Source: Rhodothermales bacterium
Lineage (GTDB): Bacteria > Bacteroidota > Rhodothermia > Rhodothermales > Bin80
DNA length: 46,585 nucleotides
NCBI GenBank assembly: GCA_022822185.1
Contig: JAJECE010000123.1
Location: forward strand, 1 to 46,585
Reading direction: 5' to 3'
Shown: positions 1-46,585 of the stretch, in pieces
Position numbering within the stretch: the stretch's first letter is position 1
Layout of the letters: each line of letters opens with the position of its first letter
Program-made: the position numbers and the translations under genes
Notes under the pieces: generated by a model
Seen by the model: only the letters and a program-made list of their open reading frames with translations
Told to the model about the DNA's origin: nothing
Databases searched by the model: none

Positions 1-201
1 CACATTGTCCCCATTAACGTCTTCGAGAGTGATACCTAATGCGTCAGACAGTAAGCACGGTGAGGTTATTGTGCAAAGATCGCCGCTACCATTGACTAGG
101 TCCACATAGTAGTCAGCCGTACCCTGTGAAGATGCACTGCGAGGAATGACCAGAACGGTCAGCAGTGCTAGAAGTGTCAGAAGGGAATTACCCCCCCCCA
201 T
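1..201 (-). CDS. Secreted protein, N-terminal fragment, G9 tract at start
   Basis: This is the N-terminal end of a minus-strand gene that runs off the left edge, with 67 codons visible. Reading from the ATG at 201 gives MGGGNSLLTLLALLTV followed by a hydrophobic stretch and a likely signal-peptidase site near SASSQ. The mature part begins GTADYYVDLVNGSGD and has a CTITSPCLLSDALG stretch, which resembles the first strand of secreted parallel beta-helix proteins. A second ATG at 218 would give a more usual lysine-containing n-region (MKHITKW), but in this sequence it is out of frame by one base and stops after 13 codons. The frame difference lies exactly in the run of nine G's. The function is unknown; a secreted, surface or T9SS cargo protein is an inference from the signal peptide and the genome type. 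Confidence 0.6.
   Translation of the reverse strand, partial: MGGGNSLLTLLALLTVLVIPRSASSQGTADYYVDLVNGSGDLCTITSPCLLSDALGITLEDVNGDNV
191..199 (-). repeat. G9 homopolymer tract at the start of a secreted protein
   Basis: Nine C's on the plus strand read as nine G's in the minus-strand gene. The tract sits between two candidate start codons (218 and 201). Ten G's would fuse the start at 218 to the signal-peptide frame; nine G's leave only the start at 201. Tracts like this are typical sites of slipped-strand phase variation, and also of sequencing error. Confidence 0.7.
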
Positions 202-218
202 TTTGTAATGTGTTTCAT

Positions 219-640
219 ATGTTTCAGGCCTTCGGCCGGTTAATTTGATTGCTTGATATACTAAAAAAACATGCAACTAGAACTGTAGGCATTATTTCAT
301 CCTACAGACATGTTTACCTCGACTCTACCACACAGTTCCATCTGATTGAAGTATAAGGATTCGGAATATGTGCAGACATCTTATCATAGGTACTCCTTGG
401 CATCCCTGCGAGGCGGGAATTGATCATGCCACTGAATTCATCTTGCACACCCCGTTCAACCATTTCCCATTTCGAAAATACCCTTGTTCAGATCCAATAC
501 CACAGAACTCATTCGTATGTATCCCGCTTCACATTTGCCGACCTCACATGGATCCATCTCCATCGGTCAACTCTGCCGTCAACTTGACCACCTATCAAGA
601 ACACCTGTAACGAGATACTCACAAATAAAGAAAATTAACG
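219..640. other. Intergenic, no gene recognised
   Basis: About 420 bp lie between the start of the left-edge gene and the terminator of the next minus-strand gene. The part next to 218 is AT-rich, with a run of A's near 263-269, and probably holds the promoter of the left-edge gene. I see no convincing promoter boxes. The short open frames here show no signal peptide or known motif. Confidence 0.5.
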
Positions 641-682
641 AAAAAAGGGGCATCCCAATACCCTTCGGTATCCGGGTGCCCC
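641..682 (-). terminator. Rho-independent terminator of the tandem-Cache gene
   Basis: A 16-base arm at 647-662 pairs with 667-682 around a 4-base loop. It has GGGGCA/TGCCCC at the base, ATACC/GGTAT at the top, and a small internal mismatch. On the minus strand the hairpin is followed at once by six T's (641-646). It lies 8 bases past the stop codon of the 691-2139 gene, which is the ideal layout for an intrinsic terminator of that gene. Confidence 0.88.
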
Positions 683-690
683 CGTATCCT

Positions 691-2139
691 CTATTTTACC
701 AACGTCATGAGCCCCGTCTTATAATACCTGCTCTCCGCTCCTGTCGCAGTCATACGATACAGATAAGTCCCAGATGCAAGGTTAACCGCATTCAAATCAA
801 TGATATGGTTCGCGCCCGCTTCAAACACTTGCACAGGTAATTCCATCACTTTACGTCCCAATACATCTATAACCTGCAACGTGACCTGTGCACTCTCGGG
901 AAGATCAAACTGGATTCGGGTGGACGGATTGAACGGGTTCGGGTAATTTCCATGGAGCGCAAACTCTGTCGGAAGTTCGGTGATTTCGCCCTCTATCGAT
1001 GTTGCGACATTCGGAAAAAAGGCACCTGCGAGGATCTGCTTTCCTTCTATACCCTCTGCTTCGATAAATAGTGAATAGGCCGTCCTAAGGGTTCCTGCAT
1101 TCGGATCATATGGGAGAATATTCGGATCAGGGTCATCATTTGGATCATCTGGATTATTCCACCAATAGTCCACATATCCTCCCCCACCCAGACCTGTATC
1201 AATGATTCTTCGTACGAAAGTTGTATCCCCTCTCAGATCGGGATTGTTGATAACTGTCCGCCCCTCACGCCACGCATCTAATCCGTGGAAGACTACATAC
1301 CCTTCCGGTGTCACCAGATAAAGATAAACCAAACCATCCCGGAAGAATCCTCCATCTTTGGCATCCTTCCTGAATTCCACCTTTAACTGCTGGGACCCAG
1401 CAAGTCCTATCGACTCATAGAGTTGAGTTGCCCATGTCGCCGACCCCTCTACGAACTGTTTCAGGGTTTCTCTGTCTTTTACATCCGAAGCGGAAACATC
1501 AGGATATTCAAGCTCGTCGGGGAGAGACACGTTAAGAAAACTTAAATCCTGATAGTATCCGCCAACAACAACAAGATCCGAGTTGACTGACGGTGCATAG
1601 TAACGCTTAGCATAACTGGGCTTGCAGGTGGCATCTGGCGCATTGTCCGCATCATCATTGGGATCATTCCAGCAGTACTCCACCCTGATTGGCTCTTCGC
1701 CTTCTTTGGCCTTCAGTATTTCCTTAACCACTTCATTGCCCTCATCATCCTTTACATCCAGCGCCATTAAACCGTTCAAGTTCGGATTTTTACCATAGAA
1801 AATAATGGTACCATCATTCTCCCCCTGCGGGGTACCAACTGAAAACAGAATCACATAGATCTTGCCGGAGTTGTAATCACTGCCCTCCTGGTATATACTA
1901 CCGAGCAGTCTCGTGCCTTCTTCAATCGTCCGTATCCCTTCAAATACCGATGTGGCCCAGGTGACAAAAGCCTTGAGCAAATCTTCATTCACCTTCCCAT
2001 CATCATCCAGAACTGCACCCGCGGTAACTTTGGGAACCTGCGCCTGAAGTAAATTGGATCCGAATAACTGCATCCCTCCCCCAAAAAGGATTATGGAAAG
2101 AGCGATTCCGATAAATGTTCTGCCGATTAACAATTTCAT
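691..2139 (-). CDS. Secreted tandem Cache-domain protein with T9SS type A sorting domain (copy 1)
   Basis: This 482-residue protein starts with a signal peptide (MKLLIGRTFIGIALSI, cleavage probably after LLQAQ). Two single-Cache (sCache_2-like) sensor folds follow, at about residues 40-205 and 215-375. Each has the family pattern of a GKIY or DGLVYLY strand, an (L/G)DVKD or DLRG turn, a VEYCWNDP or VDYWWNNP strand and a final VVVGGYYQDLS or AGAFFP strand. The C-terminus (about 400-482) is a T9SS type A sorting domain with NYPNPFNPSTRIQF and SGTYLYRM. Cache domains normally sit outside membrane-bound chemoreceptors and kinases; here there is no membrane or signalling domain, so the protein should be exported through the T9SS and anchored or released outside. 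A ligand-binding role is inferred and the ligand is unknown. A close paralogue lies at 16883-18310 in the opposite orientation. Confidence 0.85.
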   Translation of the reverse strand: MKLLIGRTFIGIALSIILFGGGMQLFGSNLLQAQVPKVTAGAVLDDDGKVNEDLLKAFVTWATSVFEGIRTIEEGTRLLGSIYQEGSDYNSGKIYVILFSVGTPQGENDGTIIFYGKNPNLNGLMALDVKDDEGNEVVKEILKAKEGEEPIRVEYCWNDPNDDADNAPDATCKPSYAKRYYAPSVNSDLVVVGGYYQDLSFLNVSLPDELEYPDVSASDVKDRETLKQFVEGSATWATQLYESIGLAGSQQLKVEFRKDAKDGGFFRDGLVYLYLVTPEGYVVFHGLDAWREGRTVINNPDLRGDTTFVRRIIDTGLGGGGYVDYWWNNPDDPNDDPDPNILPYDPNAGTLRTAYSLFIEAEGIEGKQILAGAFFPNVATSIEGEITELPTEFALHGNYPNPFNPSTRIQFDLPESAQVTLQVIDVLGRKVMELPVQVFEAGANHIIDLNAVNLASGTYLYRMTATGAESRYYKTGLMTLVK

Positions 2140-2215
2140 TCTCCTACGTAGTTTAGTGGACTGATTAACGCTACCCCCATCAATGTAAACAGATGGAGAC
2201 TGTTAAAGATAAGAA

Positions 2216-3085
2216 AAACGCAACTGGAACTTCTACTTTGGCATCCCCATTAAGTTCAGACAGGAACTGATGCGCAGAGAGTTCTATGGAATATTGCAAT
2301 GCAAATCTGGCCAGACGACGAGGCATCTGGCGAAGAATTTTGGACTCAGAGGCTCCACCATCAGACGCGTTTTTAAGGCGGAAACCCGATAAAATCCTGC
2401 AACACTTCATGTCTCGGCGTTTTGATGACCTGGAGTTTGTTTCGCTGTTCATTGATGGCCGGACGCTCAGAAATGCAAACTCTCTTTGCGATAGACCGGG
2501 CCACAGAAGGGGAGAAGACCATTCCGGGATTCGCAGAAGTGAAAAACGAGTCCACTGAATGTGTCATTGCGCTGCTGCAGGGCCCGCAGGAACACGGCTT
2601 TCGACCGGCGGGGAGATTACCGTTGCCGGACAGAGGTGCTGATTCAGCGGTGTCGGCAGCAAAAGCGAGAAAATGTTATTCCAGGATCCATGATCCAGAC
2701 TTTATCGCAGATATCAAGAAAAATCTGGAGCCGACGTAGGATCGGGAAAAAGGAAAACTGCCGGCACTGATTTCGCCTTCCTGAAAGATGGATGTCCCAA
2801 AACTTCGGCCAGCTTAAACGGTGTCTGAAAAAACGCTGACGCTCCATAAGCTGAGGATGCCTAAACTGCCTCAGGATCGGCCCCGAACCACGAATATGAT
2901 TGAGAGCATCAACCATGCACAGGCGTACACCAGATGTGGAGTTATTCGATGATACAATTCCAGTCGGCACCACCAATGGATCGCCGCAGCGTTTCAGGAT
3001 ATTGCGGGGCGATCTCTCCATACAATTGCTCGGATGGCAGCGGGAAGCGCTGCTCCGAGCACTGAAGTGGTACGGTTAAATGAAA
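2216..3085 (+). pseudogene. Decayed IS256-family (mutator-type) transposase
   Basis: Pieces of one transposase appear in order but in several frames. First comes an N-terminal piece with LRGSTIRRVFKAETR ending in a stop near 2390. Next is FDDLEFVSLFIDGRTL (about 2420-2470), then IDRATEGEKTIPGF and ESTECVIALLQ (about 2490-2580) in a third frame. VLIQRCRQQKRENV (about 2636-2680) follows, and finally RTTNMIESINHA (about 2885-2925). The QRC..HKRENV-like and RTTN.IESIN motifs are hallmarks of IS256-type transposases, and the DG of the first catalytic block is still visible. At least four frame changes and stops make it inactive. I could not find the terminal inverted repeats. It lies between copy 1 of the Cache protein and the PKS and suggests an old insertion that helped assemble this region. 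Confidence 0.8.
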
Positions 3086-3470
3086 ATCGCTATATTGTGG
3101 TCCTGCGAAACCCGATCAACTTAACTCTGGTGGTGCATCCTCAGGAACGAGTTCCGGTATTCCGCCTTTGTTTATACGCTTTTTTTATATCTTGAGACAG
3201 CATACTGGTCAGTGTTTGTGCTCTCTGATTGGAGTTCTTCAATGTACGGTTGAGTCAAATTGGGTGGCATACATGATTACTCCGACCCTGTCAGGGACTC
3301 ATTGTTAGTTGAATTTCTATTCATAATTTCTGCAAACAATTTTGCAAGGGCACATACCGGATGAATGCAACCCCACCGTTAGGGGATGAAGCAGATTCGC
3401 AGGATTCACAGCACATTTCGCAATTTAAACACAATTATGCTTCCGTTTTACCCAGAGAACATAAACCCCA
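3086..3470. other. Intergenic upstream of the PKS
   Basis: About 385 bp lie between the transposase relic and the PKS start. I see no gene, no clear Shine-Dalgarno sequence and no promoter that I would defend. A T-rich stretch at 3180-3190 is the only local feature. The PKS promoter is presumably here. Confidence 0.45.
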
Positions 3471-6400
3471 GTGATGATGCCAGTTAATCGCACTGAAGAG
3501 GCCATCGCTATCGTAGGGATGGCCTGCCGCTTTCCGGGCGCACCTGATCTTTCTGCCTTTTGGGAATTGCTTGAATCTGGTACGAATGCCGTCAAAAAAG
3601 GAGATCCAGGATCTGGCATTGGGCGTATCGGGAAACTTTTGGTTAGCCCTGAACCAAAAGCCGCCTGCCGTTTTGGGGGGTATCTTGACGACGTAGAACT
3701 GTTTGATGCAGCTTTTTTTCGCCTCTCTCCCGTTGAAGCACAATTACTGGACCCTCAGCAACGGTTGATGCTAGAGACATGCTGGTATGCTCTTGAGGAC
3801 GCGGGAATCGCACCAGATTCCCTCCAAGGCAGCCGAACCGGTGTCTACACTGGGGTGAGTTCCAGTCAACACCTTGAACTGGTCATGGGCGCAATTGATG
3901 TTGACATTATTGATCCGGCTTCCAGTCTCTACGCGGCGACCGGTAACGCTCCAAATACGGCCAGCGGACGAGTTTCGTTTGCGCTTGGGCTAGAAGGACC
4001 TGCAATTTCGATTGACACGGCATGCTCTTCATCACTGGTCGCAATCCACCAGGCGGTGCGCGGTCTGCAGGGAGGAGACTCAGATATAGCTCTGGCAGGC
4101 GGTGTCAATATGGTTCTGTCCGGGGCGGCCATGGAACTGCGTGCCAATGCCGGAATGTTATCCCCTGATGGACGCTGTGCAACTTTTGATGAAGCAGCAA
4201 ACGGATACGTACGGGGGGAAGGATGTGGAATCATTGTGCTCAAGCGGCTGGCTGAAGCAGAGGCAGACGGTGATCGGATATGGAGTGTCATCCGGGCAAC
4301 CGCGGTGAATCAGGATGGTGCCAGTGCCGGATTAACCGTTCCCAATGGAATCTCACAGGAACGTGTAATTCAGACTGCCCTGCGGCGAGCAAACCTTGAA
4401 CCCTCTCAGATTGACTATCTGGAAACCCATGGAACAGGTACAAAGGTTGGGGATCCCATTGAATTGCAGGCAATCGGGAATGTATACGGAGCGGAGCGTG
4501 CTGCCGATCAGCCACTTTTAATCGGATCCGTAAAAACCAATATCGGGCATCTCGAAACGGCAGCCGGCGCAGCCGGGATCATCAAAGTGATCCTCTCCAT
4601 GAATAAGGGATACATTCCCCCACATCTTCACTTTCACAAGCCCAATCCAACGTTAGCCTGGGAGGAACTCCCGATTCAGGTGACTGCTGAAAAACATGAC
4701 TGGCCGTGTGCCCCTGAACGGGTACCCTGTGCGGGAGTCAGTGGATTCGGCTGGTCAGGAACCAACGCCCATATTATCCTGCAAGGGTACGACAGGCAAA
4801 ACTCAACTGCCCGGCATACGGGGCTGACGAAAACTGTCATGGGATTACCAAAACAGGTGGCCGTTGCACTGCCGCAATCCGTTGCACAGGAACCGCCGGA
4901 ACCATCGGCCCTCCCTGAACGCAAACTGCGCATACTCCCCCTGTCTGGCAAGTCAGACAGGGCGCTCGTCGACGCGGCGAAACAATATCAAGCGTGGCTG
5001 GACAAACACGACAAAGAGCTTGACTCCGAAACCGAACAAGTGCTCCTCTCAAATATGGCATGGACCGCCTGCATGGGGCGCAGTCACTTTCCCCATCGGG
5101 CCGGACTCATCTATGATGATCTCACGCAACTGCGCAAACAGCTGGATACGCTGATTGAGGCCGGCAAGGGCTCCGATCCATATCAACCGAAAAAAATTGG
5201 ATTCCTGTTCACCGGACAAGGAAGCCAATGGATCGGGATGGGGAAGGATTTATACAAAACCGAACCGGTGGCACGCGCCGTACTTGATCGTTGCAACGAA
5301 ATCGTCCGGGCAGAGAGGAATACGTCGTTACTGGATGTGATTTTTGGACGAAATCAGGAAGACCTGTACAACACCATTTGGGCGCAGCCTGCGATCTACG
5401 CGATTGAGTGTGCCATTGCTGAGCTCTGGATAAGCCTGGGAGTTCGTCCTCAAATGGTCATGGGACATAGCGTCGGAGAATTCGCCGCGGCCCATATTGC
5501 GGGTGTATTCAGCCTGGAAGATGGCCTCCGAATCATGATGAGGCGAAGCGAACTCCTCTCTTCGCTTCCCGAAGCCGGGGCAATGGCGGCCATATTCGCT
5601 CCGGTCTCCGAGGTAAGATCTGCCGTGCGTGAACAAAATGAAAAACTTGAAAGCGAACGATTGGGGATTGCGGCAACCAATGGAGCACATCAGGTGATCA
5701 GCGGATCCGTGGACGCAGTCCAGACGGTGGCTAAGTATTTCGAGTCCAGAAATGTCCGCGTAACCTTCCTGAGGACTGATCAGGCGTTCCACAGTCCTTT
5801 GGTAGAGCCGCGCCTGGATGCACTGGAAAAACTCTTTGAAGAGATTGAAATCGCCACACCCTCCGTACAATTTGTAAGCAATGTAACCGGCCAGGCGGCA
5901 GGCCCTGACATGATCCTTGACGGGAACTACTGGCGCCGGCATGCCCGTGAAGCAGTTTCATTCAGCCAGGGAGTTCGAACCTTTGCAGCGCTGGGAGTGG
6001 ACATGGTCATTGAGGTCGGTCCCCATGCCGTACTCGGACCTATGCTTTCACTTGCATGGCCGGATTCAGCAGAAGATCCGCTCAGAGGTGCTGCACCTCC
6101 GCGCGTGCTGTCAAGTCTTCAGCGCCCCTCGAAAGACGATGCAGTTTCCACAGACGCGTTTGAACCTGGGTTCATGGCATCCGTGGCAGACGCGTACGAG
6201 GCCGGCGTAAATCTCTCATTTGAGGGCCTGTTTGCCGGTGAAACCCGCAATCGCATTTCGCTTCCCGGATATCCGTTTCAGCGTGAGTATCACTGGGTTG
6301 ATGTCTCTAAACGGCGAAAGCGAAGTGCTGACCACCCCCTGCTAGGAGAGCGGCAGGAATCAGCCAGCGGTGAGGTTTTCTTTGAGACAGAACTATTCCC

Positions 6401-9400
6401 GTCAGATCCGGCATGGCTTCATGATCACAAAGTGTATGATCAGATTCTGGCCCCGGGCGCGTTTTACGGGGCCTTGGCAATTGCAGCTTCCCGTTCCGAA
6501 AACGGTGGCGGAACTGTAGAGGATCTGCACTTTCATACTCCGATGATTTTTCCCGGGAAAAGTTTGGAAAAAGGGAATGATTCTGATACGGGGCGCAAGG
6601 TGCAGACCGTGATACGACCATCTGAAAATCTTTACCTCATCCAGATCCTCAGCAAAGCAGAAAAGGAGATAGAATGGACCGTACATGCAGAATGCCATGT
6701 GTCCACCGAATCCAATGCGCCCCAAGGCCTTGAACACATCAATCTGGATCAGCTCAGGAACTCAATGCTGCCGGGGAATATTTCTGCTTTTTATCAGGAC
6801 AAGAAAAATGCAGGGATCAACTTTGGACCATCCTTTCATACGGTTCAGGCGATCTGGATGGGCGATGGTGAAGCTCTGGGCGAGATCGTCCTGCCGGAAA
6901 AATCCGCACTGAGTAACGTGACCGTACATCCTCTACTGCTGGATGGCTGTTTTCAGGTGATGGCGGCTGCGCGCCGTACAGACGCAGAACAAGAAAAGAT
7001 TACCTATCTCCCCTTTGGCTGCGACCGGCTGTGGTTCTCAGACCGGCTGCCGAACCATGTGTTCTGTCACATTCAAATGAATAAACCCCCGGAGGAGGCG
7101 AAAGAAAAGTCAGATACATCCGTGGAAGTCATGAGTGGAGAACTGCGTATCTACGATACGAACGGTGCGCTGCTGGGTGGATTAAACGGGTACATTGTTA
7201 AGCGTGCAACGCGGGCAACCCTGCTTCCTGCGGTTGACGATGTAGATGACCTTCTCTACGAGATACTCTGGCGTGAAAACCCTTTAATCCCGGTGATATT
7301 GCCGGCGGATTTTCTTCCATCTCCCAAAACAGTTGCCGAAAACTCGGGGCGGCTGTCCGCATATTTGAAGGAAGAGGGGGTACAGCCGGAAGAGCGGCTT
7401 GCTCTTCTGGATGACATGGAATGGTGGGCTCGCTCGCGTGCACTCGCAACCCTGGAAGAATTGGGATGGCAGCGTGAGAAAGGAGAAACCATAGAATCGG
7501 AGGTGTTACGGGACCGTTTGGGCGTCCTCTCAGACCATGAGCGCGTTTTTCGGCGAATGCTTGAGATGCTGGCACAGTCCGGGATTCTAGAAAAGATTGA
7601 CGGCTCATTTGCAGTCAGACTCGCATCTGGAGATCCATTGCCGGATGAAATGCCTGTAGATCTGGAGGCATTCGCAGACGAGATGACTGAAAAACATCCT
7701 CATGGTGCAACTGAGATCGGGCTCTTTCGGCGTTGTGGGCCAGCCTTGGGCGAAGTACTTCGCGGGCAGGCAAACCCTCTGATATTATTGTTCGATAGCG
7801 GAGATCCAACTCCGGGAGATCTATACATCAAGGCACCGGTGGCGCGGGCAGCAAACCGTATTATGAAGGAGACGGTTTCTATGCTTATGAGGGACTTGCC
7901 CGCCGGGCGCCGCCTCAGAATCATTGAAGTTGGTGCGGGTACCGGCTCGGCGACTGCCGCAATCCTTCCCCAGCTTCCAGAGGGACGTTTTGATTATATG
8001 TACACCGACATCTCGGCGGTTTTCTTCGCTGAAGCGGAAGCACAATTTGGAGGGAACCCCATGGAATACCGCCCCCTGAATATCGAGAATGATCCGGCAA
8101 CTCAGGGGTTTGAGTTGCACAGCTATGACTTGTTGATTGCTTCAAACGTGCTGCATGCCACACGATATCTTCATGAGACGCTTGGATACTGCCGGGACCT
8201 GCTTGCACCATCTGGTCAATTGATTGCCCTTGAGAATATGTATGGGCATGGATGGATGGATCTGACGTTTGGACAACTGGACGGATGGTGGCGATTTGCC
8301 GACGATTATCGCCCGCATCATGTCATGGCCGGCCCGACAGTGTGGCGGCGTGCACTCCATGATGCAGGTTTTAGCGAAGCAAAGGTTCTCGGTGTCACAG
8401 AAACTGATTCGGTCAGAGGTGACGAAAAGGGGGTGATTCTAGCCCAGATTCCAGTCGAAATACGGGAGCGTACCGGAGTCTGGGTCTTAGCAGGTGATCA
8501 CGGTGGTATTGCCCAGGGGCTGGCGGAGGATTTAGTCAAGCGTCATCAGGCGGTCGTCCTTGCAGGTGCAGGAGAAGCAAATCTGGAACATCATCTCCTG
8601 GAATTCAATGAGCCTGGAGTTATCCGTGTCACCACAGACCTGCATTGCCGGAAATCGTGGGAAAAACTGCTGCAAAGTATCCCCAAAGACCTGCCGCTGC
8701 AGGGAGTCGCCCATCTCATTGCTCTGGATGGCAAAGGCCCGAATACTCCGACTAGGGAGATGGCACAGAATATCAGACACACCGCAGGGAGTGCACTTGC
8801 ACTGGTACAGGCGGTGATTGATACCAACGCAGTACCCGGCAAAGGCCTGTGGTTTATCACGAAGGGAGCCCAGGTGCTGGAAAAAGAGGCGGCGGATCAG
8901 CTGGCCGGTGCGGCGTTATGGGGATTTGGCAAGGGGGTAGCGCGGGAGTTGGCGCACCTGCAGACGAGAATGATTGATCTGGATCCGGGCGAAACGGCAC
9001 CGGACCCCGATTTGGTGGCCGAACTGCTCAATCCTGACCGCGAAACTCATATTGCCTATCGTTACGGACGACGAAATGTGGCACGTCTGGTCAGAGAGAA
9101 TATGAGACCGGGGCGCCTGAGTTTCCCGGATCAGTCGGCCTGGGTATTGGCACCGGATCCGCACGGCATCATTGAAAATATTCATGCTGAGACGCTCCCT
9201 CTTCGAAATTTATCGCCAAATGAAGTCCGTGTTGCAGTCAAGGCCTGCGGCCTGAATTATTGGGATGTCTTTCGTTCTCTCGGATTTATTCAGGAAGATA
9301 ACCTCGGCAGAGAGATGTGCGGGGATGTGCTTGAAGTAGGCGCTGATGTATCGAGGATCTCGGTCGGTGATTATGTCGTCGGATTGGGGTTTGGTGCATT

Positions 9401-12400
9401 TGCATCAGAACTCGTGACTCACGAAGAACTGGTGGCACCTGCACCAGCGGGATTCTCCGTGTCCGAACTGGCGACGATACCCTGTGCTTTTGTTTCAGCT
9501 GCGCTGTCCTATGAGCTTTCGGGTCTAGAGGCTGGCGACCGGGTTCTGGTTCATGCTGGATCGGGAGGTGTAGGATTGGCTGCGATTCAAATGGCCCAGG
9601 CCGCAGGAGGCGAAGTTTTTGCAACCGCAAGCGCTCCGAAGCAGGGATATCTGCGTTCGCTGGGCGTGAAACACGTATTCAACAGCCGTGAGACCCGGTT
9701 TGGGGAAGAAATTCTTGAGGCCACCAATGGTGAGGGGGTTAATGTGGTGCTCAACAGCCTTACCAGCGAAGGGTTCATTGACGCAAGCCTGTCATGTCTC
9801 GCGAAAGGAGGACGATTTATAGAACTGGCAAGACGGGATATTCTAAGTGAAGAGGAAATGGCCGCCGTGCGTCCTGATGTGAGTTATGCCATTCTTGAAC
9901 TGGACACACTCAAGAAAACCGATCCCGCCCAGGTTGGCAAGGTGTTCCGAAACCTGTTACAACGGTTCGAATCCGGGGAACTGAAGCCGCTTATTCACAG
10001 CAGATGGCCCATATCCGAAACGAGAGATGCCTTGCAATTTATGCGGTCCGCCCGCCATCTTGGCAAGATTGTTGTCACGACATCCGTACTGATGCGGGGG
10101 CACTTAAAAGCGGATCGAACTTATCTGATTACCGGTGGCTTGGGAGGGATCGGACTTGCCGTGGCAAACTGGCTGGCGGATCATGGAGCAAAAGTCATTG
10201 TGCTGAACGGGCGGCGCCCACCAGAGGGGGAGGCACAGGAATCCATTGATGCGCTGCAAGCACGAGATGTTACCGTGCGAGTCGCCCTTGCAGATGTGAC
10301 AGATCCCGTTGCGGTGGACAAGATGCTTGCCGATCTACAGAAGGAACTGCCGCCCCTTGCCGGGGTTATTCACAGCGTAGGTGTATTGTCAGATGGCGGA
10401 TTGGGAAGCCAGACCTGGGAGCGATTCCAGCAGGTTCTGTGGCCGAAAATAATCGGTGCATGGCATTTGCATCATGCCACCGCAGATTGTGATCTGGACT
10501 TATTCATTCTCTTTTCCAGTCGTGTGGGGGTGCTGGGGAATCCGGGGCAGGCAAATCACGCGGCTGCGAATGCATTTTTAGATCAGCTCGCTGCACATCG
10601 TCGCGCAATCGGACTTCCGGGTCAAGCGATTGCCTGGGGGGCCTGGTCCGACATTGGCGAAGCGGCCGAGCAAAAAGAGCGGATTGAGGAGCGGCTGGCG
10701 GCATTTGGCAGCCGCTGGTTCACACCGCAGCAGGGGATCGAAGTACTCAGCAAACTGGCACGCACCGGTGTAACACATGCTGCGGTCATGGCGATGGATT
10801 GGGAAGTTTTCCAGAAAGCCATCCAGGATCGTCCGGCTTTCCTGGAGGATCTGCTGGAAGATGCCTCGGAAGCAGAGTCTGAAGAGACGGTCTTACTGGA
10901 AGATCCTGTATCCCTGTTGCGCGAACTGCCGGCCGCCGAGCACAAGGACCTGCTTGTATCTTTCCTTCAGCAGGAATTGCAGGCAGTATTGCGCCTGCCG
11001 AACGCCCCCTCGCCCACCGTCGGCTTTTTCGACTTAGGGATGGACTCGTTGATGGCCGTTGAACTGCGGAATCGACTCAACCGCGCATTTGCTGACGAGT
11101 ATGTGGCACCAAATACGGTAGTGTTTGACTACCCCGACATCAACACGCTTGCGGAGCATCTGGCCGATGAGTTAGGAGCACTCGGCCCCGCCCCTTCCGC
11201 CCCACAGCAGCAAAAACCCGTCACTCAACAACCGATCCTGCGCAATGAAGAGGACGACATTGCCGTCATAGGCATGGCCTGTAGACTTCCTGGTGCTCCG
11301 GATCTTGAGGCATTCTGGAAATTACTTGAATCCGGCGGCAATACCGTTTCGGACGGGCGCAGTGACGCTGGTCCATGGACGGGGATACTGGGAGATCCTG
11401 CTGCCGAGGATCCCCTCATCAGACGGGGATCATTTCTGGATGAGTTGGATCAGTTTGACGCAAAATTTTTTAATATCAGACCGATTGAAGCCCGGATCAT
11501 GGATCCAAGACAGCGTATTCTCCTGGAGACCAGCTGGCAGGCACTCGAGGACGCTGCAATTGATCCTCATTCCCTCAGATCCAGCCGAACCGGAACCTAT
11601 ATTGGCATGGGGGCCAGCGAATATCGCGATTTAGTTGCTGCAAGCGGCCAACCGTATAATTATCTGGGTACTTCTGCCAGTGCTGCGATCGGACGTATTT
11701 CTTTTATGCTGGGACTGATGGGACCGGCTGTTGCGGTGGATATGACCTGTGCGTCTTCGCTGGCTGCAATTCATCAGGCATCATCTGGACTCCGACACGG
11801 AGAAATCAACCTTGCGCTGGCGGGAGGTGTCCAGGTGATGCTCTCTCCTTCGGTCACTGGATTTCTGGCAGAATACGGCATGCTATCGTTAAGCGGGAAT
11901 TGCAGAACATTTGATGCAAGTGCGGATGGCTTCGTTCGGGGCGAAGGTTGCGGTATCGTGGTTCTCAAGCGATTACATGATGCCGTGTCGGACGGGGACA
12001 GAATCTGGGGGGTCATTCGCGGTTCCGCCTTGAATCAGAATGGTGCCAGTGCTTCACTTACAGTCCCAAATGGCAAAGCACAGGAACAGGTGCTGGAAGA
12101 TGCGCTGACTCAGGCTGGGATTCCACCCTCAGAAGTAGACTTCCTGGAAGTACACGGAACCGGTTCGCAATTAGGGGATCCGATTGAAGTGAATGCAGCC
12201 GCTTCCGTATATGGTAAAGATCGTGGAACGGATCATCCGCTCCTGCTTGGAACCGTTAAGACAAACATTGGCCACCTTGAATCAGCGGCAGGGGTGGCGG
12301 GTTTTATCAAGGTGCTGTTGGCAATGCACCGGGGAGTGATTCCCAAACATCTGAATTTCGAAAACCCGAACCCGTATTTGGATTGGGAGCAGTTGCCGGT

Positions 12401-13784
12401 TCAGGTCACATCCGAGAAAATGGATTGGCCAAATCAAACGGACCGCCCGCCCCGGGCCGGAATAAGCGCTTTTGCGGTCTCAGGTGCGAACGCACATGTG
12501 GTGGTGGAGGGCCGCAATATATCCGAAGATTCAGAACCTCATTTTCCTGCAGGACCTCCAGAATTTATTGCCGTCCCCGATCTGAATACGTGCGTAAATC
12601 TTCCAGATCCTGTGGACGGGGATCAACGGCGTATGAGGCTGCTGCCCCTATCCGCGAAATCAGACGAAGCGCTGCGGGCATTGGCAAAACGATACCTCCA
12701 CTGGCTGGATACCTACCCCCCAAAGGCACCCTCCGGGGGAGCTGCAGAGACTTTGCTTTCAGATATGGCATGGACAGCCGCCGTGGGAAGGAGCCACTTA
12801 TCCCATCGTGCCGGCGCTGTATTTGAGGACGAATCTTCACTGCGAAACAACTTGATCAGAATCGCCGATACGCATGGAAGATTGCCTGTGCCCGAAAAAA
12901 GTCCGAAACTGGCGTTTCTCTTTAACGCAGAGGATCATCTTGAAATTGAAATGGGAGCAGAATTGTATCGCACTGAGCCCGTCGTGCGTGCGGTTCTAGA
13001 TCAATGTGACGAGCTGTTGCAGGCAGAATTAGGAGGCTCCCTGCTGGATGTGATATCTGGGGGATCCGAAAAACTCCCTGACTCAAAGATATGGCAATCT
13101 CCCGCGTTCTTTGCTCTGCAATGCGCCCAGGTTGCTCTATGGGAGAGTGTCGGAGTTCGTCCTGATGTCATATTTGGGATTGGTACAGGAGAACTGGCAG
13201 GTGCATATGCAGCCGGCGCTTTGAAGCTTGAGGACGGCCTGATTCTCGCCATGCGGCGCACTGAACTGATGAATGGAAACCCGGGTGACAAGAATGTTCA
13301 AACTTTCCTGACGGAAATATCATTTTCACCGCCATCCATCTGCATGGTGAGTGGAGTAACCGGTCTGCAAGTAAGTTCCGATATGCCCCTGGATGCAGCC
13401 TATTGGGTGCAACAGGCGCACACACCTGTCGCATTTGAGCAAAGTATCACGAGCATTGCGGAAATGGAAGTAACGGCTGTCGTGGAAATCGGCCATGAAG
13501 CGCAGTTGAGACAAAAGATTCTTTCCGCTTGGCCAAAAATTTCAAAACAAGCCGACGCTGAACTGCAAACCATGGTGCTTGCAGGCGCGGGGAAATCAAC
13601 CGGGGACGACCTCAAATCATCGAAAGAAAACTTCATGCATTCGGTCGCAGGGCTGTATGAGGCAGGCCTCACTCCGAATTTTCCAGGATTGTTTGCTGGA
13701 GAAAAAAGATGCCGTATCTCGCTGCCCGGTTATCCCTTTCAACGTCAGCATTTCTGGTTCGAGAACTCTGACGCAAGTTCATGA
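3471..13784 (+). CDS. Type I polyketide synthase KS-AT-DH-cMT-psiKR-ER-KR-ACP-KS-AT0
   Basis: This 3437-residue multienzyme starts at GTG 3471 (ATG at 3474 and 3477 are equally possible); no strong ribosome site is visible. Domains: KS1 about 10-435 (C185, H320, H360); AT1 about 577-890 (GQGSQ at 582-586, S667 in GHSVG, QAFH ending at H774, so malonyl-type); DH about 958-1245 (H986, D1158; the usual Gly of HxxxG is Asp); C-methyltransferase about 1390-1680 (EVGAGTG at 1486-1492); a non-catalytic KR-like half about 1685-1880; ER (HAGSGGVG at 2028-2035); KR (GGLGGIG at 2222-2228); ACP (S2526 in GMDSL); KS2 about 2592-3015 (C2760, H2895, H2935); and an AT-like end about 3145-3395. The AT-like end has lost the active-site Ser (GIGTG at 3236-3240), the GQG loop and the HAFH segment. 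The KR has His2363 where Tyr is expected. The expected chemistry is malonyl extension, SAM methylation and full reduction, giving a saturated alpha-methyl acyl chain, possibly iteratively. There is no loading or release domain. Confidence 0.95.
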   Translation: MMMPVNRTEEAIAIVGMACRFPGAPDLSAFWELLESGTNAVKKGDPGSGIGRIGKLLVSPEPKAACRFGGYLDDVELFDAAFFRLSPVEAQLLDPQQRLMLETCWYALEDAGIAPDSLQGSRTGVYTGVSSSQHLELVMGAIDVDIIDPASSLYAATGNAPNTASGRVSFALGLEGPAISIDTACSSSLVAIHQAVRGLQGGDSDIALAGGVNMVLSGAAMELRANAGMLSPDGRCATFDEAANGYVRGEGCGIIVLKRLAEAEADGDRIWSVIRATAVNQDGASAGLTVPNGISQERVIQTALRRANLEPSQIDYLETHGTGTKVGDPIELQAIGNVYGAERAADQPLLIGSVKTNIGHLETAAGAAGIIKVILSMNKGYIPPHLHFHKPNPTLAWEELPIQVTAEKHDWPCAPERVPCAGVSGFGWSGTNAHIILQGYDRQNSTARHTGLTKTVMGLPKQVAVALPQSVAQEPPEPSALPERKLRILPLSGKSDRALVDAAKQYQAWLDKHDKELDSETEQVLLSNMAWTACMGRSHFPHRAGLIYDDLTQLRKQLDTLIEAGKGSDPYQPKKIGFLFTGQGSQWIGMGKDLYKTEPVARAVLDRCNEIVRAERNTSLLDVIFGRNQEDLYNTIWAQPAIYAIECAIAELWISLGVRPQMVMGHSVGEFAAAHIAGVFSLEDGLRIMMRRSELLSSLPEAGAMAAIFAPVSEVRSAVREQNEKLESERLGIAATNGAHQVISGSVDAVQTVAKYFESRNVRVTFLRTDQAFHSPLVEPRLDALEKLFEEIEIATPSVQFVSNVTGQAAGPDMILDGNYWRRHAREAVSFSQGVRTFAALGVDMVIEVGPHAVLGPMLSLAWPDSAEDPLRGAAPPRVLSSLQRPSKDDAVSTDAFEPGFMASVADAYEAGVNLSFEGLFAGETRNRISLPGYPFQREYHWVDVSKRRKRSADHPLLGERQESASGEVFFETELFPSDPAWLHDHKVYDQILAPGAFYGALAIAASRSENGGGTVEDLHFHTPMIFPGKSLEKGNDSDTGRKVQTVIRPSENLYLIQILSKAEKEIEWTVHAECHVSTESNAPQGLEHINLDQLRNSMLPGNISAFYQDKKNAGINFGPSFHTVQAIWMGDGEALGEIVLPEKSALSNVTVHPLLLDGCFQVMAAARRTDAEQEKITYLPFGCDRLWFSDRLPNHVFCHIQMNKPPEEAKEKSDTSVEVMSGELRIYDTNGALLGGLNGYIVKRATRATLLPAVDDVDDLLYEILWRENPLIPVILPADFLPSPKTVAENSGRLSAYLKEEGVQPEERLALLDDMEWWARSRALATLEELGWQREKGETIESEVLRDRLGVLSDHERVFRRMLEMLAQSGILEKIDGSFAVRLASGDPLPDEMPVDLEAFADEMTEKHPHGATEIGLFRRCGPALGEVLRGQANPLILLFDSGDPTPGDLYIKAPVARAANRIMKETVSMLMRDLPAGRRLRIIEVGAGTGSATAAILPQLPEGRFDYMYTDISAVFFAEAEAQFGGNPMEYRPLNIENDPATQGFELHSYDLLIASNVLHATRYLHETLGYCRDLLAPSGQLIALENMYGHGWMDLTFGQLDGWWRFADDYRPHHVMAGPTVWRRALHDAGFSEAKVLGVTETDSVRGDEKGVILAQIPVEIRERTGVWVLAGDHGGIAQGLAEDLVKRHQAVVLAGAGEANLEHHLLEFNEPGVIRVTTDLHCRKSWEKLLQSIPKDLPLQGVAHLIALDGKGPNTPTREMAQNIRHTAGSALALVQAVIDTNAVPGKGLWFITKGAQVLEKEAADQLAGAALWGFGKGVARELAHLQTRMIDLDPGETAPDPDLVAELLNPDRETHIAYRYGRRNVARLVRENMRPGRLSFPDQSAWVLAPDPHGIIENIHAETLPLRNLSPNEVRVAVKACGLNYWDVFRSLGFIQEDNLGREMCGDVLEVGADVSRISVGDYVVGLGFGAFASELVTHEELVAPAPAGFSVSELATIPCAFVSAALSYELSGLEAGDRVLVHAGSGGVGLAAIQMAQAAGGEVFATASAPKQGYLRSLGVKHVFNSRETRFGEEILEATNGEGVNVVLNSLTSEGFIDASLSCLAKGGRFIELARRDILSEEEMAAVRPDVSYAILELDTLKKTDPAQVGKVFRNLLQRFESGELKPLIHSRWPISETRDALQFMRSARHLGKIVVTTSVLMRGHLKADRTYLITGGLGGIGLAVANWLADHGAKVIVLNGRRPPEGEAQESIDALQARDVTVRVALADVTDPVAVDKMLADLQKELPPLAGVIHSVGVLSDGGLGSQTWERFQQVLWPKIIGAWHLHHATADCDLDLFILFSSRVGVLGNPGQANHAAANAFLDQLAAHRRAIGLPGQAIAWGAWSDIGEAAEQKERIEERLAAFGSRWFTPQQGIEVLSKLARTGVTHAAVMAMDWEVFQKAIQDRPAFLEDLLEDASEAESEETVLLEDPVSLLRELPAAEHKDLLVSFLQQELQAVLRLPNAPSPTVGFFDLGMDSLMAVELRNRLNRAFADEYVAPNTVVFDYPDINTLAEHLADELGALGPAPSAPQQQKPVTQQPILRNEEDDIAVIGMACRLPGAPDLEAFWKLLESGGNTVSDGRSDAGPWTGILGDPAAEDPLIRRGSFLDELDQFDAKFFNIRPIEARIMDPRQRILLETSWQALEDAAIDPHSLRSSRTGTYIGMGASEYRDLVAASGQPYNYLGTSASAAIGRISFMLGLMGPAVAVDMTCASSLAAIHQASSGLRHGEINLALAGGVQVMLSPSVTGFLAEYGMLSLSGNCRTFDASADGFVRGEGCGIVVLKRLHDAVSDGDRIWGVIRGSALNQNGASASLTVPNGKAQEQVLEDALTQAGIPPSEVDFLEVHGTGSQLGDPIEVNAAASVYGKDRGTDHPLLLGTVKTNIGHLESAAGVAGFIKVLLAMHRGVIPKHLNFENPNPYLDWEQLPVQVTSEKMDWPNQTDRPPRAGISAFAVSGANAHVVVEGRNISEDSEPHFPAGPPEFIAVPDLNTCVNLPDPVDGDQRRMRLLPLSAKSDEALRALAKRYLHWLDTYPPKAPSGGAAETLLSDMAWTAAVGRSHLSHRAGAVFEDESSLRNNLIRIADTHGRLPVPEKSPKLAFLFNAEDHLEIEMGAELYRTEPVVRAVLDQCDELLQAELGGSLLDVISGGSEKLPDSKIWQSPAFFALQCAQVALWESVGVRPDVIFGIGTGELAGAYAAGALKLEDGLILAMRRTELMNGNPGDKNVQTFLTEISFSPPSICMVSGVTGLQVSSDMPLDAAYWVQQAHTPVAFEQSITSIAEMEVTAVVEIGHEAQLRQKILSAWPKISKQADAELQTMVLAGAGKSTGDDLKSSKENFMHSVAGLYEAGLTPNFPGLFAGEKRCRISLPGYPFQRQHFWFENSDASS

Positions 13785-13984
13785 TCACGGCAGTTTTGAA
13801 AAGTTCTCACCTCATTGAAATGTTTCTATCCGCACAGTTCCCCAGAACAGAGACATCATCTCTGAATCAACAGCAAAACAATCAGTGAGGATGGCGAACA
13901 TCTGGAGCAGCAGTATGTTCTAGTTGCGTATATTAACTATGGCTTGTAGCCTTCTTCACCCATAAACCCATTACAATTATTGAA

Positions 13985-14200
13985 ATGAGCACAATCGAAC
14001 AGCGTTTTCTCAATCTACTGGATAGCCAGTTGGACATCAGCGATGCATCCGCCTTGGATGTTGATGTTAAGGATCTCCACATCAACTCAATGGATACGGT
14101 TTCCTTCCTGAAAGCCTTTAATCATGAGTTCGGGGTGGATATCGCACCAGCCGATGCCGCAAAAATGTCGAAATTGCGGGACTTTCTTGATCATGTCTAA
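13985..14200 (+). CDS. Discrete acyl carrier protein
   Basis: This 71-residue protein has the length and helical pattern of a carrier protein: MSTIEQRFLNLL at the start, then HINSMDTVSFLKAF at 32-45 and VDIAPADAAKMSKLRDFL. Ser35 is the likely phosphopantetheine site. The usual Asp before it is Asn (NSM instead of DSL/DSM), which is uncommon and could affect recognition by the transferase. It lies 200 bp after the PKS on the same strand. Because that PKS ends in a KS with a dead AT and no ACP of its own, this protein is the obvious partner for the last condensation or chain hand-over; this is inference. It resembles the small carrier proteins with an IDSMDFLNFV-like motif found near other biosynthetic clusters. 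Confidence 0.8.
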   Translation: MSTIEQRFLNLLDSQLDISDASALDVDVKDLHINSMDTVSFLKAFNHEFGVDIAPADAAKMSKLRDFLDHV

Positions 14201-14322
14201 ACCGGCCGGATGCCGGTTTGACATTAGGAACACCGTTTGCGCGAATTTCCTTTTGGCCCCGCATCGGATGTTCTCTCCGATGCGGATTGCGCCATTGCTC
14301 CCCCCTCTGCACAGGCAGGGGG
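14199..14322. other. Cluster of three consecutive hairpins after the ACP gene
   Basis: Three inverted repeats follow the ACP stop codon. The first is AAACCGG/CCGGTTT at 14199-14205 and 14213-14219. The second is a perfect 10-bp stem CCGCATCGGA/TCCGATGCGG at 14259-14268 and 14276-14285 with a 7-base loop. The third is CCCC(T)CTGC/GCAGGGGG at 14302-14310 and 14315-14322 with an ACAG loop. None is followed by a T-run, so they are not standard intrinsic terminators. They may act in transcription end or mRNA protection, or be part of a small structured RNA. Confidence 0.45.
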
Positions 14323-14739
14323 CATCTTTGCTGCGTAAAAGCGAGATTTTGGACTACCCCCATTCTCCCGATACTATAATACTCTCCTGGTATGATAGCG
14401 GAACGGGAGTTGGATCGACTTGAGCACCACAGTAAATTGTGCATCTCTGCCGCTTGCAAATGCCATTTACACCATCTTACCCGAGAGTTCCGGCCGATCC
14501 GGGGATTCGTGTAAAGGGCAGAGTCTCAAAAAAAACGGCCGGAAGTGATAGGTCATCTTATTATACTGTAACGCTTTCATTTATTTGATGATACAAACCT
14601 GAATTTATCGACCGAGCCATAAAAACGCCTTTGCCATAGCGAACACGACCGCAATATATACATATACTTTGATCTCCCTGTTTCATCATCATCTGCAGTA
14701 TTTCCAGAGATTCAGGGAATCCTCTTGTAACCTGCATCC
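14323..14739. other. Intergenic upstream of rmlB
   Basis: No gene is recognised in this stretch. It becomes AT-rich after about 14550 (TATATACATATACTTTG near 14655-14672), which is where a promoter for the downstream dehydratase would be expected, but I cannot assign boxes with confidence. Confidence 0.4.
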
Positions 14740-15822
14740 ATGTCCACGATTCTTCATCAACCTCTCCGCATCCTGGTGACAGGAGGTGCAGGTTTTATTG
14801 GCGCAAACTTTCTGCACTGGGTTGTCCCACAGTTCTCGGATGCCGTGATCGTGAATCTCGACAAGTTAACTTACGCCGGCAACCTCCAAAACCTGCACGC
14901 CATTGAGAATGCACGAAATTATAGATTTGTCCATGGGGACATCTGTGATCTGGCGCTGGTACAAAAGTTATTCACCGAGCACCAATTCACGACCGTGGTT
15001 CATTTTGCGGCGGAAAGCCATGTGGACCGATCCATCCACTCCCCGATTGATTTTGTCCGGTCGAATGTTGTGGGAACCGCCTCCCTTTTACAAGTTGCCA
15101 AAGATTTCTGGATGCGCCTCTCATCCGATATGCAGAAATTTCGGTTTTTGCATGTCTCCACCGATGAAGTGTTTGGGACTTTGGGGGCATCAGGTACATT
15201 TTCGACCGAGACCCCCTATGCCCCCCGCTCGCCCTACGCGGCATCGAAAGCGGGCGCGGATCACTTCGTTCGTGCCTATGCGGAGACGTATGGCCTTCCC
15301 GTGGTCGTTTCGAACTGTTCCAATAATTATGGACCCTATCAATTTCCGGAAAAGCTGATTCCATTGGCAATTGTTCGAGCCCTGAGCAAGGATCCTATTC
15401 CCGTTTATTCAAAAGGGGAAAATGTACGTGACTGGCTTCATGTCCGTGACCACTGTGAGGCATTGACATGTATGCTGCAGTATGGTTTAACTGGAGAAAC
15501 CTACTTGGTTGGCGGTGTGGGAGAATGCTCAAATCTGGAACTGCTGCGGGTACTGCTCACGATTCTGGATGAGGAACTCGGACGGCCTAGTGGGAGCAGC
15601 TGGGAACTCATCACCTTCGTCAAGGACCGGCCGGGACACGATTTCCGCTATTCCATTGATGCGAGTAAACTTATTACCGAACTGGGCTGGAGCCCGAGCC
15701 ACACGCTTGAAGGGGGACTGCAGGCAACCGTTCGGTGGTACCTGTCTAACCCGTCATGGCTGCAGGCCGTTATGGACGAGAGTTATCGCACATACATGAA
15801 AACACAGTATTCGACCGGATGA
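14740..15822 (+). CDS. rmlB: dTDP-glucose 4,6-dehydratase
   Basis: This 360-residue extended SDR enzyme converts dTDP-glucose to dTDP-4-keto-6-deoxyglucose, the entry step to dTDP-rhamnose and other deoxysugars. The NAD-binding loop TGGAGFIG is at residues 14-21. The catalytic Thr-Asp-Glu (STDEVFG) is at 141-143 and YxxxK is at 166-170. The sequence VVHFAAESHVDRSI is typical of RmlB. The partners rmlA, rmlC and rmlD are not in the window. It starts 540 bp after the ACP gene, and its stop overlaps the start of the following phosphatase gene (ATGA), so the two are translationally coupled. A link to glycosylation of the PKS product is possible but rests on proximity only. Confidence 0.93.
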   Translation: MSTILHQPLRILVTGGAGFIGANFLHWVVPQFSDAVIVNLDKLTYAGNLQNLHAIENARNYRFVHGDICDLALVQKLFTEHQFTTVVHFAAESHVDRSIHSPIDFVRSNVVGTASLLQVAKDFWMRLSSDMQKFRFLHVSTDEVFGTLGASGTFSTETPYAPRSPYAASKAGADHFVRAYAETYGLPVVVSNCSNNYGPYQFPEKLIPLAIVRALSKDPIPVYSKGENVRDWLHVRDHCEALTCMLQYGLTGETYLVGGVGECSNLELLRVLLTILDEELGRPSGSSWELITFVKDRPGHDFRYSIDASKLITELGWSPSHTLEGGLQATVRWYLSNPSWLQAVMDESYRTYMKTQYSTG

Positions 15823-16511
15823 AACTGCTTCTGTTTGATATTGACGGAACACTCCTCAAGCCCATGCAGTCCGGCCGTGACCACATTGAATACGTACTCG
15901 GAGAACTTTGCGGCCAGACCATCTCAACAGAGAATGTCGCATTTTCCGGTCGTACCGACCCGCAGATACTGAGAGACACCTTGTATTTGGCCGGATTCGG
16001 ACTGGAAGAAATCAAAGAGCTGCTACCCGTCGCATTAACACACTACACCGCGCATGCAACGTATATCCCCGAAGAGGTTGAATCTTCAGATGGTGTTGTC
16101 GAACTTCTTGAATACCTGAAACCAAATAAAGATGTCCAACTGGCACTCCTGACCGGGAATGTCCGTGTGACTGCCTATCGAAAACTGGCCGCGGTTCAAT
16201 TGGATGATCTATTTCCCTTCGGTGCATTTGGATGCGACCACGCCGACCGGAACAAACTCCCCGCAATCGCTGCTAGACGTGCACTTGAGTACTGTGGACG
16301 CACCTTTACCGGGGAGAATATTGTGATTATTGGGGACTCAGTACATGATATCACCTGCGGTCGGGAGATTGGAGCATTGAGTGTCGCCGTTGCAACAGGA
16401 TTTACAAGTTACCAGCATCTCAAGTCCGCAAATCCACATGTGCTGTTACAGGATTTGACGAATATTTACGAGTTTTGTACTCAAGCGGGAATTGAGCAGG
16501 GCACCTGTTGA
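15819..16511 (+). CDS. HAD-superfamily hydrolase (phosphatase)
   Basis: This 230-residue protein is a haloacid-dehalogenase phosphatase of the phosphoglycolate-phosphatase/Gph type. The nucleophile motif FDIDGT is at residues 6-11, motif II is LLTGN, and the metal-binding motif is GDSVHDI near the C-terminus. I chose ATG 15819 because it overlaps the rmlB stop as ATGA and puts the DxDGT motif at the very N-terminus, as the family requires; the longer frame from 15756 lies within rmlB. The substrate is not evident. Coupling to rmlB suggests a sugar-phosphate substrate, which is inference. Confidence 0.88.
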   Translation: MKLLLFDIDGTLLKPMQSGRDHIEYVLGELCGQTISTENVAFSGRTDPQILRDTLYLAGFGLEEIKELLPVALTHYTAHATYIPEEVESSDGVVELLEYLKPNKDVQLALLTGNVRVTAYRKLAAVQLDDLFPFGAFGCDHADRNKLPAIAARRALEYCGRTFTGENIVIIGDSVHDITCGREIGALSVAVATGFTSYQHLKSANPHVLLQDLTNIYEFCTQAGIEQGTC

Positions 16512-16882
16512 AGAGCGCCTTCTATCACAGTTCCCCCAATCGCCAGAAGCTCCCGCAGTGAATGGAATGGACTACAAAACGATGACCTAGACAACCCATA
16601 GATAAAGCATCTTTTTGGAGGCCATGTCGGCGAAACCACGAACTTCGACATAACCATGCTTTCGGCCCGTTTGCGTTCACAATATTCTCACGAGCGGCTC
16701 AGCAGCCTGCAAATAAAACAGTTATGGCACTTTGTGGAGCAGAATCCAGAGGAGAGACTCGAAACATTCCCACACTGCAACACTGAACGTAAGGATCTTG
16801 TCTGTGTTTTCGTTATCTTAACACTTTGATCGCTCTCCTGACGGGGACATGTAACGAACCAAGCAATTAAAATTACATGCAC
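16512..16882. other. Intergenic with one short unrecognised frame
   Basis: About 370 bp lie between the HAD gene and copy 2 of the Cache protein. A plus-strand frame at 16656-16829 encodes 57 residues (starts MLSARLRSQYSHERL, then LWHFVEQNPEERLE). It has no known motif and no ribosome site, so I do not call it a gene. The promoter of the Cache gene should lie near 16800-16870. Confidence 0.4.
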
Positions 16883-18310
16883 ATGAAGTCACTAAACATT
16901 AGCAGGATATTTATGGCATTGGTGCTTTTGGGAATCTTTTTGAGAGCGGGGATACAGTTCTCCGACTCTCAGGCACAGGTTCCCAAAGTGACTGCTGATG
17001 CCGTCATCGGTGAGGATGGGAAAGTGAATGAGGATTCACTCAGGGCTTTTGTCAACTGGACCGGATCGGTATTCCAGGGATTACTGAACATTCAGGAAAG
17101 CACTGAATTGCTCGGTCAAATATATCAGGAGGGCAGTGATTACAACTCAGGCAAGATTTATCCCATTGTATTTGCCGTTGATGACGTTAATGGTAACGAT
17201 GGTTCCATTTTGATTTACGGCGAAGATCCGAACTTGAATGGTGCGCCAGCGCTGGATGTAAAGGATCATGATGGTAATGATGTCGTTAAGGAGATGCTGA
17301 AGGCCAAAGAAGGCGAAGAAGCCATCAGGGTAGAGTATTGCTGGAATGATCCAAATGATGATTCAGACAACGCGCCGGGGGCTACCTGCAAGCCCAGTTA
17401 TGCCGCACGTTATCCCGGATCTTCGGATAACTGGGACATTGTTGTTGTTGGTGGATACTATCAGGATTTAAGTTTCTTGAAGGTCACGATTCCCGATGAT
17501 CTTGAATATCCTCCTGTTTCTGCTTCAGACGTAAAAGACAGAGAGACACTGAAGCAATTTGTGGAAGGGGCGGTAACATGGACAGCGCAACTCTATGCAG
17601 CGATAGGACTTGCAGCGAATCAGTTTAGGGTGGAATTCAGGAAGGATGCTAAAGACGGCGGATTCTTCAAGGATGGGCTGGTTTATCTTTATTCGATCAC
17701 GACGGAAGGGTATGTAGTCTTTCACGGATTAGATGCGTGGCGTGAGGGGCGGACTGTCATCAATAATCCCGATCTGAGAGGGGATACAACTTTCGTACGA
17801 AGAATCATTGATACAGCTCTGAATGGAGGAGGGTATGTAGACTACTACTGGGATAATCCTGATGATCCAAACGATGACCCTGATCCAGATACTCTCCCGT
17901 TTGATCCGAATGCGGGAACCCTCCGGACGGCCTACGCGCTAGTTTTAGAAGGAAGGAGACAACGGATCATCGCAGGTGCCTTCTTCCCAAGTGTTGTAAC
18001 ATCAATAGAGGGGGAAATCACGGAACTTCCGACAGAATTTGCGCTCCATGGAAACTATCCGAATCCGTTCAATCCATCCACGCGGATCCAGTTTGATCTC
18101 CCCGAGAGAGCACAGGTCATGTTGCAGGTGATAGATGTATTGGGGCGTAACATAATGGAACTGCCCGCCCAGGTGTTTGAAGCGGGCACGAACCACACCA
18201 TCGTATTGAACGCAGTTGATCTTGCATCCGGGACATATCTGTATCGTATAACTGCGACCGGAGCAGAGAGCAGATATGAGAAGACGGGGCTCATGATGCT
18301 GGTAAAATAA
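16883..18310 (+). CDS. Secreted tandem Cache-domain protein with T9SS type A sorting domain (copy 2)
   Basis: This 475-residue paralogue of the 691-2139 gene has the same order: signal peptide (MKSLNISRIFMALVLL, cleavage near DSQAQ), two sCache_2-like domains (about 40-200 and 210-365), and a C-terminal T9SS type A domain with NYPNPFNPSTRIQF. ATG 16883 is preferred over 16877 because it matches the MK start of copy 1. Long stretches of DNA are nearly identical to copy 1, for example 17770-17815 against 1200-1246, and the whole C-terminal domain. Divergence is greatest in the signal peptide and around VDDVNGNDG. It probably binds a small ligand outside the cell; the ligand is unknown. The two copies form inverted repeats around the PKS segment. 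Confidence 0.87.
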   Translation: MKSLNISRIFMALVLLGIFLRAGIQFSDSQAQVPKVTADAVIGEDGKVNEDSLRAFVNWTGSVFQGLLNIQESTELLGQIYQEGSDYNSGKIYPIVFAVDDVNGNDGSILIYGEDPNLNGAPALDVKDHDGNDVVKEMLKAKEGEEAIRVEYCWNDPNDDSDNAPGATCKPSYAARYPGSSDNWDIVVVGGYYQDLSFLKVTIPDDLEYPPVSASDVKDRETLKQFVEGAVTWTAQLYAAIGLAANQFRVEFRKDAKDGGFFKDGLVYLYSITTEGYVVFHGLDAWREGRTVINNPDLRGDTTFVRRIIDTALNGGGYVDYYWDNPDDPNDDPDPDTLPFDPNAGTLRTAYALVLEGRRQRIIAGAFFPSVVTSIEGEITELPTEFALHGNYPNPFNPSTRIQFDLPERAQVMLQVIDVLGRNIMELPAQVFEAGTNHTIVLNAVDLASGTYLYRITATGAESRYEKTGLMMLVK

Positions 18311-18392
18311 CATACACTGCGTCACCTCACGTCTGACAGTTCACGAAACGGGGACTCGGCCACAACTTTGATCCAGAAAACGGGCATTGATG

Positions 18393-18415
18393 ATCCTGTC
18401 CTGTCCTGACAGGAT
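18393..18415. terminator. Possible bidirectional terminator hairpin
   Basis: A perfect 8-bp inverted repeat ATCCTGTC/GACAGGAT with a 7-base loop lies in the 270-bp gap between the convergent Cache gene and phosphatase gene. No T-run follows on either strand, so terminator function is tentative. Confidence 0.35.
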
Positions 18416-18581
18416 GGCCTTCATATAGGCAGGCCCTGCCCAGATGGTTTGTCAATGAATGCATGGAGACGGAGATGTACAAATTTTCTGACATCTCTGG
18501 GCTGAGCAGATCAAGGGAAATTATGCCTTGATTTTCCGCTTCGGAGTTCCATGTCCAACATCTACGGTTTGATGACCTCTG

Positions 18582-19073
18582 CTAGTTCAACTGCACCTTT
18601 ATATCTTCTAAAAGCGCATCGCATGCCTGACTCACAATCATGTATACTTCCTCAAAGATCCCTGTATAGTACGGGTCTGGAATTTCATCCTGCACAGATT
18701 CAGGATCAAATGTTCGGAGTAATTTCACCTTATCCGCATAATGCCCCTGCTCATCCAGTGCTAATACATCTCGCAGATTGCTCCGATCCATGACCAGAAT
18801 GAGTTCACACTCCTCAAGATCCTGTCTGGTAATTTTCTGTCCTCGAATATGCGTGAGTGTAAAGCCATGTTTCTCGGCAACCCGGCATACCCGTGAATCT
18901 GGAAGTTCGCCAAGATGCCATCCGCTGGTTCCCGAAGATTCGACTTTAATCTCATGCTCTAGACCATGCCTTTTAAGCAGATGCTGAAAGTAGCCGTGTG
19001 CCAGCGGGCTTCTGCAATGATTACCCAGACATACGAACATAATGCGTCTGGACTTCTGGTCGGGACTGTTCAT
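18582..19073 (-). CDS. Low-molecular-weight protein-tyrosine phosphatase
   Basis: This 163-residue cytosolic phosphatase has the P-loop CLGNHCRS, with nucleophile Cys15 and Arg21 of the CX5R motif (His replaces the usual Ile of GNICRS). The general-acid motif is DPYYTG near residue 130. Family members dephosphorylate tyrosine kinases of capsule and exopolysaccharide synthesis, or arginine-phosphate in some groups; the target here is unknown. It is divergent from xseA and convergent with the Cache gene. Confidence 0.93.
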   Translation of the reverse strand: MNSPDQKSRRIMFVCLGNHCRSPLAHGYFQHLLKRHGLEHEIKVESSGTSGWHLGELPDSRVCRVAEKHGFTLTHIRGQKITRQDLEECELILVMDRSNLRDVLALDEQGHYADKVKLLRTFDPESVQDEIPDPYYTGIFEEVYMIVSQACDALLEDIKVQLN

Positions 19074-19208
19074 GCGTGTGCTCCTTCAAGTTTGTTGTGA
19101 TTTTGTGGAAAATCTGCTTTAACTTCCTGGATCTTTCCATGATCAGAATTGACGGCCGGAGGCCTCCGACTTCTTCATGGTCCCCCGAAACAAACCGCAA
19201 CTTGCAAC

Positions 19209-20408
19209 ATGAATCACCCAAGTGACACGATAATTCCCGTCGGGAAATATCTCGCCTCTCTGCGAGAATATATTCAGGATTATGACACGGTCTGGGTTGA
19301 GGGAGAATTGTCTGAACATAAAGCCAATCGCGGACATTGGTACTTTACCATTGCGGATGAATCAAGCTCCCTTAATTGTGTGATGTGGAAAAGCCGGACA
19401 CAGTACATAGACTTTACCCCTGAACCCGGGCAACTGCTGCAGATCTATGGCCGCCCTACCGTCTACCCGAAATTCTGCAGACTGCAATTTGATGTCTATA
19501 AAATCAAACGTCGGCAGACCGTCGGCGAACTCCAGAAACGCTTCCTGGAACTCAAGCAAAAACTGGAAAACGAGGGTATCTTTGCGGAAGACCGGAAGTT
19601 AGCGCTACCCAGGATTCCCCAACGAATCGGCATTGCGACCTCTGCGGAAGGGGCTGCGCTGCAGGATATCCTTCGCATCCTGCAAGACCGGCTTCCGATC
19701 ATTGAAGTAATTTTGGCACCCGTTCGTGTACAAGGTTCAGATGCAGCACCCAAAATCGCCGAAGCAATCTGTACTTTCAACCAATTAAATCCCGAGCAAC
19801 GCCCCGACCTGCTGATCATCGGGCGCGGTGGCGGCTCTCTGGAAGATTTGTGGGCATTCAATGAAGAGGTGGTCGCACATGCAATCTACGACTCAAAAAT
19901 TCCAATCATCAGCGGAGTCGGCCATGAAACCGACACAACCATTGCAGATCTTGCCGCAGATGTGCGGGCCGCTACTCCCACACACGCCGCACAAACTGCT
20001 GTTCCAGATCGGGAGATGCTGATTCAAGAGATTCGTCGATATGAGGCACAGATCCACCAGACGGTACAAGGTCAGATTATCTCAATGCGCAGAAGAATTG
20101 AGCAAACGGTTCAGTCCTACAGCTTCAATACACCGATCCAGCATGTCCGTGATGCGCAACAGACGCTTGCCAGACAGATAGATTTACTGCATGAGGCATG
20201 CACCGGCCGTATCTTGGCGCATAAACATCAGATTGCGTTGCTCAAAGAGCAGATCACCGGGCTGGACCCCCGCAAAATTCTGAGGCGCGGATATGCCCGC
20301 ATCGAACGAGATGGTAAATTAGTGCGTTCTAGTCAGGAGTTGAGCCTCAATGACCGCCTATCGATTCACTTTGCGGATGGGCACCGGGATGCAACTGTGT
20401 GTGAGTAA
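19209..20408 (+). CDS. xseA: Exodeoxyribonuclease VII large subunit
   Basis: This 399-residue catalytic subunit of exonuclease VII degrades single-stranded DNA to short oligonucleotides in repair. An N-terminal OB-fold covers about residues 5-100 (VWVEGELSEHKANRGHWYFT). The catalytic region has GRGGGSLEDLWAFNEE and GVGHETDTTIADLAAD, followed by a helical segment and a short C-terminal tail (DPRKILRRGYARI). ATG 19209 is chosen because it gives the usual short N-terminus before VGKYLASLRE; the frame is also open back to 19149. The partner xseB is not adjacent but 4.4 kb downstream, with other genes and a restriction system between them. Confidence 0.95.
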   Translation: MNHPSDTIIPVGKYLASLREYIQDYDTVWVEGELSEHKANRGHWYFTIADESSSLNCVMWKSRTQYIDFTPEPGQLLQIYGRPTVYPKFCRLQFDVYKIKRRQTVGELQKRFLELKQKLENEGIFAEDRKLALPRIPQRIGIATSAEGAALQDILRILQDRLPIIEVILAPVRVQGSDAAPKIAEAICTFNQLNPEQRPDLLIIGRGGGSLEDLWAFNEEVVAHAIYDSKIPIISGVGHETDTTIADLAADVRAATPTHAAQTAVPDREMLIQEIRRYEAQIHQTVQGQIISMRRRIEQTVQSYSFNTPIQHVRDAQQTLARQIDLLHEACTGRILAHKHQIALLKEQITGLDPRKILRRGYARIERDGKLVRSSQELSLNDRLSIHFADGHRDATVCE

Positions 20409-20435
20409 TTTCGTTGCTATCCTTTATTTTACTGC

Positions 20436-21563
20436 TTGCACTTAACATCTGATTCCATTAACGACAAGAATTCTACAGTAGCGGCTACGCTCTACTTTTC
20501 GCCCCGTTCTCGCCTTGACATCAAAAATGTCTCTCCGGCACTGGCAGAGGTTGAACACGGTCCCTTTGCTTCATTTGAGAAAATTGCCATCTGCTCATTG
20601 CACACCACCGCGGGATTCCTCGAGCAATCTCTGGCAACCAAACTTGGGAATAACTCGGAAGGGATTGATCATCTGGTTCGCTCTGCCCATCGACTGTTTC
20701 CAGAAGGTGCACCTTACTGGCATGACCGGATGGAACTTCGCGATGAATTGACACCCGAACAACGAAGGCATGAGCCTCTGAATGCAGACTCGCACTTGGC
20801 GTTCATCTGTTTAGGGCTTTGTAATTGTGCTCTCTACGAATTTGCCCCCGATGCTCCCATTTATTTTATTGATCTTGACGGAGAATCCCGGGGCACCTTT
20901 CGATCTAGAAGAACCCTCGCTGTAGGATATAACCACACCCAATGTGTACATGAGGAGATCCTTTCGATAAAGATACCCCAGAAGGATCAGTATGCCTTGG
21001 ATCTCAGCCAACATTTGAATCGCCTCCAGTCACTTGTGAACAAGCATAATATTCATCACGGTTTGGTCATCCTTGAATTGGACTCCGATGAAAAAAATGC
21101 TGGCATCACCGTCAATGAATACGAAACCCTGCTCGTGGAACGAGATCTCATTGATGTGCTCAAGAATCCCTTGAAATACATGTTAGATAACGCCTCTGCA
21201 TTAATACGGCATCCTCTGACCCTTCCCGGCAAAGCGAAAAAAATACTTACATATGAATTGCATCTTGCAATTCGGGATGGTCTCAGATTCGCCAGCCGCA
21301 GTGTCTCTGCACTTGAATACATGGTGGAGCGACTAGGGATGCGACTGCCCTTGCTGGAATCTGTGATTGACCGTCTAGCAACCCCTCTTGAGAACCGCTG
21401 GATGAATTTAGGAACTACTGCCCGCTTCCTGATCCATGCAGACCATGACGTATCACCGGGGCGGATCGCCATTGGCACCTACCAAAGTCCCATCCTGATC
21501 CAGTGGAGACGACCGAACACGGATATACGCAAACTGCGTGTGCGCTTGCTGCAGTTTTCGTAG
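20436..21563 (+). CDS. YjbQ/UPF0047-like protein with C-terminal extension
   Basis: This 375-residue protein has no ATG before the conserved part, so a TTG start at 20436 is proposed, 27 bp after xseA. Residues about 15-175 match the YjbQ (UPF0047) fold: ICSLHTTAGFLEQSL, then NADSHLAFICLGLCNCALYEF and a FIDLDGESRGTFRSRR end, equivalent to the ELDGPR segment of the family. YjbQ proteins are small enzymes proposed to have thiamine-phosphate synthase activity. The remaining 200 residues form an extension I do not recognise. The function is therefore uncertain. Confidence 0.7.
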   Translation: MHLTSDSINDKNSTVAATLYFSPRSRLDIKNVSPALAEVEHGPFASFEKIAICSLHTTAGFLEQSLATKLGNNSEGIDHLVRSAHRLFPEGAPYWHDRMELRDELTPEQRRHEPLNADSHLAFICLGLCNCALYEFAPDAPIYFIDLDGESRGTFRSRRTLAVGYNHTQCVHEEILSIKIPQKDQYALDLSQHLNRLQSLVNKHNIHHGLVILELDSDEKNAGITVNEYETLLVERDLIDVLKNPLKYMLDNASALIRHPLTLPGKAKKILTYELHLAIRDGLRFASRSVSALEYMVERLGMRLPLLESVIDRLATPLENRWMNLGTTARFLIHADHDVSPGRIAIGTYQSPILIQWRRPNTDIRKLRVRLLQFS

Positions 21564-21566
21564 GGA

Positions 21567-22346
21567 TCAGATTAAGGATTTGGACTGTCCCCCATCCACA
21601 TTCAGGCACGCGCCGGTAATCAGGCTTGCCCGATCCGAGAGCAGAAACGCGGCGGTATCTCCAATTTCCTGCGCCGTTCCAAAGCGACCAATCGGAAGGT
21701 TTGCTGCAATAAAGGCTTTCATACCTTCCGGGTCACTCTTGACCCGCTTATCCCAGGACCCACCTGGAAATCGAATCGATCCAGGGGCAAGTGTGTTGAC
21801 CCGGATCCCATCGGGGGCGAGTTCCAGTGCCATAATTTTGGCAGCACTCATCAGTGCAGACTTCGTGGTATTATAGATAGAGAGCCCCGGCCCACCTGCT
21901 TCGCGGCCAAAAATGGATCCGACAAAAAGAATGGCTCCGCCGCCGCTCGCACGCATATGCGGAATTGCCGCACGGCTGACACGCAAATGCATCTTCAAAT
22001 TTAGATTAAGGATATCCTCCCAGTCCTGATCCGATAGATCTGCAAATTTTCCGCGGCGGTTCCCTCCCGCATTATTGGCCAACACCTGAACGGTCCCGTA
22101 CTCATGGATCACGGCATCAATCAGTGCATCCGCACTTTCAGGAACGGTCAGATCCAATACCTTCGCCAAGACGGGCACACCGTGCAATTTACGGATCTCT
22201 TTCCGCGTTTCGAGTAATGCCTCTTCTCCACGCGCACAGATCGCCAGACGGCAGCCTTCCGCCGCAAGCTGCATTGCAATTGCCTTCCCCAAACCACGGC
22301 TTGCACCTGTCACCACGGCAGACTTTCCTTTCAATCCTAAATCCAT
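21567..22346 (-). CDS. SDR family oxidoreductase
   Basis: This 259-residue classical short-chain dehydrogenase has the cofactor loop TGASRGLG at residues 14-21, NNAGG near residue 90, a catalytic Ser (VGSIFG) and the YNTTK Tyr/Lys pair. The C-terminal end ITGACLNVDGGQSKS is typical of 3-ketoacyl-ACP-reductase-like SDRs. The substrate is unknown. Its stop lies 3 bp from the stop of the convergent YjbQ-like gene, so the two transcripts run into each other. Confidence 0.9.
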   Translation of the reverse strand: MDLGLKGKSAVVTGASRGLGKAIAMQLAAEGCRLAICARGEEALLETRKEIRKLHGVPVLAKVLDLTVPESADALIDAVIHEYGTVQVLANNAGGNRRGKFADLSDQDWEDILNLNLKMHLRVSRAAIPHMRASGGGAILFVGSIFGREAGGPGLSIYNTTKSALMSAAKIMALELAPDGIRVNTLAPGSIRFPGGSWDKRVKSDPEGMKAFIAANLPIGRFGTAQEIGDTAAFLLSDRASLITGACLNVDGGQSKSLI

Positions 22347-22576
22347 CCTTATATTAGTTCGTGTGTATAATCTGGAGGCGTTCCCTCCAATCTGGAATTT
22401 TCCAGCCTTGCATATGTTCTATCATGACCGTGACAGGAAGCAAATCATACGTTACGTAAAGCGATGCGGACTGCCTCCCGGCAAGCAGTTTTGTGATTAC
22501 TGCTGTGTACGGGAGTATTAAACTGATCGACGTTCCGTATCTCGTGTTCCGAAAGCAAATTAACATCACCTGATTC

Positions 22577-23830
22577 ATGACTCCTGCAACTTCCTCGGTT
22601 TCGAAACCTCCGTTAAACACAGAACTACCTTGCACCAAGGAAGAGAGACGAGTTGAACTGTACAATGGAAACGATGTGCCAACCGACCCCCGTTTCGTCA
22701 ACGAGGACACGGATCTTGGAACGCTCAATCTGAACTGGCGAGAAGTTGATTTGCCTCAAAAGGAGCGTACCAAACACGTACATGGACTGCATCCATATCT
22801 TGGAAAATTCATCCCCCAGATGGTTGAGGTGTTTCTGCGCAAATACTTTCGTGCCGGTCAAACGGTGTTTGACCCATTTGCGGGATCAGGAACTACGTTG
22901 ATCCAGTCCAGTGAATTGGGGATCCATTCGGTTGGTTGCGACATATCCGCGTTTAATGTATTACTCGCAAACTCCAAAGCAAAGACCTACGTCATGGAAG
23001 AGGTTGAGAAGGATGTATATGATATCCTTGCCAAGACAAGGGCCATTTCCGAACCTTCTTTGTTTGAATCCGGCTTAAAGACTGATCTTGGAGAAGATAC
23101 CGGTAATGCATATTTGCAGAGTTGGTATGCTCCACAGGCGTTGCGTGAACTCCTTTTATACCGTAACCTGATTCCCAATTATCGTAGTCAGGATATATTG
23201 AAAATTATTCTTTCCCGCTCTGCCAGATCTGCCCGTCTGACCACACATTTTGATTTGGACTTCCCCAAGAAACCACAAACAGAACCCTATTATTGCTACA
23301 AGCATGGACGAATTTGCACCCCGGTTACAACTGCATTCAAGTTTCTTCAGCGGTACAGCCGAGATACCATTAAGCGGATAAAACAGTTTTCGCACTGTCG
23401 AAAAGATGTAGATGTTCGTGTAATTCACGGAGACAGCCGTTTTGTAAATCCTGGAAAAATTGATGGCGTAATTACTAGCCCTCCGTATGTTGGACTGATT
23501 GATTACCACGAACAGCACCGGTACGCTTATGAGTTACTGGGCCTAAAAGATCGCAGTTCGGATGAGATTGGACCTGCATTCAAAGGATCAAGCAAGGCAG
23601 CGAAAAGAGAATACCGGCAGTTAATCTCAGAAGTGTTCATGAATTCCTTGAAATACATGCCATCAGGTGCCCCCTTGATTGTGATCGCCGGTGACCGGCA
23701 CAGCCTTTATCCGACCATTGCAGAAACGTGTAATCTGGAAGAAGTGTTCGTCATCAAGCGTCATGTGAATCGGAGAACCGGACGCCGTTCTGGTGAATTT
23801 TTCGAGTCCGTTTTTATTTGGCGGAAATAG
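22577..23830 (+). CDS. DNA methyltransferase (N4-cytosine/N6-adenine type)
   Basis: This 417-residue protein is the modification half of a type II restriction-modification system. SAM-binding motif I, DPFAGSGTT, is at residues 99-107, and catalytic motif IV, TSPPY, is at 300-304. About 200 residues lie between them, so the target-recognition region is probably there (motif order of the alpha class). The TSPPY form is common in N4-cytosine enzymes but does not exclude adenine. The nuclease gene starts 1 bp after its stop. The first 70 residues look non-conserved, and the start could be downstream. Confidence 0.92.
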   Translation: MTPATSSVSKPPLNTELPCTKEERRVELYNGNDVPTDPRFVNEDTDLGTLNLNWREVDLPQKERTKHVHGLHPYLGKFIPQMVEVFLRKYFRAGQTVFDPFAGSGTTLIQSSELGIHSVGCDISAFNVLLANSKAKTYVMEEVEKDVYDILAKTRAISEPSLFESGLKTDLGEDTGNAYLQSWYAPQALRELLLYRNLIPNYRSQDILKIILSRSARSARLTTHFDLDFPKKPQTEPYYCYKHGRICTPVTTAFKFLQRYSRDTIKRIKQFSHCRKDVDVRVIHGDSRFVNPGKIDGVITSPPYVGLIDYHEQHRYAYELLGLKDRSSDEIGPAFKGSSKAAKREYRQLISEVFMNSLKYMPSGAPLIVIAGDRHSLYPTIAETCNLEEVFVIKRHVNRRTGRRSGEFFESVFIWRK

Positions 23831-23831
23831 A

Positions 23832-24650
23832 ATGGACAGGCATCATCAAATGAAAATGGCCATCCAGCAGAAAATTAAAAGTCTGATGGAAAAATTGATG
23901 ACGAAGGTTCTTCACACTGACCCTTTCAGGCCAGAAGAACATAAGTCCAAGAAACCTTTATATGCAGCACTGATCCCCGACGAAATTTTCAAGGGATCTC
24001 ATTTTGAAAGACGATTCGTAACCCCTTTTGGAAGCCTGTGGGAAGAACTTGCGGTGATTGCAGCCGATCATGGTCTGGGATCAGGGGAACGAGGTAAATT
24101 GATCACAGGAGTAATCAAACAGGAACGACTACATCGAATTACGGAGACACTGAACAGATTGGAACAGGGCCGAAGAAGTAAGAATCGTATTCAGCCCGAC
24201 TGGAACAGCGAGATTGCCTATGTCTTAGATGGAACCGGAGAGGACATTCCCGCTGAGGTAATCTGCGACTTATTCGTTACGGATGTCACGACTGCCGAAA
24301 AATTTGCCTTTGAATTAAAATCCCCCCTGCCTAACAGTGATCAGACCAAAGTCAGCAAGGAGAAGATCATGAAGCTGATTGCAATGGAACCGTGTCAGGT
24401 TGATGCAGCATACTTTGCCTTACCCTATAATCCATATGGAGAACGCAAACAGTACAGTTGGAGCATTCCTGCCCGCTGGTTTGACATGATCCATGATCCT
24501 GTCGTTTTAATTGGAGATGAGTTCTGGGAGAAAATCGGGGGAGCAGGAACCTACCAGTCCTTTATCCGCGCAGTCAATGAAATTGGACAAGAGTACAAAG
24601 AGCGTATTTACCGTGAATACTTAGGGATCGAACCTCCAGAACCAACATGA
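23832..24650 (+). CDS. Type II restriction endonuclease, TdeIII-like
   Basis: This 272-residue nuclease resembles the TdeIII family. A PD-(D/E)XK site is visible as D146 (ICDLFVTD) and E161-L-K163 (FELKSP), followed by NSDQTKVSKEKIMKL, which is characteristic of the family. ATG 23832 is 1 bp after the methyltransferase stop, so the two are cotranscribed and coupled; the frame open back to 23793 lies inside the methylase. The family assignment is from memory of its pattern. The recognition site should equal that of the partner methyltransferase and cannot be read from the sequence. Confidence 0.8.
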   Translation: MDRHHQMKMAIQQKIKSLMEKLMTKVLHTDPFRPEEHKSKKPLYAALIPDEIFKGSHFERRFVTPFGSLWEELAVIAADHGLGSGERGKLITGVIKQERLHRITETLNRLEQGRRSKNRIQPDWNSEIAYVLDGTGEDIPAEVICDLFVTDVTTAEKFAFELKSPLPNSDQTKVSKEKIMKLIAMEPCQVDAAYFALPYNPYGERKQYSWSIPARWFDMIHDPVVLIGDEFWEKIGGAGTYQSFIRAVNEIGQEYKERIYREYLGIEPPEPT

Positions 24651-24833
24651 TGGCCCAATCACCGCAAATATCCGCAGGCATGTTACTTTCCTGCCCCATA
24701 GAACATGAAGCCAATTCCCCCGGCTCAGGAACAAAAATGAATGCAAATCCTAATATACGAATGATCGGCAGGCCGGACTAGTCTCAGTAAAGCGTGATAC
24801 CGTATGTGTCCCTCATTATCCACAGATTCTACG

Positions 24834-25097
24834 ATGAAGAACGAACAACCCGAACCCCAGGAGTCCCTTGACTCGCTGATGAAGCATCTCGAGTCTATTG
24901 CAAAGAACTTATCCAGGGATTCCGGCACGCTGGAATCCTCCCTGGAACAGTACGAGAAAGGAATAAAGATTGCGAACCAATGCCTGAAACGTCTTGATGC
25001 AGCAGAGCAGCGTGTGACCGAACTTCGTAAATTGCTGGAGTCGGATACTCTCAATAAACCGACCTCCCTTGAGAATAGTTCTTCGTTATTTGACTGA
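24834..25097 (+). CDS. xseB: Exodeoxyribonuclease VII small subunit
   Basis: This 87-residue helical protein has the XseB pattern: SLDSLMKHLESIAKNL, then SSLEQYEKGIKIANQCLKRL and AEQRVTEL. It binds the XseA subunit and is required for a working exonuclease VII. ATG 24834 is preferred to 24804 because it gives the family's normal length. The stop codon overlaps the start of the next gene (TGATG), which implies coupled translation. Unusually, it is separated from xseA by the YjbQ-like, SDR and restriction genes. Confidence 0.9.
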   Translation: MKNEQPEPQESLDSLMKHLESIAKNLSRDSGTLESSLEQYEKGIKIANQCLKRLDAAEQRVTELRKLLESDTLNKPTSLENSSSLFD

Positions 25098-25612
25098 TGC
25101 ATCGCCCTCATAAGAACCTCTTCGCGGACCGCTCAGATCAGGCGCGGCTGTGGGTCATCCCCCTTGACGGAACACGCACAGACCTGCAAAATCTATTTGC
25201 CCAGGTCCAACACTTTCTAGAAGGATGGACATCACACGGCCGTGCGGTGCAAAGTTCAGCAACCCTGAACGCAAACCGCTTTTTGTTGGTTGCCGGCGAA
25301 ATTGCCGGTGGTACAATCAGCGGGTGTGGCATTGATTCATTGATGAATGCGGTGGAGGAGATTGCGAAGAATCACCGGTGCCATATCCTCTCTTCCATGT
25401 TTATTTATTACCAGACAGCGCATGGCGGTATTGAGTATGCATCCCGGGGGAAATTTCGGAAAATGATCGCCCAGGATCTAGTCTCCCCGGAAACAAATGT
25501 CTTTAATCCTGGAATTCATACGCTGGGTACACTGCGTGCGGGAGAATTTGAACGCCCTCTGGCAGATTCCGTCTATGCGCGGATGTTTCGGATTCCGATG
25601 GCCTCCGGATAG
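25097..25612 (+). CDS. Conserved hypothetical protein (Bacteroidota 'ABC transporter ATPase'-labelled family)
   Basis: This 171-residue protein starts on the last base of xseB. The central features are LWVIPLDGTRTDLQ, FLEGWTSHGRAVQSSAT and ISGCGIDSLMNAVEEI. This pattern matches a small Bacteroidota family often mislabelled as ABC transporter ATPase; there is no Walker A motif here, so that label is wrong. It is predicted to be cytosolic. The function is unknown. Its place between xseB and the channel gene suggests one operon. Confidence 0.75.
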   Translation: MHRPHKNLFADRSDQARLWVIPLDGTRTDLQNLFAQVQHFLEGWTSHGRAVQSSATLNANRFLLVAGEIAGGTISGCGIDSLMNAVEEIAKNHRCHILSSMFIYYQTAHGGIEYASRGKFRKMIAQDLVSPETNVFNPGIHTLGTLRAGEFERPLADSVYARMFRIPMASG

Positions 25613-25623
25613 TTCCTGTGTGC

Positions 25624-26655
25624 ATGATCTTGGCCCGGTTCGGACATTTAAAGGGAATCACTCCGCAACGGATTGAAGCGGTTTACAGCATTCTGTTCTT
25701 GATTTTGTGGATGATGATTGGAACCGTTGGCTACTCGTTCCTTGAGGACTGGAGTTTGCTTGACGGACTCTATATGGCCTTCATTACACTTACCACCATT
25801 GGATATACCGAAGTTCACGAACTCTCAAAAACGGGAAGAGTCTTCACCATGATTTTTGGGCTCGTCGGAATCGGTTCGGCTGGCGTGGTCACCTACCGAT
25901 GGGCAAGAATTCTCATCTCTGGAACCATTCTTCGACAACGGCACCGAATGTATAGAATTAGAAATATGAAAGATCATTATATCATTTGTGGATATGGGCG
26001 GGTTGGACGCGATGTCACCAGTGCACTCTTAAAAGCAAAGACTTCGGTTGTCGTACTGGATCAGGACGAAAACCTGACCCAGCATTTGAATGTGAACGGG
26101 ATCAATGCCGTTACCGGAGATGCGGTGCAGGACAGTGCGTTAATTGCGGCGGGCATCAAAAATGCCAAAGGACTCATCACCCTGCTCCCGGACGATGCCC
26201 AGAATGTTTATGTCACTCTGGTTGCGCGTGAGAAAAATCCTGAACTTTTTATTCTGGCACGGGCATCCGATGCCGTGAATCGACGAAGGATCCTGCAGGC
26301 GGGTGCTTCCCAGGTCATCTCACCGGTGCAGGTTGGAGCAGAGCGGATGGCCCAGGTGATTCTACGTCCTTATGTGGATCAGTTTATGTCCCAGGTCCTG
26401 CAGGCAGATGAACTGGGATTGGGTATGGAGCAGGTCGTTGTACAAACCGGCTCAAAACTTGCAGGCAAGTCACTCCGGCAGGTGGATTTTCGACAGTCAT
26501 GGGAAACATTTGTCATCGCAATGATCAAAGCTTCCGACCGGCAGATGCACTTCTATCCAAAGCCTGATGATCTGATTGAAGAGGGCGATATTCTGATCGT
26601 ACTTGGGAGCATCGGGATGATTGAAAAGCTTGCGAACGAAGGATGTAAACCGTAG
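25624..26655 (+). CDS. Potassium channel with RCK (TrkA-N/TrkA-C) domains
   Basis: This protein of about 343 residues is a two-transmembrane K+ channel with a cytosolic gating ring. TM1 spans about residues 18-40 and the pore loop contains TLTTIGYTEVHEL. TM2 spans about 78-98. The RCK N-lobe Rossmann fold has CGYGRVGRDV near residue 120 and VVVLDQDE, and a TrkA-C-like lobe covers about 255-340 (GSKLAGKSLRQVDF). The selectivity filter reads TIGYT rather than the canonical T(V/I)GYG. GTG 25618 is an alternative start. It lies 11 bp after the previous gene and 32 bp before the next, consistent with an operon. Confidence 0.92.
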   Translation: MILARFGHLKGITPQRIEAVYSILFLILWMMIGTVGYSFLEDWSLLDGLYMAFITLTTIGYTEVHELSKTGRVFTMIFGLVGIGSAGVVTYRWARILISGTILRQRHRMYRIRNMKDHYIICGYGRVGRDVTSALLKAKTSVVVLDQDENLTQHLNVNGINAVTGDAVQDSALIAAGIKNAKGLITLLPDDAQNVYVTLVAREKNPELFILARASDAVNRRRILQAGASQVISPVQVGAERMAQVILRPYVDQFMSQVLQADELGLGMEQVVVQTGSKLAGKSLRQVDFRQSWETFVIAMIKASDRQMHFYPKPDDLIEEGDILIVLGSIGMIEKLANEGCKP

Positions 26656-26687
26656 GGCTAAATTTCCCGTAAAAGCCCCTAAACTTC

Positions 26688-27647
26688 ATGCCAACTGTTC
26701 ACATGCGCCTATTTTGCTTACTTTGGATCTTACTCCTACCCCCTTTGGCCTATGCCCAGGGCGGGGGCTACATTGATCAGGATGCAGTTGCCGATCTGCT
26801 GGACCTGCGCTTTGAGAGCCTTGATCATGTGCCTGAAGTTTTTTACAAGTACCATGTTCTGGAAAATAAGCGCGGCAACAGTGCCCTTGCACGAAATGCA
26901 TTCTACCGGATCATCGGAGGTGGAGATACCCGGTTAGGCAGCCACCGGTCTATGGTCGTGGAAATGATTAACCGGCGGCTGATGCAGACCTATACGGTCG
27001 GAGACACCATTATTTATCCTACGGAATTTGAGTTGGATTTTCGGGCCTATTCGCCCTTCCCGCGCTATTACCCTGGAGGGCGAGACTTTGACAAGCTCTT
27101 CATTATGGATAAGACGATTCAGGCATTCGCCGCCTATGAGTACGGGCAACTGATGCGCTGGGGAATCATGAACACCGGCGACCCTGATGAAACCCCTACT
27201 CCGTACGGTCGCTACAATTTTAACTGGCGCGAAGAGTACCGCGTATCCTCGGAAAGTCCGGATGATGAGCCCTGGGAGATGTACTGGGTGATGAACTTTC
27301 ATCAATCCAAGGGTATGCATGTCCACCAGTATGAAATGCCCACCGGCGGCCCGCTCAGCCACGGATGTGTCCGCCTCGTGGATGCCGATGCAAAGTGGGT
27401 CTATCATTGGGCGAATATCTGGCAGACGACAAGTTCCTCTGAAGGTATCGCATCGGTTGGCGCAAAAATTCTCAAACAGGGGACCACCGTACTGGTTATT
27501 GGGCAGGAGCCGGATGGTAAACCGCAGCCGTTTCAGTTCGGCCGCCGCTATCCTGTACTGAAGCGTATTACGCTCCCTGCACATCCCTACGACATTCCTC
27601 CCGGTACCCCGCAGCAGGTCAGGTTTGACAAAATTCGTGAATCCTGA
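26688..27647 (+). CDS. L,D-transpeptidase (YkuD family), exported
   Basis: This 319-residue protein begins with a signal peptide (LLWILLLPPLAYAQ) and carries a YkuD catalytic site: a His in MHVHQYEMPTGG, then SHGCVRL with Cys227. Such enzymes form 3-3 crosslinks in peptidoglycan or attach proteins to it in the periplasm. Residues 25-160 are an N-terminal region (TIIYPTEFELDFRAYSPFP) that is not recognisable as a known binding domain. ATG 26703 is an alternative start. Confidence 0.9.
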   Translation: MPTVHMRLFCLLWILLLPPLAYAQGGGYIDQDAVADLLDLRFESLDHVPEVFYKYHVLENKRGNSALARNAFYRIIGGGDTRLGSHRSMVVEMINRRLMQTYTVGDTIIYPTEFELDFRAYSPFPRYYPGGRDFDKLFIMDKTIQAFAAYEYGQLMRWGIMNTGDPDETPTPYGRYNFNWREEYRVSSESPDDEPWEMYWVMNFHQSKGMHVHQYEMPTGGPLSHGCVRLVDADAKWVYHWANIWQTTSSSEGIASVGAKILKQGTTVLVIGQEPDGKPQPFQFGRRYPVLKRITLPAHPYDIPPGTPQQVRFDKIRES

Positions 27648-27730
27648 TTTGAACGCCATTACGAAACTTTCATTCGTATAGCCGGCTTGGCGAATAAGTG
27701 GATCACTTTGTAGATTAATGACCTGAGTAT

Positions 27731-30700
27731 ATGCAAGTGCAAGAGATTATGGGACAGAGATCATCAAAACAAAGTGATGTAACCTGGAAAAATTCAAATG
27801 GAGTCGATGCCGTACAAAGATTGCTGAAGGGACTGGGCCGGCCGGAAGATCAAATTCGGCAAGACCTCGTTCGTGTTCTTGATGGACTCGGAATTGAAAA
27901 CCTTCTTTCCTACAGAACCCCCGCCGGTCCGGCTGACATCTATCTGCCAAGGCGTCGGACTTTTATCGAAACGAAGGCGGTCGGTCTGGCGGAAAATCCC
28001 GAGCGGGTGCAGGGACGCACCAATGACGAAACGCCTTATGAGCAGGTTGCGCGTTATCTGACTGCCGAAAAAGACGACGAACTTGGGGCACTATTCTCGG
28101 ACAGGCAGCCTGATCTTCCATGGACGGGTGTTGTTACCGATGGCCGTATCTGGCATGCATGGCAGTTCCCGCACACATATCAAACCGAGGCAAAGTGTGT
28201 GTTCAGCGGATTCATGCCGCAGAACGAAACGGATTTTCTCCAGCGTATTGCCCCCCTTCTTAACGCGGAGCCGGTCGGAAAGCCATGGATCCCAGCCAAT
28301 CCCCTCTCCCTCTTTGAAGGAGCCCTGCACAAATTGCAGGCAATCTACAAAAACATCACAAACCCTCGAATCCGCAAAACCACCAATACGAAGAAACATT
28401 TATGGCTGGATATTCTTCGAGGTTCGGGAATGGCACCAACAAACTCGTACGCCCAGGAGGATCTGTTTATCGCACACTGCTTCCTTGTTGCACTTGCCAG
28501 AGGCGTGGTACATACACTGGGCAGGCCAGATGATGATCCTGATCCCAGACAATTATTGCATGACGGATATCCGGCATGGATTATTGAAATAGAGCCTGGT
28601 CGCAGATGGGTACAGCAATTACTTGACCGTATCCATGCCTATGACTGGCGCCGCACACAAGGCGACGTGATGCGCCCCCTGTACGAGGGGTTTATAGAGG
28701 CGCGTGACCGAAGAGATTTCGGAGAGGTCTATACGCCGGACTGGCTGGCCGAAATGATGGTTGAAGAAGTGCTGGACGACAAATGGTGTGACCATGCCGT
28801 GAGTACTGCTCTTGCCGTATCCCATGGACAGCCCATGCCGGGCGGTCTTGGAGTACTGGATCCGACCTGCGGATCGGGTACGTTTCTCTATCATTGTGTA
28901 AAGCGGATTCTGGCAAGTAAGACTGCCAGGAATTTACCGCCTGTTCAGCGATCCGATGTCGCCTGCCGGCTCATTCATGGCATTGATATTCACCCGGTGG
29001 CGGTAGAGTTCGCCCGCGCCACCCTGCTTCGTGCACTACCCGCTACGCCTTCCTTGGGGTTGTCAAGTATGGCCATCTATCAGGGCGATGCTCTGATGTT
29101 GCGGCAGACTGACGAGAGTAGTCTGTTCGCTCCGGAGGATGGAGAGGTTTTGATCCGCTCACCACGGGGGACCGAGATACGGATTCCAAGAGAATTTTCT
29201 GACCATCCAGGTTTCCCTGGCATGCTCCCGCGCATCGTGGAAACAGCCATGCAGGGCGATCCTGTCCCCGCCGACATCATGATGACCATGAAAAATGTAG
29301 AGGACCGGATCATTGCGTGTCACAAATCCCTGACAAAAATCATCCAGCAGGAAGGCAATTCGGTCTGGACATGGTATATTCAGAATATTCTCGGCCCCGA
29401 CCGGCTTGCAAGGCGCAAGGTTGACCGGATCGTCGCAAATCCGCCATGGGTAAAACTTTCACATATCCAGGCGCGTGACCGGAAAAGGGAACTTGAAGGG
29501 GCTGCGGGGAAGGGGAAGCCACTTGGATCTTATCTTTGGGTTGGGGGAAACCAGGCCCCGCACTTTGATATTGCGCAACTTTTTATCTGCCACGCACGGA
29601 GTTCCTATTTGAACCAACCAGAAGCCGATCCCGCGGCATGGGTGACCAAGGCATCGGCTATTCGGGCGGGGAGCTGGGGGAATTTTCGTGACCTGCACGG
29701 AACACATATCTCCCAAACCCTTGATTTTTCCTCGGCGAAAGTCTTTGGGGGAGGCGATGCCAGACGCAGTTGCGTGATCTTTGAAGTTCGGAGTTCGTCT
29801 TTGGGGGAAGATGCTGCACTGGAAGCTCATTGTAAAAATGCAACCCCCCAAGCATCCATGTCATGGAAGGAGGCACAATCTTTACTGCACTGGAAAGCGC
29901 CGGATTCCTTTCCTTCATCGTCATCAGATTATAAAGCTGAGGGATGGCGACAGGGGGCTACCATCACCCCGAAGGTCTTGACTGTGGTGGATCTGAACCA
30001 AGCGGGGAGTACTCCAGATACAAGAAATGTAACAACTGCAAAATCAGACAAGGGTAAATGGAGAACCGTGTCCATTAAATCCGGTGAAGTTCCTGTGCGC
30101 TGGGTTATGCCGATCCTCACCTCTGGGCAACTGTTTCCCTTCCTGATTGCGGGATTTCGGACAGCGATCATTCCCTGCGGCAAAGACGGTCACTTACTCA
30201 CCTCGCAGGAAAAAGTGAGAGAGAACGACTTCTGGCGAGAGCTTGATGATATTTATCAGGAACACAGGGGCCTGGGCGGAAATACTCCCGAGTCTCTTCT
30301 AGCACGGATTGATTATGGTAGTGCGCTCTGGCGGCAGTTGCCGCTGCGATCCCAGACCGACGAATGGCAGGTCGTCTACCCTGCAAGCGGGGATATCATG
30401 CGTGCTGCTTGCATCCAACAAGGAACGACTGTAATGGACTCAAAGGTTTACTGGCAAAGAATGAATAGCCACGCAGAAGCGCGTTATCTGGTGGCTGTCC
30501 TGAATGCGCCCTCCCTTGAAGAGGCTTTTCGGAGGGCTCGTACCAGTGGTCGAGATTTTCACAAGTCTCCATGGAAAAAAGTACCTATTCCCGCGTGGGA
30601 CGAAGAGAACCACATTCACCGGGAAATTTCAACCATGGGGGCAATTGCAGAGGAGACCGTCAAGGAGATGGATATCCCTACCGGACAAATCGCAGCATCC

Positions 30701-30793
30701 AAGCGCATCCGTAAACAACTCTCTGAGGATGGCACATTTGACGAAATTGATGCACAGGTGAAGCAGATCCTGCCCCGGCATGTATCCCGTTGA
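27731..30793 (+). CDS. Type IIG restriction-modification enzyme (fused nuclease and N6-adenine methylase)
   Basis: This 1020-residue single-chain enzyme carries both activities. An N-terminal PD-(D/E)XK nuclease shows D69 (ADIYLP) and E80-T-K82 (IETKAV). A helical connector runs to about 340, then GEVYTPDWLAEMM leads into the N6-adenine methylase. Methylase motif I, DPTCGSGTF, is at 377-385 and NPPW is at 570-573. The C-terminal 350 residues (SGQLFPFLIAGF, then SKVYWQRMNSHAEARYLVAVL and FHKSPWKKVPIP) form the target-recognition part. Such enzymes protect and cut with one specificity. There is no separate partner gene. The gene stands alone between the L,D-transpeptidase gene and lepB and is likely an acquired defence gene. 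Confidence 0.92.
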   Translation: MQVQEIMGQRSSKQSDVTWKNSNGVDAVQRLLKGLGRPEDQIRQDLVRVLDGLGIENLLSYRTPAGPADIYLPRRRTFIETKAVGLAENPERVQGRTNDETPYEQVARYLTAEKDDELGALFSDRQPDLPWTGVVTDGRIWHAWQFPHTYQTEAKCVFSGFMPQNETDFLQRIAPLLNAEPVGKPWIPANPLSLFEGALHKLQAIYKNITNPRIRKTTNTKKHLWLDILRGSGMAPTNSYAQEDLFIAHCFLVALARGVVHTLGRPDDDPDPRQLLHDGYPAWIIEIEPGRRWVQQLLDRIHAYDWRRTQGDVMRPLYEGFIEARDRRDFGEVYTPDWLAEMMVEEVLDDKWCDHAVSTALAVSHGQPMPGGLGVLDPTCGSGTFLYHCVKRILASKTARNLPPVQRSDVACRLIHGIDIHPVAVEFARATLLRALPATPSLGLSSMAIYQGDALMLRQTDESSLFAPEDGEVLIRSPRGTEIRIPREFSDHPGFPGMLPRIVETAMQGDPVPADIMMTMKNVEDRIIACHKSLTKIIQQEGNSVWTWYIQNILGPDRLARRKVDRIVANPPWVKLSHIQARDRKRELEGAAGKGKPLGSYLWVGGNQAPHFDIAQLFICHARSSYLNQPEADPAAWVTKASAIRAGSWGNFRDLHGTHISQTLDFSSAKVFGGGDARRSCVIFEVRSSSLGEDAALEAHCKNATPQASMSWKEAQSLLHWKAPDSFPSSSSDYKAEGWRQGATITPKVLTVVDLNQAGSTPDTRNVTTAKSDKGKWRTVSIKSGEVPVRWVMPILTSGQLFPFLIAGFRTAIIPCGKDGHLLTSQEKVRENDFWRELDDIYQEHRGLGGNTPESLLARIDYGSALWRQLPLRSQTDEWQVVYPASGDIMRAACIQQGTTVMDSKVYWQRMNSHAEARYLVAVLNAPSLEEAFRRARTSGRDFHKSPWKKVPIPAWDEENHIHREISTMGAIAEETVKEMDIPTGQIAASKRIRKQLSEDGTFDEIDAQVKQILPRHVSR

Positions 30794-30850
30794 TTACCAC
30801 TCTATCACCAACCCGCGGGCTGATTACGGCGTAACCACAGGCACCAGTCA

Positions 30851-32002
30851 CTACTGGATGGCGCGGAACATCCGGTTGCCACGGATCTGGCCGATCAGAA
30901 ACGGACTACCCTGACTGTTCCATGAAAAATATACGGCAACCGCACGGCCGACCACATGGTCCATCGGGACAAACCCCCAGAAACGGCTGTCCTCGGAATT
31001 GTCCCGGTTGTCTCCCATCACGAAATAATAATCCTGACTGAATGTGTAGGAATCCTGTATCTGGCCGTTAATGAGAATCCGCTCACCGTCCAGAGAGGCG
31101 GACTGTCCTTCGTAGTTCGTGATCACAGACCGGTAAACCGGCCAATTTTCTGCAGTCAGGTTTATCGTCCTGTCTTTGCCTGGAATCACCAGTGGTGCAA
31201 AATTATCTGTGGAATTGTTTGCGTTCTCTGGATAAAGGGAAAAGCCCTGACTGGCACTTGCACCTCGAATTACCGGGCGAACCGAAGCTACATATTCCCA
31301 GCCTGCAACGACTGCGGCAGCAGAATCTGTCGCCTGGATCCGCTCAATTGCGGGGTTCATCGTGGGAAAAGCTTCAGAAATCCCTAATTCCTGCAACCGG
31401 GCACCGGGAAGCCGGACACGTGGATCCTGCTTGTAGACAAACCAGAGGTGCTGCATGGTGTCTTTCAAGGGTTTCGATGTCTCCTTGAAGAACAGCGTAT
31501 CACGGTTCACATGTACCACCTTATTCACGATTGACAGGGTATCCCCCGGCATCCCGATGATTCGTTTGATGTAGTAGGTCTTTCTGTCCACCGGCTTTCC
31601 CTCATCAGCGGGCCAGTTGAAAACAACGGTATCAAAGCGCTTCGGGCTCGTAAACCCTGGAAACCTGGTCCAGGGGAGTTCAAGTCCACGCACATAGATC
31701 TGCGTAAACGGAATCCCCAGTGTGATGGGAGATCGCATGCCGTAGTGAATTTTGGAAACGGCGATATAATCGCCAACCAGTAGACTTTTCTCCATAGAGG
31801 GGGTGGGGATCCGAAATAGATCAAAGAATAGCGCCCGCATAATGACCATGAAGATGATCGCAAATGTAACGGCATCCAGCCACTCACGGACGGGCCCTTT
31901 TTTCTTTTTCGTTTTCGGCGTATCGCTGCGCTGATCACGCTGCGCTGCCCGATCTGCACGTCGCTGCCGACGCTGTTTCTTTTGAGATGCTTCAGACATC
32001 AA
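30851..32002 (-). CDS. lepB: Signal peptidase I
   Basis: This 383-residue membrane protease removes signal peptides of exported proteins. A basic cytosolic tail (residues 1-38) is followed by a membrane segment (AVTFAIIFMVIMRALFF, about 44-60). Catalytic Ser69 is in PTPSMEKSL and Lys146 is in YYIKRIIGMPGD. The C-terminal box is GDNRDNSEDSRFWG. A 100-residue insert between the Lys box and the final box is usual for Bacteroidota enzymes. It follows the small secreted-protein gene and lepA on the same strand, a common lepA-lepB operon arrangement. Confidence 0.95.
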   Translation of the reverse strand: MMSEASQKKQRRQRRADRAAQRDQRSDTPKTKKKKGPVREWLDAVTFAIIFMVIMRALFFDLFRIPTPSMEKSLLVGDYIAVSKIHYGMRSPITLGIPFTQIYVRGLELPWTRFPGFTSPKRFDTVVFNWPADEGKPVDRKTYYIKRIIGMPGDTLSIVNKVVHVNRDTLFFKETSKPLKDTMQHLWFVYKQDPRVRLPGARLQELGISEAFPTMNPAIERIQATDSAAAVVAGWEYVASVRPVIRGASASQGFSLYPENANNSTDNFAPLVIPGKDRTINLTAENWPVYRSVITNYEGQSASLDGERILINGQIQDSYTFSQDYYFVMGDNRDNSEDSRFWGFVPMDHVVGRAVAVYFSWNSQGSPFLIGQIRGNRMFRAIQ

Positions 32003-32031
32003 CTACTTATTCTTTGTCATTTAATCTGCAA

Positions 32032-32829
32032 TTAACGTAGACTTGGCCTACCTTGTTTAAGGTCCGGTGGACGGATTTCTCGCATAAAATACTCTTTACC
32101 GTCAAATCCCGTCCGATACCACTTCTCTGCAAGCCGGTGATAATAGTAATCTACATAAGGTTCCGGAACACTTTGCCGGATCGCCGCGCTCAATAATGAG
32201 TGCCGCATGCGATAGAGAATTGAACGAAAACGATGATCCGTGGCTACAATCACCCCCCGATCAAATGGTCCTCCTACATCCATAACAATCATCGGGATGG
32301 AATCATTGACGACAAACCAATACTCAAACTGGCTGTAATCATCCCTGAGGACATGATCATCCTGTTTGATTTCCACCACTGTTTGCGTTGGTGCACCATA
32401 ATACGCTTCCAGATAAGCCCGTAGTTCGGGGGTATTCACGGTGTCCATCGGCGTAAAGAAATTATTCCCCAGATACGACCAGTGCACCTCCTCATACTGC
32501 CCCAGTATATCCGGCGGATCTGTGAGGGAGATCAGTTCCCACGTATGAATCTCACCTCGGAATAACTCTGGAGAGGATGCTTTCTCCCTCAGCCCCATCG
32601 TTTCTGCGATCCACTCCAAAAGGGAATCACTGGCAACCTGGAGCGGAGCAAACGCCAAGGGCTCGACATACTCTCCGTTCATTTCAATGTATGCCTCATA
32701 AAGCATCTGAGATCTTGCCTCTGCGTAAACAAACCCAAGTTGATCCCAGGTAATTCGTCTGCTTTGTGCATGGATATGGGATACGCAGACCAAAAGAATT
32801 AAGAGTAGTATAGGAGCACTGCGCTTCAT
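32032..32829 (-). CDS. Secreted hypothetical protein
   Basis: This 265-residue protein begins with a signal peptide (MKRSAPILLLILLVCVSHIHAQ) and no later membrane segment, so it should be periplasmic or outer-membrane associated. I chose ATG 32829, 4 bp after the lepA stop, because it starts the signal peptide; the frame open back to 32892 lies within lepA. The body shows no motif I recognise (DQLGFVYAEARSQM, then IPMIVMDVGGPFDRGV). It sits between lepA and lepB in one operon. Confidence 0.75.
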   Translation of the reverse strand: MKRSAPILLLILLVCVSHIHAQSRRITWDQLGFVYAEARSQMLYEAYIEMNGEYVEPLAFAPLQVASDSLLEWIAETMGLREKASSPELFRGEIHTWELISLTDPPDILGQYEEVHWSYLGNNFFTPMDTVNTPELRAYLEAYYGAPTQTVVEIKQDDHVLRDDYSQFEYWFVVNDSIPMIVMDVGGPFDRGVIVATDHRFRSILYRMRHSLLSAAIRQSVPEPYVDYYYHRLAEKWYRTGFDGKEYFMREIRPPDLKQGRPSLR

Positions 32830-32833
32830 TGCA

Positions 32834-34639
32834 CTAATTCTCCATGGAGAGTACAGCCAGAAACGCTTCCTGCGGCACTTCAACACTGCCAACCTGCTTC
32901 ATGCGCTTTTTTCCCTCTTTCTGCTTTTCTAAAAGTTTACGCTTTCTTGTAATATCACCTCCATAGCACTTGGCGGTTACATCCTTACGGACTGCTTTGA
33001 CCGTCGTCCGTGCAATGATACGGCTTCCAATCGCAGCCTGGATCGCAACCTCAAACATTTGACGAGGGATGAGATCCTTGAGTTTCGCCGTGAGTTTTCT
33101 GCCCATCTCGTAAGCTTTGCTCCGGTGAACAATTGCACTGAGTGCATCCACGGCATCCCCATTAATCAGCACATCAAGTTTGACTAGATCGCTGCGCCGG
33201 TAGCCGGAAAAATCATAGTCGAACGATGCATAGCCCCGGGAAATACTCTTAAGTTTGTCATAGAAGTCAAAGACAATTTCTGCCAGTGGCAATTCGTACT
33301 CCAGCGTAGCCCGCTCTGTACCGAGATAGGTCTGATTCACGAACTCCCCCCTCCGATCTGTGCACAGATTCATAATATTTCCGATATACGCTGTCGGAGT
33401 GATGATCTCCGCCTTTACAAACGGTTCTCGGATATAATCTAGTCTACCTGCTGATGGCACCTTATTGGGATTTTCGATGATTTCGATTTTCCCGTCACTG
33501 GTCGCAACCTCATATTTCACATTCGGAAGGGTGGTAATGATATCCAGATTAAATTCCCTGTCCAACCGTTCCTGAACGATTTCCATGTGGAGGAGTCCCA
33601 GAAATCCAACCCGAAACCCGAATCCGAGGGCTGCGGACGTTTCCGGTTCATACTCAATCGCTGAATCGTTAAGCTGCAATCGTTCTAGAGATGCACGGAG
33701 ATCTTCAAATTCATCTGTGCTGGTGGGATACACACCTGAGAACACCATTGGCTTTACTTCCCGGAATCCTGCAATTGCAGTATCTGCGGGCTGGCGTGCA
33801 TGGGTGATCGTATCCCCTACGCGTGTATGTCTGACCTCTTTAATCGACCCGATAACATACCCAACATCTCCGGCACTTAGTTCCTCGGTTGGTTGCATCC
33901 CGAGTCGGAGCACACCAATTTCTTCCGCCAGATATTCCTGCCCGGTCGCCATAAACCGGATCGGCTCCCGCTTCCGAAGCATTCCCTGGAAGATCCGCAC
34001 ATAGGCGACCGCTCCACGATACTGATTAAAGATTGAATCAAAAATCAATGCCTGCAATGGACCATCGGATTCACCTTCAGGAGATGGAATCCGCTGAATG
34101 ACTGTTTCCAGAAGTTCCATAACTCCCTCGCCGGTTTTGGCACTGATCAATAACACATCCTCCGCCGGTTCACCAATCAGGCTTTCAATGGACATTGCAA
34201 TCACATCGGGCCGTGCCCCCGGCAGGTCCACTTTATTCAGAACCGGAATAATTTCCAGATCATTATCCAGTGCCAGATACAAATTGCTAATGGTCTGTGC
34301 TTCAATTCCCTGTGCTGCATCCACAACCAGAATTGCGCCTTCACAGGCTTTCAGTGCACGGGAAACCTCATAGGTAAAGTCAACATGGCCCGGCGTATCA
34401 ATCAGATTCAGGATATACGTCACCCCATCTCGGGCCTGATACGTCATTTGAATTGCATGGCTTTTGATCGTAATGCCACGCTCCCGCTCCAGATCCATGG
34501 AGTCCAGTACCTGATCCTGCATATCACGCTTTTCCACCGTACCGGTAATCTCAAGGAACCGATCAGCGAGCGTACTTTTGCCGTGATCAATATGCGCAAT
34601 AATGCAAAAGTTGCGGATACAACTCTTATTTGAGGTCAT
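32834..34639 (-). CDS. lepA: Elongation factor 4 (translational GTPase)
   Basis: This 601-residue GTPase back-translocates or remodels stalled ribosomes. The G1 motif AHIDHGKST is near the N-terminus, followed by the switch region [19 protein letters not shown] and NKVDLPGA. The LepA-specific C-terminal domain is present ([22 protein letters not shown] in part). ATG 34639 is chosen over the upstream TTG 34654 because it matches the usual short N-terminus. It is the first gene of a minus-strand operon with the secreted protein and lepB. Confidence 0.97.
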
Positions 34640-34756
34640 ACGACTGGTTCGCAACCTAGGGTCGCCACATTAAAGATCAAATAATTTGTGGCGTCAATGC
34701 TCAAATATTTATGCAATGATTCGGCCTATGCAGGTATATCCTGCCCGTTTTATGGG

Positions 34757-34840
34757 TGCCCTGGAGAGGACTCGAACCTCCACGCCCGTATGGGCACAGC
34801 ATCCTGAATGCTGCGCGTCTACCAGTTCCGCCACCAGGGC
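34757..34840 (-). tRNA. tRNA-Leu (CAG)
   Basis: On the minus strand the acceptor arms GCCCTGG and CCAGGGC pair. The anticodon stem-loop CAGCA-TTCAGGA-TGCTG carries anticodon CAG, a long variable arm (GCCCATACGGGC) marks a class II tRNA, and the T-arm is GGAGG-TTCGAGT-CCTCT with a wobble pair. CCA is not encoded; the acceptor is followed by CCC. Confidence 0.97.
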
Positions 34841-34934
34841 TGACAGGCATGATACCCTTTTGCAGAAAAAAGTTTCCCATGAGACTGTAGAAACTGGAAC
34901 ATGATCCCCCGTGAAGTTGTTAACGGCGAAGTTT

Positions 34935-35006
34935 TCCTCGGTAGCTCAATGGTAGAGCATGCGGCTGTTAACCGCAGGGTTGTAGGTTCGAGTCCTACCC
35001 GGGGAG
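34935..35006 (+). tRNA. tRNA-Asn (GTT)
   Basis: Acceptor TCCTCGG pairs with CCGGGGA, followed by discriminator G. The D-arm is GCTC..GAGC, the anticodon arm is TGCGG-CTGTTAA-CCGCA with anticodon GTT, and the T-arm is GTAGG-TTCGAGT-CCTAC. CCA is not encoded. It is divergent from the tRNA-Leu gene. Confidence 0.97.
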
Positions 35007-35036
35007 CTTCTTTCTTCGTTATTCCGTTGGTTTTAT

Positions 35037-35056
35037 GCGGAGGATTATGCCTCCGC
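35037..35056 (+). terminator. Possible terminator of tRNA-Asn
   Basis: A 7-bp perfect stem GCGGAGG/CCTCCGC with a 6-base loop lies 30 bp after tRNA-Asn. It is followed by CTTGACGATTTCTC, with only a weak T-run. Confidence 0.4.
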
Positions 35057-35195
35057 CTTGACGATTTCTCCCTAGGTTAGGCCACATCAGGACACTTGGC
35101 CTCCATGTCCATACGGATCTGCCTTACAGTGCCTGCGTCCTGTCGTTGGAGAGACTCACGACAAACTCCTGGAGTCCGGTTACACATCAAGTACT

Positions 35196-36656
35196 ATGAA
35201 AAACGTGAACCGCAATAACCTTTCTGAAATGATTGCACTGGGCGAGGGCACGACGCTTGAATTCAAGCGCTCTGGTGCATCTGGACTTGGACAGGAAATC
35301 TGTGCGTTCGCCAATTCGTCAGGTAGGAGAATTTTACTGGGTATCACGGATGATGGGGACATTGTCGGAGTATCTGACATCAATCGGTTAAAATCCGACA
35401 TTCAAAATATTGCCCACACTGCCGACCCGCCTATCCGTGTAGACATTGAACTCTTGGAATCATCGGTACTCTGCGTTAAGATCCCGCCTCAGCGTGAAAA
35501 ACCTTATGCATTTGACGGCAGGTTCTATTTTCGGGAAGGTGCCAACAGCCGGAAAATGTCACGGGACGAGACCCTCGGATTTTTCCATCAACAAGGGCTC
35601 ATCCACTATGATGAAACGATCTGCCATAAATTTTCTTTAGATGCGGATCTGGACGAAACCAATTGGAACCTATTCAGAACCCGTGCCAATATCCCTGCCG
35701 ATATGCCACCTGAGATTGCCCTGAAAAACCTACATCTGGCCGACCAAAATTCCAAGGTCACGAATGCCGGTGCTTGGCTGCTGGCTAAAGACATTCGCAA
35801 ATTTCACAGCAGTGCAACTATTTCGTGCGCTTTATTTATGGGAACTGATAAGGTGAAAATACTTGATCGTCGCGATTTTCACGGGGATGTCTATTCTACG
35901 ATTGACGAGACCATGTCATGGATTCTCTCAAAGATTAATGTGGAATTCATCATAGAAAAACTTAAGCGGGAGGAGCGGCCTGAGCTGCCTGAGAAAGCAA
36001 TTCGAGAAGCGGTGGTCAATGCTCTTGCCCATCGTGACTATCGTTCAACCGCCAATGTTCAAATCTATCTGTACTCGGATCGACTGGAGATTGTCAGTCC
36101 TGGTGGACTTCCTGCCGGCATGACCGAGGCCGATCTGGGCGTTAAAAGCGTCCCCCGGAACCCATTACTATTTGATCTTCTGTACCGAATGAATGCCGTT
36201 GAACATATTGGATCCGGCATCATCCGTATTCGCAATCTTTGTAGCGAGCACGGGGTGGCTCAGCCAATCATTGAAGTCTCTGAAAACTGGTTTACCACGA
36301 TATTCCCGCGTCCGAAAATTCCAGATGGGGAACGGAAAGATCCAGAAAGGGAACTCACCCCGAATCAAGACAAAGCCGGGACTAAGTCGGGACTAAGTCA
36401 GAGTGAAGCCGGGACTAAGTCGGGACTAAGTCAGGATCAAGTCGAACTCATTCGTAAATGTGATGGGGAAAAGACAGCCAGCGAACTGATAAAGATCTTT
36501 GGCAGAAGTAATCGCAGCAAATTTCAGAAAAAAGTCCTCAAGCCACTTATCAAAGCAGGCCTACTGGAAATGACCATTCCCGATAAACCCCAAAGTAGAA
36601 ACCAAAAATACCGGCTGACCACCGAGGGGCAGATCTTTCTGGAATCCCTGCAATAA
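35196..36656 (+). CDS. AlbA_2/Schlafen-type ATP-binding putative transcriptional regulator
   Basis: This 486-residue protein has an N-terminal AlbA_2 domain (about 10-130; EGTTLEFKRS, RRILLGITDDGDIVGV, FYFREGANSRKM). A GHKL-like ATPase remnant follows (about 255-370; AIREAVVNALAHRDYR, VSPGGLPAGM, IGSGIIRI). The C-terminal winged helix covers about 415-486 (VELIRKCDGEKTASELIKI, YRLTTEG). Between the ATPase and the winged helix are two 11-residue repeats, AGTKSGLSQSE and AGTKSGLSQDQ. Proteins of this layout are often annotated as RecG-like or DNA-binding and usually act as regulators; some are linked to defence. The start ATG 35196 is well placed before the AlbA_2 fold. No partner gene is adjacent. 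Confidence 0.88.
   Translation: MKNVNRNNLSEMIALGEGTTLEFKRSGASGLGQEICAFANSSGRRILLGITDDGDIVGVSDINRLKSDIQNIAHTADPPIRVDIELLESSVLCVKIPPQREKPYAFDGRFYFREGANSRKMSRDETLGFFHQQGLIHYDETICHKFSLDADLDETNWNLFRTRANIPADMPPEIALKNLHLADQNSKVTNAGAWLLAKDIRKFHSSATISCALFMGTDKVKILDRRDFHGDVYSTIDETMSWILSKINVEFIIEKLKREERPELPEKAIREAVVNALAHRDYRSTANVQIYLYSDRLEIVSPGGLPAGMTEADLGVKSVPRNPLLFDLLYRMNAVEHIGSGIIRIRNLCSEHGVAQPIIEVSENWFTTIFPRPKIPDGERKDPERELTPNQDKAGTKSGLSQSEAGTKSGLSQDQVELIRKCDGEKTASELIKIFGRSNRSKFQKKVLKPLIKAGLLEMTIPDKPQSRNQKYRLTTEGQIFLESLQ
36375..36440 (+). repeat. Tandem 33-bp repeat inside the AlbA_2 gene
   Basis: Two 33-bp units encode AGTKSGLSQ plus two variable residues. Each unit contains two copies of an 11-base core, GGGACTAAGTC, giving four cores in total. 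The unit length keeps the frame, but slippage of a single 11-base core would shift it. Confidence 0.85.
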
Positions 36657-36722
36657 TTGGCCGCCATCAGTGCATAACTCCAGATCGTTCACGCGTGATT
36701 ACGCCAGTTCGCTCTGCAGCAT
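36549..36722 (+). repeat. Direct repeat copy A (3' end of AlbA_2 gene and flank)
   Basis: This stretch holds the last about 35 codons of the AlbA_2 gene and about 65 bp after it. It is repeated in diverged form at 37513-37682. Shared blocks include TGACCATTCCCGATAAACCC, AAAAATACCGGCTGACC, ATCCCTGCAATAATTGG and GTTCACGCGTGATTA. Its end matches the 3' end of the downstream SDR gene. Confidence 0.8.
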
Positions 36723-37056
36723 CATATATGGCTTCGGATTAAGGTCACCTGGTATCATGAGTCTAATTGAATGGAAAATCATCAACAATACAAAAAGGTT
36801 CTGCCAAAGGTCACGCGGCAGTGTCAGTGTACCAACGAATTCAATTTCACCGCTCTAAAGGCCAATCAAATTTTATAATCTATTCCGGCCTGTTTGACTA
36901 TTCCATTGGCCGTGTGACGGTTTTTGATCTTGGCCGAAACAGTCACATCTGGTGACCATTACTCCAGATTACATGACCTCCTCTAGGATTATGCTCCACC
37001 ACGAATCCCGCATTTTTTATGCACTTCCGAACCTCCCTCCCATAGTCTGCCATGGA
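36723..37056. other. Intergenic, no gene supported
   Basis: About 330 bp between repeat copy A and the HicB-like gene. Two overlapping short frames (36670-36858 and 36767-36955) have no recognisable motif and no ribosome site. The region is probably inserted or degraded sequence between the two repeat copies. Confidence 0.4.
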
Positions 37057-37389
37057 TCACGCATAGACGAGTAAGGAGAGACGCGGGCTATCCTCCCAGC
37101 ACAACGCAGGCGTTTGATCAGAGCAAGCAGGACGACTTACCCGATCTGTATCTTCGGCCGGGGCATCCTGCAATGAGAGAACTAGTATCGCGTTTGCAGT
37201 CTCCTCGTCATTTAACCCATGATTGTCTCGTAACAGTATAGGAACGAGGCGGAGCAATTCTGACCGCATCTCGTCAATTGAGTCTACCTCCAAAATTAAT
37301 CCCCGGATGTTGTTTCCGTGGACTGCCATCCTGCCGTTTGGATAAGTATATACGGTAGCAGTGTATTTGTATTGTTCGATAGTTTTCAT
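37057..37389 (-). CDS. Small HicB/DUF1902-like protein (orphan)
   Basis: A protein of about 110 residues (starts MKTIEQYKYTATVYTYP; an upstream ATG at 37410 is also possible). The strand-turn pattern NGRMAVHGNNIRGLILEVDS, then DEMRSELLRLVPILL, resembles the partial RNase-H-like fold of HicB antitoxins and DUF1902 proteins. The C-terminal 40 residues look unrelated. No HicA-like toxin gene is adjacent on either side, so it is either an orphan antitoxin or a regulator. The assignment is by pattern only. Confidence 0.5.
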   Translation of the reverse strand: MKTIEQYKYTATVYTYPNGRMAVHGNNIRGLILEVDSIDEMRSELLRLVPILLRDNHGLNDEETANAILVLSLQDAPAEDTDRVSRPACSDQTPALCWEDSPRLSLLVYA

Positions 37390-37512
37390 TGGCAAACATT
37401 GATATAACAAATCGGCATGATGTATAATGCTATAACATCTTATTTATTGCCGAAAGATTTTTTCCACCCAAATATAAATGTCCTGTATCAGACACTTGTG
37501 CCCTGCCCATTC

Positions 37513-37682
37513 ACGAAAACGGGCCTGCTGGAATGACCATTCCCGATAAACCCCAAAGTCAAAAATACCGGCTGACCGCCGAGAGAAGGGCTTCCTTGAA
37601 TCCCTGCAATAATTGGCATTCGCCATTGCTTTACTCTGGATCGTTCACGCGTGATTATGCCAACTCGCTTTGCGGCATTGCA
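37513..37682 (+). repeat. Direct repeat copy B: truncated duplicate of the AlbA_2 gene 3' end
   Basis: Diverged copy of 36549-36722. It begins within the AlbA_2 C-terminal coding region (GGGCCTGCTGGAATGACC) but lacks everything upstream, has lost a base in that first block, and contains small deletions, so it is a gene relic. It continues into the 3' end of the SDR gene, where the copies still match (CACGCGTGATTATGCCAACTCG). Confidence 0.8.
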
Positions 37683-38452
37683 CGAATTGCTCCAATAGAC
37701 ACGCCCCCATCAACCAGATAGGTCTGCCCTGTAATATAACGGCTGGATTCGGACGCAAGGAATACCACCATCCCGTCCAAATCATCTGGATGCCCCGGCC
37801 TCCCCAATGGGATCCGCTCCTTGAGCATCGCAAGCCATATCTCATCCTCGTACAGCATCCTGCTTTGCTCCGTCTTGAACCAGCCTGGAGCCAGACAATT
37901 GACGGTGATCCCGTATTTTGCCCAGTCATGTGCCAGAGACATGGTCAGTTGCTTCATTCCGCCCCGACTCGCACAATAAGGCCCCATCCCTGCATAACCC
38001 GCAACACAGGTAACCGAACCAATATTGATCACACGCCCTGAATTCTGCGTCTTCATGACCTGTGCGGCGGCCTGTGCTACAAAAAAGGCCCCCCGCAAGT
38101 TCGTGTTTACCACCATATCCCAATCTTTTTCTGTCACTTCCAAGGCTCTGCGACGGATATTGCACCCGGCATTATTTACGAGAATATCCAGTTGACCAAA
38201 ACTCGACTCAATGGACTCAACGGCTGATCGGATACTGGCAGTGTCGAGTACATCTAGTTCAAGCGGAAGAACCTTCCGCCCAAGTGACAGGATGTTCTGT
38301 TCTGTTTCCGCAAGACGGCCTTTACTTCGACTGGTAATCGCAATATCTGCTCCAGCTCTGGCCAGAGCCCTCGCCATATACTGCCCTAATCCGCGACTGG
38401 AGCCGGTAACCAGAGCAACCTGCCCCGAAAGATCAAAAAACTGCTGTGACAT
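37655..38452 (-). CDS. SDR oxidoreductase, gluconate 5-dehydrogenase-like, YxxxR variant
   Basis: This 265-residue classical SDR has the cofactor loop TGSSRGLG near residue 16, NNAGC near 92, a catalytic Ser (NIGSVT) and Tyr159. The Lys normally four residues later is Arg163 (YCASRGG). The C-terminus is ITGQTYLVDGGVSIGA. Overall it looks like the 5-keto-gluconate reductase group, which fits the divergent GntP gene. ATG 38452 is preferred to 38461. The last 28 bp lie in the duplicated stretch shared with 36690-36722. If the Arg is real, activity may be lowered. Confidence 0.88.
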   Translation of the reverse strand: MSQQFFDLSGQVALVTGSSRGLGQYMARALARAGADIAITSRSKGRLAETEQNILSLGRKVLPLELDVLDTASIRSAVESIESSFGQLDILVNNAGCNIRRRALEVTEKDWDMVVNTNLRGAFFVAQAAAQVMKTQNSGRVINIGSVTCVAGYAGMGPYCASRGGMKQLTMSLAHDWAKYGITVNCLAPGWFKTEQSRMLYEDEIWLAMLKERIPLGRPGHPDDLDGMVVFLASESSRYITGQTYLVDGGVSIGAIRAMPQSELA

Positions 38453-39117
38453 CAAAAACATCTATCTTTGCATCGACTGAAACAATCACGAATGCCCTTT
38501 GTGCAACATATCATCCTAAGGTTACATTCAGACACAGAGATACCGGCAAAGCAAGCAGTTGAAAACATAGTCCAGAAACTGGCCTCTGGCAGGCAAATTG
38601 ACATCAATCATACAAACCGCAAAAGTGTTTGTATGACCTCAATTACGGGATGCACACAAACGAGCATCCATTAAGCGATTCAATATGCCCATTCGGGGAT
38701 TTTGACAACTTTGCCCCCTGAGACCCAAAAAATAATGGAGCATCCGCGGGCGTAAAACTGCCTGAAAATTGACGCATCTTTGGTCATTGGCAACCTACCC
38801 ATTATATTTAGGATAAAACAAGCCCAGACTAATTGTCCGTCCGCCAAAATAAAAAACAACATCTGCCTATGGTCATCGGTTTACAGTGTGAGGCTACCAG
38901 ACTGTATCCGACCCTTTTGTTACTTACCTGAGAGGCCCTCCGAATACCAGACAATTCATGACGTTCCTGCTAAATGACGTAGTTTCTGCCCGCACATTTG
39001 CAGATATTTACCTTAGGCCTGCACCTTGGGATGGGGATGCAAACCCGCATCCCTGAATCTGATATCAACCCTATTGGGAATGCTGATCGACTGTTCGCTT
39101 ACTCTATCTGTAACTCC
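38453..39117. other. Divergent regulatory region between SDR and gntP
   Basis: About 665 bp without a convincing gene. The frames open here (38468-38674 plus, 38680-38862 minus) show no motif. The region holds one clear dyad at 38608-38636, listed separately, and should contain the promoters of both flanking genes. Confidence 0.5.
38608..38636. promoter_or_regulatory. Operator-like inverted repeat between SDR and gntP
   Basis: A perfect 10-bp inverted repeat TCATACAAAC/GTTTGTATGA is separated by 9 bases (CGCAAAAGT). The half-site centres are about 19 bp apart, two helical turns, as expected for a dimeric repressor. No T-run follows. It lies about 160 bp from the SDR start and 480 bp from the gntP start, and no regulator gene is in the immediate neighbourhood. 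Confidence 0.5.
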
Positions 39118-40467
39118 ATGATTCCACTCCTTATTTTATTGCTTGGTATTGTCATTGTTGTAGGTCTGATTGTAGGCCTTCGGATCAATGCCTTTGTTGC
39201 TCTTATCACCGCAGCGATTGTGATCAGTATACTTTCACCCGGAGAATGGTCCATCAAGATCGCACGCGTAGCCACCTCCTTCGGCTCAACTGCCGGGAGC
39301 ATTGGCATTGTCATCGCCATGGCTGCGGTCATTGGTGTAACCATGATGAGCAGTGGCGCAGCAGATCGTGTCGTACAGGCATTTATTCGTTTTCTTGGAC
39401 AGGAACGCGGGAGTCCCGCACTGGCTGCCAGCGGCTTTGTGCTGTCTGTACCCGTATTTTTTGATACGGTCTTCTATCTGCTGATTCCGCTGGCCCGCTC
39501 TATGTTTTCGCAGACCGGACGGGATTACCTTAAGTATGTGATTGCAATTGCCGCGGGCGCAGCGGCAACGCACGCCCTTGTACCCCCTACCCCCGGCCCT
39601 CTGGTCATTGCCGAGAATCTCAGCATCGATCTGGGTGCCATGATCCTCATCGGCGCACTGGTAGCACTACCGGCAACCATCCTTGGCATCCTGTATGCAG
39701 GCTGGCTCAACCGTAAAATGCCGGTTCCCATGCGGGATGTACCAGGCGTTGAAATTAACACGACCCAACTGAGTCGTCTTCCTGGATTAGGTGTCTCGGT
39801 TTTGCCGATTGTCCTTCCGATCCTCCTGATTGCCGGGAAAACAATTTTCCTCCCGCTCATCAATAACGATACCGTACTCGCCCGATGGATATTCGTACTT
39901 GGGGATGCAAATATGGCGCTGCTGTTAGCCGCTATCGCATCCACCGCACTCTATATCCATATGCGCCGACCTTCACGCAAAGATCTTAGCACGGTAATTG
40001 AGCAATCATTGATGAGCGGAGGCCTAATTATTCTCATTACCGCTGCAGGGGGAACGTTTGGTGCAATGCTCAAGGAAGCACAGATCGGCCCCGCAATCAG
40101 TGGACTCTTCGCGGGAAGTTCGGGGGTATCCGGAATCGGGATGCTCATCCTGGGGTTTGGGATTGCCAGCCTGTTAAAGTTTGCTCAGGGATCGTCAACG
40201 GTCGCAATGATTACAGCCTCTGCAATGTTGGCCGCAATGCTTACCCCGGAAACCTTGAATTTTAATGTGGTTTATCTGGGTACGGCGATTGGTGGTGGAT
40301 CACTGGTCGGATCCTGGATGAATGACAGCGGGTTCTGGATCTATTCCAAAATGAGCGGCCTCACCGAGGTTGAAACCCTGAAGTCATGGTCCGTACTACT
40401 GGTGATTCTTGGATTCACGGCAGGGATCATTTCACTAGCCTTATCCATTTTTCTGCCACTCGTCTAA
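39118..40467 (+). CDS. GntP-family gluconate/sugar-acid permease
   Basis: This 449-residue inner-membrane symporter has about 12 hydrophobic segments. It starts [15 protein letters not shown], and its core has [20 protein letters not shown] followed by [14 protein letters not shown], both hallmarks of GntP. ATG 39118 gives the normal family length; the frame is open to a TTG at 38998, but that adds 40 polar residues. It takes up gluconate or a related sugar acid with protons. The dehydratase gene starts 5 bp after its stop, so the two are cotranscribed. Confidence 0.92.
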
Positions 40468-40472
40468 AGCAC

Positions 40473-42152
40473 ATGAACCGGTTCAGTAAACAGGTCACCC
40501 AAAACCCCCTGCAAGGCGGTGCACGCGCTATGCTGCACGCAATTGGTCTGTCCGAAGGGGACTTAAATAAAGCACAGGTCGGGATCGCAAGCATGGGATG
40601 GGAAGGCAATCCCTGCAACATGCACTTGAACGACCTCGCCCGTCAAATCAAAAGCAGTGTTCAAACCCAGGATCTAGTCGGATTGATCTACCACACCATT
40701 GGAGTCAGTGACGGGATTTCTATGGGATCTTCCGGGATGCGCTTTTCGCTCCCATCCCGGGATATCATTGCGGAATCTATTGAGACGGTTGCTTCGGCCC
40801 AGTGGTATGACGCGGTGATTGCAGTTGCAGGCTGCGATAAAAATATGCCGGGATCCATCATGGCCCTTGCCAGACTGAACCGCCCCGGTCTGATGGTATA
40901 CGGTGGAACCATCAAACCGGGATGCTGGAAAGACAGGCCAATTGATATTGTGTCCGCCTTCGAAGCGGCCGGTCAACGGGCTACGGGTGCAATCAGTGAT
41001 CAGGATTTTCGGGGGATTGCCCGGCACGCCTGCCCCGGAGCCGGAGCCTGTGGAGGAATGTATACGGCAAACACGATGGCATCCGCCATTGAAGCCCTGG
41101 GCATGACCCTCCCATTTGACTCTTCTTATCCCGCTGTCAGCCAGGAAAAGAAAAACGAAACCACACAGGTCGGTGCAGTTATTCACCAACTTCTCGAAAA
41201 AAATCTCAAACCCAGAGACATCCTGACCCGGGAAGCATTTGAGAATGCCCTGCGGATTGTGATCGTTCTGGGAGGTTCCACCAATGCTGCTCTGCACCTG
41301 ATTGCAATGGCCAAAGCCGCTGAAGTCCCTCTGACACTGGACGACTTTCAGTTCATGAGCGACCGTACACCACTGCTGGCGGATCTCAAACCCAGCGGGC
41401 GATTTGTGATGGAAGACCTCTATCATGTCGGCGGAGTACCCGCCGTCATGAAAATGCTCCTTGAAAACGATCTGCTGCATGGCGACTGCATGACCGTTAC
41501 CGGTCACAGCATTCAGGAGAACCTGTCCGAGATCCCAGGACTGAAAACTGGACAAGAGGTCATTCATCCCCTTGATAAACCCATTAAGAATACCGGCCAT
41601 CTGCAGATCCTTTATGGTAATCTGGCCACCGGCGGTGCGGTTGCTAAAATTACCGGCAAGGAAGGGGAACGTTTTGATGGGACTGCATGTGTATTTGATA
41701 GTGAAGAAGAGGCAATGGAGGCCATCTTGGGCGGCAGGATTACGGCTGGTGCCGTACTGGTCATCCGCTACTGCGGCCCCAAAGGAGGCCCTGGAATGCC
41801 GGAGATGCTCCGACCGACCGGCGCAATCATGGGTGCCGGCCTGGGAACAGATGTTGCACTCATTACCGACGGGCGTTTTTCCGGGGGTACCCACGGGTTT
41901 GTCGTTGGGCATATTACCCCAGAAGCCCAGGTCGGTGGCTCTATCGCACTGATCGAAGACGGGGACCCAATTACGATTGATGCGGCCAATCATACTTTAA
42001 CACTAGGAGTCAGCGACTCCCAACTGGATCAGCGCCGTAAAAAATGGAATGCCCCTCCCCTCAAAGCACAGGCGGGAGTCTTGTTGAGGTATGCGCACAC
42101 CGTCTCCTCCGCCAGCGATGGCTGTGTTACCGATGTGTTTCCAGCGACCTGA
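40473..42152 (+). CDS. ilvD: Dihydroxy-acid dehydratase (IlvD/Edd family)
   Basis: This 559-residue enzyme belongs to the iron-sulfur dehydratases. The three cluster cysteines are present: C48 (GNPCNM), C121 (GCDKNMPG) and C193 ([12 protein letters not shown]). The C-terminal half has [14 protein letters not shown] and [11 protein letters not shown], both typical. The sequence looks most like IlvD, which makes the 2-keto acids for isoleucine and valine. However, it sits 5 bp after a sugar-acid permease and no other ilv gene is near, so an aldonate dehydratase of the same family is a real alternative. ATG 40473 is chosen; the frame open back to 40386 lies in gntP. Confidence 0.88.
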
Positions 42153-42170
42153 CGCATTACATACGCTCTA

Positions 42171-42211
42171 ATATCCACCTGTTGAATTGAGGGCCTGCGC
42201 AGCGTGGATAT
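42171..42211. terminator. Possible terminator between ilvD and HAD gene
   Basis: An 8-bp inverted repeat ATATCCAC/GTGGATAT with a 25-base loop lies in the 210-bp gap between the convergent ilvD and HAD genes. There is no T-run, so the call is weak. Confidence 0.25.
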
Positions 42212-42365
42212 GGTTCAGATTACTTCCAACCAAAACATCTAGCCCGACCGTACCCCCAGATCTGAATTAAGAAATCCAGAATACATAGGCACATGAATCC
42301 CTCATTGACCCTCCCCCAAATACTTACACACTGCCGGCGACTCAATAACCTCCGGTGGTAAGTCT

Positions 42366-43244
42366 TCACCCCTTCAACTCCCATGACGGATGTTCCGGGA
42401 GCCTTTTTTTTAGTTCACCGATCAGTTCCTCTTCATAGAAGCCTTGATACTTGCGGGCAAAGAAATGATCCAGTGCTTCATCTTGAAGCCGTTTCCAGGA
42501 TGATTCTTCTTCACCCGGCAGAATTGGGTAGAAACATGCATCCACACTCTTCGCTGCGCGATAGTCACTGAATGCATCCCCGATCATGAGTATGCAATCC
42601 GGCACATACTGGCTGCCTGCACAGGTGGATAACTGATAGGATTTGGGACCCATTTCCTGGCCTGCAATCTTCTGTACATAATCCGACAGTCCATGTTCGC
42701 CCCATTCCCGCTGCAAAGCCTCCAGCGGTGTACTGGAGGCCACCATCATATCCGCCTGATCCGCCGCTTTAGAGAGCACCGCATGTACATAGGGAAATGG
42801 AGGAATTCCATGCACCATCTCGGTCACCGCCTGATTGACAGTTTCGCTCCATACCAATGCATCCATCAGCGCAGGGATTTGTTCGGCGGCTTCCGCAAGT
42901 GCAGAATTACCTAATTTTGGGTTCGTATGTATCCAGTCGTTCAATGCTTCCAGACACGGAATATCCACCCTGCGACGTAAAACTTCTGGACGCGTACGTA
43001 ACTGATCCATGACCCGCACCAGCGCAGGAAAGCGGTTCATACCCCGGTCAACCGAATACAGATTCACAAACTCCCATGAATCCCGGACAAATTTACTTAT
43101 TGCCTGTAAACCATAGTGACGGACCGTGACAGGACAAAAACACTCCTTATGTTTCACTTCCATCGTGTCAAAGACACAGCCATCCGAATCAATTGCAATC
43201 AGAAAATCCTTACTCTTTTGCAGTGACAAAAGCGAATTACTCAT
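42366..43244 (-). CDS. HAD-superfamily hydrolase
   Basis: This 292-residue protein has the nucleophile motif IDSDGCVFD near residue 20, a long helical cap (VRDSWEFVNLYSVDRGMNRF onwards), motif II ASSTP and the metal motif GDAFSDYRAAK near residue 225. ATG 43244 starts just before the catalytic core and is 22 bp after the stop of the isomerase gene; the frame open to 43385 overlaps that gene. The substrate is unknown. Pairing with a sugar isomerase suggests a sugar phosphate. Confidence 0.85.
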   Translation of the reverse strand: MSNSLLSLQKSKDFLIAIDSDGCVFDTMEVKHKECFCPVTVRHYGLQAISKFVRDSWEFVNLYSVDRGMNRFPALVRVMDQLRTRPEVLRRRVDIPCLEALNDWIHTNPKLGNSALAEAAEQIPALMDALVWSETVNQAVTEMVHGIPPFPYVHAVLSKAADQADMMVASSTPLEALQREWGEHGLSDYVQKIAGQEMGPKSYQLSTCAGSQYVPDCILMIGDAFSDYRAAKSVDACFYPILPGEEESSWKRLQDEALDHFFARKYQGFYEEELIGELKKRLPEHPSWELKG

Positions 43245-43266
43245 TGGGATCGTGTAAGATTTACCG

Positions 43267-44190
43267 CTATTTTTGAACAGGAATGAACTGCCGCAGATAG
43301 TTAACACTCTGCCGCAGTGCAGCGATCCGCGATTCCAGCGATCCTTCATAAGCACGATCTTCAACCTCAACACAGACGGATCCACTGTATCCTGCGTCGG
43401 TGAGAAAAGAGAAAAATTTCCCCCAGTCTATATCTCCCAATCCAGGCAGCTTGGGGGTATGGAAAGAGTTTGGAACCGCCAGAATACCAACTTCATTAAG
43501 GCGGTCCTGATCAAGCCGAACATCTTTGGCGTGGATATGAAAAAGCCGACCGGCAAACGTGCGGATTGGCTCAAACGCGTCCATATGCTGCCAAATCATA
43601 TGTGACGGATCGTAATTGAGTCCAATGGCGTTACTGTCCAGATCTGCAAAGAGACGGTGCCAGATTGCAGGCGAGTAGGCAATATTCTTACCCGAGGGCC
43701 ATTCATCATCTGTAAAGTACATCGGACAGTTTTCGATTCCAATCCGAATCTTCCGGTCCTCTGCATAGGTAACAAGCGGTTTCCATACCTCTATCATTCT
43801 GGCCCAATTATCTTCAACGGAACGGTGCCAGTCACGACCAATGAATGTATTTACGGTATTCAGTTCAAGCAGTGCCGCCGCATCCACCATACGCTGGATC
43901 TGAAGAATAGAAACTTTTGCTTCTTCCAAGTCTGGAGATAATGGGTTCGGATAATAGCCCAGTGCACTGATTGCAACACCGGTTTCGGAACTCAGGGTTT
44001 GAAGGATTCGTGCTTTCTCTTGATCCAGCGACTGCACATCTACATGCGTAACCCCTGCATAGCGCCGGTTGGCTTTGCCTTTTGGCCAGCACATCAACTC
44101 CACACAATCACAAGAAAGATCTGAGGCAAGAGAAAGAACATCCTCAATGGATAATTCCGGCACAATTGCGCTTACAAATCCAAGTTGCAT
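43267..44190 (-). CDS. Sugar phosphate isomerase/epimerase (xylose-isomerase-like TIM barrel)
   Basis: This 307-residue TIM-barrel protein starts [18 protein letters not shown], typical of the family; a further 17 codons upstream to 44241 are open but less likely. Metal and substrate residues are visible in [25 protein letters not shown] and VCVEVED. Members isomerise or epimerise sugars, keto sugars or inositol derivatives. It is cotranscribed with the following HAD gene and faces the dehydratase pair convergently. A role in sugar-acid metabolism is inferred. Confidence 0.87.
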
Positions 44191-44241
44191 CCTCTGTTTG
44201 GGTTGAATGACATCAAAGGCAATGAACGAGACTTGTATCAT

Positions 44242-44607
44242 TGATGTTCACGAATCCCATCCGGGAGAACGAAAGTAGCAGAGATTCGGTTAAACCCGCA
44301 CATATGGATCTGAATGCTTGAGACACGAATCAATCCAGAGAATCCGCATGCCACCCTGATGTGAACCGTAGCGCAGGATTTTGGGATATGAATGGGAACG
44401 AACCATGCCTATGTTTTGCCTTCTTCCTGGTTTTCGTGGAGACAAAGAATTAAAATTTCCAGTAAATTGTATGTCTATTGGGAGTTTCACCGAGAAATTC
44501 GTATACTCCTGAGGATCTTCTCCGGCAGTAGATTTACCAGAATTGGCAGCAAGTTTGATTTGTTTGTGATTCATACTTTTTTTGTTCACACTTAGATATG
44601 CAAAGAC
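44242..44607. other. Divergent intergenic region
   Basis: About 365 bp between the isomerase gene and the fibronectin-III gene. It contains a minus-strand frame (44290-44625, 111 residues, no motif) that overlaps the start of the next gene and that I do not accept. A T7 run at 44577-44583, preceded by two TTTG boxes, could be part of a Bacteroidota-type promoter, but the spacing is not exact. Confidence 0.4.
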
Positions 44608-46585
44608 ATGATGCGGCTTAATCACTCATGGGACGATTATTCTCTCCTTGAGTTAGTCAACTACCCCCCCATTTTTTCATTGGAAGTTCCACATTGTACA
44701 CTTCCTGCTGTTATTCCTATTGGTTTTCCCAATAGGAGCATGGGCACAGGGAGATGGAAATCTGCAGCTGGCTCCATCTCAGAGTTTGGCGGCAGAACGT
44801 AGTCAGATTGACCTTTCTCATGATTTACCCGCCAGCGGTTTTAACGCTGTTTCCACACAATATGGGAGTTCTGTCGACTCCTCATCAAGGGATCCATTAG
44901 AGGATCGTGACAACTGGACAGATGCCGCTCTGAATGAAGAGGGCACAGGCGGAATCTCTATGACTCTCAGTCCTGATGCTGACCCTCCTGATCCGCCATC
45001 GTATTTAAGAGCATTCGGTGGACCTACTCTGATTGAACTTCACTGGACCCCTCCCGATGACGACGGTGGATCGGCGATTACCGGATACAATATTGATTCT
45101 TCTTCTGATGGAGGGAATAACTGGAATTCTTTGCATTCAGGTGTTATGGGGACATCTGCTATTCATCATTCGATTGCATCAGGATCAACGTTCCATTACC
45201 GTGTCCGTGCCGTTAACAGCGATGATGAAGTGAGCGGTGTTTCCAATGTAGTCAGCGCAACAACGGGTGGGCCGGGTTATGTGACGGACTTAACTGCGGA
45301 GGCTGTCGGGCGCAATCAGATCAGCCTTTCCTGGACGACTCCCGGTAACACTGGTACATCGACCATTACAGGCTACCGCATTTATAGGTCCACCAATTTA
45401 GAGACTCCCTGGACTGATTTTTTATTCGATATTCCAGGCACTGGCACAAGCCATGGACAGCAATCCACATTTCAGGTAGGCACGACGTATTATTACCATG
45501 TCGCTGCGATCAATGCCACGGGTGTAGGCCTTCCATCCGATATGGCTCAAGTAACCATAGAGGCCCGTGCACCGGACGCGCCCACGAATTTAACCGCAAC
45601 CCCTTCCGGACCGACCCAAATCGTTCTTTCCTGGACGGCCCCCAATGATACCTCCCCCAATGATAACGATGGAGTGGAGAGGATTACCGGGTATAAAATT
45701 GAGATGTCCCCGGATGGAATAGGTTGGGAAGATGATCCTCTGGTGGAGGACACTGGAAATAATGCGACAACCTACACAGATACGGGACTTACCGAAGGCA
45801 CGACGCGCCACTACCGCGTCTCTGCGATCAACTCCGTTGGTGCGGGCGATCCATCCAACGAGGCCTCTGCAACGACGCAGGCAATTACTGCGCCGGATGC
45901 ACCGGATGCGCCCACAAATTTGACTGCAACGGCTTCCGGACAAACCCGGATTGATCTTTCCTGGACGGCCCCTGCGAACGATGGCGGTGCCGCCATTACA
46001 GGGTACCGGATTCAGGTGTCCTCGAATGCAGGCAGTTCCTGGAATCCTCTGCAGGATATCACAGGACGCGCAACCACGACCTATTCTCATAGCGGGCTTA
46101 CGGCCGGCACGACGCGCCATTATCAGGTCCGTGCGATCAATTCCGTAGGTGCGGGTGCCCCTTCCAATGTGGCCCATGCAACGACCGATGCCGCCACGGT
46201 CACGGTGCCGGAGGCACCCGCCAATCTGACGGCAACCGCTTCCGGCCCGACCCGGATTGATCTGTCGTGGACGGCTCCCGCCAGCAACGGCGGATCGTCC
46301 ATCACAGGGTATCGGATTCAGGTGTCCCCCAGTGGAACCGGAAATTGGACGAATCTGGTCGACAATACCCGAAACACCAATACGACCTATATACATACGG
46401 ATCTTTCCCCCGGCACGACGCGCCATTACCGGGTCCGTGCCATCAATTCCGTGGGTCCGGGTGCCCCTTCCGATGTCGCCCGCGCAACGACAACGGCCGC
46501 CGCCGCGCCGGACGCGCCCTCAAATTTAACTGCCACCGCTTCGGGGCGAACCGAAATTACGCTTTCCTGGAGCTCCCCCTCCAAT
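44608..46585 (+). CDS. Fibronectin-III repeat secreted protein, frame broken at C7/T6 tract, partial
   Basis: From 44657 to the window end a single frame stays open for about 640 codons without any ATG, GTG or TTG start before its signal peptide (FHIVHFLLLFLLVFPIG then AWAQG). The only start in range, ATG 44608, reads MMRLNHSWDDYSLLELVNYPP in the next frame. Loss of one base in the C7 (44664-44670) or T6 run (44672-44677) joins them. The mature part has about 70 residues of leader, then six FN3 domains starting near 44990, 45270, 45570, 45890, 46195 and 46505. Each has the LTATASG, DLSWTAP, ITGYRIQVS and GTTRHYRVRAINSVG strands. The gene continues beyond the edge, so any C-terminal sorting domain is not visible. 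A role in surface adhesion is inferred. Confidence 0.8.
44664..44677 (+). repeat. C7-A-T6 homopolymer pair at the frame break
   Basis: Seven C's, one A and six T's lie between the start codon at 44608 and the signal-peptide frame. One base fewer in either run would restore a single open frame. Confidence 0.75.
45570..46585 (+). repeat. Tandem about 305-bp FN3-encoding DNA repeats
   Basis: Successive FN3 units are similar at DNA level, with blocks such as GGCACGACGCGCCATTA and GTGCGATCAATTCCGT recurring near 45798, 46107 and 46412. Similarity is higher between units 4 and 5 than with units 1 and 2, which points to recent unit duplication. Confidence 0.75.

Follow-up and report, generated by a model that had tools for sequence, protein, structure and literature searches.

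This locus raises the question of why an FN3 surface-protein gene should lie one base out of frame with its only nearby ATG codons, and whether the homopolymers at the frame break act as a switch. The window, meaning the whole stretch of DNA that we analyzed, is the complete contig G000:C64 (46,585 bp); it belongs to G000, a 3.71-Mb draft genome of 132 contigs, of which our analysis covered the surroundings of tracts and a small number of other regions. We consider it very probable that the C7 tract at the break is a simple-sequence-repeat contingency locus, and that it is one of about two dozen such loci shared with restriction-modification enzymes.

The frame break in the FN3 gene

Direct reading of positions 44664-44677 gave CCCCCCCATTTTTT, a C7-A-T6 sequence, which confirms an earlier, sequence-only reading of this DNA in placing the break within paired homopolymers (C7 at 44664-44670 and T6 at 44672-44677). 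That reading was also right that the signal-peptide frame lacks a start codon, since no start codon stands between the in-frame TAG at 44654 and the tract, and that the nearby ATGs (44608 and 44611) miss the frame opening at 44672 by one base. This long frame begins FFHWKFHIVHFLLLFLLVFPIGAWAQ and continues into FN3 domains (five stretches matching Pfam fn3, E=9e-64). Its signal peptide was called by inspection of the translation, and the sole in-frame common start nearby, a TTG at 44720, falls inside the hydrophobic core. As judged from the frames across 44608-44672, the tract separates the start codon from the gene body, and its length sets the frame (Table 1). A C7 run is uninformative when taken alone, because approximately 421 G/C runs of at least 7 are expected by base composition in a genome of this size.

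Table 1. Positions of the tract-associated features in the window and of the Type ISP loci in four genomes
Feature	Position	Strand	Basis
Putative second switch gene (ATG-G tract followed by NSLLTLLALLTVLVIPRSASSQ); in frame; cut by contig start	1..201	-	Translation; several near-identical copies in G000 and G003
G9 tract of second gene; first G is the G of ATG	191..199	-	Sequence
Leader, from ATG-ATG start to tract, MMRLNHSWDDYSLLELVN	44608..44663	+	Frame open from 44608
C7 tract, proposed switch	44664..44670	+	Sequence; homologous tracts in paralogues and orthologue
A-T6 after tract (A 44671, T6 44672-44677), shared flank	44671..44677	+	CCCC-ATTTTT recurs after the tract in paralogues
Motif on minus strand, AAAAAAT-G7-TAG	44661..44677	-	A6-T-G9-TA consensus of 30 unrelated loci
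FN3 surface protein with its signal peptide; open for 638 codons, truncated by contig end	44672..46585	+	Pfam fn3
Signal-peptide hydrophobic core, FLLLFLLVFPIGAWA	44702..44746	+	Inspection of translation
Type ISP loci	G000:C49:1873, G002:C79:96787, G006:C5:27258, G009:C11:15004		Mid-gene G tract; LlaGI-like

Tract lengths in FN3 relatives and other gene families

The window N-terminus is shared by about ten relatives in G000, nearly all of which have poly-C between the ATG leader and the signal peptide. Their tracts measure C6, C7, C8, C9 (several), C10, C11, C12, and C15, and in many of them the ATG-to-tract distance is 17 to 18 codons. A more distant relative, on contig C43, has an in-frame start and no tract. 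Counting both G000 and its sister genome G003, 7 of 17 FN3 loci are in frame with an upstream ATG and the remaining 10 are out of frame. Given that the paralogues and a syntenic orthologue carry C6 to C16 at exactly the same site, the position of the tract is not a product of chance.

We take contig G003:C104 (L189), from the sister species, to be the syntenic orthologue on the strength of its alignment to window positions 43093-45903 (2.8 kb, 82% identity), which spans the neighboring gene, the leader, and the FN3 body. It has the same ATG-ATG at the same 56-base distance from the tract, which here is C9, so that translation from these codons runs directly into the signal peptide. It follows that the gene truly starts at the leader and that its frame depends on tract length. 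The sequence-only reading had named homologues with a start in the long frame as grounds for abandoning the idea of a switch. The orthologue does have such a start, but because the start codons are identical and the frame differs only through tract length (C9 versus C7), the comparison supports switching. Substitutions between the two leaders are mostly amino acid changing, which by itself gives no sign of constraint at the protein level.

We propose the following model. Slipped-strand replication would lengthen or shorten the C run that separates the ATG-ATG leader from the signal peptide, and the FN3 surface protein would be made only at lengths that bring these two parts into frame, that is, in one of three phases; at C7 the window gene would be in its OFF state. 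Changes in length are presumably frequent and reversible in cells, and the product of the ON state is presumably exported.

A G9 tract had also been reported at the left end of the window, and AT-G9-TAA does occur there on the minus strand (201-188) and shares its frame with a signal peptide. The suggested search of the genome for further secreted genes with homopolymers near the signal peptide returned both the FN3 paralogues and the family to which this left-end gene belongs. Members of that family have the form ATG-G tract-NSLLTLLALLTVL, with tracts of G8, G9, G10, and G12 among the copies of G000 and G003. An additional ATG (ATGAAACACATTAC...), placed in a different frame, makes the G10 and G12 copies readable as well and gives them a longer N-terminus. 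The copies on contigs C35 (G8) and C78 (G9) have 260 bp in common with 0 substitutions and a single 1-bp indel, located in the tract, and their upstream DNA differs. Elsewhere, the sequence ACTCTCTACCATTT... downstream of a G8 tract is joined to three different upstream sequences (G000:C7:21392, G000:C107:30684, and G004:C78:10362; loci L074, L114, and L217), one of them being the upstream part of the left-end family, and recombination or element insertion at G tracts is possible at these junctions. A protein encoded at 691-2139 on the minus strand of the window ends in GNYPNPFNPSTRIQFDLPE...TGLMTLVK, which we take to resemble a Por-type (type IX) secretion sorting tail. Many G000 contigs stop no more than a few hundred bases from a tract (C19, C20, C35, C64, C78, C86, C87, C106, and C107), which would be expected if the assembly breaks at repeated secreted-protein modules.

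The contig C35 and C78 copies bear on the alternative that slippage during transcription, or frameshifting by ribosomes, at C7-A-T6 lets every tract length give some full-length protein, so that the tract would tune the amount made. Paired homopolymers are good slippage sites, and in Buchnera RNA-polymerase slippage on poly-A rescues frameshifted genes (PMC2831843). Slippage by itself, however, leaves DNA length differences between near-identical copies unexplained, and we regard it as an unlikely account of the locus.

Tracts of the same kind occur in genes for restriction-modification enzymes. A Type ISP enzyme, whose relatives in the PDB are LlaGI and LlaBIII, has a mid-gene tract of G9, G10, G11, and G11 across four species and is intact in only one of them, that with the G10 copy. 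In the other three the gene is frameshifted at the tract, leaving upstream open reading frames (ORFs) of 395 to 528 codons and downstream ORFs of approximately 200 codons that contain the C-terminal specificity domain. A Type III Mod gene is intact in two of four cases, being broken at G9 in two genomes and intact with G10 and with a G9 in another phase. Both of these DNA methyltransferase genes thus appear to be switched by a repeat tract, in that intact and broken alleles were both seen. Orthologue pairs elsewhere flip between intact and broken as well (C10 on contig C18 versus C14 on contig C90, C8 on contig C97 versus C9 on contig C2, and C9 on contig C51 versus C8 on contig C108). Pfam matches of the tract genes include the surface-type domains fn3, Big_12, Calx-beta, LRR, and others, with Ig-like proteins among the product classes, and the methyltransferase domains N6_N4_Mtase, TypeIII_RM_meth, Type_ISP_C, Eco57I, and N6_Mtase. 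Homopolymer switching as a shared strategy, which the sequence-only reading had suggested for secreted proteins, finds support in far more than the two window tracts, namely in the approximately ten FN3 paralogues, the G-tract signal-peptide family, and several restriction-modification genes, but it does not stay restricted to secreted proteins, because DNA methyltransferases carry the same tract.

At one further locus, G000:C101:10148 (L109:2499-2506) and G003:C63:7157 match at 95% identity for 1,565 bp, as far as a C tract, and diverge immediately after it. The continuation of the G000 sequence lies about 6 kb further along in G003 (C63:13246), beside a short C run, and the difference looks like a deletion or insertion with its breakpoint at the tract.

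The comparisons across genomes also weigh on the idea that the C7 length is an assembly or sequencing error and that the gene, with an in-frame tract, is simply intact. Homopolymers are error prone, and the genome is a 132-contig draft, but tract lengths differ at many loci in several independent genomes, with ORFs broken exactly at the tract. Moreover, the identically flanked copies on contigs C35 and C78 differ in length, and runs of C15 and C16 occur at the same FN3 site. We judge such an error to be very improbable, and one confined to the window locus would leave the interpretation of the family unchanged.

No more credible is pseudogenization, in which case the window copy would be an inactive gene, one of an expanded FN3 family, that suffered an accidental frameshift. 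Some FN3 copies may indeed be dead: paralogue L041 (G000:C9:1-5189), whose C12 tract puts its start in frame, is further frameshifted at sites within the FN3 body that lie apart from the tract, and is either a decaying copy or an assembly error, and the paralogue on contig C50 is without the usual ATG. The window body, however, is open for 638 codons, and the gene is interrupted only by the tract, whose length varies in nearly all relatives. The least probable alternative of all places an unusual start codon downstream, with the tract acting on expression in some other way from a 5' untranslated region; a compact signal peptide (HWKFHIVHFLLLF...) does lie wholly 3' of the tract, but no ATG, GTG, or TTG is usefully placed, the 17- to 18-codon distance is retained in many paralogues, and the Type ISP and Mod tracts are mid-gene, where only an effect on frame makes sense.

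Homologous alleles with conserved flanks therefore differ in tract length, both in and out of frame, at the window and its orthologue, in Type ISP, in Mod, and in other pairs. Taken together, the length differences among paralogues and orthologues, the flips between intact and broken genes, and the G8 and G9 copies on contigs C35 and C78 support, at the level of sequence comparison, phase variation by simple sequence repeats in the surface-protein and restriction-modification genes of this Rhodothermales-type lineage.

The sequence around the tracts

We inspected all 68 G/C runs of at least 8 in G000 together with their flanks. This number cannot serve as evidence for switching, as base composition predicts 109 and the only excess is in the tail of runs of at least 10. 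The flanks were distinctive: AAAAT precedes 21 of the 38 G000 runs of at least 9. In an unselected count over 59 genomes, in which homologous copies inflate the figures, AAAAT preceded 71 of 143 G tracts of at least 9 in four congeners (G000, G002, G003, and G005), 15 of 261 in other members of the family, and 1 of 500 in the 43 genomes that represent other families of the order (congeners versus other families, Fisher P ~1e-52). When homologues were collapsed by hand, approximately 9 of 26 tracts in G000 were still preceded by AAAAT (P ~1e-21 versus base composition).

The flank was compared over 30 loci, one per homology cluster, that had been selected on AAAAT only. The consensus over these unrelated loci was A6-T-G9-TA, 18 letters that occur in either orientation relative to the gene. 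Outside the selected letters, A was found at position -6 in 26 of 30 loci and at position -7 in 23 of 30, TA followed the tract in 19 of 30 (P ~2e-14), and sequence beyond A6-T and TA looked random. Tract length within the motif was 9 in 43 of 77 cases and 10 in 16 of 77. About two dozen tracts in G000 lie in surface-protein and DNA methyltransferase genes, mostly within A6-T-Gn-TA. Across all species, the matches listed were single ones scattered over many phyla. Two motif copies with similar flanks lie approximately 400 bp apart in one gene region of G002 (L175; C156:16367 and 16768), which suggests a recent local duplication, and one gene of G005 (L202; C87:31400) has a second G10 run about 40 bp downstream of its G9 tract.

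Several origins of the flank were considered. Coding constraint is an improbable cause, since the genes may lie on either strand relative to the motif, and a built-in start codon (AAAAAATG) would fit only genes on the G strand. A mobile cassette of approximately 18 bp carrying the tract is disfavored, the expectation for an insertion having failed at three comparisons with tract-less sequences. G005:C82 and G002:C124 align without gaps across the tract. In Mod, the tract-less G002 homologue (GAATGGAGTAGTT) and the tract allele (AAAAAATGGGGGGGGGGTAGTT) both keep AATGG..GTAGTT and differ by only approximately 6 bp in length, and in the Type ISP enzyme the tract stands in place of DrdV residues and adds about one. 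These alignments argue for tracts having formed in place rather than having been inserted; decay of an old tract could mimic a gap-free alignment. The methyltransferase at C22:55346 lies within DNA missing from G003 and hence offers no empty-site comparison.

A further possibility, which we think rather unlikely, is that A6-T-Gn-TA is a specific signal. A factor of the clade (a DNA-binding or repair protein, or a slippage preference of the replisome) would then create and keep hypermutable G tracts, and unrelated genes would become switchable by acquiring this shared short sequence.

Significance and known systems

Repeat-based phase variation has been described mostly from host-adapted pathogens and commensals. 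The present data point to a large phase-variable repertoire in an uncultured Rhodothermales-type genus, consisting of FN3, Ig-like, and other surface-type proteins along with several restriction-modification enzymes. Searches of the open-access literature, which give only weak evidence of novelty, returned no account of repeat-based phase variation in Rhodothermales, searches of open-access full text returned no related account of phase variation in sponge symbionts, and a literature search found no earlier description of the 18-letter A6-T-G9-TA sequence. If the flank is functional, what appears to be a general mutational accident would become an identifiable sequence module, and what sets the mutability of a tract would become directly testable.

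Homopolymeric tracts at the 5' ends of genes are known as a general silencing device (PMC2831843). The FN3 locus resembles that device in having a tract near the gene start and silencing by frameshift; it differs in that short poly-A/T dominates the survey, in which there was no general excess of poly-G/C, whereas the tracts described here are poly-G/C. Phasevarions (PMC5149525) likewise involve Type III Mod genes whose frame is toggled by a simple repeat. Unlike them, the set of candidate methyltransferase genes found here extends to Type ISP (LlaGI-like) and other methyltransferase classes.

The closest likeness is to the poly-G/C genes of Campylobacter and Helicobacter (PhasomeIt survey, PMC6321876; H. 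canadensis, PMC2823697). In both cases, tracts lie within or at the start of ORFs and turn the frame ON or OFF, lengths peak at 9 and 10 (53% and 26%, respectively, of Campylobacter poly-G/C tracts; PMC6321876), and the genes concerned encode surface proteins and methyltransferases, which are the usual content of phasomes (PMC6321876, PMC5149525). The lineage studied here belongs to a different phylum, and in it the flank A6-T-Gn-TA is seen in unrelated genes and in either orientation.
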